Below are positions 1 to 34,393 of a stretch of 34,393 nucleotides of DNA, in pieces. The translations under genes and the position numbers were made by a program. The notes below the pieces were generated by a model that made no database searches, was not told the DNA's origin, and was given only the letters and a program-made list of their open reading frames with translations. Origin of the DNA: a virus. Numbering within the stretch: position 1 is the first letter of the stretch; every line of letters starts with the position of its first letter. The DNA lies in IMG/VR virus record IMGVR_UViG_3300037847_001037, positions 1-34,393 of that record. One strand, given 5' to 3'.

Positions 1-101
1 GGTACTCCGGATCAAGGCTTAGGATTACCTACCGGATATTATACTTTTCATATTGAAACATTTTCTGCAAATGATTTTTCTTTAGTTATTAAGCACAGAA
101 A
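1..101. repeat. Terminal redundancy, left copy (circular assembly overlap)
   Basis: Bases 1-101 repeat 34293-34393 with one mismatch: T at base 3 against C at base 34295. That change is synonymous (GGT/GGC, Gly) in the tail gene covering both copies. The reading frame continues across the join, so this is the overlap of a circularly assembled molecule rather than two separate loci. The real unit length is therefore about 34,292 bp. Confidence 0.93.
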
Positions 102-1215
102 AAACAGATCTGCTACTGGCACATTAAATATATTTACAAACACATTTGAAGTTTCATTTACGGCAAGTAAAAGTATATCTACTTCTAAAGAAATAAAGAT
201 AACAGATGTTATTAGTAATAAGTTAAAGCTTATAGACTTAATGTCTGCTCTATTTAATATGTTTAATCTTACTGCCGAGATAGATCCGTTTACTGGTAAA
301 TTATTAGTAAGAACTCTAGATGATTTTTATGCTCAAGGAGAAAAGATAAACATTACTAAATATGTAGATAGATCTGATCATATAGTAAAACCTAGTATAC
401 CTTACAAGAATGTATCTTTTGAATATGAAGGAAGAGATACAATTTTTGCAGCTCAGCACGAAAGAGAATTGAGCCGTAAAGGATGGGGTTCGGAAAGATA
501 TCCCGAAACTGATATTGCGGGGCTTGAAACCACAACAGATGTAGGAGAAGACTATAATGTATCTGTACCAATAGAACACCATAAATTCAATAGGTTATAC
601 AATCAAGATGATGAGACAGATACAAATAACTTAACTCCAGTACAATGGGGTTATAGTGTAGATGAGGATGAGAATGCTATGGTTGGCAAACCATTATTAT
701 TTTATCCAATAAAGCTTACTGATTTAAGCTTTGGTTCTGCAACCACAATTGATGTTGTGGTAGCTGGAAGTTCTAATGCTATAAATAGATATCACGCTCC
801 TTTTAATCATACAGAACTAACCAATAGTCAAACTATACACTTTGGTGTAGAAAAGAGTGAATATCAAAATCTACCGTTTAGTGCATCTTTATTTGAAACA
901 TATTACAGTAATTATATAAGAGATGTATTTGACATTGAAAGTAGATTGTTTACATACAAAGCCTACATTCCGTCCGATATACTTATAAATATAAGACTTA
1001 ATGATATTTTAGTCATATATGATACTGAATATAGGATTAATAAATTAAGTACTAATTTCTTAACAGGATTAACAACATTAGAATTGTTAAATCTTAGAAC
1101 TGTAGATACTCTTGGTAGAGAAAATTTATCCGATGTATCCACAGATGTGTCTAGAGATGTAGTAAGAATTGATACAACAATGGTAAAAGCAGATTTAACT
1201 ACTAGAACGATATGA
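1..1215 (+). CDS. Tail structural protein, C-terminal part (gene continues from window end)
   Basis: The frame is open from base 1, and the first in-window ATG (241) is not the true start. Across the circular join the gene begins at 33150 and runs 1143 nt to 34292, then 1-1215, giving about 785 residues. This half has a mixed alpha/beta composition with aromatic-rich segments and a Thr/Val-rich end, and shows no catalytic motif. It sits between small tail genes and the probable tape measure, which suits a tail-tip or baseplate-hub component. The TGA stop (1213-1215) overlaps the ATG of the next small gene (1212), indicating coupled translation. The exact tail role is inferred from position. 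Confidence 0.8.
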   Translation, partial: GTPDQGLGLPTGYYTFHIETFSANDFSLVIKHRKNRSATGTLNIFTNTFEVSFTASKSISTSKEIKITDVISNKLKLIDLMSALFNMFNLTAEIDPFTGKLLVRTLDDFYAQGEKINITKYVDRSDHIVKPSIPYKNVSFEYEGRDTIFAAQHERELSRKGWGSERYPETDIAGLETTTDVGEDYNVSVPIEHHKFNRLYNQDDETDTNNLTPVQWGYSVDEDENAMVGKPLLFYPIKLTDLSFGSATTIDVVVAGSSNAINRYHAPFNHTELTNSQTIHFGVEKSEYQNLPFSASLFETYYSNYIRDVFDIESRLFTYKAYIPSDILINIRLNDILVIYDTEYRINKLSTNFLTGLTTLELLNLRTVDTLGRENLSDVSTDVSRDVVRIDTTMVKADLTTRTI

Positions 1216-1361
1216 TAAAGCAGATAATAGAAGGACTAAAAATAACAGACTATTATGATGCAAATGAATTAATTCAATTTGCAAAAGGAAGTCATAAAGC
1301 CCCGGAAAGTATATCAGAAATGAGAGATGTAATCAAACGAAGAAAAAATGGCAGAAAATAG
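1212..1361 (+). CDS. Small hypothetical tail-region protein (49 aa)
   Basis: ATG at 1212 overlaps the stop of the large tail gene in an ATGA arrangement and the ORF ends TAG at 1359-1361, inside the start of the next gene (ATG 1348). The product is short and charged, with a basic tail (KRRKNGRK). Both ends are translationally coupled to neighbours, which favours a real gene despite its size. It lies where siphophage genomes often carry a small protein before the tape measure. I do not recognise the family. Confidence 0.6.
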   Translation: MIKQIIEGLKITDYYDANELIQFAKGSHKAPESISEMRDVIKRRKNGRK

Positions 1362-3066
1362 AATAACATTCACCTTTGAGATAAATGACAAAGGAAAAGT
1401 AAAAGTAGACGGAATAACTAAGTCATTCACGTCTTTAGATACTGCTATTAATAAAGTTAGTGCTGACTTAAAGAAACAGCAAACTGCGTTAGCTGGAGCA
1501 AGTCAAGGACATCAGAGTATGATTAGTGATGCCGGTCTTGCTGGAGCAACACTTACTGAATTAGGTAGAACTATATCGGATGCTAACTTTGGTATCCGAG
1601 GTATGGCTAACAACCTCTCTCAATTATCTACTTTATTTATAACATTAGTATCTAAAAGAGGTGGAGGTATAGGTGGTGTTACGTTAGCCTTTAGGCAATT
1701 AGGAAAACAGCTGTTGGGTCCACTAGGTATTATATTAGCTTTCCAAAGTTTGATTGCTTTATTAGAAAGATATGCTATGTCTAATGATAAAGCAAAAGAA
1801 AAAGCTGAAGACTTAACAAAAGCTTTTGAGGATCAGATAACAAGTTTAGATGGACTGCAAAGAACAATGCTAGGTGTTTTTGGAGAGGAAAAAGGTCTTC
1901 TTACTATAGGAGGGACAAGAACAAAAGCATTAAGGCAGGAGTTTAAAGAATTTGATAAAGCTGTTAAGGTTCTTGAAAAAAGTGGTAAGCTTAACAATAA
2001 AACATTAACAGAGACCTTTTTTGAATTTAAAAGATTAATAGAGGCAAGAAAAACGTTGTCTGAATTAGAGGAAGAATTAAAACCAAAGGAGGAAGGACGA
2101 GCTAAAACACAAAAAGAAATAAACGCTTTAAATAAGGAGCGAATAGAAATTGCAGCTACAATATTTGACTTACAAAAAAAATTATTCAAACAAGCAGAGA
2201 CTGGTGCCTCTGGAAGATTCAAAGGGTTTGTTGAACTTTCAATAGAACAGTTAGCTAGAATATTTAGAGAAGGTACTGAAACGGATATAAGTCTTGTTGA
2301 TTTGTTTGGTATTAGTGCTGTTAGAGCCGCTAAGGATGATAAGAAATTTCAGAAGTGGTTAAATGATAATGTTCCTGAATATATAGACGATGTTGAGGAT
2401 TTTGTTGATACTCAATTATTAAATGAGGGAAAACATACTTTAACCGAAATGATATTAGGTCTAACTCCTGACTCTAGAGAGAGAGAGCTTAAAGCTTTAG
2501 ACGATAGATTTGATGAGATTTTACATAAGACTAATGAATTTGAAAAGGCTAAAGATGCTATAAACAAAAAGTGGGATCATATTGAATTAATGGCCAACTT
2601 AAAACACACGCAGGCTATATTAGGGAACCTGTCAGACTTCTTTGATAGTGCCGCGGAACTCAATAGGCAAAACAAAGATTTAGCTAGGCTATCTATTATT
2701 GCTAACGGAGCTGCTGCTAGTGTTGGAATTTGGGCATCTTACTTTGATCTTAAAGCCCCTGAAAAGGGCAGCTTAGCTTTAGCTGGGACAATTGCCGCTC
2801 AAGCAGCTTTAATTGCTTCTACAGCCGCAGCTCTAAAATCTCTTAATTCTAGTACAGCTTTATCTGCTGCTAGTGCCGCTGGAGGCGGAGGCACAGGATC
2901 TGAAGCACCAATATTTAATGTAGTAGGAGCTTCTAATATAGACCAAATAGGAAGGGCTGTAGCATCTAGTAGAAATGAGCCAGTAAGGGCTTATGTTGTT
3001 GGTCACGAAATTACTAATCAACAAGAATTAGATAATAAGATTGTAGAGTCAGCATCAATAGGATAA
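1348..3066 (+). CDS. Probable tape measure protein (short, 572 aa)
   Basis: The protein has a helical, glutamine- and lysine-rich N-terminus (about 20-70). A hydrophobic glycine-rich stretch (about 95-140) looks membrane-active, long coiled-coil helices follow (about 145-290 and 385-450), and an Ala/Gly-rich hydrophobic C-terminal segment covers about 460-530. This layout is typical of phage tape measures, which fill the tail tube and set its length. At 572 residues it would specify a short tail. It follows the 785-aa tail gene and precedes the late promoter at 3089. Identification rests on composition and position, because no sequence motif defines the family. Confidence 0.65.
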   Translation: MAENRITFTFEINDKGKVKVDGITKSFTSLDTAINKVSADLKKQQTALAGASQGHQSMISDAGLAGATLTELGRTISDANFGIRGMANNLSQLSTLFITLVSKRGGGIGGVTLAFRQLGKQLLGPLGIILAFQSLIALLERYAMSNDKAKEKAEDLTKAFEDQITSLDGLQRTMLGVFGEEKGLLTIGGTRTKALRQEFKEFDKAVKVLEKSGKLNNKTLTETFFEFKRLIEARKTLSELEEELKPKEEGRAKTQKEINALNKERIEIAATIFDLQKKLFKQAETGASGRFKGFVELSIEQLARIFREGTETDISLVDLFGISAVRAAKDDKKFQKWLNDNVPEYIDDVEDFVDTQLLNEGKHTLTEMILGLTPDSRERELKALDDRFDEILHKTNEFEKAKDAINKKWDHIELMANLKHTQAILGNLSDFFDSAAELNRQNKDLARLSIIANGAAASVGIWASYFDLKAPEKGSLALAGTIAAQAALIASTAAALKSLNSSTALSAASAAGGGGTGSEAPIFNVVGASNIDQIGRAVASSRNEPVRAYVVGHEITNQQELDNKIVESASIG

Positions 3067-3088
3067 TAAAACAAGACGAAAAATAAAT

Positions 3089-3103
3089 AGTTATATTAAT
3101 ATG
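3089..3103 (+). promoter_or_regulatory. Putative phage late promoter motif, copy 1 (AGTTATATTAATATG)
   Basis: A 15-bp element whose last three bases are the ATG of the prohead protease gene. The same element recurs at 6296, 8877, 24255 and 29833, each time at the head of a morphogenesis unit. It contains TATATTRR, close to the Bacteroidetes -7 box TAnnTTTG, but no TTTG lies about 20 bp upstream. If it is a promoter, transcription would start at or beside the ATG and yield a leaderless mRNA. Confidence 0.65.
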
Positions 3104-4597
3104 GAAAGAGTTATCGAATTAATCATTGACGAAGAAAATGAGTTCAGCGGAATAGAAGCTATCTCAGTCGTCGAAAATCCAGCTATAGAAGAAGATTTTA
3201 TTGCTCTTAAGAAATCGCCAGTAATGCTTGCAGAAGTAGATGCGGAAAAGAGGATACTTATGGGAGCTGCTCTTGTCCCAAACAAGAAGATACTTAGACG
3301 AAGTGGTGATGAGGAATATTTTATATATTTCTCTGAAGATACTGTAAGAAAAGCTTCTGAACTTTTCCTAAAGAGGGGACATCAATCTGAGGCTACATTA
3401 GAGCATAATGAAAAGCTAGACGGGATGACTGTTGTTGAAAGCTGGCTGGTTGAAGATGAGAAAAAAGATAAGTCTAGAAAATACGGTTTTGATGTACCTA
3501 TAGGGACCTGGATGGTTTCTATGAAGGTATATAATGATGACGTGTGGCAAAAGGTAAAAGCCGGTGAAGTTCACGGTTTTTCTATAGAAGGCTATTTTGC
3601 TGATAATGCAGACCAGGGACCAAAAGATGTCTTACCGGAAAACTTCTGTGATGAATGCGTGCAGGAACTGAATGCAGAATATGAATTACTAGAACTACTT
3701 GATGAATTAAATGAAGAGGTAAATTTAGAATCTTATGGAGGCTATCCTAGTTCTGCTGTTAATAACGCTAAAAGAGGAATAGACTTAAATGAGAAAGTGG
3801 GCAATCGTTGCGCTACCCAAGTTGGAAAAGTTAGAGCGCAGCAAATCGCAAAAGGAAATACAAAATTTACTGTCTCTACTCTCAAAAGGATATATAGTTA
3901 TCTCTCTAGAGCAGCCACATATTATGACCCAAAAAATACAGAAGCCTGCGGAACCATATCTTATTTACTATGGGGAGGAAAAAGTATGTTGACTTGGGTC
4001 ACTTCAAAACTAAAAGGATTAAACGAAATAAATGCAGCTTCTGTTATTATAGATGGTAGAGCTGCTTATTCTACGATAGAGGAAGCCGAAAAGGCTGCCG
4101 AAGATATCGGATGCGAAGGATATCACGCTCACGAGTATGAAGGTGATACTTGGTATATGCCGTGTGAAGAACATAATCTTGCAAAGGTAGGTCCAAGAGG
4201 AGGCATTAGGAAGAGTCCTAAGGCCCCTAAATCTGACACACCTAATCCTAATCCAAAAGGAAAAGGAACGGCAAAAGGAGATGCTTCAGGGAAGACTGGA
4301 GCAAAGGTCTCTGCTAAAGACAGAGCCACATTAAAAAAGAAAGCAGATGATTTCAATAAAAAATATAAAGAAAAACTGGGCTATGGTGTTACTGTTGGTA
4401 TGCTTGCCTCTGTTTTTCAGCGTGGGCTTGGAGCTTTTAATACAAGCCACAGTCCAAATGTTAGGTCGGCTTCTCAGTGGGCTTTTGCTCGCACTAATGC
4501 CTTTTTATACTTAATTAAGAACGGCAGACCACAAAATCCTAAATACACTACAGACTACGATTTACTACCAAAGAAACATCCTAAGTCTAGCAAATAA
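3101..4597 (+). CDS. Prohead serine protease, XkdF-like, with C-terminal extensions
   Basis: Residues about 48-165 match the XkdF-type capsid maturation protease. Likely catalytic residues are His102 (in TLEHNEKLDG) and Ser161 (in HGFSIEGYF), with the core VVESWLVED between them. Family members cleave scaffold and capsid N-termini in the prohead. The protein is much longer than a protease alone. About 211-300 holds a conserved module (NAKRGIDLNEKVG, ACGTISYLLWGGK), about 310-360 a Cys/His-rich motif (GCEGYHAHEYEG, MPCEEH), then a Lys/Pro linker, then a helical domain at about 425-498. Scaffold and major capsid lie downstream, consistent with the role. The functions of the C-terminal modules are unknown. 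Confidence 0.85.
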   Translation: MERVIELIIDEENEFSGIEAISVVENPAIEEDFIALKKSPVMLAEVDAEKRILMGAALVPNKKILRRSGDEEYFIYFSEDTVRKASELFLKRGHQSEATLEHNEKLDGMTVVESWLVEDEKKDKSRKYGFDVPIGTWMVSMKVYNDDVWQKVKAGEVHGFSIEGYFADNADQGPKDVLPENFCDECVQELNAEYELLELLDELNEEVNLESYGGYPSSAVNNAKRGIDLNEKVGNRCATQVGKVRAQQIAKGNTKFTVSTLKRIYSYLSRAATYYDPKNTEACGTISYLLWGGKSMLTWVTSKLKGLNEINAASVIIDGRAAYSTIEEAEKAAEDIGCEGYHAHEYEGDTWYMPCEEHNLAKVGPRGGIRKSPKAPKSDTPNPNPKGKGTAKGDASGKTGAKVSAKDRATLKKKADDFNKKYKEKLGYGVTVGMLASVFQRGLGAFNTSHSPNVRSASQWAFARTNAFLYLIKNGRPQNPKYTTDYDLLPKKHPKSSK

Positions 4598-6270
4598 TGA
4601 GATTTACTAGAGCAAGATATAATAATAGAATACCTTCACCTAGGGACAGGCGTAGAGCCTGTCTTTGTGATGATGGTAGAACATATTCCACAGAATGTTG
4701 TGAAGGGGGTTTCCAAAACCAGGGTATAGGTTCTTTAAGTGGAGGAGAGTCTAGTATTATTATTCCCCCGGAGGTTGAATCAGTCATTCCACCTCCACCA
4801 CCAGCTATTTCTGAATACAATAAATATAGGATTTCTGCTTGTACCGGAGGGGGTTCATACAATATATTTACTTCACAAACACTTATAGTTAGTGGTATTT
4901 ATGACTTAACTCTATCTAATGGAGTCTCCGGGTGTTTTAGGGTAGGATCAAAAACAACTACAGCTGACGTTCTAGTTACTGCTATAAATTCTGTAGCCTT
5001 TGATGGTTGTTCAGATTGTGCAATAGTATTAGACCCTGAAGGAGATCCGGCACCAACTTGTACAGACAAAGTTTTAGTTATCCAAATATGTAACGAAAAT
5101 GCGGCTGTAGATGACAACTTTGATGTACTCTTAAATAATACCAAGATTGGAGAGGTTGACCTTAATCAAGATGCTAGAATAGGATCTTTCTTTATTGGAT
5201 CTACAAATACTGATATTAGTATAACTGGATTAGAAGACGGATTTCTTTGTTCTATAAGTGATATGGTTGTTTATAGGTTTGATCCTTCATTACTATATGA
5301 AGGAACCAACACCCTATTTATGAAGAATACTCAGTTAAATAATAATGGAAATGCTGGGTCTATTGGTATAAGAAATTATACGTTGACTGGAAACAACTTG
5401 AGCAATCCGTGTGATATACAAGACTTATTTTATTCAGGTACAACTGGTGTTAATTTTGTACAAGAATTTACATTCAATACTTGTTGTGCTAATCTAGATT
5501 GTTCTCAAATTACTTTTAGTGGGTTCTCTGTATCTCAAAGCGGAACTGTTACAGAGGGAAGTGCAGATATAGGAACTATATTATCTACAACCCCTTCCTC
5601 AGTATCTGCTAACACAAGTACTTCTCCTGTTTCTGTAGATTTAAGTGTTTCAGTAGAAGTGCCTGAACCATATGTAAATGCTGGACAGACAATATCACCA
5701 GCTTGTACAGTTACTGTTAATCAACCAGGACTTACATTGACTAGATATACAGCCTTTTGGTCAGGAACTAAAGATATAAGAATTCAAACACACCATAACG
5801 GTACTACAAAACTTTATACAGATATAAAAGGAGGTGCTGTTGTGTTTAGTTACTCTGAGCCTACTGGAGATACAGCAAGCTGGACTGCTGGAGCAACGGA
5901 TATAACTTTAGCTGGATTTGATACAGCTACTTATTTCGAAGGAGATCCGGATGTTGGATTAGATCCAGGTATATTTACTTTCACACATTACTCAGCATCA
6001 GCATTTACTACAGTTCAAAGTGGAACTGGTACTGGTAATGTTCAAATATCTCCGCTTAGTCTTCAAAATGTGTCAGGAAGTTATGTACCTATAGCACCAC
6101 ACAACCCAGCTGCTAATGGATTAAAGGCTTATGCTAGTCCTTATGCTTCTAATGCGCCAGTATCCTCAGGACTTGGAACACTTGTTAGTGATGGATACTA
6201 CACTATAGCTGGTTCTAGCACTCAGGTAAGAGTTTCATCCGGAGTAATAACTGTAATGACTATTCCTTAA
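4597..6270 (+). CDS. Virion surface/structural protein with Cys-rich N-terminal motif (557 aa)
   Basis: The start ATG shares its A with the stop of the protease gene. The N-terminus carries a basic stretch then a Cys motif (ACLCDDGRTYSTECCEGG followed by QNQGIG) that I recall in virion proteins of Bacteroidetes phages. The rest is Thr/Ser/Gly/Val-rich beta-structure with scattered paired cysteines, as in fibres or capsid-surface proteins. It sits between protease and scaffold, so a head-associated fibre or decoration role is plausible. No enzymatic motif is visible. Confidence 0.6.
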   Translation: MRFTRARYNNRIPSPRDRRRACLCDDGRTYSTECCEGGFQNQGIGSLSGGESSIIIPPEVESVIPPPPPAISEYNKYRISACTGGGSYNIFTSQTLIVSGIYDLTLSNGVSGCFRVGSKTTTADVLVTAINSVAFDGCSDCAIVLDPEGDPAPTCTDKVLVIQICNENAAVDDNFDVLLNNTKIGEVDLNQDARIGSFFIGSTNTDISITGLEDGFLCSISDMVVYRFDPSLLYEGTNTLFMKNTQLNNNGNAGSIGIRNYTLTGNNLSNPCDIQDLFYSGTTGVNFVQEFTFNTCCANLDCSQITFSGFSVSQSGTVTEGSADIGTILSTTPSSVSANTSTSPVSVDLSVSVEVPEPYVNAGQTISPACTVTVNQPGLTLTRYTAFWSGTKDIRIQTHHNGTTKLYTDIKGGAVVFSYSEPTGDTASWTAGATDITLAGFDTATYFEGDPDVGLDPGIFTFTHYSASAFTTVQSGTGTGNVQISPLSLQNVSGSYVPIAPHNPAANGLKAYASPYASNAPVSSGLGTLVSDGYYTIAGSSTQVRVSSGVITVMTIP

Positions 6271-6295
6271 AAATACAACAGATTCATTTTAAATA

Positions 6296-6310
6296 AGTAA
6301 TATTAATATA
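6296..6310 (+). promoter_or_regulatory. Putative phage late promoter motif, copy 2 (AGTAATATTAATATA)
   Basis: This variant copy differs from copy 1 at two positions and lies 10 bases upstream of the scaffold ATG (6321) instead of overlapping it. Its separation from the start codon argues that the element is a promoter rather than translation-start context. It precedes the scaffold, decoration and major capsid genes. Confidence 0.5.
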
Positions 6311-6320
6311 AAGTAAAATT

Positions 6321-6779
6321 ATGAAAGCGACTGAAATCGTAGACAAACTAAAAGACGTGCTTTTAGGGGCTGAAGCTTCTGAGGAGCCACAAACAGAAGA
6401 CCTTTCTGCAGAGTCCGTTGAGGAGGCTGTAGAAGAGACTCCTCAAGAGGAAGTTAACCTTAACGAGGATGGTGAATCAACTGAGGCTGTTGAGTCAGTA
6501 GAAGAGGTTGAGGCTAAAGAAGATCTTTATGTAAGTAAAGAGGAATTTGCTGAATTGAAGTCAATGGTTGAAAAACTAATGGTTGATATGACAGCTAAAG
6601 ATGAAAAGATGAATGAGGATGTACCAAAAGAGGAATTAGCTGCTGTAGAAGAGGAAGTAGCTCCTATAGTTCATTCTCCTGAATCTAAGGCAGATGTTAA
6701 AGTTAATCTTTATGGACAGAATGGCGTCCAAACTACTGCCGATAGAGTATTCGCTAAAATAGCAAAAATTAGAAATTAA
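6321..6779 (+). CDS. Head scaffolding protein (152 aa)
   Basis: A short, strongly acidic, Glu/Val-rich, helical protein with few aromatics (segments such as EEAVEETPQEE). A predicted coiled coil covers about 70-100 and a short basic end (AKIAKIRN) probably docks to capsid protein. Composition, size and the position directly before decoration and major capsid genes fit an internal scaffold that is removed by the upstream XkdF-like protease. The N-terminal helix (TEIVDKLKDVLLG) may be a cleavage or docking element. There is no sequence motif to prove it. Confidence 0.75.
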   Translation: MKATEIVDKLKDVLLGAEASEEPQTEDLSAESVEEAVEETPQEEVNLNEDGESTEAVESVEEVEAKEDLYVSKEEFAELKSMVEKLMVDMTAKDEKMNEDVPKEELAAVEEEVAPIVHSPESKADVKVNLYGQNGVQTTADRVFAKIAKIRN

Positions 6780-6798
6780 ATTAAATACTTACTAAAAA

Positions 6799-7212
6799 AT
6801 GGCAACAACTATTTCAAATGACGTAACTAGGATATTCAAGAAGACTGAAATCCTTACTTCAGGTACGACTCTTGTTGGAGCAGATAGTGGAAAAGTGATT
6901 TTCTTAAATGCAACAGGAGGAGGAACAGTTACTCTACCAGCCCTCAAACTGGGAGCTAACTTTAAATTTATCATTGGTTCTACAGAACCTACTACTAACT
7001 GGATTATTGATTCAGCAGAAGGAGATAATATTGACGGTATTCTAGTAGTAAATGGTGCAAGTGTAGCAGCAGTAGAAGAAGATCAAATCAATTTTGTAGC
7101 TTCTACAGCAGTAGCAGGAGACTATATAGAACTAGAATGTGACGGTTCTAACTGGTTTGTTAACGGTGTAGGTAGTGCAGCAGGTTCAATTACAGCTACT
7201 GACCCATCATAA
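6799..7212 (+). CDS. Probable head decoration protein (137 aa)
   Basis: A small Gly/Thr/Val-rich beta-structured protein lying between scaffold and major capsid protein, the usual place for a capsid decoration (stabilising) protein. The pattern of short beta strands with repeated Ala/Gly and the acidic surface resemble trimeric decoration proteins. It could alternatively be a short fibre. The start has an A-rich leader (CTAAAAA) and no Shine-Dalgarno. The role is inferred from position and composition. Confidence 0.6.
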   Translation: MATTISNDVTRIFKKTEILTSGTTLVGADSGKVIFLNATGGGTVTLPALKLGANFKFIIGSTEPTTNWIIDSAEGDNIDGILVVNGASVAAVEEDQINFVASTAVAGDYIELECDGSNWFVNGVGSAAGSITATDPS

Positions 7213-7232
7213 TCTAAAAAATAAATAATAAA

Positions 7233-8183
7233 ATGGCAACAACTAACAGCTTAACCACTACTTACGCAGGCGAATTTGCAGGAGAATATATATCTGCTGC
7301 CCTACTTAGTGGTGTTACTATTGAAAACGGTGGGATTACAGTAAAGCCCAACGTAAAATTTAAAGAGACTCTAAAGAAAGTATCTACTGATGATATCGTA
7401 AAAGATGCTTCTTGTGACTTTGATCCTACTTCTACGCTAACTATCAGCGAAAAAGTACTTCAGCCCGAGTTCCAACAAGTCAACCTACAATTGTGTAAAA
7501 AAGACTTTGTGTCGGATTGGGAAGCAATTTCTATGGGATATTCAGCTCATCACGATCTACCAGCTAAATTTAGCGACTTCTTGATTTCTCACGTTGCAGC
7601 TAAAGTAGCACAAAAGACAGAGCAAAACATTTGGAGAGGTGTTACTGCTACTAATGGTGAATTTGATGGTCTAACTACTTTGTTATCTACAGATGCAGAT
7701 TTACCAAGTGGACAAGAGGTTGCAGGCACTAGCATTACTTCAGGTAATGTAATCGCTCAATTAGGTTCAATTGTAGATGCTATTCCTTCTGCACTATATG
7801 GATCAGAAGACCTAAATATATATGTATCTCAAAACATTTACAAAGCTTATGTTAGAGCTTTGGGTGGATTTGGTACTGATGGTCTAGGTGCTGCTGGTTA
7901 CAGAAGCGAAGGTACTAACCAGGATATTAAACCCGCTTTCTTTGATGGAATAAGAGTATTTATGGCTAGTGGACTTAGTGCCAATACGGCTGTAGCTGCT
8001 GAGAAAAGCAACCTATTCTTTGGAACAGGATTGTTAGCTGATCACAACGAAGTTAAAGTCATTGATATGAGTGACATTGACGGAAGTGACAACATCAGAG
8101 TAGTAATGAGATTTACTGCTGGTGTTCAGTATGGCGTTGTTGAAGATATCGTTACTTACGGTATTACTAACTCTGCTAACTAA
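7233..8183 (+). CDS. Major capsid protein (HK97-fold type, 316 aa)
   Basis: It resembles the major capsid proteins of Bacteroidetes siphophages. It has a conserved central block (LCKKDFVSDWEAISMGYSAH) followed by a helix like the HK97 spine helix (KVAQKTEQNIWRG), and a beta-rich C-terminal axial domain. It follows scaffold and decoration genes and is closed by a strong terminator at 8205-8240. There is no long delta domain because the scaffold is separate. The start at 7233 has an A-rich leader (AAAATAAATAATAAA). Confidence 0.9.
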   Translation: MATTNSLTTTYAGEFAGEYISAALLSGVTIENGGITVKPNVKFKETLKKVSTDDIVKDASCDFDPTSTLTISEKVLQPEFQQVNLQLCKKDFVSDWEAISMGYSAHHDLPAKFSDFLISHVAAKVAQKTEQNIWRGVTATNGEFDGLTTLLSTDADLPSGQEVAGTSITSGNVIAQLGSIVDAIPSALYGSEDLNIYVSQNIYKAYVRALGGFGTDGLGAAGYRSEGTNQDIKPAFFDGIRVFMASGLSANTAVAAEKSNLFFGTGLLADHNEVKVIDMSDIDGSDNIRVVMRFTAGVQYGVVEDIVTYGITNSAN

Positions 8184-8204
8184 TAACTGATTAACTAACC
8201 AAAA

Positions 8205-8240
8205 GGGGTAGGTAAGCCTTGAGCCTACCTACCCTTTTTT
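8205..8240 (+). terminator. Rho-independent terminator after major capsid gene
   Basis: Inverted repeat GGGTAGGTAAGC / GCCTACCTACCC with one mismatch and a short loop, followed by six T. It closes the head operon before the tail-tube gene. Confidence 0.9.
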
Positions 8241-8253
8241 AATACTTATAAAT

Positions 8254-8805
8254 ATGGCTTGCGATTTAACAGGAGGAAGAGCTAAACCTTGTAAAGATGC
8301 TGTAGGTGGTATAAGAAAAGTACATTTTGCGGATTTCGGCGATCTAGGCGATATGCCTTTGGGAACTAATGACGAAATCACAGATATGGATGGAACCTTT
8401 ACTTATCACACTTATGACGTGAAAGGTAACTCTTCTTTAGAGACTAATATCAATTCATCTATAGAAAACGGAACAACTTTCTTTGAGCAAGTGGTAAATA
8501 TCACTTTGCACAAATTATCTAAAGAGGATAACAAAGAACTTAAGTTAATGGCCTTTGGGAGACCTCACGTTTTAGTAGAAACATTTGATGGTAATGTTTT
8601 ATTGGTTGGTAGAGAACACGGTGCTGAGATAACTGGTGGTACTATGGTAACTGGTACTGCAATGGGTGATCTTCAGGGATACACACTAACTCTAACAGCA
8701 AATGAAACTACTATGCCTAACTTCGTGAACGGTGCTACTGCTGCGGATCCTTTCGCAGGTATGACTAGTGCTACCGCTACGGAATCAACACAAAGAACAT
8801 TATAA
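8254..8805 (+). CDS. Major tail tube protein (183 aa)
   Basis: The N-terminus (MACDLTGGRAKPCKDAVGG, then a KVHFADFG strand) matches the major tail tube proteins I recall from Cellulophaga-type phages. The rest is beta-rich with a Thr/Ala-rich C-terminus, consistent with a self-assembling tube ring. It is a single gene isolated between two terminators (8205-8240 and 8825-8851), which suggests separately controlled, high expression. The leader ACTTATAAATATG partly resembles the late element. Its presence shows the phage has a tail with a tube (siphovirus-like, since no sheath gene was seen). Confidence 0.85.
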   Translation: MACDLTGGRAKPCKDAVGGIRKVHFADFGDLGDMPLGTNDEITDMDGTFTYHTYDVKGNSSLETNINSSIENGTTFFEQVVNITLHKLSKEDNKELKLMAFGRPHVLVETFDGNVLLVGREHGAEITGGTMVTGTAMGDLQGYTLTLTANETTMPNFVNGATAADPFAGMTSATATESTQRTL

Positions 8806-8824
8806 TACTAGTAATCTAATGTTC

Positions 8825-8851
8825 AAAGGGGACTTTAGGTCCCCTTTTTTT
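8825..8851 (+). terminator. Rho-independent terminator after tail tube gene
   Basis: Perfect 9-bp stem AAAGGGGAC / GTCCCCTTT with a 5-nt loop and a run of T to 8851. It separates the tail-tube gene from the portal unit. Confidence 0.92.
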
Positions 8852-8876
8852 ATATAAAACACTTAGCAAAATATTT

Positions 8877-8891
8877 AGTTATATTAGTATG
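8877..8891 (+). promoter_or_regulatory. Putative phage late promoter motif, copy 3 (AGTTATATTAGTATG)
   Basis: The last three bases are the ATG of the gene at 8889. Identical to copy 5 at 29833. It lies just after the tail-tube terminator and heads the portal/connector unit. Confidence 0.65.
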
Positions 8892-9245
8892 ATAAGGTTA
8901 TTGCCAAGTACTGATTCACAAACTGTGAAAATTCTGCCTAGAGTTGTAACAGCTCAAACAGGCTTGTCTTTAAAGATTGTTGAGGATGGAACTAATAGAT
9001 CTGAGACCTTAACGGGTCTAAGTTCCACAGTAAACGGAAACTTTATAGATGTGGATTGCACTTTCAGTATTTTGTCTGATAATAGTATGTTCAATATAGA
9101 ATTGTTTAAGGATTCGACGTTGTATTACCGATCTAAAGCTTATTGCACAGATTCGTATGTATCTACTAGCGAATATACTATAAACGATAGTCAATATACT
9201 GAGAGTGATGCTGGCGATAGTAACCGACAATATATTATGGTATGA
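8889..9245 (+). CDS. Hypothetical virion-associated protein (118 aa)
   Basis: A small Ser/Thr/Asp-rich beta-type protein with no signal peptide or transmembrane segment. It is the first gene after late element copy 3 and its stop overlaps the portal start (9242), so it is co-translated with the portal. Similar small beta proteins precede portals in related phages from memory, so a minor head or tail structural part is likely. The specific role is unknown. Confidence 0.6.
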   Translation: MIRLLPSTDSQTVKILPRVVTAQTGLSLKIVEDGTNRSETLTGLSSTVNGNFIDVDCTFSILSDNSMFNIELFKDSTLYYRSKAYCTDSYVSTSEYTINDSQYTESDAGDSNRQYIMV

Positions 9246-10468
9246 ATTTAAATGTAGTAAATCTTTCCGGGTATGAAATCCCTAAGGTTATAGAGAAACC
9301 TCGTAACTCCTGGGTTGAATATGGCGAAACTAATGACCACTTTGGTGAGTTAGTAGAAAGATATCTCGGAAGTCCTACAAATAGCCGTTGTATTAATGGT
9401 ATTTCTGATATGATTTACGGTAGAGGATTAAACGCTACCGATTCAGCAGAAAAACCGGTTATGTTTGCTAAGATGCAAGCATTATTACAGCCAAAAGAGG
9501 TTCGTAGAATCGTAAATGACCTAAAAATGTTGGGCCAAGCAGCCGTTCAGGTCGTTTATAAGAACAGAAAAAGAGAAATAAATGGTCTATTTCACTTTCC
9601 AATGGAAACATTGAGGGCTGAAAAGGCTGAAGGAGGTAAAGTAAAAGCATATTACTATCATAACGACTGGAAAAACATTAAACCTAACGAAAAACCAAAA
9701 AGAATACCTTCTTTTGGTAATGGTACGCGTTCGCAACGTATCGAATTATATATTATTAAACCTTATAAGTCCGGTTTCTACTATTATTCGCCAGTAGACT
9801 ACCAGGGATGCTTACAATATTGCTCTTTAGAGGAAGAAGTAAGTAATTATCACCTATCTAATATCCAAAATGGTCTTCAACCGAGTATGTTGATCAATTT
9901 CAACAACGGAATACCTAATGAAGAGAGTCAAGAGATTATAGAAAGGAAGATTTATGAGAAATTTAGTGGCACTAGCAATGCAGGACGATTTATATTGGCA
10001 TTTAATGATGGTGTAGAGAATCAATCAGACGTTCAGCCTATAAATTTACCCGATGCACACGCTCAATATGAATTTTTGGCTAAAGAGAGCCGAGAAAAGA
10101 TAATGATAGGGCACGGAGTAGTTTCTCCGATACTTTTAGGTATAAAAGACAATACTGGCTTCGGAAATAACGCTGAAGAGCTTAGAACAGCATCTATTTT
10201 GATGGATAATATGGTTATCAGACCATTCCAGCAACTTTTGCTGGATTCTTTTAATGAATTGCTGTCTTATAATGGTATAGTATTGGATTTATACTTTGTA
10301 ACGCTACAACCAATAGAATTTACAGAATTAGACAATATAGCAACTAAGATTAAACGCGAAGAGGAGACCGGAGAGAAGCTTTCTGCTGTCGAAGAGACAA
10401 TAGAGGTGACAGAACCCGAGAAAGTCGAAGAGGAGGCATCTATGGAGCTTGTAGAAGGAGATATATAA
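9242..10468 (+). CDS. Portal protein (408 aa)
   Basis: It has a portal-like layout: an N-terminal wing with NSWVEYGETNDHFGELVERY, a helical/beta core (SRCINGISDMIYGRG), then stem and crown regions around 270-350 (ESREKIMIGHGVVSPILLG, NTGFGNNAEELRTA). The C-terminal tail (about 375-408) is Glu-rich. Portals form the dodecameric DNA entry ring at one capsid vertex and bind terminase. The gene is followed directly by a head-tail connector. It lies after the capsid genes and far from the terminase genes, an uncommon order. Confidence 0.85.
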   Translation: MNLNVVNLSGYEIPKVIEKPRNSWVEYGETNDHFGELVERYLGSPTNSRCINGISDMIYGRGLNATDSAEKPVMFAKMQALLQPKEVRRIVNDLKMLGQAAVQVVYKNRKREINGLFHFPMETLRAEKAEGGKVKAYYYHNDWKNIKPNEKPKRIPSFGNGTRSQRIELYIIKPYKSGFYYYSPVDYQGCLQYCSLEEEVSNYHLSNIQNGLQPSMLINFNNGIPNEESQEIIERKIYEKFSGTSNAGRFILAFNDGVENQSDVQPINLPDAHAQYEFLAKESREKIMIGHGVVSPILLGIKDNTGFGNNAEELRTASILMDNMVIRPFQQLLLDSFNELLSYNGIVLDLYFVTLQPIEFTELDNIATKIKREEETGEKLSAVEETIEVTEPEKVEEEASMELVEGDI

Positions 10469-10471
10469 CAT

Positions 10472-10981
10472 ATGAAGGCATTATTTATAACAATGACGGA
10501 ATTAAAGCGCAAATCTATCATAGATGGTGCGCTTGATACTGATAAATTGGTTCAGTTTGTTGAGGTGGCCCAGGATGTTCACATTCAGAACTTTCTAGGA
10601 ACTAAATTGTATGATAAGATACAAACCTTAATAACTGGAGGTACTTTAGATGATTCCGCTAATGCTGCATATAAGACATTACTTAACACATATATTAAGC
10701 CTATGCTAATTTGGTATAGTCAATATAGTTATATACCATTTGCTGCTTTTCAAATCAGCAATGGTGGTGTTTTTAAACATAGTAGTGAATCTAGTGAGTC
10801 AGTAAGTAAAGAAGAATTAGATTCGCTTACAGCGAAGGCTAAAGACTTTGCTGACTTTTACACAAATAGATTTGTAGATTATATGATAGAAAATAGTAGT
10901 TCATTTCCGGAATATACAGGTTCTCAAGATGAGGGAATGTATCCGGACAAAGATCCTTTAGCATACGGATGGGTATTATAA
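10472..10981 (+). CDS. Head-tail connector / head completion protein (169 aa)
   Basis: A helical protein with the pattern FVEVAQDVHIQNFLGTKLYDK followed by a second helical region, as in connector proteins of the DUF6712 type found after portals in Bacteroidetes phages (from memory). Family members bind under the portal and prepare it for tail attachment. Only three bases separate it from the portal stop. A terminator-like hairpin follows at 10991. Confidence 0.7.
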   Translation: MKALFITMTELKRKSIIDGALDTDKLVQFVEVAQDVHIQNFLGTKLYDKIQTLITGGTLDDSANAAYKTLLNTYIKPMLIWYSQYSYIPFAAFQISNGGVFKHSSESSESVSKEELDSLTAKAKDFADFYTNRFVDYMIENSSSFPEYTGSQDEGMYPDKDPLAYGWVL

Positions 10982-10983
10982 AA

Positions 10984-11055
10984 ATGTATAAACCTAAAAC
11001 TGAGAATATTGTCAAACTCAGTAGGTTTTTAAAAAAGATAAAGAATGGCAAATAG
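10984..11055 (+). CDS. Mini-ORF (23 aa) overlapping next gene start
   Basis: ATG at 10984, TAG at 11053-11055. The short basic peptide ends KIKNGK and its end overlaps the ATG (11045) of the next gene. This matches the arrangement at 1212-1361, where a small basic ORF also ends inside an ATGGCA start. It may act as a translational coupling leader. It also contains a terminator-like hairpin, so it may equally be an untranslated spacer. Confidence 0.35.
   Translation: MYKPKTENIVKLSRFLKKIKNGK
10991..11032 (+). terminator. Possible attenuator/terminator after connector gene
   Basis: Inverted repeat AACCTAAAACTGAG / CTCAGTAGGTT with an internal two-base bulge and a T-run after the second arm. 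It is weaker than the other terminators, AT-rich, and overlaps the mini-ORF at 10984, so partial termination or attenuation is possible. Confidence 0.5.
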
Positions 11056-11275
11056 TATAGATTGGGGCAAGATTTATTGTTTTACTGAATTTGGTAATGA
11101 AGATTTTACCATAGCAGAAATAATTCCTGCTGAATCTTCTCCTGAGTGTTTCTTAGGAGCATTAGAAGGCAATCAGATTGAAACATTAGCCTTGACAATA
11201 GACGATATAACTCTATACACAGCAGATAACACAGATTTACAAGCAGATCAAACCTTAGTACAACTATATACATAA
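11045..11275 (+). CDS. Hypothetical protein (76 aa)
   Basis: A small acidic protein with N-terminal MANSIDWGKIYCFTEFG. It is soluble and beta-like, without TM or signal sequence. It sits between the connector and the tail-fibre genes, so a minor virion part such as a fibre adaptor is possible. Its ATG lies inside the preceding mini-ORF. I do not recognise the family. Confidence 0.6.
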   Translation: MANSIDWGKIYCFTEFGNEDFTIAEIIPAESSPECFLGALEGNQIETLALTIDDITLYTADNTDLQADQTLVQLYT

Positions 11276-11285
11276 AAAATAAATA

Positions 11286-12224
11286 ATGGCAACAGCAAAT
11301 TTTAACGAACCCACTAGCGCAACCGACGTAAATGGTAATATACCATATATAGGTGCAGAACCTGGGGACAATAATGATGGAACTACCCTTAGGGAATCCT
11401 TTAAAAGGGTTAATGCTAGATTAAAAGAAATATTTGGAGCGCAAGATGGATCGAATAATGTTCAAACTCCATTTGTTGACGCAGACAATATAAAAGACAA
11501 TCTTATCTCAGGTCAAAGTCAAATGACTGGTGATGTAGAAGACGGTGATGAACTTATGGTTTCTGATGATGGGACTATAAAAAGAGCAGGCTTTTCTGTT
11601 GTTAGAGACGCTGTCTTTACTGACGTTAGTGGTGATGCTACAATAGCTGCTGGAGGAGCTTTAACAATTCAAGCGGACTCTGTAGAGGGTACTATGCTAA
11701 ATACCAACTCTGCGGATGGTACAACATTAGAGTTATCATCAGATAGTTTATCAGTATTAAAAGTACCTAACGATTTAACAGTAGATAATTCTACTATCGC
11801 TCTGAATACAGGAACAACTTTTAACGGGGCAGGAGCTAGAACTGTAAGTGTAAAAGACGATGGTATCACTCACGCAAAATTAGAACCAAGATATACTGCT
11901 TCAAAAACAGATTATGGTAATATATCAACAGACACTACTATAGACTGGTCTGCTGCTGCTGTACACGAAATTACAATGACAGGAGCAGCCACTTTGAATT
12001 TTAACAACTACAAAAAAGGACAAGTTATAGATTTACTAATCACTGGTAATGTTACTATAACTTTTGGAACTGTCTCTGGAACTCCATCTATAAATCAAGT
12101 AGGTTCTTCTACTTATGATGGCACTAAAGATAATATTATACAAGTGCTTTGCACAGACGATGATGCAACCCCTACATTCTTATTTGCAGTAGGAGATTAT
12201 ACATCAGACACTAATCCCGCATAA
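11286..12224 (+). CDS. Tail fibre / appendage protein (312 aa)
   Basis: The N-terminus (about 1-60) is an attachment-like segment containing GTTLRESFKRVNARLKEIFG, a motif I associate with phage fibre proteins. It is followed by Thr/Ser/Asp/Gly-rich beta repeats (about 100-200) and a beta-rich C-terminus (about 210-312). The composition is that of trimeric fibres. It is followed by a probable fibre-chaperone-like gene and a large LamG protein, forming a host-recognition cluster. Confidence 0.65.
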   Translation: MATANFNEPTSATDVNGNIPYIGAEPGDNNDGTTLRESFKRVNARLKEIFGAQDGSNNVQTPFVDADNIKDNLISGQSQMTGDVEDGDELMVSDDGTIKRAGFSVVRDAVFTDVSGDATIAAGGALTIQADSVEGTMLNTNSADGTTLELSSDSLSVLKVPNDLTVDNSTIALNTGTTFNGAGARTVSVKDDGITHAKLEPRYTASKTDYGNISTDTTIDWSAAAVHEITMTGAATLNFNNYKKGQVIDLLITGNVTITFGTVSGTPSINQVGSSTYDGTKDNIIQVLCTDDDATPTFLFAVGDYTSDTNPA

Positions 12225-12226
12225 TT

Positions 12227-12787
12227 ATGAAAGCAAGAACTGAAAACGGAACAATTAAAACCTATAAAAGTTTACCTTCTACATATACTAAGTCAGATGG
12301 TAGTGTAATACTAAACTTTAGAAAAGCATCTAAAGAGACTATAGAAGCAGAAGGTTTTTATGATATAGTAAAACCAAGCTATGACCCACAAACTCAAAAT
12401 AGAGGTGGTTTGCAATGGGATGAAAGTAAAAAAATATTTACGTTTCCTGTAACTGACATTGACTTTAATCAAGAGGTAGATGTTATTGGAGAGGATGGTG
12501 AACCAACAGGCGAAACAGAAAAGAGATATAAGATAGCCGATATTAAAGCAAGTAAGTTATCTGAGATAAAATCTAAAGCAGGTAAACTATTAGAGCCTAC
12601 TGATTGGCAAGTTATAAGAAAGATGGAAAGGGACATTGATATTGACACAGATGTAGCTACAGAAAGAGCAGAGATTTTAGCAGAAGCCGATAGGTTAGAA
12701 GCTGAGGTAAATGCTAAGAAAAGCTACAAAACTGTTTTAGAATACAACGTACAATTTTTCCCACCATCTGAAGAAGAGTTAATATGA
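12227..12787 (+). CDS. Possible tail-fibre accessory/assembly protein (186 aa)
   Basis: It shows a mixed N-terminal domain (TYKSLPSTYTKSDG) and a charged helical C-terminal half (about 105-175), ending NVQFFPPSEEELI. This is the layout of fibre assembly chaperones of the DUF4376 kind, but similarity is only by architecture. It lies between two appendage genes and its end overlaps the start of the LamG gene (12784), so expression is coupled. Confidence 0.5.
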   Translation: MKARTENGTIKTYKSLPSTYTKSDGSVILNFRKASKETIEAEGFYDIVKPSYDPQTQNRGGLQWDESKKIFTFPVTDIDFNQEVDVIGEDGEPTGETEKRYKIADIKASKLSEIKSKAGKLLEPTDWQVIRKMERDIDIDTDVATERAEILAEADRLEAEVNAKKSYKTVLEYNVQFFPPSEEELI

Positions 12788-15189
12788 GTTTTAATAAGAA
12801 GTTTTTTGCAACAGGAGGTATAGTAGCTTCCTCTGCTGAATGTACTACTGATACTACTGATAAATTTGGAGATTCAAAAGGTAAGGCATTATACTCAATG
12901 GATTATGATGCAAGTGATACTTCAGGAGTCTATAATGGAACAGCTACTGATGTTGACTTTGGAGTAGGCGGACAAATAAACTATGGTGCAAGGTTTAATG
13001 GTAGTAGTAGTAAGATAGTGACTGGAATAGATTTAACCAGTTTTAGTTCCGCTTCGCTATCTGTGTGGGTGTACTGGACAGGTGGTAATTTTAAACCAAT
13101 ATTTGGAGGCCAAGACAATATAAGTGGTTCTACAACTATAAATAGATTTAACACAGGTATTTCAGATTCAGGAGGCAGGTTAGATTATATAAGTAAACAA
13201 GGGGATTTTTTTAGAACAACTGATATGTCTTTGTTTAGTTCTAATGCTTGGAATCATATCGTAATAACTGACGATTTTACAACTAATATCACCTCCTCGA
13301 AACTATATGTAAATGGTCAATTAGAGGATAGCTTCGCTCGTATTGTCACTAATTATGGAGGTGCAATCAACACTAATCTTTATATTGGTCAAGGTAAAAC
13401 AAACAGTAATGGCCAAGAATATTTAACAGGAAGTTTAGACCAAGTAAGAATATTTTCATCAGTCTTAACATCAACACAAGTTTCTACCCTATACGCAGAA
13501 ACTGCTTGTGTACATACTGCAACTGCTAACACCGCAGACTTTCCTTCAGGCGCAACAGCAGTAGCACATTACCCTCTTGACAATAGTGCAGAAGATAACA
13601 AAGGAACAAACGATGGTACTGAAAGTGGTGATGTAGAATACAGATTCGGAAAGTATGGTCAAGCGGCGGTGTTTGATGGAACTGATGGGTGCGAAATAAT
13701 TACAACAATCAACAATAGTGTTTTACCAGTTAATAGTTCTTTTTCCGTAAGTGCTTGGTTTAGGTATGATGCCGTTTCAGGTACGACATCACCACTTGGT
13801 ATGACTGATACTGATTCAAGTTTTGATGGTTGGGCATTTTTTGCAAGTACAAATAATTTTTCACTAGCTTGGAATGGTGCTGCGCCGGGATTTACAACTG
13901 GTTCAACACATACGATACAAGTAGGTATTTGGTTTAATGCGGTTTTTACTTATGATGGTTCAGGTACTTCTAAAATGTATATAGATGGTTCTTTACAAGG
14001 CACAAGAACAAGCACAGTAATTGATACTCCTGCATCAACTACATTTTTAAGAATGGGGGATGGAGATGTATGGGGTACGCATAATGGTGCTATTGACCAA
14101 GTAAGAATATTCTCAACTGAACTTACATCAGACCAAGTAACCGAACTTTACAACGAAAAACCTGAAACAGATACATCTAACTTTAAGTCTGTATTGTATG
14201 AGGGTACAGGTGCAACACAATATATTTCTAATATTGGCTACAATTTAGATGTTAATAATGGTGGAGATGGCGGTATGCTTTGGATAAAAGAAAGAACAAG
14301 TACCTCTTCGCACAGAATAGTAGATTCTGTTAGAGGCGATAAAAAAAGACTTTTCACTAATAATTCTGGAGCAGAAACTACTACAACCGAAGGTGAAACT
14401 TTAGAGGCTAATGGATTTTTTATTGGTGCAGACAACGGAAGTAATGAAAGTGGGCAAGACTATGTAGCTTGGGTATGGAAAGCAGGAGGCGATGCGGTTA
14501 CAGGAACAGGAAGTGGAGTAACGAATGTATCAATTTCAGCCAATACAGATGCAGGTTTTAGTATAGTAAAATATACAGGAGGTGATAGTGCATCAGATAC
14601 AGTAAATCACGGACTTACAGATGCTGAAGTGATTATACTCAAAGACCTTGATGATGGGGCTAATAATTGGAGAGTTTGGCATAAGGATTTGACTGCAAAT
14701 CATTGGTTGTATTTAAACTTACCTAATGCTGAAGCTGATGCTGCGAGTGATGGCGGTATAAGAAATGTTGATTCTAATAGCTTTGGATTTATAAATAGTA
14801 CTTCTAATGCAGATTCAGTCGGTATAGAGGGTGTTAATAGTGATGAAAGTGATTACATAGCTTACGTTTGGAAGTCAATATCCGGATATAGTAAGATGGG
14901 TACTTATGAGGGGTTAGGCACTTCTGTAGTTACTGAAACAAATTTAGGTTTTAAACCTTCTTGGGTATTAATTAAAAATATTGATAATTCAGCAAATTGG
15001 AATATATATGATTCAAGAATTGCAGGAAGTGATGTTGTGGATTTTATAGCGTACCCTAATTTACCTAACACTATTATTTCGGGTAGTCATACTGTTACAA
15101 TGCAAACTGACGGTTTTCAAGTTAGTGCCACAGACCATTTACAAAATAACAAGTCAGGAAGTACCTATTTATATATGGCATTTAAATAA
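12784..15189 (+). CDS. Large receptor-binding protein with two LamG-like domains and DUF7483-like repeats (801 aa)
   Basis: Two concanavalin/LamG-like domains cover about 30-235 and 260-460. Each has a LYVNGQ / MYIDGS strand and closes with LDQVRIFSS or IDQVRIFST followed by a TLYAE / ELYNE end. After about 470 come two related modules with YVAWVWKAGG and YIAYVWKSISG strands, like DUF7483 of marine phages. LamG-type domains bind glycans, so recognition of host surface polysaccharide is likely. There is no signal peptide or chaperone-cleavage motif. It is the longest uninterrupted gene in the window and ends the appendage cluster. Confidence 0.75.
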   Translation: MSFNKKFFATGGIVASSAECTTDTTDKFGDSKGKALYSMDYDASDTSGVYNGTATDVDFGVGGQINYGARFNGSSSKIVTGIDLTSFSSASLSVWVYWTGGNFKPIFGGQDNISGSTTINRFNTGISDSGGRLDYISKQGDFFRTTDMSLFSSNAWNHIVITDDFTTNITSSKLYVNGQLEDSFARIVTNYGGAINTNLYIGQGKTNSNGQEYLTGSLDQVRIFSSVLTSTQVSTLYAETACVHTATANTADFPSGATAVAHYPLDNSAEDNKGTNDGTESGDVEYRFGKYGQAAVFDGTDGCEIITTINNSVLPVNSSFSVSAWFRYDAVSGTTSPLGMTDTDSSFDGWAFFASTNNFSLAWNGAAPGFTTGSTHTIQVGIWFNAVFTYDGSGTSKMYIDGSLQGTRTSTVIDTPASTTFLRMGDGDVWGTHNGAIDQVRIFSTELTSDQVTELYNEKPETDTSNFKSVLYEGTGATQYISNIGYNLDVNNGGDGGMLWIKERTSTSSHRIVDSVRGDKKRLFTNNSGAETTTTEGETLEANGFFIGADNGSNESGQDYVAWVWKAGGDAVTGTGSGVTNVSISANTDAGFSIVKYTGGDSASDTVNHGLTDAEVIILKDLDDGANNWRVWHKDLTANHWLYLNLPNAEADAASDGGIRNVDSNSFGFINSTSNADSVGIEGVNSDESDYIAYVWKSISGYSKMGTYEGLGTSVVTETNLGFKPSWVLIKNIDNSANWNIYDSRIAGSDVVDFIAYPNLPNTIISGSHTVTMQTDGFQVSATDHLQNNKSGSTYLYMAFK

Positions 15190-15195
15190 AATAAA

Positions 15196-15351
15196 ATGGA
15201 TGACGGAATGAAGATATTCTCATTGTACTCAGCGAATCTATTCGCTTTAGTTTTTAGCGTAAGTGAATTTAACGCTTGGCTACAGATGCTTGTAATGGGG
15301 TCTACTTTAGTTTTTACATTAATACAAATATATAAAGCCCTAAAAAAATGA
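15196..15351 (+). CDS. Small membrane protein, lysis-region (51 aa)
   Basis: ATG at 15196, TGA at 15349-15351. It has two hydrophobic stretches (about 8-22 and 30-46) separated by a short polar loop and a basic tail (KALKK). The stop overlaps the ATG of the following membrane protein (15348). Position at the head of the lysis cassette and its small two-helix form suggest a holin-like or antiholin-like protein. The function is inferred. Confidence 0.55.
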
Positions 15352-15758
15352 AAATGCCTACTAATGGTGTAGCAAAAGATATTCGCCACTATGTTGGTGC
15401 GCTTATTGTTTTCTTCTTAGTAATTATAATACTATTCTATCTTACCAAATACCAAATACCAAGTGAAAACTCTCAGATAGTAAACACGCTTATTGGTATG
15501 ATAGCAGCGAGTATTGCGATGGTAATAAGCTCTATTACTGGTAGGAATCCTGACGATTTAGAGGCTGCTAAGAAGAAAATTAGTAACTTAGAGATGAAAA
15601 TAGAGATGCTTGTCCAGGCTAAGGATATGCTTGAAAATATGCTTATAAAGGTACAAGACGATACTATCGACAGATTATTGCTTAACAAAGCAATGAATCA
15701 CGATGATTGTAAGACAGGAAAGTGTGGCTGTAAAAACAAATGTCAAAATGACTCTTAA
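15348..15758 (+). CDS. Membrane protein with coiled coil, lysis-region (136 aa)
   Basis: Two transmembrane helices lie at about 16-34 and 46-64, with a coiled coil at about 72-115 and a cysteine-rich end ([12 protein letters not shown]). The layout could fit a holin-related protein or an inner-membrane spanin-like partner of the lipoprotein at 16249. Its 3' end overlaps the endolysin start (15748) by 11 bp. The C-terminal Cys cluster might bind metal. Confidence 0.55.
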
Positions 15759-16110
15759 ATATTTTTCATATGAAGAGTTTGATTCTCCGGATCTGCCTAA
15801 CAGCGGGTTTGCTAATATGGATAGGGACTTCCTTTCAAAGTTGGATAGAGCAAGAGAGATTGCTCAGATTCCGTTCAAAATTAATAGTGGATACCGAACC
15901 GATACTCACAACGAAAAAGTTGGAGGTAAGCTCAACTCTAGTCATAGATTCGGTTACGCGGCAGACATTGCCATTCGTAATTCGAGGGAAAGACACGATA
16001 TACTTGCAGCGTTGCAAGACGCTGGATTTAACAGGTTTGGCATTGCGTCAGGCTTTATACACGTCGATAACGACCCGCAGAAGACCCCAAATGTACTGTG
16101 GACCTATTAG
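15748..16110 (+). CDS. Endolysin: M15-family peptidase (120 aa)
   Basis: It matches the peptidase M15 (D-Ala-D-Ala carboxypeptidase/L,D-endopeptidase-like) fold. Zinc ligands are His66 and Asp73 in [11 protein letters not shown] and His105 in FIHVDND; INSGYRT precedes them as in the family. Such enzymes cut peptidoglycan cross-links at lysis. I chose ATG 15748 over the upstream 15703 because the fold begins there and it overlaps the previous gene by only 11 bp. No signal peptide, so it needs a holin (candidates at 15196, 15348, 16400). Confidence 0.88.
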
Positions 16111-16136
16111 TTCTACTACAGGAAGCACAATAAAAT

Positions 16137-16322
16137 ATGAGTGAAATTAAAGTGAAGGCTAATGGTCTTCGCAACGAATTGAAAGAGATACGCAAAAGTA
16201 TCGACAAACTAACTGAAGTGTTACTGCTTCAACAAACAAACAAACGAAATGAAATATTTAATACTAGCAGCTCTAATGGCGAGCTGCGCAACACAAAGAG
16301 AAATAAACCTAGAAAGGTTTAA
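16137..16322 (+). CDS. Small coiled-coil hypothetical protein (61 aa)
   Basis: A charged helical peptide with an N-terminal heptad pattern (about 10-35: LRNELKEIRKSIDKLTEVLL) and a basic end. No TM segment. It lies between endolysin and holin, and its last 74 bases overlap the lipoprotein ORF at 16249 in another frame. Its C-terminal third may be translated only because of that overlap. Role unknown. Confidence 0.5.
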   Translation: MSEIKVKANGLRNELKEIRKSIDKLTEVLLLQQTNKRNEIFNTSSSNGELRNTKRNKPRKV

Positions 16323-16410
16323 ATATGTAACTAAAGATGTCTGTACAGACAATCCTCACGAAGTTAAATTAGCACAAATATTATACAACGAAATAGTAAA
16401 TGGCCGGTAG
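16249..16410 (+). CDS. Putative lipoprotein, o-spanin candidate (53 aa)
   Basis: ATG at 16249, TAG at 16408-16410. The N-terminus (MKYLILAALMASC) is a short lipoprotein signal with an acceptable lipobox (L-M-A-S-C), followed by a short polar 40-residue mature part with one more Cys. Small outer-membrane lipoproteins in lysis cassettes are usually Rz1-type spanins that disrupt the outer membrane. It starts inside the 16137 gene and ends inside the holin start (ATG 16400), as overlapping spanins often do. Shorter than automated callers usually report. Confidence 0.6.
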   Translation: MKYLILAALMASCATQREINLERFKYVTKDVCTDNPHEVKLAQILYNEIVNGR

Positions 16411-16816
16411 GAAGAAATTTAAGGATACGGCAGTAGGAAGGTTTCTACTTCAGAAGATCCCTAATGTAGTACATAAGATAGCAGAAGACACGCCTGTTGG
16501 CGGTGTCATTGAAGCTATTATTGGCGGTAGTGATATGTCCCAGGAGGATAAAGAAGTAGCTTTAGAGAAGCTACGACTAGAGAGGGCTGAGATGGACGGT
16601 ATCACTAGGCGGTGGGTAGCAGACAGCAGAAGCAGTTGGCTTGCTCAAAATGTTAGGCCACTTACACTAGTATTTCTTACAGTAGCTTTTGTAGCTGGCT
16701 GGTTCTTAAACATAGAAGAGTTATCGGTCGTGAAAGAGCTGTTGCAGATTGTTTTCATAGGCTACTTCGGCTCTAGAGGAGCCGAGAAGATATTAGGCGA
16801 TAAACACCATAAATAA
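16400..16816 (+). CDS. Holin of the 3-TM (GTA holin-like) family (138 aa)
   Basis: After a soluble N-terminal half (about 1-70) the motif RWVADSRSSWLAQNVRPLT leads into hydrophobic helices at about 92-108 and 115-130, as in the 'holin of 3TMs' (GTA_holin_3TM, PF11351) family. Family members permeabilise the inner membrane for lysis. It sits next to the endolysin and the candidate spanin. The stop shares a base with the next start (16816). Confidence 0.75.
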   Translation: MAGRKKFKDTAVGRFLLQKIPNVVHKIAEDTPVGGVIEAIIGGSDMSQEDKEVALEKLRLERAEMDGITRRWVADSRSSWLAQNVRPLTLVFLTVAFVAGWFLNIEELSVVKELLQIVFIGYFGSRGAEKILGDKHHK

Positions 16817-16950
16817 TGGCTAAAGGCATCATTGTAAACTACAGACCTAAAAAGAAGGTTAAACGACCAGGTAGGCACGCTAAGTCTAAGACTAGCGTGC
16901 TAAAGACTTCAAAGTACTATAGTAAACCCTACAGGGGACAAGGCAGGTAA
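16816..16950 (+). CDS. Small basic protein (44 aa)
   Basis: ATG overlaps the holin stop; TAA at 16948. A very basic peptide with RPGRHAKSKTSVLKTSK and ending YRGQGR. I recall nearly identical short basic tails (PYRGQGR) in other flavobacterial and marine phages, so it is a conserved small gene. Possible DNA- or RNA-binding role. Last gene of the late transcript before the regulatory region at 16951. Confidence 0.65.
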   Translation: MAKGIIVNYRPKKKVKRPGRHAKSKTSVLKTSKYYSKPYRGQGR

Positions 16951-17223
16951 TTAGTACATATCAAATGTGGTGATGTTTTACTTTAAGGTAAAACACACCA
17001 CTTATGGTTATATCATATGTGGTGCACTTTAGCTAAATACAGAATAAAAGAAAACAAAGAAAAAGAAAAGGGTAAAAGAAAAAGAAAGAAAAGAAAAAGC
17101 CCCCTAGAAAAACAAACTTTCAATGTTATCTGATCCAACAATATCTCTATTGAAGTTTGGTAGCTTTTAACGTAGATCTACTGCTACGTTTTGCAAATAT
17201 AGCTAAAAATATTAAATTGCAAT
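16951..17223. promoter_or_regulatory. Regulatory region between lysis cassette and M15 paralogue
   Basis: This 273-bp non-coding stretch holds: a near-repeat of ATATCAAATGTGGTG (16958-16972) and ATATCATATGTGGTG (17010-17024); a 14-bp hairpin with one bulge (GTGGTGATGTTTTAC / GTAAAACACACCAC, 16967-17001) without a T-run; an almost pure purine tract on the + strand (about 17041-17098); and an inverted repeat AACGTAG / CTACGTT (17169-17190) reaching TTTTG. A TTTG lies at 17156 and TACGTTTTG at 17185, but their 25-bp spacing is long for a Bacteroidetes promoter. Confidence 0.6.
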
Positions 17224-17589
17224 ATGGTACTTAGACATTTTCTAATTACAGAGTTTGATAGTCCGGATCTCCCAGGATCCGGAGAGAAGTATATGGATCG
17301 TGAGTTCTTGGCTATGATAGACGCAGCAGCTCATTTATGTCAGCTTCAGTTCTTAATAGTATCCGGGTATAGAACTAAATATGAGAATAGTCGTTGGGAT
17401 GACTCTACTGTGAGCAGCCACCTTATAGGTAAGGCTGCGATTATTAGGTGTGAGAACTCTAAAAAGAGGTATAAGATGATAGCCTCTTTAATGGAGGCGG
17501 GTTTTAGCAGAATAGGCATATCTAGAGATCAAAAGACTATCTATGTAGATAACGATGATCAAAAGCCAAATATGATTTGGTTATATTAA
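17224..17589 (+). CDS. Degenerate M15 peptidase paralogue, probably inactive (121 aa)
   Basis: It aligns along its whole length with the endolysin at 15748 (about 45% identity by eye, sharing [21 protein letters not shown] and VDND). The zinc site is broken: His66 is kept (SSHLIG), but the Asp is Ile73 (KAAII) and the second His is Tyr107 (TIYVDND). Peptidase activity is therefore unlikely. The ORF is intact, so it may bind peptidoglycan or regulate the active enzyme. It stands alone, flanked by dyad motifs and a terminator (17664-17698), separate from the lysis operon. Confidence 0.75.
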   Translation: MVLRHFLITEFDSPDLPGSGEKYMDREFLAMIDAAAHLCQLQFLIVSGYRTKYENSRWDDSTVSSHLIGKAAIIRCENSKKRYKMIASLMEAGFSRIGISRDQKTIYVDNDDQKPNMIWLY

Positions 17590-17591
17590 AA

Positions 17592-17611
17592 CATATCATT
17601 ACATTTGATAC
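17592..17611. promoter_or_regulatory. Dyad site TATCA-N7-TGATA, candidate operator
   Basis: CATATCATTACATTTGATAC contains a perfect 5-bp dyad with a 7-bp spacer. Read on the other strand it shares TATCAAATGT and TGAT with the site at 16958. It lies directly after the stop of the M15 paralogue. Confidence 0.45.
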
Positions 17612-17663
17612 GGAAGTTTCTTCAATATATACTTTCTAATTTAGTTTTCATTTGGTTAATGTG

Positions 17664-17698
17664 AAAGGGGTCACTTTAAAAAGTGGCCTCTTTTTTTT
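17664..17698 (+). terminator. Rho-independent terminator after M15 paralogue
   Basis: Stem GGGGTCACTT / AAGTGGCCTC (two wobble pairs), 4-nt loop and eight T. It insulates the early promoter immediately downstream. Confidence 0.9.
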
Positions 17699-17724
17699 GT
17701 GGTTAATATTTTTTTTATATCTTG
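17696..17724 (+). promoter_or_regulatory. Early promoter, Bacteroidetes type (TTTG-N18-TATCTTG)
   Basis: TTTG at 17696-17699 and TATCTTG at 17718-17724, spaced 18 bp, fit the host consensus TTTG / TAnnTTTG. It follows a terminator and lies 18 bp before the ERF gene, so host RNA polymerase could drive early expression of the recombination genes. Confidence 0.7.
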
Positions 17725-17742
17725 CATATAAATTAAATATAT

Positions 17743-18279
17743 ATGAATATTACTGAGAAACTTTTATCAATTCAATCGGAGCTTAAGGCTCCGAAGAACC
17801 AAAGGAATGCCTTTGGGAAGTACAATTACAGATCTGCTGAGGATATCCTCGAGGCTGTAAAACCGCTTGCTAAGAAGCACAATGCGGTATTTAAAATTAA
17901 CGACGAGATCAAAGAGATTGGTGGTGTAATTTACATTGAGTCTACTGCTAAACTTATTGATGCTAAGGACCACAGTATGCAAGTAGAGTCTACAGCTCAG
18001 GCTATTATAGACTTTGATGCAAAGGGAATGCAACAGCCCCAGCGTACTGGAGCTGCTTCTAGTTATGCCAAGAAGTATGCTTTAGGCAATCTATTACTTA
18101 TAGATGACACTAAGGATGCTGATGCAACCAATGATCACAAATCAAAACCTAAGTTAGAAAAGGGAACAAAGACTTATGAAAAAGCTGTTGAGTTTCTTAA
18201 TAATGGTGGAATGATTGGACAGATTATGAGTAAATATAGTATAGATAAAGATTTATTAATTGAACTTAAAAGCGTATAA
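17743..18279 (+). CDS. erf: ERF-family ssDNA annealing protein (178 aa)
   Basis: The ERF superfamily pattern is clear: N-terminal LLSIQSELKAPKNQRNAFGKYNYRS, central AKKHNAVFKI and the signature TGAASSYAKKYALGNLLLIDD (about 104-124). ERF proteins form rings and anneal complementary single strands during phage recombination and circularisation. It would work with the exonuclease at 22438 and the RusA resolvase at 19818. The C-terminal 45 residues are a short helical tail. First gene of the early operon. Confidence 0.88.
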   Translation: MNITEKLLSIQSELKAPKNQRNAFGKYNYRSAEDILEAVKPLAKKHNAVFKINDEIKEIGGVIYIESTAKLIDAKDHSMQVESTAQAIIDFDAKGMQQPQRTGAASSYAKKYALGNLLLIDDTKDADATNDHKSKPKLEKGTKTYEKAVEFLNNGGMIGQIMSKYSIDKDLLIELKSV

Positions 18280-18281
18280 TA

Positions 18282-18542
18282 ATGGCAACACTACTATCAT
18301 TAGGAATTAAAGGAAAAGACGGTAAGTACACAAATGTTACTGTAAGGTTGGGTGATGAACTCGATGACTACGGTAATAACGTTTCTGCTTGGATAGAGCA
18401 AACTAAAGAGCAGAGAGACGCAAAAGAAAAAAGAAATTACATTGGAAACGGAAAAGTTGTTTGGACTGATGGAAAGGTCATTGCAGCTAAAGAATTAAAA
18501 GATGGAGATGGAGATGCCGATGTAGACGGATTTGCATTTTAA
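18282..18542 (+). CDS. Small protein with acidic tail, SSB-like candidate (86 aa)
   Basis: A beta-type core (RLGDELDDYGNNVSAWIEQT, then YIGNGKVVWTDGK) ends in an Asp-rich tail DGDGDADVDGFAF. An acidic C-terminus ending in hydrophobic residues is characteristic of single-strand binding proteins and their partners. It directly follows the ERF gene by two bases, and the pair is closed by a terminator. SSB identity is an inference; no OB-fold motif can be proven by eye. Confidence 0.55.
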   Translation: MATLLSLGIKGKDGKYTNVTVRLGDELDDYGNNVSAWIEQTKEQRDAKEKRNYIGNGKVVWTDGKVIAAKELKDGDGDADVDGFAF

Positions 18543-18558
18543 TTGTTTACGTTGTTTC

Positions 18559-18587
18559 GGGGGGAGTGAAAGCTCCCCTTTTTTTTA
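18559..18587 (+). terminator. Rho-independent terminator after SSB-like gene
   Basis: Stem GGGGAG / CTCCCC with TGAAAG loop and eight T. It closes the short ERF operon. Confidence 0.92.
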
Positions 18588-18602
18588 TTAAAGATAAACC
18601 AA

Positions 18603-19007
18603 ATGAATAAAGAACTAAATTACTTAAGTGAGCGATTGAGTCAACAATCTATAAAGCCTAATTGGAGAGATAGGGCTGCTATGAAAAAGATAACTGACTA
18701 CATAGAGAAAGTAGAGTTTTCTACTCAATATGAAAATAAACACTTGCATAGATTTATGACTTGGGCCTTCTCTCAGATTCTTTATCTAAAAACAGAAGAG
18801 CTTGAAATAAATCCTACTCTTATTAAAAGTATTATATGGAAGCTAGAGAGTATATTATATACTGATCATTCAGCCTGGTCCAAAACTATGGCTGTTGATT
18901 TATATTGTAAAGATCCAAAGGGTCCTACGATAGAAGAACACCAAAAGAAAATAGAAAGGACTGTTAAGGATGTTTTAATGCTTAACCTCCCAGTTAATGA
19001 CGCTTAA
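18603..19007 (+). CDS. Hypothetical helical protein (134 aa)
   Basis: A soluble, helix-rich protein with no recognisable motif; about half the residues are Lys, Glu, Leu or Ile. Its end overlaps the start of the AAA ATPase gene (18997) by 11 bp, suggesting co-expression and perhaps a replication-related role such as helicase loader partner. It starts soon after a terminator, so it is either read through or has a weak promoter. Confidence 0.6.
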   Translation: MNKELNYLSERLSQQSIKPNWRDRAAMKKITDYIEKVEFSTQYENKHLHRFMTWAFSQILYLKTEELEINPTLIKSIIWKLESILYTDHSAWSKTMAVDLYCKDPKGPTIEEHQKKIERTVKDVLMLNLPVNDA

Positions 19008-19821
19008 TCAATTAGATCATAGCGATAGCGAAAAGTTTAAGCGGATTCTTGAGGAATCCTATATGGATCCGACAAAGGAAGTCGGATACCCTCCTGTAGC
19101 CATTTCTATGGGGTCTAGTGGCCCTAACGATGAGTTCCCTATATGTTTGGGTACCTACGGCAATTTTAGCTTCATACAGGCTCCCCCAAAGAGTCGTAAG
19201 ACTTTCTTAGTTAGCTTACTTACTAGCGTATATTTAGCTAATGAAACAGAATATACAAAAGGACTTAAAGGCCATTCAGATGGCCGTAAGGTAATTCACT
19301 ATGATACTGAGCAAGGCGAGTTCCACGCTCAAAGGGTATTTAAAAGAATACATACTATGAGTGAAGGTAAGGGTAGCTATAGCCCTTATTCACTTAGAGA
19401 GTATAGTTTTCAGGATAGGTTAGAATTTATAGACTGGCATTTGTATAATGTAAATAATTTAGGTTTAGTTGTTATTGATGGTATTGCTGATTTGATACCG
19501 GATGTAAATGATATCAATATGTCAAATGAACTAGTCCAATATTTAATGAAGTGGACCAAAGAACTTCAAATACATATAGTAACTGTTATCCATAGTAATT
19601 ACAATTCTACTAAACCTACTGGTCACTTAGGCTCGTTTCTAGAGAAAAAGACAGAGACTCAGATATCACTCCAGGTAGATGAGGGAATGACTATAGTTAA
19701 ATGTATGCGAAGCAGAGGTCAGCCTTTTGAGACATTTCAATTTGATATTAGAAATGGCACACCGATTATTCTTGGACCTATAGATGACAATATCGCTAGT
19801 CAGAACTTTATAAACTTATGA
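18997..19821 (+). CDS. AAA/RecA-like ATPase, RepA/AAA_25 type (274 aa)
   Basis: A P-loop-like segment APPKSRKTF (about 56-64) follows a FSFIQ strand. Arg replaces the usual Gly before the Lys-Thr, and the first Gly is Ala. YDTEQGEFHAQRVFKRI and a Walker B strand GLVVIDGIADLIPD follow, then IHIVTVIHSN as in RecA-fold sensor strands. Proteins of this type in phages and plasmids are DnaB/RepA-like helicases or recombination ATPases. It is flanked by a helical protein and RusA, so a DNA replication/recombination role is likely. Confidence 0.75.
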   Translation: MTLNQLDHSDSEKFKRILEESYMDPTKEVGYPPVAISMGSSGPNDEFPICLGTYGNFSFIQAPPKSRKTFLVSLLTSVYLANETEYTKGLKGHSDGRKVIHYDTEQGEFHAQRVFKRIHTMSEGKGSYSPYSLREYSFQDRLEFIDWHLYNVNNLGLVVIDGIADLIPDVNDINMSNELVQYLMKWTKELQIHIVTVIHSNYNSTKPTGHLGSFLEKKTETQISLQVDEGMTIVKCMRSRGQPFETFQFDIRNGTPIILGPIDDNIASQNFINL

Positions 19822-20231
19822 ACACACTAGAATTTAAACTGAATTTAAGACCTCAAGCCCACCAATCATTTAAGATTGGGAGGGGTGGGATTAAGTATAA
19901 ACCTAAGAAAATTGTAGACTATCAGAACTACTTACGAACATTAGTAGGTGAACAGTTACCAAATAATTTCGTTATAATACCAGCGGGAACCCCTATTATT
20001 GTGGAATATATAGAGTACAGTTACGCTTACCTTAAGTCTACTCCTAAGAAGAGGAGAGTACCAAATATGCCTAAGGTAACGAAGCCTGACCTTCAGGATA
20101 ATCTAAACAAAGCATTCTTCGACGCTTTGGAAGGTCTGCTATATGAGCAAGATCAGAACATTGTGGAGATAAAAAATATGAGTAAGTTCTACAGCGATTC
20201 TGATTATATCAAAGTAAAATTTGTTTATTAA
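19818..20231 (+). CDS. rusA: RusA-family Holliday junction resolvase (137 aa)
   Basis: The RusA signature is present at about 93-115: TKPDLQDNLNKAFFDALEG, then LLYEQDQNIVEI, with the conserved metal-binding Asp residues. An extra residue (Gln) sits in KPDL-DN. RusA dimers resolve Holliday junctions and branched DNA before packaging. Its ATG overlaps the ATPase stop by 4 bp. It belongs with ERF and the exonuclease to the recombination set. Confidence 0.87.
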   Translation: MNTLEFKLNLRPQAHQSFKIGRGGIKYKPKKIVDYQNYLRTLVGEQLPNNFVIIPAGTPIIVEYIEYSYAYLKSTPKKRRVPNMPKVTKPDLQDNLNKAFFDALEGLLYEQDQNIVEIKNMSKFYSDSDYIKVKFVY

Positions 20232-20258
20232 GAAACTAAATGTTAAATTTATAACAAA

Positions 20259-20360
20259 ATGAAAAAATATCTAACAAGACAGTTAATTAAACTAACTGCC
20301 TTTACAATAGTAAGTATGTATTTGTTTATTTTATTTACGATAATATTGAAGGTAATATGA
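20259..20360 (+). CDS. Small membrane peptide (33 aa)
   Basis: ATG 20259, TGA 20358-20360. A basic start (MKKYLTRQ) is followed by one transmembrane helix (about 12-31). Stop and next start overlap as ATGA, which supports translation. Unknown role; short single-TM phage peptides sometimes modify host membrane functions. Confidence 0.45.
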   Translation: MKKYLTRQLIKLTAFTIVSMYLFILFTIILKVI

Positions 20361-20503
20361 GATTAGATTTTGAATGGATAACCGGGTTCGCGATTGGACT
20401 GGATTATTTAGAGGAGATCGAAGTTGAAGGAGCTGATTATGAACTTAGTATAATCAGAATCCAGCTTGGGTTCTTCGCTATATATATCCCACTCAATCAA
20501 TAA
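20357..20503 (+). CDS. Small hypothetical protein (48 aa)
   Basis: ATG 20357 overlaps the preceding stop; TAA 20501-20503 overlaps the ATG of the sigma-like gene (20503). Beta-type peptide with GFAIGLDYLEE and RIQLGFFAIYIPL. Conserved overlaps at both ends suggest a genuine gene. Not recognised. Confidence 0.5.
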   Translation: MRLDFEWITGFAIGLDYLEEIEVEGADYELSIIRIQLGFFAIYIPLNQ

Positions 20504-21075
20504 TGCTCGAAGACCTAGGAAAAATGCATAACATATGGGTGGCTATGGCAAAGAACTTAGGCGCACCCAATTCTGTGGCTGAAGACATAGTCCAGGAAAT
20601 GTATATTAGGTTAAACAAATATGTTAAGGATCCATCTAAAATTTATTATAAAGACACCAATGAGATTAACAGGTTTTATGTTTGGGTAACATTAAGAAAT
20701 ATGGTTTTGTCTTATAAAGGTATGAAAGCAAAGAATGTTACGTTCTTCTTAGATGACTGTCTAAGGGATGAAGGTGATAGAAGACAAATCGAAGATAAAC
20801 CAGCTATAGATGAGCTGGAGGTTGAAAAGGAATTAGCTAAAGATAAGATAGCTCAAAATATAAGAGGTAGCGTTAAGGAGTGGGAATATTGGTATGATAA
20901 GAAGCTTTTTAGTCTGTACTACCTTACAGAAATGTCGATGAGGGATATAGCTCGTAATACGGGGATATCCCTCACTTCGATTTTTAACAGTTGTAAAAAT
21001 TACAGAAACCGAGTGTTGGATGAATATAAAGAGGACTGGGAGGACTTTCAAAACGGAGAATTTGATAGAATATAA
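20503..21075 (+). CDS. Sigma-70-like RNA polymerase sigma factor (190 aa)
   Basis: An N-terminal region like sigma region 2 (APNSVAEDIVQEMYIRLNKY, about 22-41; then VWVTLRNMVLSYK) and a C-terminal helix-turn-helix like region 4 (MSMRDIARNTGISLTSIFNS, about 146-165, then KNYRNRVLDEY). The two are joined by an acidic linker (about 85-115). Size and two-domain form match small ECF-type sigma factors, though it may be a sigma-like HTH regulator. The phage also has a repeated non-host-like promoter element at five late units, which this protein could recognise (inference). Confidence 0.7.
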   Translation: MLEDLGKMHNIWVAMAKNLGAPNSVAEDIVQEMYIRLNKYVKDPSKIYYKDTNEINRFYVWVTLRNMVLSYKGMKAKNVTFFLDDCLRDEGDRRQIEDKPAIDELEVEKELAKDKIAQNIRGSVKEWEYWYDKKLFSLYYLTEMSMRDIARNTGISLTSIFNSCKNYRNRVLDEYKEDWEDFQNGEFDRI

Positions 21076-21077
21076 TT

Positions 21078-21494
21078 ATGGAACAAGCACCTAAAGACAA
21101 ACGTACCCGTGCTTACAAGGAATGGGTTAAGAATCACTCAAAGGCCTCAGAAGGCCTTGGAGATACCATAGCTAAGGTAACTGAAGCTACTGGTATAAAG
21201 AAAGCTGTAGAATGGCTGGCAGATGGCAAGGACTGTGGCTGTGATGCTAGACAGGCCAAACTCAATACCTTATTTAAATATAGAAAGCCTCTTTGTTTAG
21301 AAGAGGATGAGTTTAACTATTTAAAAGACACTTTTGAAAAAGGAGGAACTAAGATAACTCCCGATCAGCAGGATCGTATGTTGACTATTTATAATAGGAT
21401 ATTTAATGAGAATGCTAAAAAATCCGGATGCTCACCTTGCTTTGTCAATGGAGTGTATAAGAAATTAAGAACTGTATATGACCAATACAAGTAA
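21078..21494 (+). CDS. Hypothetical Cys-containing protein (138 aa)
   Basis: A helical protein with two cysteine clusters, DCGCDARQAKLN (about 52-63) and SGCSPCFVNGVY (near the C-terminus), that could bind a metal together. N-terminus very basic (KDKRTRAYKEWVKNHSK). It follows the sigma-like gene by two bases. I recall similar proteins in Bacteroidetes phages without assigned role. Possibly structural or a DNA-binding adaptor. Confidence 0.6.
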   Translation: MEQAPKDKRTRAYKEWVKNHSKASEGLGDTIAKVTEATGIKKAVEWLADGKDCGCDARQAKLNTLFKYRKPLCLEEDEFNYLKDTFEKGGTKITPDQQDRMLTIYNRIFNENAKKSGCSPCFVNGVYKKLRTVYDQYK

Positions 21495-21894
21495 TACTAC
21501 TGATTGGAGCGAACAAGATTTGTTCGACTACTTAAAATTTAATTGGTATCCTGACCTAGTGATGTCTAAGAAACAGATGAGTCGTTGGGATTGCTATTCA
21601 CCTATGCTTAAATATAGAATAGAGCTTAAGTGTAGGAAAGCTCATTATGATTCTCTTATGTTAGAGAAGACAAAGTATGATGCTATGATTGAAAAGTGTA
21701 AGGACCACGGAGATACACCATTATATATTAACTCTACTCCTGAGGGAGTGTATGAGTTTGATTTAAATAATATAACTCCAAAGTGGGAAAAGATGTATCT
21801 GAACAAAACTACAGAGTTTGATAATACAAAGAAGGTAACAAAGGAAGTTACAATGATTCCAATAAAGAAAGGACTAAAAATAAAACATCAATGA
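21478..21894 (+). CDS. Possible PD-(D/E)XK-type nuclease (138 aa)
   Basis: The stretch RWDCYSPMLKYRIELKCRKAHYDS contains an Asp, then a beta strand ending in E-L-K, the usual spacing of a PD-(D/E)XK active site. Helical and beta segments follow (PLYINSTPEGVYEFDLN). Phage early regions often carry such small nucleases. No further domain is present. It overlaps the previous gene by 17 bp and the next by 4 bp. Assignment rests on this single motif. Confidence 0.45.
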   Translation: MTNTSNTTDWSEQDLFDYLKFNWYPDLVMSKKQMSRWDCYSPMLKYRIELKCRKAHYDSLMLEKTKYDAMIEKCKDHGDTPLYINSTPEGVYEFDLNNITPKWEKMYLNKTTEFDNTKKVTKEVTMIPIKKGLKIKHQ

Positions 21895-22175
21895 GTGATT
21901 CAGTAAGTAAGTATTTTTTAGATAGAGAGCAATATAATACTAATACCACAGCAAGAAGAGATCCGGTTAGAACGGATCCTGTTGTTGAAAAGGTAAAGGA
22001 TATTATGGATAAACGTAGTGAGCGTGGGATTAAGGAGTATGGTACAACCTTAGAGGATAATCCTAATGGCTTTTATGTTTGGCTAAGAGAACTCCAGGAG
22101 GAGCTTCTCGATGCTGCCTTATATATACAGAAGATAAGAAATCAGAAAGATGACGCAGAGAGAACAGATAGATAA
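21891..22175 (+). CDS. MazG-like small protein (94 aa)
   Basis: A helical core with KRSERGIKEYG and LRELQEELLDAALYIQKI, where EELLD matches the metal-binding EExxD helix of MazG-like nucleotide pyrophosphohydrolases. Only one of the usual two Glu helices is evident, so activity is uncertain. Such proteins cleanse or adjust nucleotide pools during infection. It overlaps both neighbours by short stretches, so it is in one early operon. Confidence 0.55.
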   Translation: MSDSVSKYFLDREQYNTNTTARRDPVRTDPVVEKVKDIMDKRSERGIKEYGTTLEDNPNGFYVWLRELQEELLDAALYIQKIRNQKDDAERTDR

Positions 22176-22389
22176 GATTGTTGGTTATAAGACCTGGTCG
22201 GTAAAACGTAAGGTTGATTCCCTGTTAGAAATTGATTGTAATCTTTATACAAACCTAGGAATAGACTCTAGTGCTAGTGAACGTAAAAAAGTTAAAGCAC
22301 TAAGTAAAGTAATCTATAAAGCTATATCTAACATCAGTCCTATAGACGGATATCTAATTAAAGCCTGGTACGAAGAAAAACCACAATAA
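22150..22389 (+). CDS. Hypothetical protein (79 aa)
   Basis: A small basic helical protein; no family recognised. The first 26 bases overlap the MazG-like gene. It ends 49 bp before the exonuclease gene, which has its own promoter. Possibly a small regulator. Confidence 0.5.
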   Translation: MTQREQIDKIVGYKTWSVKRKVDSLLEIDCNLYTNLGIDSSASERKKVKALSKVIYKAISNISPIDGYLIKAWYEEKPQ

Positions 22390-22390
22390 T

Positions 22391-22421
22391 TTTGTTGGTT
22401 AATAAAATGTTGACTATATTG
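22391..22421 (+). promoter_or_regulatory. Early promoter, Bacteroidetes type (TTTG-N20-TATATTG)
   Basis: TTTG at 22391-22394 and TATATTG at 22415-22421, spaced 20 bp, match the host consensus. The first gene (22438) starts 16 bp downstream. Confidence 0.7.
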
Positions 22422-22437
22422 CTTTAAAATAAAATAT

Positions 22438-23235
22438 ATGTCAATAGAAACAATCCGATTACTAGACGGAATAGATTGGGCTAAAGGTGAGCTGCTAGAT
22501 AATATGGACGATGATTCGTTCTACTATGGCTACCTAGGTAAAGCAGCCCTATCATCATCTTCACTAAAACCTCTGCTAAGCTCTGCCGAGGAATATTACA
22601 AAAGCATTACGGAAGAACCGGAATACAAACAACAGTTTGTAGAAGGTCAGATATTTCATACTCTAGCTTTAGAGCCTGAGAAAATGGAAGAGAGATATCA
22701 GATTGTAGACTATGAAAGACGAGTAGAGTCTGTAAGGAAAATGAATGAAGAGTCTGATAAAGAAGTTATCCTTAGAAAGGAGTACAACTTTATGAATGCT
22801 ATCTATAAAAAGATGATGCTTTGTGATGAGGCTAGAGAACTTTTAGAGGGAGGGATTCCTGAGGTTCCTGCTATTGGAATAATAAATGACATACCTTTTA
22901 GAGCTAAGGCAGATTCCCTTCAGCTCGATCATATTGTGGACCTTAAGACAACCTCTAAGTTAGATACCTGGCTTTGGACCGGTAGGAATAAATGGAACTA
23001 TGATGTTCAAGCATATATTTATATGAACCTATTTAACGTGTCTAAATTCACGTTCTTAGTAGTGGAGAAGGTAACGGGTCGAATTGCAATATATGAGCTG
23101 TCAGATAGCGCGTATGAGTCCGGCAAGAGGAAAGTAGAACTTGCTACCGAAAGATATAAAAGGCATTTCTTAAACAAGAGTGAAGATGAGATTCAGGCTA
23201 ATCTTTACAATGATTGTATAAAAGGAGTATTCTAA
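22438..23235 (+). CDS. PD-(D/E)XK exonuclease, RecE/DUF3799-like (265 aa)
   Basis: The family pattern is present: FVEGQIFHTLALEP (about 67-80), IPFRAKADSL strand, then DHIVDLKTTSKLD (catalytic Asp, Lys) and YDVQAYIYMNLF. This layout is that of RecE- and YqaJ-like 5'-3' exonucleases that pair with an annealing protein, here ERF (17743). It would give 3' tails for recombination. Own promoter at 22391. The start follows a 16-bp A/T-rich leader. Confidence 0.85.
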   Translation: MSIETIRLLDGIDWAKGELLDNMDDDSFYYGYLGKAALSSSSLKPLLSSAEEYYKSITEEPEYKQQFVEGQIFHTLALEPEKMEERYQIVDYERRVESVRKMNEESDKEVILRKEYNFMNAIYKKMMLCDEARELLEGGIPEVPAIGIINDIPFRAKADSLQLDHIVDLKTTSKLDTWLWTGRNKWNYDVQAYIYMNLFNVSKFTFLVVEKVTGRIAIYELSDSAYESGKRKVELATERYKRHFLNKSEDEIQANLYNDCIKGVF

Positions 23236-23486
23236 TGGCAAAGAATGTGTTTAGCGAAGAGGTTTTAAATTACTATTACTTAGCACTTATTGACTTGCTC
23301 GCAGGCGAGCCTGTAGAAATCATAGAAGCTCAGTTAAAAGAGTTTGAGGACTTAGAATTATATGAGGCTTGCGAGGGTACTAGAAAGGCTATAGAACTAG
23401 CTAATAAATGCACCATAAGAGAACTGCAAAAAGAAATAACAGAAGTAGAACTAGAATTACATAAGACAAATAATGGGACTGGATGA
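23235..23486 (+). CDS. Hypothetical helical protein (83 aa)
   Basis: Chosen start 23235 overlaps the exonuclease stop by one base (TAATG); an upstream frame extension lies inside the exonuclease and is unlikely. The protein is helical and Glu-rich with a coiled coil at about 55-78. It overlaps the DnaA-like gene by 14 bp. Role unknown; possibly a loader for the replication protein that follows. Confidence 0.55.
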   Translation: MAKNVFSEEVLNYYYLALIDLLAGEPVEIIEAQLKEFEDLELYEACEGTRKAIELANKCTIRELQKEITEVELELHKTNNGTG

Positions 23487-23883
23487 TATTAAATACTTAG
23501 TAGAAAGAGAAACTGGATTAGACCTCAGCCTTCAATCTAGGAGAAGGCATCTTGTATATGCAAGATTCATATTCTTTAAGTTAGCTAGAACTCACACTAG
23601 TCATAGCTTAGATGATATTGGACGTTTTATAAATAAAGATCACGCGTCAGTATTGCACGGGGTAAAACAGTTTGAGAACGTTATCCGCGAATATGAGGAT
23701 GACCTTTATAAAATATATATTAAGATAGATACTATATGTAGAACTAAAAGGAAACTCAGAGACAGAGACATCAGTCCTGAGTATTACTATAAGAAAAAAT
23801 ATAGAGATGTTCTGCTAGAACTTTTAGAGGTTCGCAGAGCTTATAAATCAGAAACCGGAAAACAATATGAACGAACACAATGA
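23473..23883 (+). CDS. Stand-alone DnaA domain IV-like replication protein (136 aa)
   Basis: Residues about 22-75 match the DNA-binding domain IV of DnaA: RRRHLVYARFIFFKLA, HSLDDIGRFINKDHASVLH, GVKQFE. In DnaA, DHxTVxHA and neighbouring basic residues contact the DnaA box. The AAA+ ATPase domain of DnaA is absent, and the C-terminal 60 residues are a basic helical tail. It may mark the phage origin or bind host DnaA sites. It precedes the packaging genes. Confidence 0.75.
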   Translation: MGLDDIKYLVERETGLDLSLQSRRRHLVYARFIFFKLARTHTSHSLDDIGRFINKDHASVLHGVKQFENVIREYEDDLYKIYIKIDTICRTKRKLRDRDISPEYYYKKKYRDVLLELLEVRRAYKSETGKQYERTQ

Positions 23884-24001
23884 ATTTATTAATGAGTTTT
23901 ATCCGGATAACCAGGTTATTAAGGAATGGTCCAAAAGCTTTCAATTTTATATGATTAGGAAATGGCGAGAAAAAGAGTGGGAGCAAGGAAAGAGGATATA
24001 G
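23867..24001 (+). CDS. Small hypothetical protein (44 aa)
   Basis: ATG 23867, TAG 23999-24001. Overlaps the DnaA-like gene by 17 bp and the next gene start (23962) by 40 bp. Charged, Trp-rich at the end (RKWREKEWEQGKRI). The overlapping context makes it plausible, but it may be spurious. Confidence 0.4.
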   Translation: MNEHNEFINEFYPDNQVIKEWSKSFQFYMIRKWREKEWEQGKRI

Positions 24002-24252
24002 ACTATAGTGTCATAAATCATTGGGCAGCGTCCTGGTGCATTGCTAATGGCTATAAGATATATCCGGTTCCTGCTGAGAAGTGTCAGGGTCAATGTAAGA
24101 AGTTTTATTTAGTTATTCAAAGGGGAAAGGATAAGAAGAGATCCGAAGAGATATACACAAAGATTGGAGTATCCAATAAAACCTGGGAGGCTTACAATTG
24201 GATATTTAAAAAGCATATGAAAGCCTTTTATAAGAAACAAGCTGAAAAATAA
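23962..24252 (+). CDS. Hypothetical basic protein before terminase (96 aa)
   Basis: Strongly basic with ARKRVGARKEDIDY near the start and a central Cys pair (CQGQCKKFYLVIQ). A C-terminal helix KTWEAYNWIFKKHMKAFYKKQ follows. A DNA- or RNA-binding role is likely from charge. It is the last gene before the late promoter element of the terminase unit. I recall a similar protein next to terminase in flavobacterial phages. Confidence 0.6.
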   Translation: MARKRVGARKEDIDYSVINHWAASWCIANGYKIYPVPAEKCQGQCKKFYLVIQRGKDKKRSEEIYTKIGVSNKTWEAYNWIFKKHMKAFYKKQAEK

Positions 24253-24254
24253 TC

Positions 24255-24269
24255 AGTTATATTGATATG
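24255..24269 (+). promoter_or_regulatory. Putative phage late promoter motif, copy 4 (AGTTATATTGATATG)
   Basis: Last three bases are the ATG of the small terminase gene (24267). It differs from copies 3 and 5 at two positions. It marks the switch from early genes to the packaging unit. Confidence 0.65.
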
Positions 24270-24689
24270 GGTCGCAAACCAAAAGAGTTTAAATATATAA
24301 AGAAGAATGATGGCCGTAGAAATAACGGCAGGAAAAAAGGAGATAAGCATTTCTTAGCTAAGAAGACTATGGCTACTCCAGCCACCATAAACGAAGCTAA
24401 GAAGGATAGGATAGGTATTTATGCTCTTAATGCGATGAAGGAGGTCTTTGGCTCTGAAGAGGAGGCTTGGGCCGAGTTAGCGAAGCAAGCCAAGTCCTCT
24501 TTCGCCCATATGAAATTACTCTTTGAATATAAGTATGGTAAGCCTACAGAAAGCGTAGACTATACCAGCGGAGGTCAGAAGCTGGATATTCCAATAACGA
24601 ATATCTTTGCGGGAACTCAGCAGACCCCTAAGATAGATAATACAATAGACATAACACCTGAAGATAATGGCGAGACCGAAGAAGATTAG
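24267..24689 (+). CDS. terS: Terminase small subunit (140 aa)
   Basis: N-terminal Gly/Lys/Arg-rich region (RRNNGRKKGDKHFLAKK, about 17-33) followed by helices with KDRIGIYALNAMKEVFGSEEEAWAELAKQ and FAHMKLLFEYKYGKPTESVD. The acidic C-terminus (TPEDNGETEED) probably binds the large subunit. This pattern and position, with the large terminase following, fit TerS, which recognises the packaging site. No classical HTH sequence is obvious. Confidence 0.75.
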   Translation: MGRKPKEFKYIKKNDGRRNNGRKKGDKHFLAKKTMATPATINEAKKDRIGIYALNAMKEVFGSEEEAWAELAKQAKSSFAHMKLLFEYKYGKPTESVDYTSGGQKLDIPITNIFAGTQQTPKIDNTIDITPEDNGETEED

Positions 24690-24816
24690 CGATCCAAAAG
24701 ACTTTCCCCAGGACTTTTGGAATTACCTAGTAAATCCAATACTAGGATATTATGCAGAGCAACCCTCTTTATCTACGAGAGGTGTATTGAATGAAAGGGG
24801 AGCAGAAGAAGAGTAG
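24667..24816 (+). CDS. Small hypothetical protein (49 aa)
   Basis: ATG 24667, TAG 24814-24816. Pro/Asp-rich start (ARPKKISDPKDFPQDFWNYL) then LNERGAEEE. It overlaps the terS end by 23 bp and the possible start of the methyltransferase ORF (24791). It may be a remnant displaced by the methyltransferase insertion, or a packaging accessory. Unrecognised. Confidence 0.45.
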   Translation: MARPKKISDPKDFPQDFWNYLVNPILGYYAEQPSLSTRGVLNERGAEEE

Positions 24817-24817
24817 T

Positions 24818-25891
24818 ATGAAGCACATAAAACTATTAGATTTATTTAGTGGTATAGGAGGGTTTCATTTAGGATTAGAAAGAGCTGGATTCAAAGTAAG
24901 CTCTTTCAATTCAGAGATAGATGAATATGCAATAGAAGTATATAAACATAATTTTAAACAGAGTAAGTATGTCGGATCAGTTACAGATGTTCGAGGATCA
25001 GAATTACCAAGAATCGATGCCATCACCTTCGGAAGCCCTTGCCAAGATTTCTCACTTGCTGGAAACCGTAAAGGGATGGCAGGAGAACGAAGCAGCCTTA
25101 TCCTTGAAGCAATTAGGCTTATACAAGAATGCAGACCTCGTTTTTTTATATGGGAAAACGTTAAAGGAACTTTCTCCTCAAACGCTGGCGAAGACTTTGC
25201 GGCAATCCTGCAAGCGTTTACCAACATTGGGGGCTATCGACTTGAATGGCAATTGCTTAATACGAAGTGGTTTCTACCCCAAAATAGAGAGAGAGTCTAC
25301 CTTGTCGGATATGCTCCAACAAGAAGTCCAGGAGAAATATTTCCTATCACAGAAAGCATTATCAAGCCTAAAAGAGTGGCAAGAGAAAGGGAAGAAAGTG
25401 CCTGTATCACAACAAGTTATCACAAAGGAGTGAATTGGGACAACCAACTGATTGCAGCTTCAAGAGGAAGGAATCCTAATGACATAAATGACAGGAAGGC
25501 TGGATCTCCAATGCAGCAGAGATTGGAAATAAATACAGAAGGAATTAGTAACACGCTTACCAGCGTGCATAAAGATAATTATGTTTTGGGATACAGTAGA
25601 GACGCAAAAGGTAAAGTTGTTGGTAGGCATAAAAAATATTTAGCAAACACAATTCATTCTTCGTCAGGCACAGGAAACAACACAGACCAATTTGTAAAAT
25701 CTATAAGAAGATTAACTCCAATTGAATGTGAGAGGTTACAAGGCTTCCCCGACAATTGGACACTAGCAAATGGAATCTCAGATACACAAAGATATAAGAT
25801 GTGTGGAAATGCAGTAACCGTAGACGTAGTAGAAGCTGTAGGAAAAAGAATATTAGAAACTGTTTATGGCTGTACCTCAACTTCACGATAA
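24818..25891 (+). CDS. dcm: C5-cytosine DNA methyltransferase (357 aa)
   Basis: All core motifs are present: I (DLFSGIGGF, 8-16), IV with catalytic Cys75 (GSPCQDFS), VI (WENV, 112-115), VIII (QNRERVYLVG, 155-164), the target-recognition region, IX (RRLTPIECERLQGFP) and X (YKMCGNAV). It would methylate cytosine, protecting phage DNA from restriction or marking it. I chose ATG 24818 because the fold begins there; 24791 adds nine residues. It sits between terS and terL and encloses a second ORF (24969-25433). Confidence 0.9.
   Translation: MKHIKLLDLFSGIGGFHLGLERAGFKVSSFNSEIDEYAIEVYKHNFKQSKYVGSVTDVRGSELPRIDAITFGSPCQDFSLAGNRKGMAGERSSLILEAIRLIQECRPRFFIWENVKGTFSSNAGEDFAAILQAFTNIGGYRLEWQLLNTKWFLPQNRERVYLVGYAPTRSPGEIFPITESIIKPKRVAREREESACITTSYHKGVNWDNQLIAASRGRNPNDINDRKAGSPMQQRLEINTEGISNTLTSVHKDNYVLGYSRDAKGKVVGRHKKYLANTIHSSSGTGNNTDQFVKSIRRLTPIECERLQGFPDNWTLANGISDTQRYKMCGNAVTVDVVEAVGKRILETVYGCTSTSR
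24969..25433 (+). CDS. Nested out-of-frame gene within the methyltransferase (154 aa)
   Basis: Wholly inside the methyltransferase, in another frame, with no stop for 154 codons. The product is not low-complexity. It has a Pro/Ser-rich lead (MPSPSEALAK), a middle with DLNGNCLIRSGFYPK, and a C-terminal part STLSDMLQQEVQEKYFLS then SLKEWQEKGKKVP. That last pattern, 'Y-x-L-S-x-K-A ... (K/R)GKxLP', is one I recall from phage proteins encoded beside or overlapping phage Dcm genes. Function unknown. Family recognition is from memory and needs a search. Confidence 0.6.
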   Translation: MSDQLQMFEDQNYQESMPSPSEALAKISHLLETVKGWQENEAALSLKQLGLYKNADLVFLYGKTLKELSPQTLAKTLRQSCKRLPTLGAIDLNGNCLIRSGFYPKIERESTLSDMLQQEVQEKYFLSQKALSSLKEWQEKGKKVPVSQQVITKE

Positions 25892-27077
25892 ATACCAAGC
25901 TTTAGGAAATGACACCCGTTACTTTGTGGTGACGGGTGGTAGGGGATCCGGTAAGTCCTTTGCAGTAAATACCTTCCTGGCTTTCCTTACAATGGAGAAG
26001 GGTCATAAGATACTCTTTACTAGGTTTACTATGGTCTCTGCTGCTACCTCTATTATACCTGAGTTTCTAGAAAAGATAGAATTGTTTGGTATTGCAAAAC
26101 ATTTTAGAATTACCAAAGATGAAATTATAAATACAGCTACAGGAAGCTCGATAATATTTAAGGGTATAAAGACAAGCAGCGGTAACCAAACCGCTGCGCT
26201 GAAGTCCCTCCAGGGTATTACAACCTTTGTCTTGGATGAGGCAGAAGAACTAATCAACGAAGATAGCTTCGATAAGATAGATCAGTCTGTAAGGGAGAAA
26301 GGTAAACAGAATAGGTGTATATTGATACTAAACCCCACTACAAAAGAACATTGGATATATCAACGCTTCTTTGCTGCCAAGCGAGTAGAAGCAGCTTCAA
26401 ATACTTGGAAGGATAATGTTACATACATTCACACTACTTACTTAGATAACAAAGAGAATCTGTCAAAATCCTTTGTAGAGCAGGTAGAGAATATGAAAAG
26501 AAAGAACCCTAGAAAGTATCTGCATCAGATAATGGGAGGCTGGCTAGATAAGGCTGAAGGTGTAGTAATCACCGATTGGAAAACAGGTGAGTTTAAAGGA
26601 TATCACCAAATTGTATATGGCCAAGATTATGGCTTCTCTACAGACCCTACAACCCTTATTAGATGCTCTGTAGACACCGAACATAGGATTATGTGGGTTC
26701 AGGAATGTTTCGTCACTCCTGGGCTTTCTACTAAAGAAATAGCCGAAAGGAATATCAGACACGCTGGTGAGGATATTATAATATCCGATAACAGCGAACC
26801 TAGGATGATACAGGAAATGAAGGAAGTTTACGGCTGTAATGTAAAAGGAACTAGAAAAGGTAAAGGATCAATACTTACTGGTATTGCACTAATGCAGGAC
26901 TACCACATTGTAGTGGATGCTAGAAGTGAGAATATAATTAAGGAGCTGAACAACTATGTATGGCACGCTCGCAATGAGCGTCCAATCGATAAATGGAATC
27001 ATTGCATTGACGCAATGAGATACGCTCTTCAATTTGCAGAAATAAATTCGAAGCGAGGAACTTATGTGATCCGGTAA
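25866..27077 (+). CDS. terL: Terminase large subunit (403 aa)
   Basis: N-terminal ATPase: Walker A GGRGSGKS (24-31) and Walker B FVLDEAEE (121-128). C-terminal RNase H-like nuclease with metal-binding Asp254 (QDYGFSTD), Asp308 (SDNSEPR) and Asp382 (HCIDAMRYAL). TerL pumps DNA into proheads through the portal and cuts concatemers. The start overlaps the methyltransferase end by 26 bp. The iterons at 27079 begin directly after the stop, which could make them the packaging site. Confidence 0.93.
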   Translation: MAVPQLHDKYQALGNDTRYFVVTGGRGSGKSFAVNTFLAFLTMEKGHKILFTRFTMVSAATSIIPEFLEKIELFGIAKHFRITKDEIINTATGSSIIFKGIKTSSGNQTAALKSLQGITTFVLDEAEELINEDSFDKIDQSVREKGKQNRCILILNPTTKEHWIYQRFFAAKRVEAASNTWKDNVTYIHTTYLDNKENLSKSFVEQVENMKRKNPRKYLHQIMGGWLDKAEGVVITDWKTGEFKGYHQIVYGQDYGFSTDPTTLIRCSVDTEHRIMWVQECFVTPGLSTKEIAERNIRHAGEDIIISDNSEPRMIQEMKEVYGCNVKGTRKGKGSILTGIALMQDYHIVVDARSENIIKELNNYVWHARNERPIDKWNHCIDAMRYALQFAEINSKRGTYVIR

Positions 27078-27078
27078 A

Positions 27079-27176
27079 TTCTTAAACGCAGTAGGGGTAG
27101 ATTCTTAAACGCAGTACCCCCAGCGGATCCTAGGTTCTTAAACGCAGTACCCCCCTTCTTAAACGCAGTACCCCCC
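27079..27176. repeat. Four-copy iteron array (TTCTTAAACGCAGTA)
   Basis: The 15-mer TTCTTAAACGCAGTA occurs exactly at 27079, 27102, 27135 and 27156. Copies 2-4 are followed by five or six C; copy 1 by GGGG. Start-to-start spacing is 23, 33 and 21 bp, about two to three helical turns, as for protein-binding iterons. It begins two bases after the terL stop and marks the edge of the CGCG-rich island. Candidate packaging site, origin or regulator array. Confidence 0.85.
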
Positions 27177-27362
27177 GAGATTGGTGCTTATTTAGACTGA
27201 TTCTAAATTGGGTTTTATGCTTGCATATGTCAATATGTTTTAGTATATCACGCGCGCCCGTTCCTATTATATGGAGCTTTAAGTTTTGCTTTGTCTTCAT
27301 CTTGCAAAGGTTCAAAGGATAAAAAAACTTTTTTTTGTTCAGCGTCTTGATTTTTTACTTTT

Positions 27363-27395
27363 TTTGTTGTATGCAAACTTTTTTGTTTATATTTG
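27363..27395 (+). promoter_or_regulatory. Consensus Bacteroidetes promoter of the island (TTTG-N21-TATATTTG)
   Basis: TTTG at 27363-27366 and a perfect -7 box TATATTTG at 27388-27395, spacing 21 bp. Transcription would start near 27402, giving a short leader before the first ATG (27424). It is the only exact match to TAnnTTTG among the promoters proposed here. Confidence 0.82.
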
Positions 27396-27423
27396 TATAG
27401 TTATTAACATTAATACTAATCAA

Positions 27424-27507
27424 ATGAAACTAATTATTAACCTTTATTTAATTGCTTTTGGCGGTTATATCGTCGGGCATTTTATCAATTATTTTATTAA
27501 CCTTTAA
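27424..27507 (+). CDS. Small membrane peptide, island gene 1 (27 aa)
   Basis: MKLIINLYLIAFGGYIVGHF and a short end; one transmembrane helix. It is the first ORF after the consensus promoter, with an A-rich leader (ACTAATCAA). May be a leader peptide or a membrane-active toxin-like peptide. No family recognised. Confidence 0.4.
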   Translation: MKLIINLYLIAFGGYIVGHFINYFINL

Positions 27508-27517
27508 TTATTACAAG

Positions 27518-27868
27518 ATGAAAACTTTAAAGTATTTTGAATTACTAGAGAAAACAAAAGACGGAAAGATCTTTTCTCTCACTTATTTACGCGCTGACAA
27601 ATCAATGGGCGCGGATAAATTTCGTTTCGGTGTTAAATCCTACTTGAAAGGGGGGGCGTTAAATTATGACCCAATCAAAGCCAAAAATTTGGTTTTGTTT
27701 AATATGTCAAAAAAACAATATCGCACAATTAAATTTGAGCGTATTATATCCGCAAAAATTGACGGGGTAGAGTATACCTTTTTTAATGATACGTTCGCGG
27801 ATTCAATGGAGCGTATCGATAAAGCGATTGAAAACATTAATAAACTAAATAAAATAATTAATAGATGA
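27518..27868 (+). CDS. Hypothetical protein, island gene 2 (116 aa)
   Basis: Start chosen at 27518 because upstream in-frame codons overlap the membrane peptide and give a hydrophobic extension unlike the rest. Basic alpha/beta protein with KTKDGKIFSLTYLRADKSMGA and FRFGVKSYLKGG; ends with a helix. Uses GCG, CGC and GGG codons rare elsewhere in the phage. Stop overlaps the next ATG (ATGA). I do not recognise the family. Confidence 0.65.
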   Translation: MKTLKYFELLEKTKDGKIFSLTYLRADKSMGADKFRFGVKSYLKGGALNYDPIKAKNLVLFNMSKKQYRTIKFERIISAKIDGVEYTFFNDTFADSMERIDKAIENINKLNKIINR

Positions 27869-28056
27869 AAACACAAAAAAAATTTTATTGGGATGAGGAA
27901 ACTCTAAATTATTTTAAAGACCAATTAGTTACAAAAGGTTATTTATCAAATAGTGAACTTTGGAAGTTTATAACCTTTGATTGTGATTTAGAAGACGGTG
28001 AAACAAAAGAAGATTTAGTAAATGATTTAATAAAACAAATTTATAATGAAAACTAG
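27865..28056 (+). CDS. Hypothetical protein, island gene 3 (63 aa)
   Basis: Small acidic helical protein (WDEETLNYFKDQLV, LEDGETKEDLVNDLIKQI). Overlaps both neighbours (start 27865 in ATGA; end 28056 over next ATG 28046), so translated as part of the island operon. Unknown role. Confidence 0.6.
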   Translation: MKTQKKFYWDEETLNYFKDQLVTKGYLSNSELWKFITFDCDLEDGETKEDLVNDLIKQIYNEN

Positions 28057-28270
28057 AAAACAAAACGAGACTTTTTTCGGTGATGGGTACATTTTAGAAT
28101 ATACCCTAATTAATACTAAATGGAAGGGTGACAATGAAACCCCTCCCGCGGAAGATTGGGAAATAGAAAACGTATTAATACAAAAGGAAAATGGAGAATA
28201 TTTTGACCTCCCTTTTGAATTTATTGAGCGGTTTAATATTAACGATAAATTAATTAACTATGACTACTAA
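28046..28270 (+). CDS. Hypothetical protein, island gene 4 (74 aa)
   Basis: Small acidic beta-type protein with YILEYTLINTKWKGDN and YFDLPFEFIERF. Its 3' end overlaps the GP88-like gene start (28260) by 11 bp, so they are probably co-expressed. Not recognised. Confidence 0.6.
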   Translation: MKTRKQNETFFGDGYILEYTLINTKWKGDNETPPAEDWEIENVLIQKENGEYFDLPFEFIERFNINDKLINYDY

Positions 28271-29012
28271 TTACAAAACACCCGCGCGTCTACTTAGCGC
28301 GGGTATATCAAACGCAAAGACAAAGAAAAACGAATTAAAGACTTTTATACTTTATTTAGCACCCTATACACAAAACTACAAAGGTGTTAACATATGCCCA
28401 AAAGCCTCCAAAGGGTGCGCGGCTGCTTGCCTATTTACCGCGGGGCGCGGGGCATTTAATAACGTACAAAACGCGCGTATTAATAAAACTAATTTTTATA
28501 TTGAAAACAAAAGTTTATTTATCAAAAAATTAGCGGGGGAAATAATCAAAGAAACTGCAAAAGCAAAAAAGAACGGGGAGAAAATCGCTTTCCGTTTAAA
28601 TGGCACAAGTGACATTGATTTTATTTACTTGCTTGAAAAGTATGCGGGATTAAATGTTATTGACTTAATGCCTACCGCAATTTTGTATGATTACACCAAA
28701 ATCATAGGCAAAGTAAAAAAGTATCTAAATCATCCTAATTATTATCTGACCTTTTCACGTGCGGAGGATAACGAAACAGAAACAATGCAAGCCCTACAAA
28801 TGGGCGCGAATGTTTCCGCGGTCTTTTCTCAGGAGCTTCCGACCTCCTGGCGCGGGTTTGATGTTGTTGACGGGGATGTATCCGACTTAGTAATGATCAC
28901 CGCCAAAAATAGCATTTTAGGTTTACGGGCAAAAGGTAACGCCCGCAAAGATGACAGTGGATTCACAATTGACAGCAGTAAACTTATTCCAGTTGCTGTA
29001 TGTAAGATTTAA
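28260..29012 (+). CDS. GP88-family protein (250 aa)
   Basis: The sequence matches the phage 'gene product 88' family: an early PARLLSAGISNAKTKKN, then NICPKASKGCAAACLFTAG with cysteines spaced C-x6-C-x3-C (about 46-57), followed by VQNARINKTNFY. Later strands (AFRLNGTSDIDF, VSAVFSQE, VVDGDVSD, ILGLRAKG) suggest a TIM-barrel-like fold. The Cys triad could hold an iron-sulfur cluster or zinc. The family's function is not established. Largest gene of the island, high in CGCG-containing codons. Confidence 0.7.
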   Translation: MTTNYKTPARLLSAGISNAKTKKNELKTFILYLAPYTQNYKGVNICPKASKGCAAACLFTAGRGAFNNVQNARINKTNFYIENKSLFIKKLAGEIIKETAKAKKNGEKIAFRLNGTSDIDFIYLLEKYAGLNVIDLMPTAILYDYTKIIGKVKKYLNHPNYYLTFSRAEDNETETMQALQMGANVSAVFSQELPTSWRGFDVVDGDVSDLVMITAKNSILGLRAKGNARKDDSGFTIDSSKLIPVAVCKI

Positions 29013-29028
29013 CTTAATTAAAAAGAAA

Positions 29029-29172
29029 ATGAAAACAAAGCAATTTATTGAAAGGTATATATTACCATATGAAGAGCCCGAAACGGTTTTGAAATATTAT
29101 AAAGGTTTACTGTCCTTTGATGATGACTATTTAAACGAAAAAGCAAATTATTTAAATATCAAAACAAAATGA
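29029..29172 (+). CDS. Hypothetical protein, island gene 6 (47 aa)
   Basis: ATG 29029 with A-rich leader (AAAAAGAAA). Small Lys/Glu/Tyr-rich helical peptide (RYILPYEEPETVLKYYKG). Its TGA stop overlaps the next ATG (29169). Upstream in-frame codons lie inside the GP88 gene. Unknown role. Confidence 0.55.
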   Translation: MKTKQFIERYILPYEEPETVLKYYKGLLSFDDDYLNEKANYLNIKTK

Positions 29173-29345
29173 GCAAATCACATCAATTTAATCACGCGCG
29201 GAAATACGCGCGCGATATCAAAAGACTTTACCCTATTAACACCGCGGTAAAGATATTGGAAACAAATGACAGCTACTATTTAACCAATCAAATAAATTTT
29301 AAAACACAAATTAACCAAAAGGATTTTATAAACTTGACAAAGTAA
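29169..29345 (+). CDS. Hypothetical protein, island gene 7 (58 aa)
   Basis: ATG 29169, TAA 29343-29345. Basic protein starting SKSHQFNHARKYARDIKRLY; the DNA coding this part carries clustered CGCG (CGCGCGGAAATACGCGCGCG). Last gene of the island operon, followed by a strong terminator. Possible DNA-binding protein; not recognised. Confidence 0.55.
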   Translation: MSKSHQFNHARKYARDIKRLYPINTAVKILETNDSYYLTNQINFKTQINQKDFINLTK

Positions 29346-29367
29346 AATTAAATTACATAAAATCGCT

Positions 29368-29398
29368 AACCCCTTGCAAATGAGTGAGGGGTTTTTTT
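29368..29398 (+). terminator. Rho-independent terminator of the island operon
   Basis: Stem AACCCCT / AGGGGTT, 12-nt loop, then further T to 29398. It isolates the island from the tail operon. Confidence 0.9.
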
Positions 29399-29533
29399 GT
29401 GATATAGCCGACCCTTAAAACGAATCAACAAACCGAGTTACCCGCCCGAATAACGCCCTCAGGAGCCATTTAGAGAGCTTTTGCGGGGCTTTTGTGCTTT
29501 ACAGGGGGGATCCTACGCCCCGGGGGGAAAAGG

Positions 29534-29631
29534 ACGTAAAACGGACGCAAACGGGTTATATATATCCAGTTTAAAAAAATCAACGTAAAACGGATTACGA
29601 AAGGTTATATATATCCACTTTAATAAAATCA
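29534..29631. repeat. Tandem 49-bp direct repeat
   Basis: Unit 1 (29534-29582) and unit 2 (29583-29631) abut directly. Both begin ACGTAAAACGGA, share GGTTATATATATCCA and end near AAATCA. Differences cluster at about positions 12-20. Each carries an imperfect palindrome around GGTTATATATATCC, and unit 2 carries TATCCAC, as in DnaA boxes. Candidate origin-proximal binding sites. Confidence 0.85.
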
Positions 29632-29683
29632 CCCGATTAGGCCCGTAGAGAGCCTAGGTCTGGTCAAGACACACCTTCCACCC

Positions 29684-29777
29684 GTTATATTATCTGGTTG
29701 ATTCGTAGGGAATTGGCTGATTCACTTGGCAAGTAATTGTGTCGCTTTGGCTCCCCAATTCCTTATAATAATATAAC
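29684..29777. other. Nested inverted repeats, possible structured RNA or origin hairpin
   Basis: Outer arms GTTATATTAT (29684) and ATAATATAAC (29768-29777), inner arms GGAATTGG (29709-29716) and CCAATTCC (29755-29762). The symmetric arrangement could form a cruciform or long stem-loop. No T-run follows closely enough for a terminator. Confidence 0.45.
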
Positions 29778-29832
29778 CATTTTTTTTTGTAAGTGTTGTA
29801 TTTTCAGTTGTGGTACACTCGCGCTTTTTTTT

Positions 29833-29847
29833 AGTTATATTAGTATG
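29833..29847 (+). promoter_or_regulatory. Putative phage late promoter motif, copy 5 (AGTTATATTAGTATG)
   Basis: Last three bases are the ATG of the tail chaperone gene. Identical to copy 3. Preceded by a run of nine T. Heads the tail operon. Confidence 0.65.
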
Positions 29848-30585
29848 AAGAAGATACAAATAGACATCCCTAAATCTTTACGAGCGATAAAACTAAGAGA
29901 GTATCAGCGGTTCCTAAAACTCGCTGATGAGAATAAAGATGCGGAAGATCCGGAGTTTTTGAATCTTAAGATGCTAGAAATATTCTGTGGGCTTACGCTG
30001 AAGGAAGCTTATAATATGAAGCTTACTGATTTCAGCTTTGTCATAAACCACCTTAATGAATTATTCAAAGCTAAAACACCTTTCATAAACCGCTTTAGTC
30101 TATCAGACCCAAATGGAGATGAAGTCGAGTTCGGTTTTATACCGAAGCTCGACAATATATCTCTAGGTGAGTTTGTAGATTTAGATAGTTATATGTCTGA
30201 CTGGGATAATATGCATAAGGCTATGGCTGTATTGTATAGGCCCGTTACATTCAGCAAAAAGAATATGTATTTAATAGAAGACTATGAGTCTTCAGATAAA
30301 TACTCAGAGGCATTAAAAGATATGCCAATAGATATTGCGCTGGGTGCGCTGGTTTTTTTTTATCGTTTAGGAAAAGAACTGTCTCTTTATTTGATGGGTT
30401 ATTTACAGAATCAAGCGACGAAGTCAGCCTCAACTCTGAAGCAAACTTTGGAAGAAAATGGGGATGGTATCAATCCATATATGCGATCGCTCAAGGAGAC
30501 TTATTACGCTTTGAAGAAGTTACCAAACTCCCAGTTCGACAAGCTCTCACCTGGCTCGAGTTCGAGCGAGAAAAAAACGAACTAG
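29845..30585 (+). CDS. Tail assembly chaperone, unshifted form (246 aa)
   Basis: Start ATG 29845 lies at the late element; the upstream in-frame stretch from 29737 is hydrophobic non-coding sequence. The N-terminal helical half (KSLRAIKLREYQRFLKLADE, KMLEIFCGLTLKEAYNMKL) matches gpG-like tail assembly chaperones of Bacteroidetes phages. At residues 170-172 the codons GTT TTT TTT TAT form a slippery run where ribosomes can shift by -1. The unshifted form continues for another 74 residues after the slip. It assembles the tail around the tape measure. Confidence 0.78.
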   Translation: MKKIQIDIPKSLRAIKLREYQRFLKLADENKDAEDPEFLNLKMLEIFCGLTLKEAYNMKLTDFSFVINHLNELFKAKTPFINRFSLSDPNGDEVEFGFIPKLDNISLGEFVDLDSYMSDWDNMHKAMAVLYRPVTFSKKNMYLIEDYESSDKYSEALKDMPIDIALGALVFFYRLGKELSLYLMGYLQNQATKSASTLKQTLEENGDGINPYMRSLKETYYALKKLPNSQFDKLSPGSSSSEKKTN

Positions 30586-30614
30586 AAGCTAAAAGAATAC
30601 AAAAGATAAAATGA
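29845..30614 (+). CDS. Tail assembly chaperone, -1 frameshift product (gpGT-like, about 256 aa)
   Basis: After slipping at the T9 run (30353-30361) the -1 frame stays open for 84 codons to TGA 30612-30614, whose bases overlap the ATG of the next gene (30611). The new C-terminus contains FGRKWGWYQSIYAIAQGDLL and VTKLPVRQALTWLEFER, the WxWYxxIxxLAxGD-type pattern of phage tail chaperone extensions. The shared DNA encodes two different C-terminal halves. In lambda the equivalent gpG/gpGT ratio is set by such a slip. Confidence 0.75.
30352..30361 (+). other. -1 ribosomal slippery site (G TTT TTT TTT)
   Basis: Zero-frame codons are GTT TTT TTT TAT; the run of nine T lets both tRNAs re-pair in the -1 frame. 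The -1 frame continues open past it to the next gene start. Confidence 0.75.
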
Positions 30615-31078
30615 AAGAAATCTACGACTTACTAGACAAAATTAAAGACAGGTTAAGAGCCAATAATATAACCAATACAGTCACCTTTGGTGACATATTG
30701 GAGGTGGACCTTACCAAAACTACAATCTATCCACTAAGCCACCTTACAATCGGTAATGTGGTATTTGCCGATCATATAATGACGGCAGACATTAGTGTAT
30801 TGTCTATGGACATTGTAGATGTAAATAAGAACGAAAGTACTTACGACTCTTTCTATAGTAATGATAATTTACAAGATGTATTAAATACTCAATTGGCTGT
30901 TGTAAACGATTTACAGAGCCATTTAAGGCGCGGAAATCTGTTTGACAACAACGATCTTAAGGTAACTGGAAATGTCACAGCAGAACCGTTCCAAGACCGT
31001 TTTGAGAACCAATTAGCTGGATGGGGAGTTACGTTCTCTATTGAGATGCCTAATGATAATTTCGATACCTGTGAATAA
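30611..31078 (+). CDS. Probable tail terminator/completion protein (155 aa)
   Basis: An alpha/beta protein of the size of tail terminators, with an N-terminal helix (EIYDLLDKIKDRLRANNI), a central beta part, and an end GWGVTFSIEMPND like the last strand of such proteins. It begins in ATGA overlap with the frameshift product of the chaperone. Tail terminators cap the tube and join it to the head. Role inferred by size, fold impression and operon position. Confidence 0.55.
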   Translation: MKEIYDLLDKIKDRLRANNITNTVTFGDILEVDLTKTTIYPLSHLTIGNVVFADHIMTADISVLSMDIVDVNKNESTYDSFYSNDNLQDVLNTQLAVVNDLQSHLRRGNLFDNNDLKVTGNVTAEPFQDRFENQLAGWGVTFSIEMPNDNFDTCE

Positions 31079-31553
31079 GAATAATATTCGGGTTGTAATG
31101 GATAAGTATGGTCCTATTATAGAGAAAGCTATAAAGGATCAAATGGCTAATGATTCCGAGATGGAATATCCTAAAAGAAATGCTAGTGGTAGAACTGCTG
31201 CAAGTATAAAAGCAAAGACATTTGATGGAAGAGAAACTATTGGTATTGAAATAGCTGGAAGATATGGATTTAAGTTTTTACACACAGGTAGAAGGCCTGG
31301 TGCTAAACCTCCTCCGGTAAGTGTTATTGAAGACTGGATGATGAAAAAAGGCATAGCTCCAAAGTATGGGTCTATAAAGAAATCTGCTGGAACAATAGCA
31401 TTTTTCATAGGTAAGCACGGGTTTAAGGGTAGTAATATATTTGGTAAAGCTATGAATAAAGTAATAAAGCGTTTGCTACCTGAAACCTCAGAAGCTTATA
31501 TAAAAGATATTGAAGAACACATAAAGGAATCTACTAAGTATGCCCGAGGTTAA
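31053..31553 (+). CDS. Tail completion / minor tail protein, HK97 gp10-like (166 aa)
   Basis: Start chosen at ATG 31053, overlapping the preceding gene by 26 bp; ATG 31098 would avoid the overlap. Contains YGFKFLHTGRRPGAKPPP followed by VIEDWMMKKGIAPK, the pattern of HK97 gp10-type head-tail joining proteins. Basic, helical at both ends. Overlaps the next gene (31540) by 14 bp. Together with 30611 it forms the tail completion pair. Confidence 0.65.
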   Translation: MIISIPVNKNNIRVVMDKYGPIIEKAIKDQMANDSEMEYPKRNASGRTAASIKAKTFDGRETIGIEIAGRYGFKFLHTGRRPGAKPPPVSVIEDWMMKKGIAPKYGSIKKSAGTIAFFIGKHGFKGSNIFGKAMNKVIKRLLPETSEAYIKDIEEHIKESTKYARG

Positions 31554-32106
31554 AATAAACGTAAGGAGTCCGTTTCTGAAGAAATATCAAGCCTCTAATC
31601 TACATAGAGTAGATTTAGAAATTTTTATATACTCAGGAACTAAAACTACCGATAAGGGTACTTCTAAATATTATATAACTAAATATCCTGTGGAGGATAA
31701 TGATTATGTTATAGTAGACTTTGCTGAAATTGTAAGAGACTACATAAGTCCAAAATCAACCGCTCCATTAAACAGTAACAAAGATTATATAAAGTGGGTA
31801 CAAATAGAAGAGAGGGTTGTTCAGGAGTTTGTCCCTGACTGTTCTAATTTTACTGGATTTGCAGTTGCTCAAGACGGAACGATAACTGCTGCAACAAATA
31901 CAGCTTCTTATGATTTAACAGCTGTTACTTATGTAGATGTAGATGACCCTGGAACAGAAACAACACCCCCTTCATATAATGCGAACACCTCAGGAAGTCC
32001 TATAACTAGAACGGTTATATATAAATTTAGGATCCCTTCAGGATTTGCAGAATCGGAGTCTAAACAGAAAACCTGTACATTAACCGCTGATCAACCTTCA
32101 TCATAA
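31540..32106 (+). CDS. Tail structural protein, paralogue A (188 aa)
   Basis: Begins PEVKINVRSPFLKKY, then FIYSGTKTTDKGT and LNSNKDYIKWVQIEE. Its first ~95 residues align closely with the next gene (32106), showing tandem duplication. The remaining ~95 residues are Thr/Asp/Ser-rich beta structure. Position within the tail operon suggests a tail-tip or baseplate part. Its final codon abuts the next ATG. Confidence 0.65.
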   Translation: MPEVKINVRSPFLKKYQASNLHRVDLEIFIYSGTKTTDKGTSKYYITKYPVEDNDYVIVDFAEIVRDYISPKSTAPLNSNKDYIKWVQIEERVVQEFVPDCSNFTGFAVAQDGTITAATNTASYDLTAVTYVDVDDPGTETTPPSYNANTSGSPITRTVIYKFRIPSGFAESESKQKTCTLTADQPSS

Positions 32107-32393
32107 TGCCTGAAACTAAAATAAATACTAGAAGTCCATTTTTTGTAAAGTTCAGTCAATCGGGTATGACTAAGCTAACGTTGGATGTATATATATATTC
32201 AGGAACAAAAACAACAGATAAGGGAACTAGGATAACTAGAATAGTACAAAAACCTTTACCTGGTGATGAGTTTGTTATTCTTGAGTTATCTTCTATAATT
32301 AGGGATAAGCTAGAAGTAAATGCAACCACACCACTAAACAGCAATAAAGATTATATAAAATGGGTTCAATTAGAATCTACAATAACAACTTAA
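32106..32393 (+). CDS. Tail structural protein, paralogue B (95 aa)
   Basis: A short copy of the N-terminal domain of the 31540 gene (PETKINTRSPFFVKF, YIYSGTKTTDKGT, LNSNKDYIKWVQLE). It ends where the domain ends. It lies one base before the next gene, so a fused ancestor is possible. Likely a partner in the same tail structure. Confidence 0.65.
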   Translation: MPETKINTRSPFFVKFSQSGMTKLTLDVYIYSGTKTTDKGTRITRIVQKPLPGDEFVILELSSIIRDKLEVNATTPLNSNKDYIKWVQLESTITT

Positions 32394-32394
32394 T

Positions 32395-33153
32395 ATGGCA
32401 ACATCTTATTATTTAGCATTCGATGGATATGGTTTCTTTAACGAAGGCGCAAGCCCTCAGCTTAGCCGTCACGCATTAATATCATCTAACTATGTATATG
32501 TACCGGATGATACAGCAATAGAAATACCTTTCTATACAGAGGATGATATTGAAATAGTATATACTAGAGATGGTTCTCAAACTACTGTCGACTTGGCAAG
32601 TAATTTTGACAATACCGCAGCTAGTGCGGTTGAATATGTTACGTTTACACCTAATACTAATGACACTTCTTATGTTATAAATGTATACGATGACGGACAA
32701 ACAACACTGCTTAAAAGCATAAACTTAATACCCGTGTGTGAACCTAAGTTTACACCTATTAAATGTCAATTTATAAATAAGTTTGGTGTAATACAATGTA
32801 TGTATTTCTTCCTTAGGTCTAAAGAAAATTTAAGTATAGAAGACAATAGATATAAGAAAAATATTATTAATTCTAGTGCTGCTTATGATACTAGTGAAGG
32901 TCAGCATCAGAGATTTGATGTTGTTAGTCAAACCTCATTATCAGTAAACACCGGTTATGTAAACGAGGACTTTAATCAGACTATAGAGGAATTATTTTTA
33001 AGTGAAAATTGCTGGATTACTTTTGAAGGAAACGTGCTTTCTGCCGTTCCTTCATCGAAACAATTACAATATAAAACATCCTTAAACGACAAACTAATAA
33101 ATTATCAAGTGGTATTTGACTTTGCGTCAGATAAAATCAACACAGTTAGATGA
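32395..33153 (+). CDS. Virion structural protein, tail (252 aa)
   Basis: A beta-rich protein: YYLAFDGYGFFNEG and later FINKFGVIQCMYFFLRS and LINYQVVFDFASD. No enzymatic motif. Preceded by the paralogue pair and followed in ATGA overlap by the 785-aa tail gene. Probably forms part of the tail tip with its neighbours. The FINKFG core is one I associate with Bacteroidetes phage tail proteins. Confidence 0.6.
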   Translation: MATSYYLAFDGYGFFNEGASPQLSRHALISSNYVYVPDDTAIEIPFYTEDDIEIVYTRDGSQTTVDLASNFDNTAASAVEYVTFTPNTNDTSYVINVYDDGQTTLLKSINLIPVCEPKFTPIKCQFINKFGVIQCMYFFLRSKENLSIEDNRYKKNIINSSAAYDTSEGQHQRFDVVSQTSLSVNTGYVNEDFNQTIEELFLSENCWITFEGNVLSAVPSSKQLQYKTSLNDKLINYQVVFDFASDKINTVR

Positions 33154-34393
33154 GGCTAGAAGTACAATTATATGTTGTTGAATCTAATTCACACACTCAA
33201 ATCGACCTTTTCGATTATGAGGGGATTGAGCTTGTTCAAACAATTCAGGACGTAAAAGATATTAAGAAGGTCTTTACTGATTTTAGTAGAACATTTACAG
33301 TTCCAGCTAGTAAAATAAACAATACAGCATTTAAACACTTCTATAACCCAAATATAGGAAGGGATCAAAATCCGGATTTAAATTTAGCTTTTGATGCTAA
33401 AAGAAGAATTGATGCTGAAATACACTTAAACTATAGATTATTTAAGAAAGGCAGAATACAATTAGAATCTGCCAATATGAAAAATGGCAAAGCATATTCA
33501 TATTCTTTGACATTCTTTGGTGATACTATCAAAATGATAGATGATTTATCGGGCAGAACTTTAGACGAATTGAGTGAGCTTAGTGACATTTCATTTGATT
33601 TTACAGATGCTAATATGATATCTCTATTGCAGGATGCACAAGATATTGCCATAGGATCTACAACATATGTTGATTCATTATTAGTGCCGCTAATTACAAC
33701 AACGAAAGCTATAAAGTATGATTCAGCAGATTCTAGCAAAGAAAATAATGTATATCCTCACGCACAAAACAAAGGTATTCCTATAGATGAATTTAAGCCA
33801 GCTATAAGACTTCATACTATTGTTAAGGCAATAGAAGAACAGTTTCCTAATATATCTTTTATGTCAGGGACGGATACTGGCACTCACCCTAAAATACAGA
33901 TAGACAAGCATTTCTTTAGATCGACTTCAGATGGATTTTCGGATACTAACATTCCTTATTATAATCTCTTTGTTTGGTTAAATAAAGAAAAAGGCAGACT
34001 GATAGACCGAGATGAATTTGGACCAATACACTATAAATTTAGAAAGAATGACTTTACTGCTCCTGTTGGAGACACTGGTGAGCAAGGTCTGAGTGATACA
34101 TATCATCCTACCTTCTTAAACGGAAGGATGTTTATATATGATAAAACACAAGTAGAACACTACCTAGAGGTTAGAATAACACCTACAACAAAGAATGCTA
34201 AATATAACTTTATACTCAAAAAAGACAACGAAGAATATTATAGATTTGATAATTTAGTTGGAGACGAAATTCCTCTTGGAATAAATTTAGCAGGCACTCC
34301 GGATCAAGGCTTAGGATTACCTACCGGATATTATACTTTTCATATTGAAACATTTTCTGCAAATGATTTTTCTTTAGTTATTAAGCACAGAAA
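33150..34393 (+). CDS. Tail structural protein, N-terminal part (continues at window start)
   Basis: ATG 33150 overlaps the previous stop. The frame is open to the window end and continues in frame at base 1 to 1215 (about 785 aa). The N-terminus holds TIQDVKDIKKVFTDFSRTFT followed by VPASKINNTAFKHFYNPNI, a block I recall in tail/baseplate proteins of Bacteroidetes phages. It is probably the tail hub or baseplate component. The codons in 34293-34393 are duplicated at 1-101. Confidence 0.8.
   Translation, partial: MRLEVQLYVVESNSHTQIDLFDYEGIELVQTIQDVKDIKKVFTDFSRTFTVPASKINNTAFKHFYNPNIGRDQNPDLNLAFDAKRRIDAEIHLNYRLFKKGRIQLESANMKNGKAYSYSLTFFGDTIKMIDDLSGRTLDELSELSDISFDFTDANMISLLQDAQDIAIGSTTYVDSLLVPLITTTKAIKYDSADSSKENNVYPHAQNKGIPIDEFKPAIRLHTIVKAIEEQFPNISFMSGTDTGTHPKIQIDKHFFRSTSDGFSDTNIPYYNLFVWLNKEKGRLIDRDEFGPIHYKFRKNDFTAPVGDTGEQGLSDTYHPTFLNGRMFIYDKTQVEHYLEVRITPTTKNAKYNFILKKDNEEYYRFDNLVGDEIPLGINLAGTPDQGLGLPTGYYTFHIETFSANDFSLVIKHR
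34293..34393. repeat. Terminal redundancy, right copy (circular assembly overlap)
   Basis: Repeats bases 1-101 with a single difference (C at 34295 against T at 3). Counted once, the circle is about 34,292 bp. Confidence 0.93.

Follow-up and report, generated by a model that had tools for sequence, protein, structure and literature searches.

A conserved gene nested within the cytosine methyltransferase gene of a Bacteroidota-type phage: a candidate small subunit and sliding-clamp tether

The dcm locus and its nested gene

The window, the whole stretch of 34,393 nucleotides of viral DNA analysed here (IMG/VR record IMGVR_UViG_3300037847_001037), carries on its plus strand a dcm gene (24791–25891) for a C5-cytosine DNA methyltransferase (Dcm) of 366 aa, the proposed alpha chain of a pair. 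The protein matches PF00145 across 342 residues (E = 4.7e-73); motifs I, IV, VI, VIII, IX and X can all be placed, and the enzyme is complete. As the first-pass annotation had pointed out, a 154-codon ORF in another frame, which is the +1 frame, lies inside this gene over its entire length, from ATG to stop (24969–25433, +). Beneath it are dcm motifs IV (25031–25054), VI (25151–25162) and VIII (25280–25297); motif IX (RRLTPIECERLQGFP, 25706–25750) sits in the large chain and not in the small one.

The nested product is a proposed small subunit and clamp tether. Its residues 4–8, QLQMF, resemble a sliding-clamp-binding motif and are encoded at 24978–24992 (+), where synonymous constraint and the occurrence of the motif in distant clades single them out. 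The middle of the protein (residues 9–110; 24993–25298, +), which overlaps motifs IV, VI and VIII, has low pLDDT. The C-terminal segment TLSDMLQQEVQEKYFLSQKALSSLKEWQEKGKKVP (residues 111–145; 25299–25403, +) is distinguished by synonymous constraint, by pLDDT and by HMM and hhalign comparisons. Upstream of the nested ATG, at −16 to −11, stands a TTTAAA (24953–24958, +), a possible initiation context held in the Bacteroidota-type clade. An antisense ORF of 120 codons (24865–25227, −) also lies within dcm and probably arises as a side effect of the double constraint on this sequence. The 3′ end of dcm shares 26 bases (25866–25891) with the next gene (25866–27077), whose product of 403 aa reads like a terminase large subunit.

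Selection on the nested frame

Relatives were retrieved with the Dcm protein as query; this was the main control, since such a search does not favour genes with the nested frame. Among the 80 loci of the window's clade obtained in this way, the ATG is found at the homologous position in all 80, and at least 136 codons are open in 79; in the one that differs, L115, a single stop interrupts the nested frame. This stop and a break that affects both frames after motif VIII in a Streptococcus-type locus (L228, 2829–3413) are possibly decay or sequencing errors. Over motifs IV–VIII the +1 frame is free of stops in 78/79 Bacteroidota-type, 73/73 Streptococcus-type and 80/80 proteobacterial-type dcm genes; pooled, 231 of 232 phage-type genes have the nested ORF over these motifs, against 0 of 27 chromosomal genes. 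Related sequences do not count as independent events, but the clades are mutually distant. An open +2 frame never occurs in the same three clades. An open +1 frame was seen in 7 of 34 dcm genes of bacterial genomes, all 7 with the nested signature, and the remaining 27 are without it. Of 100,000 synonymous recodings of the window's Dcm, none preserved an open stretch of at least 136 codons in the nested frame; the longest ATG-started ORF there averages 27 codons (95th percentile, 46).

The four-fold-site difference of dcm is 0.20 within the overlap against 0.60 outside it on either side. The first-pass annotation, which had suggested this comparison, counted normal synonymous variation across the overlap, together with a lack of homologues outside overlapping Dcm frames, against a functional pair; since variation there is strongly suppressed, that combination does not occur. 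As in an overprinted pair, the frame is open far beyond chance and the suppression is confined to the overlap; in three clades it tracks the nested ORF, being strongest at the C-terminal end and strong at the N-terminal motif. Synonymous change is lowest (0.05) at dcm codons 173–182, although Dcm residues vary there. At codons 173–192 third positions change least (0.18–0.24) and first positions most (0.36–0.40), the reverse of the normal order, so it is the nested frame that sets the pace of change. At codons 93–102, under the nested middle, the constraint is relaxed. The Streptococcus clade has synonymous differences of 0.34–0.52 in the middle, 0.07–0.13 at the C-terminal end and about 0.29–0.36 at the N-terminal end. 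Synonymous suppression by itself could arise without a second protein, from constraint on the nucleic acid through DNA or RNA structure, regulatory sites or codon use, but such a reading leaves aside the variation of codons 173–192 with the period of the nested frame, as well as a frame kept without stops, ATG included, in hundreds of diverged genes; it is very improbable. The nested ORF is a real gene with strong protein-level selection at both ends.

The nested frame is presumably translated. Across 125 loci of the window's clade, the positions of TTTAAA are held at 1.00, 1.00 and 0.89 for T and 0.94, 0.94 and 0.91 for A, and a Shine–Dalgarno sequence precedes the nested ATG in 0/128 cases against 16 expected. 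TTTAAA without Shine–Dalgarno accords with the habits of Bacteroidota. The proteobacterial clade has an AAGGAG-like site before the nested ATG in 55/70 cases against 32.7 expected. A Shine–Dalgarno sequence is also present in the Streptococcus clade, at 73 cases against 68.6 in shuffles; it does not exceed the shuffled level and was not counted.

Distribution and annotation of the nested family

Residues 1–130 of the nested product match phrog_16143 (E = 1.9e-12), a phage family whose sole label is 'DNA methyltransferase' and to which the product can be assigned; Pfam, NCBIfam and PDB gave no match. A further family, phrog_1008, matches nested frames weakly and was not found in 7 genomes. The nested frame occurs in viral contigs and in phages of Streptococcus, Methanobacterium, Caulobacter, Vibrio, Pseudomonas, Akkermansia and Mycobacterium, as well as in P1 and in bacterial genomes, where the copies are probably prophages. 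All true homologues examined, bar truncated or frame-broken copies, lie within dcm, in its +1 frame, and no stand-alone homologue was confirmed in viral contigs, phages, plasmids, one genome-contig scan or 398 bacterial genomes. One candidate for a stand-alone copy, gp104 of Mycobacterium phage Thibault (81 aa, 'hypothetical'), was rejected: an HNH endonuclease gene splits dcm in this phage (L343, 1356–3157), and gp104, in the +1 frame of the interrupted gene, corresponds to the nested C-terminus.

The frame is annotated only occasionally, for example as orf14 of Streptococcus phage MM1, a 'C5 methyltransferase beta subunit', which matches phrog_16143 with E = 5.3e-82. In phage P1 dmt (L340) an unannotated nested +1 ORF (2246–2737) has the C-terminal motif RYFLSSKACAGILRRGEKRRKSLP and is without the clamp-like motif; hundreds of P1-like plasmids have the same ORF. 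Annotation errors were encountered at related loci: in Streptococcus phage MismyG (L164, 2075–3414) Dcm is called an IS1595 transposase, and in Javan355 (L344, 2442–2993) a minus-strand 'hypothetical protein' is placed over the 5′ half of dcm. In native phage SpSL1 the m5C enzyme is active on DNA (PMC6755750). The SpSL1 dcm gene carries the nested ORF, so both frames were there when this activity was measured.

The N-terminus and its sliding-clamp-like motif

The bacterial clamp-binding consensus is Q-L-x-L-F (PMC4549789), and the nested N-termini listed here fit it. The protein of the window begins MSDQLQMFED, in which QLQMF is a QLxLF-type peptide like those of clamp-binding proteins. N-terminal peptides with a candidate clamp motif include MSDQLQMFEDQN and MTSDQLDLFPSA; relatives begin with MTSQQYQMTLFEE, MTLQESQMSLFEE (SpSL1), MEQLTFLSEE or MQLSIFSS, others contain EQLSLFAED or EQLTLFAED, and the nested protein of mycobacteriophage Phoebus begins MTSDQLDLFPS, with an exact QLDLF. 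Further forms of the motif in relatives are QLSLF, QLTLF and QMSLF (SpSL1). Synonymous shuffling of each gene's own codons predicts the pattern Q[LM]x[LMIF][FLW] in 0.52 of 26 divergent clusters, and it was seen in 10; for Q[LM]x[LIM]F the expectation is 3.5 among 378 sequences and the observed count 190. At dcm codons 63, 64, 66 and 67, which lie over QLQMF, the synonymous difference within the window's clade is 0.00 across thousands of same-residue pairs. Depending on the clade, the motif is offset from Dcm motif IV by near −18, −16 or −7 residues; it thus overlies different Dcm codons and is not the shadow of one conserved Dcm stretch.

The motif is absent from P1-type members, from a T4-like Morganella phage and from some archaeal-type members, and is therefore not universal in the family. 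T4-like phages encode their own clamp. The N-terminus is predicted with a pLDDT of about 50 in the model of the window protein and 41 in that of the proteobacterial member L325, low values that fit disorder without proving it. By its sequence, the N-terminal peptide would bind the bacterial sliding clamp, DnaN. In Pseudomonas phage D14E (L349) a gene annotated as DNA polymerase III beta subunit central domain (1067–1741) stands two genes before Dcm, and the ORF nested in that Dcm begins MQLTLLEP; the beta-subunit gene is possibly a phage-borne clamp for the nested protein.

The C-terminus as counterpart of a cis methyltransferase segment

The nested protein of the window reads TLSDMLQQEVQEKYFLSQKAL at its C-terminus. 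The first-pass annotation had described the YFLSxKA...KGKKVP end as a pattern of phage proteins tied to Dcm, and this proved sound: LSDILE...KYFLS is the best-conserved portion of the nested family. An HMM of the C-terminus matches, in frame, a segment of chromosomal C5-methyltransferases that lies mostly 21–35 residues past motif VIII (DILEEQEVSVKYYLSNQYLNTLIAH is an example). Such matches at E < 1 were obtained for 14 of 67 control Dcm proteins, with a best value of 1.5e-5, and for none of the reversed or of the shuffled controls. Among 500 nested-bearing Dcms no in-frame match was obtained, and the window's Dcm is without an in-frame DILE...KYYLS segment after motif VIII. Profile–profile comparison by hhalign of the C-terminus with the cis segment gave a probability of 95.8% and a pairwise E of 7e-9. 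In an alignment of a chromosomal enzyme that has it, the cis segment falls on FVKDLLLPDSE of M.HhaI (residues ~191–201), where the small, target-recognising domain begins. A Fisher test for the cis segment was set aside; it set a regular-expression count against 0, yet the same expression has 11/398 look-alikes in nested-bearing Dcms.

From these sequence comparisons, nested-bearing Dcms would seem to have the segment in trans where many chromosomal C5-methyltransferases have it in cis, a likeness due either to descent or to convergence. In a tree of the catalytic part, nested-bearing Dcms fall into two separate clades, with weak to modest support; one of them, from Streptococcus and Methanobacterium, has the chromosomal clade with the cis segment as its sister group. 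Given two clades in this weakly supported tree, a single origin by overprinting is not a simple account. Some nested residues are shadows that follow from Dcm residues, such as GKT/GKM under Dcm WENV and LSD under Dcm LVG[YH]. The two end motifs are not, because Dcm residues vary there or the motif shifts along Dcm. Weak A2 matches in chromosomal dcm genes were rejected as shadows, as they have many stops and end before the C-terminus.

AlphaFold models agree with the pattern of selection. In the window protein, residues 111–140 have a pLDDT of 71–86, the rest being mostly below 60 and below 50 at residues 41–66; in L325, residues 111–140 reach 85–94 and the rest is again mostly below 60. According to selection and structure prediction alike, the nested protein is composed of two selected ends and a loose, low-confidence middle. 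A fold search with the C-terminus gave no useful match.

Comparison with known systems

The closest known case is the pair orf13/orf14 of Streptococcus phage MM1 ('C5 methyltransferase alpha/beta subunit'), which has the same nesting and a homologous nested protein; the protein of the window is a member from a Bacteroidota-type phage, about 30% identical to the MM1/phrog_16143 version. As far as found, the MM1 pair is known by annotation only, which does not cover the clamp motif, the link to the cis segment or the breadth of the family. No account of a nested pair beyond this annotation was met in a search of mainly open-access literature; as far as searched, those three aspects are new.

The chains of the methyltransferase M.EcoHK31I come from overlapping frames. 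This enzyme is a two-polypeptide C5-methyltransferase in which a piece that is normally in cis is found on the smaller chain, and M.AquI (alpha/beta) likewise consists of two polypeptides that form one C5-methyltransferase (PMC3404938). In M.EcoHK31I, compared here by description, motif IX is on the small chain, whereas in the present pair the large chain keeps motif IX and it is the post-motif-VIII segment that has moved. That segment is on the small chain and missing from the large one, as in a two-polypeptide enzyme; the small chain of M.AquI carries motifs IX–X, whereas here the large chain is complete for motifs I–X. Bacterial beta-clamp binders (transposases, MutS, Pol IV, Hda) bear a short Q-L-x-L-F peptide on an unstructured tail (PMC4549789). 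Here the candidate peptide is on a separate nested polypeptide. DNMT1, a methyltransferase tied to the clamp PCNA, is an analogue.

Proposed role of the nested protein

The role proposed in the first-pass annotation, a functional partner of the methyltransferase, is supported by the conserved end and by the suppressed synonymous variation of dcm; of the specificity, inhibitor and partner functions named there, that of a subunit with an added hold on the sliding clamp is favoured. The phage C5-methyltransferase would then be two polypeptides made from one stretch of DNA, the outer frame giving the catalytic chain with motifs I–X and the nested +1 frame, from its own ATG, the small chain. The C-terminal ~35–40 residues of the latter (LSDILE...KYFLSxKA) would dock on the catalytic chain and replace the cis segment between motif VIII and the target-recognition domain. 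A flexible tether of ~100 residues, whose sequence must also spell motifs IV–VIII, would join this end to the N-terminal QLxLF-type peptide, which may hook the sliding clamp (DnaN). Such a pair could travel with the replication clamp, so that new phage DNA would be methylated immediately and shielded from host restriction; translation, docking, clamp binding and the protective purpose are what we infer. Taken as a whole, a small subunit that restores the post-motif-VIII segment in trans and tethers Dcm to the clamp for replication-coupled methylation is a reading we hold to be correct by a narrow balance. Against it, the outer chain already has all standard catalytic motifs, so the small chain is perhaps dispensable for catalysis; in addition, the clamp motif is short and the segment match is based on ~30 residues.

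The strong clamp-like motif would equally suit a phage protein that acts on replication, for instance by blocking or redirecting DnaN, with the dcm overlap only historical, and small phage inhibitors of DnaN exist. This is unlikely: none of the true homologues examined stands alone, the best-conserved part is a C-terminus that resembles a methyltransferase segment, and P1-type members retain that C-terminus without the motif. A C-terminus mimicking the in-cis segment could instead belong to a regulator or inhibitor that tunes the phage C5-methyltransferase or blocks that of the host, and the protein does always come from the same DNA as its target; but nested-bearing Dcms are without the segment, which fits replacement better than competition, and the clamp-like motif is left unexplained, so this too has a low probability. 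To a similarly small degree, the protein may be real and have a function unrelated to methylation or the clamp, kept by overprinting. The absence of Pfam, NCBIfam, PDB and fold matches speaks for that option, and the specific counterparts of both end motifs, beyond chance, speak against it.

If the reading as a small subunit and clamp tether is extended to the family, widespread phage C5-methyltransferases would be split by reading frame, with the cis segment in trans, a tether and a clamp peptide that couples methylation to replication as in DNMT1–PCNA. This arrangement would be common to phages of Streptococcus, Bacteroidota, Proteobacteria, Mycobacterium and Akkermansia hosts, with P1 as a clamp-free form. 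We advance this general form tentatively, as one that stands somewhat nearer to failing than to holding.

Significance

A fully nested gene conserved over many phyla is rare, and this one can be tested by mutations that are silent in the outer frame. Phage cytosine methyltransferases have been studied and cloned as single chains, and the second chain, if made, is mostly unannotated. Were this chain made, methylation and host-range results obtained with cloned genes, including P1 dmt and the enzymes of pneumococcal and S. thermophilus phages, would need re-examination. An enzyme segment shifted between reading frames would represent an unusual path of protein evolution, and a clamp-bound methyltransferase would be a phage reply to restriction at the moment of replication.
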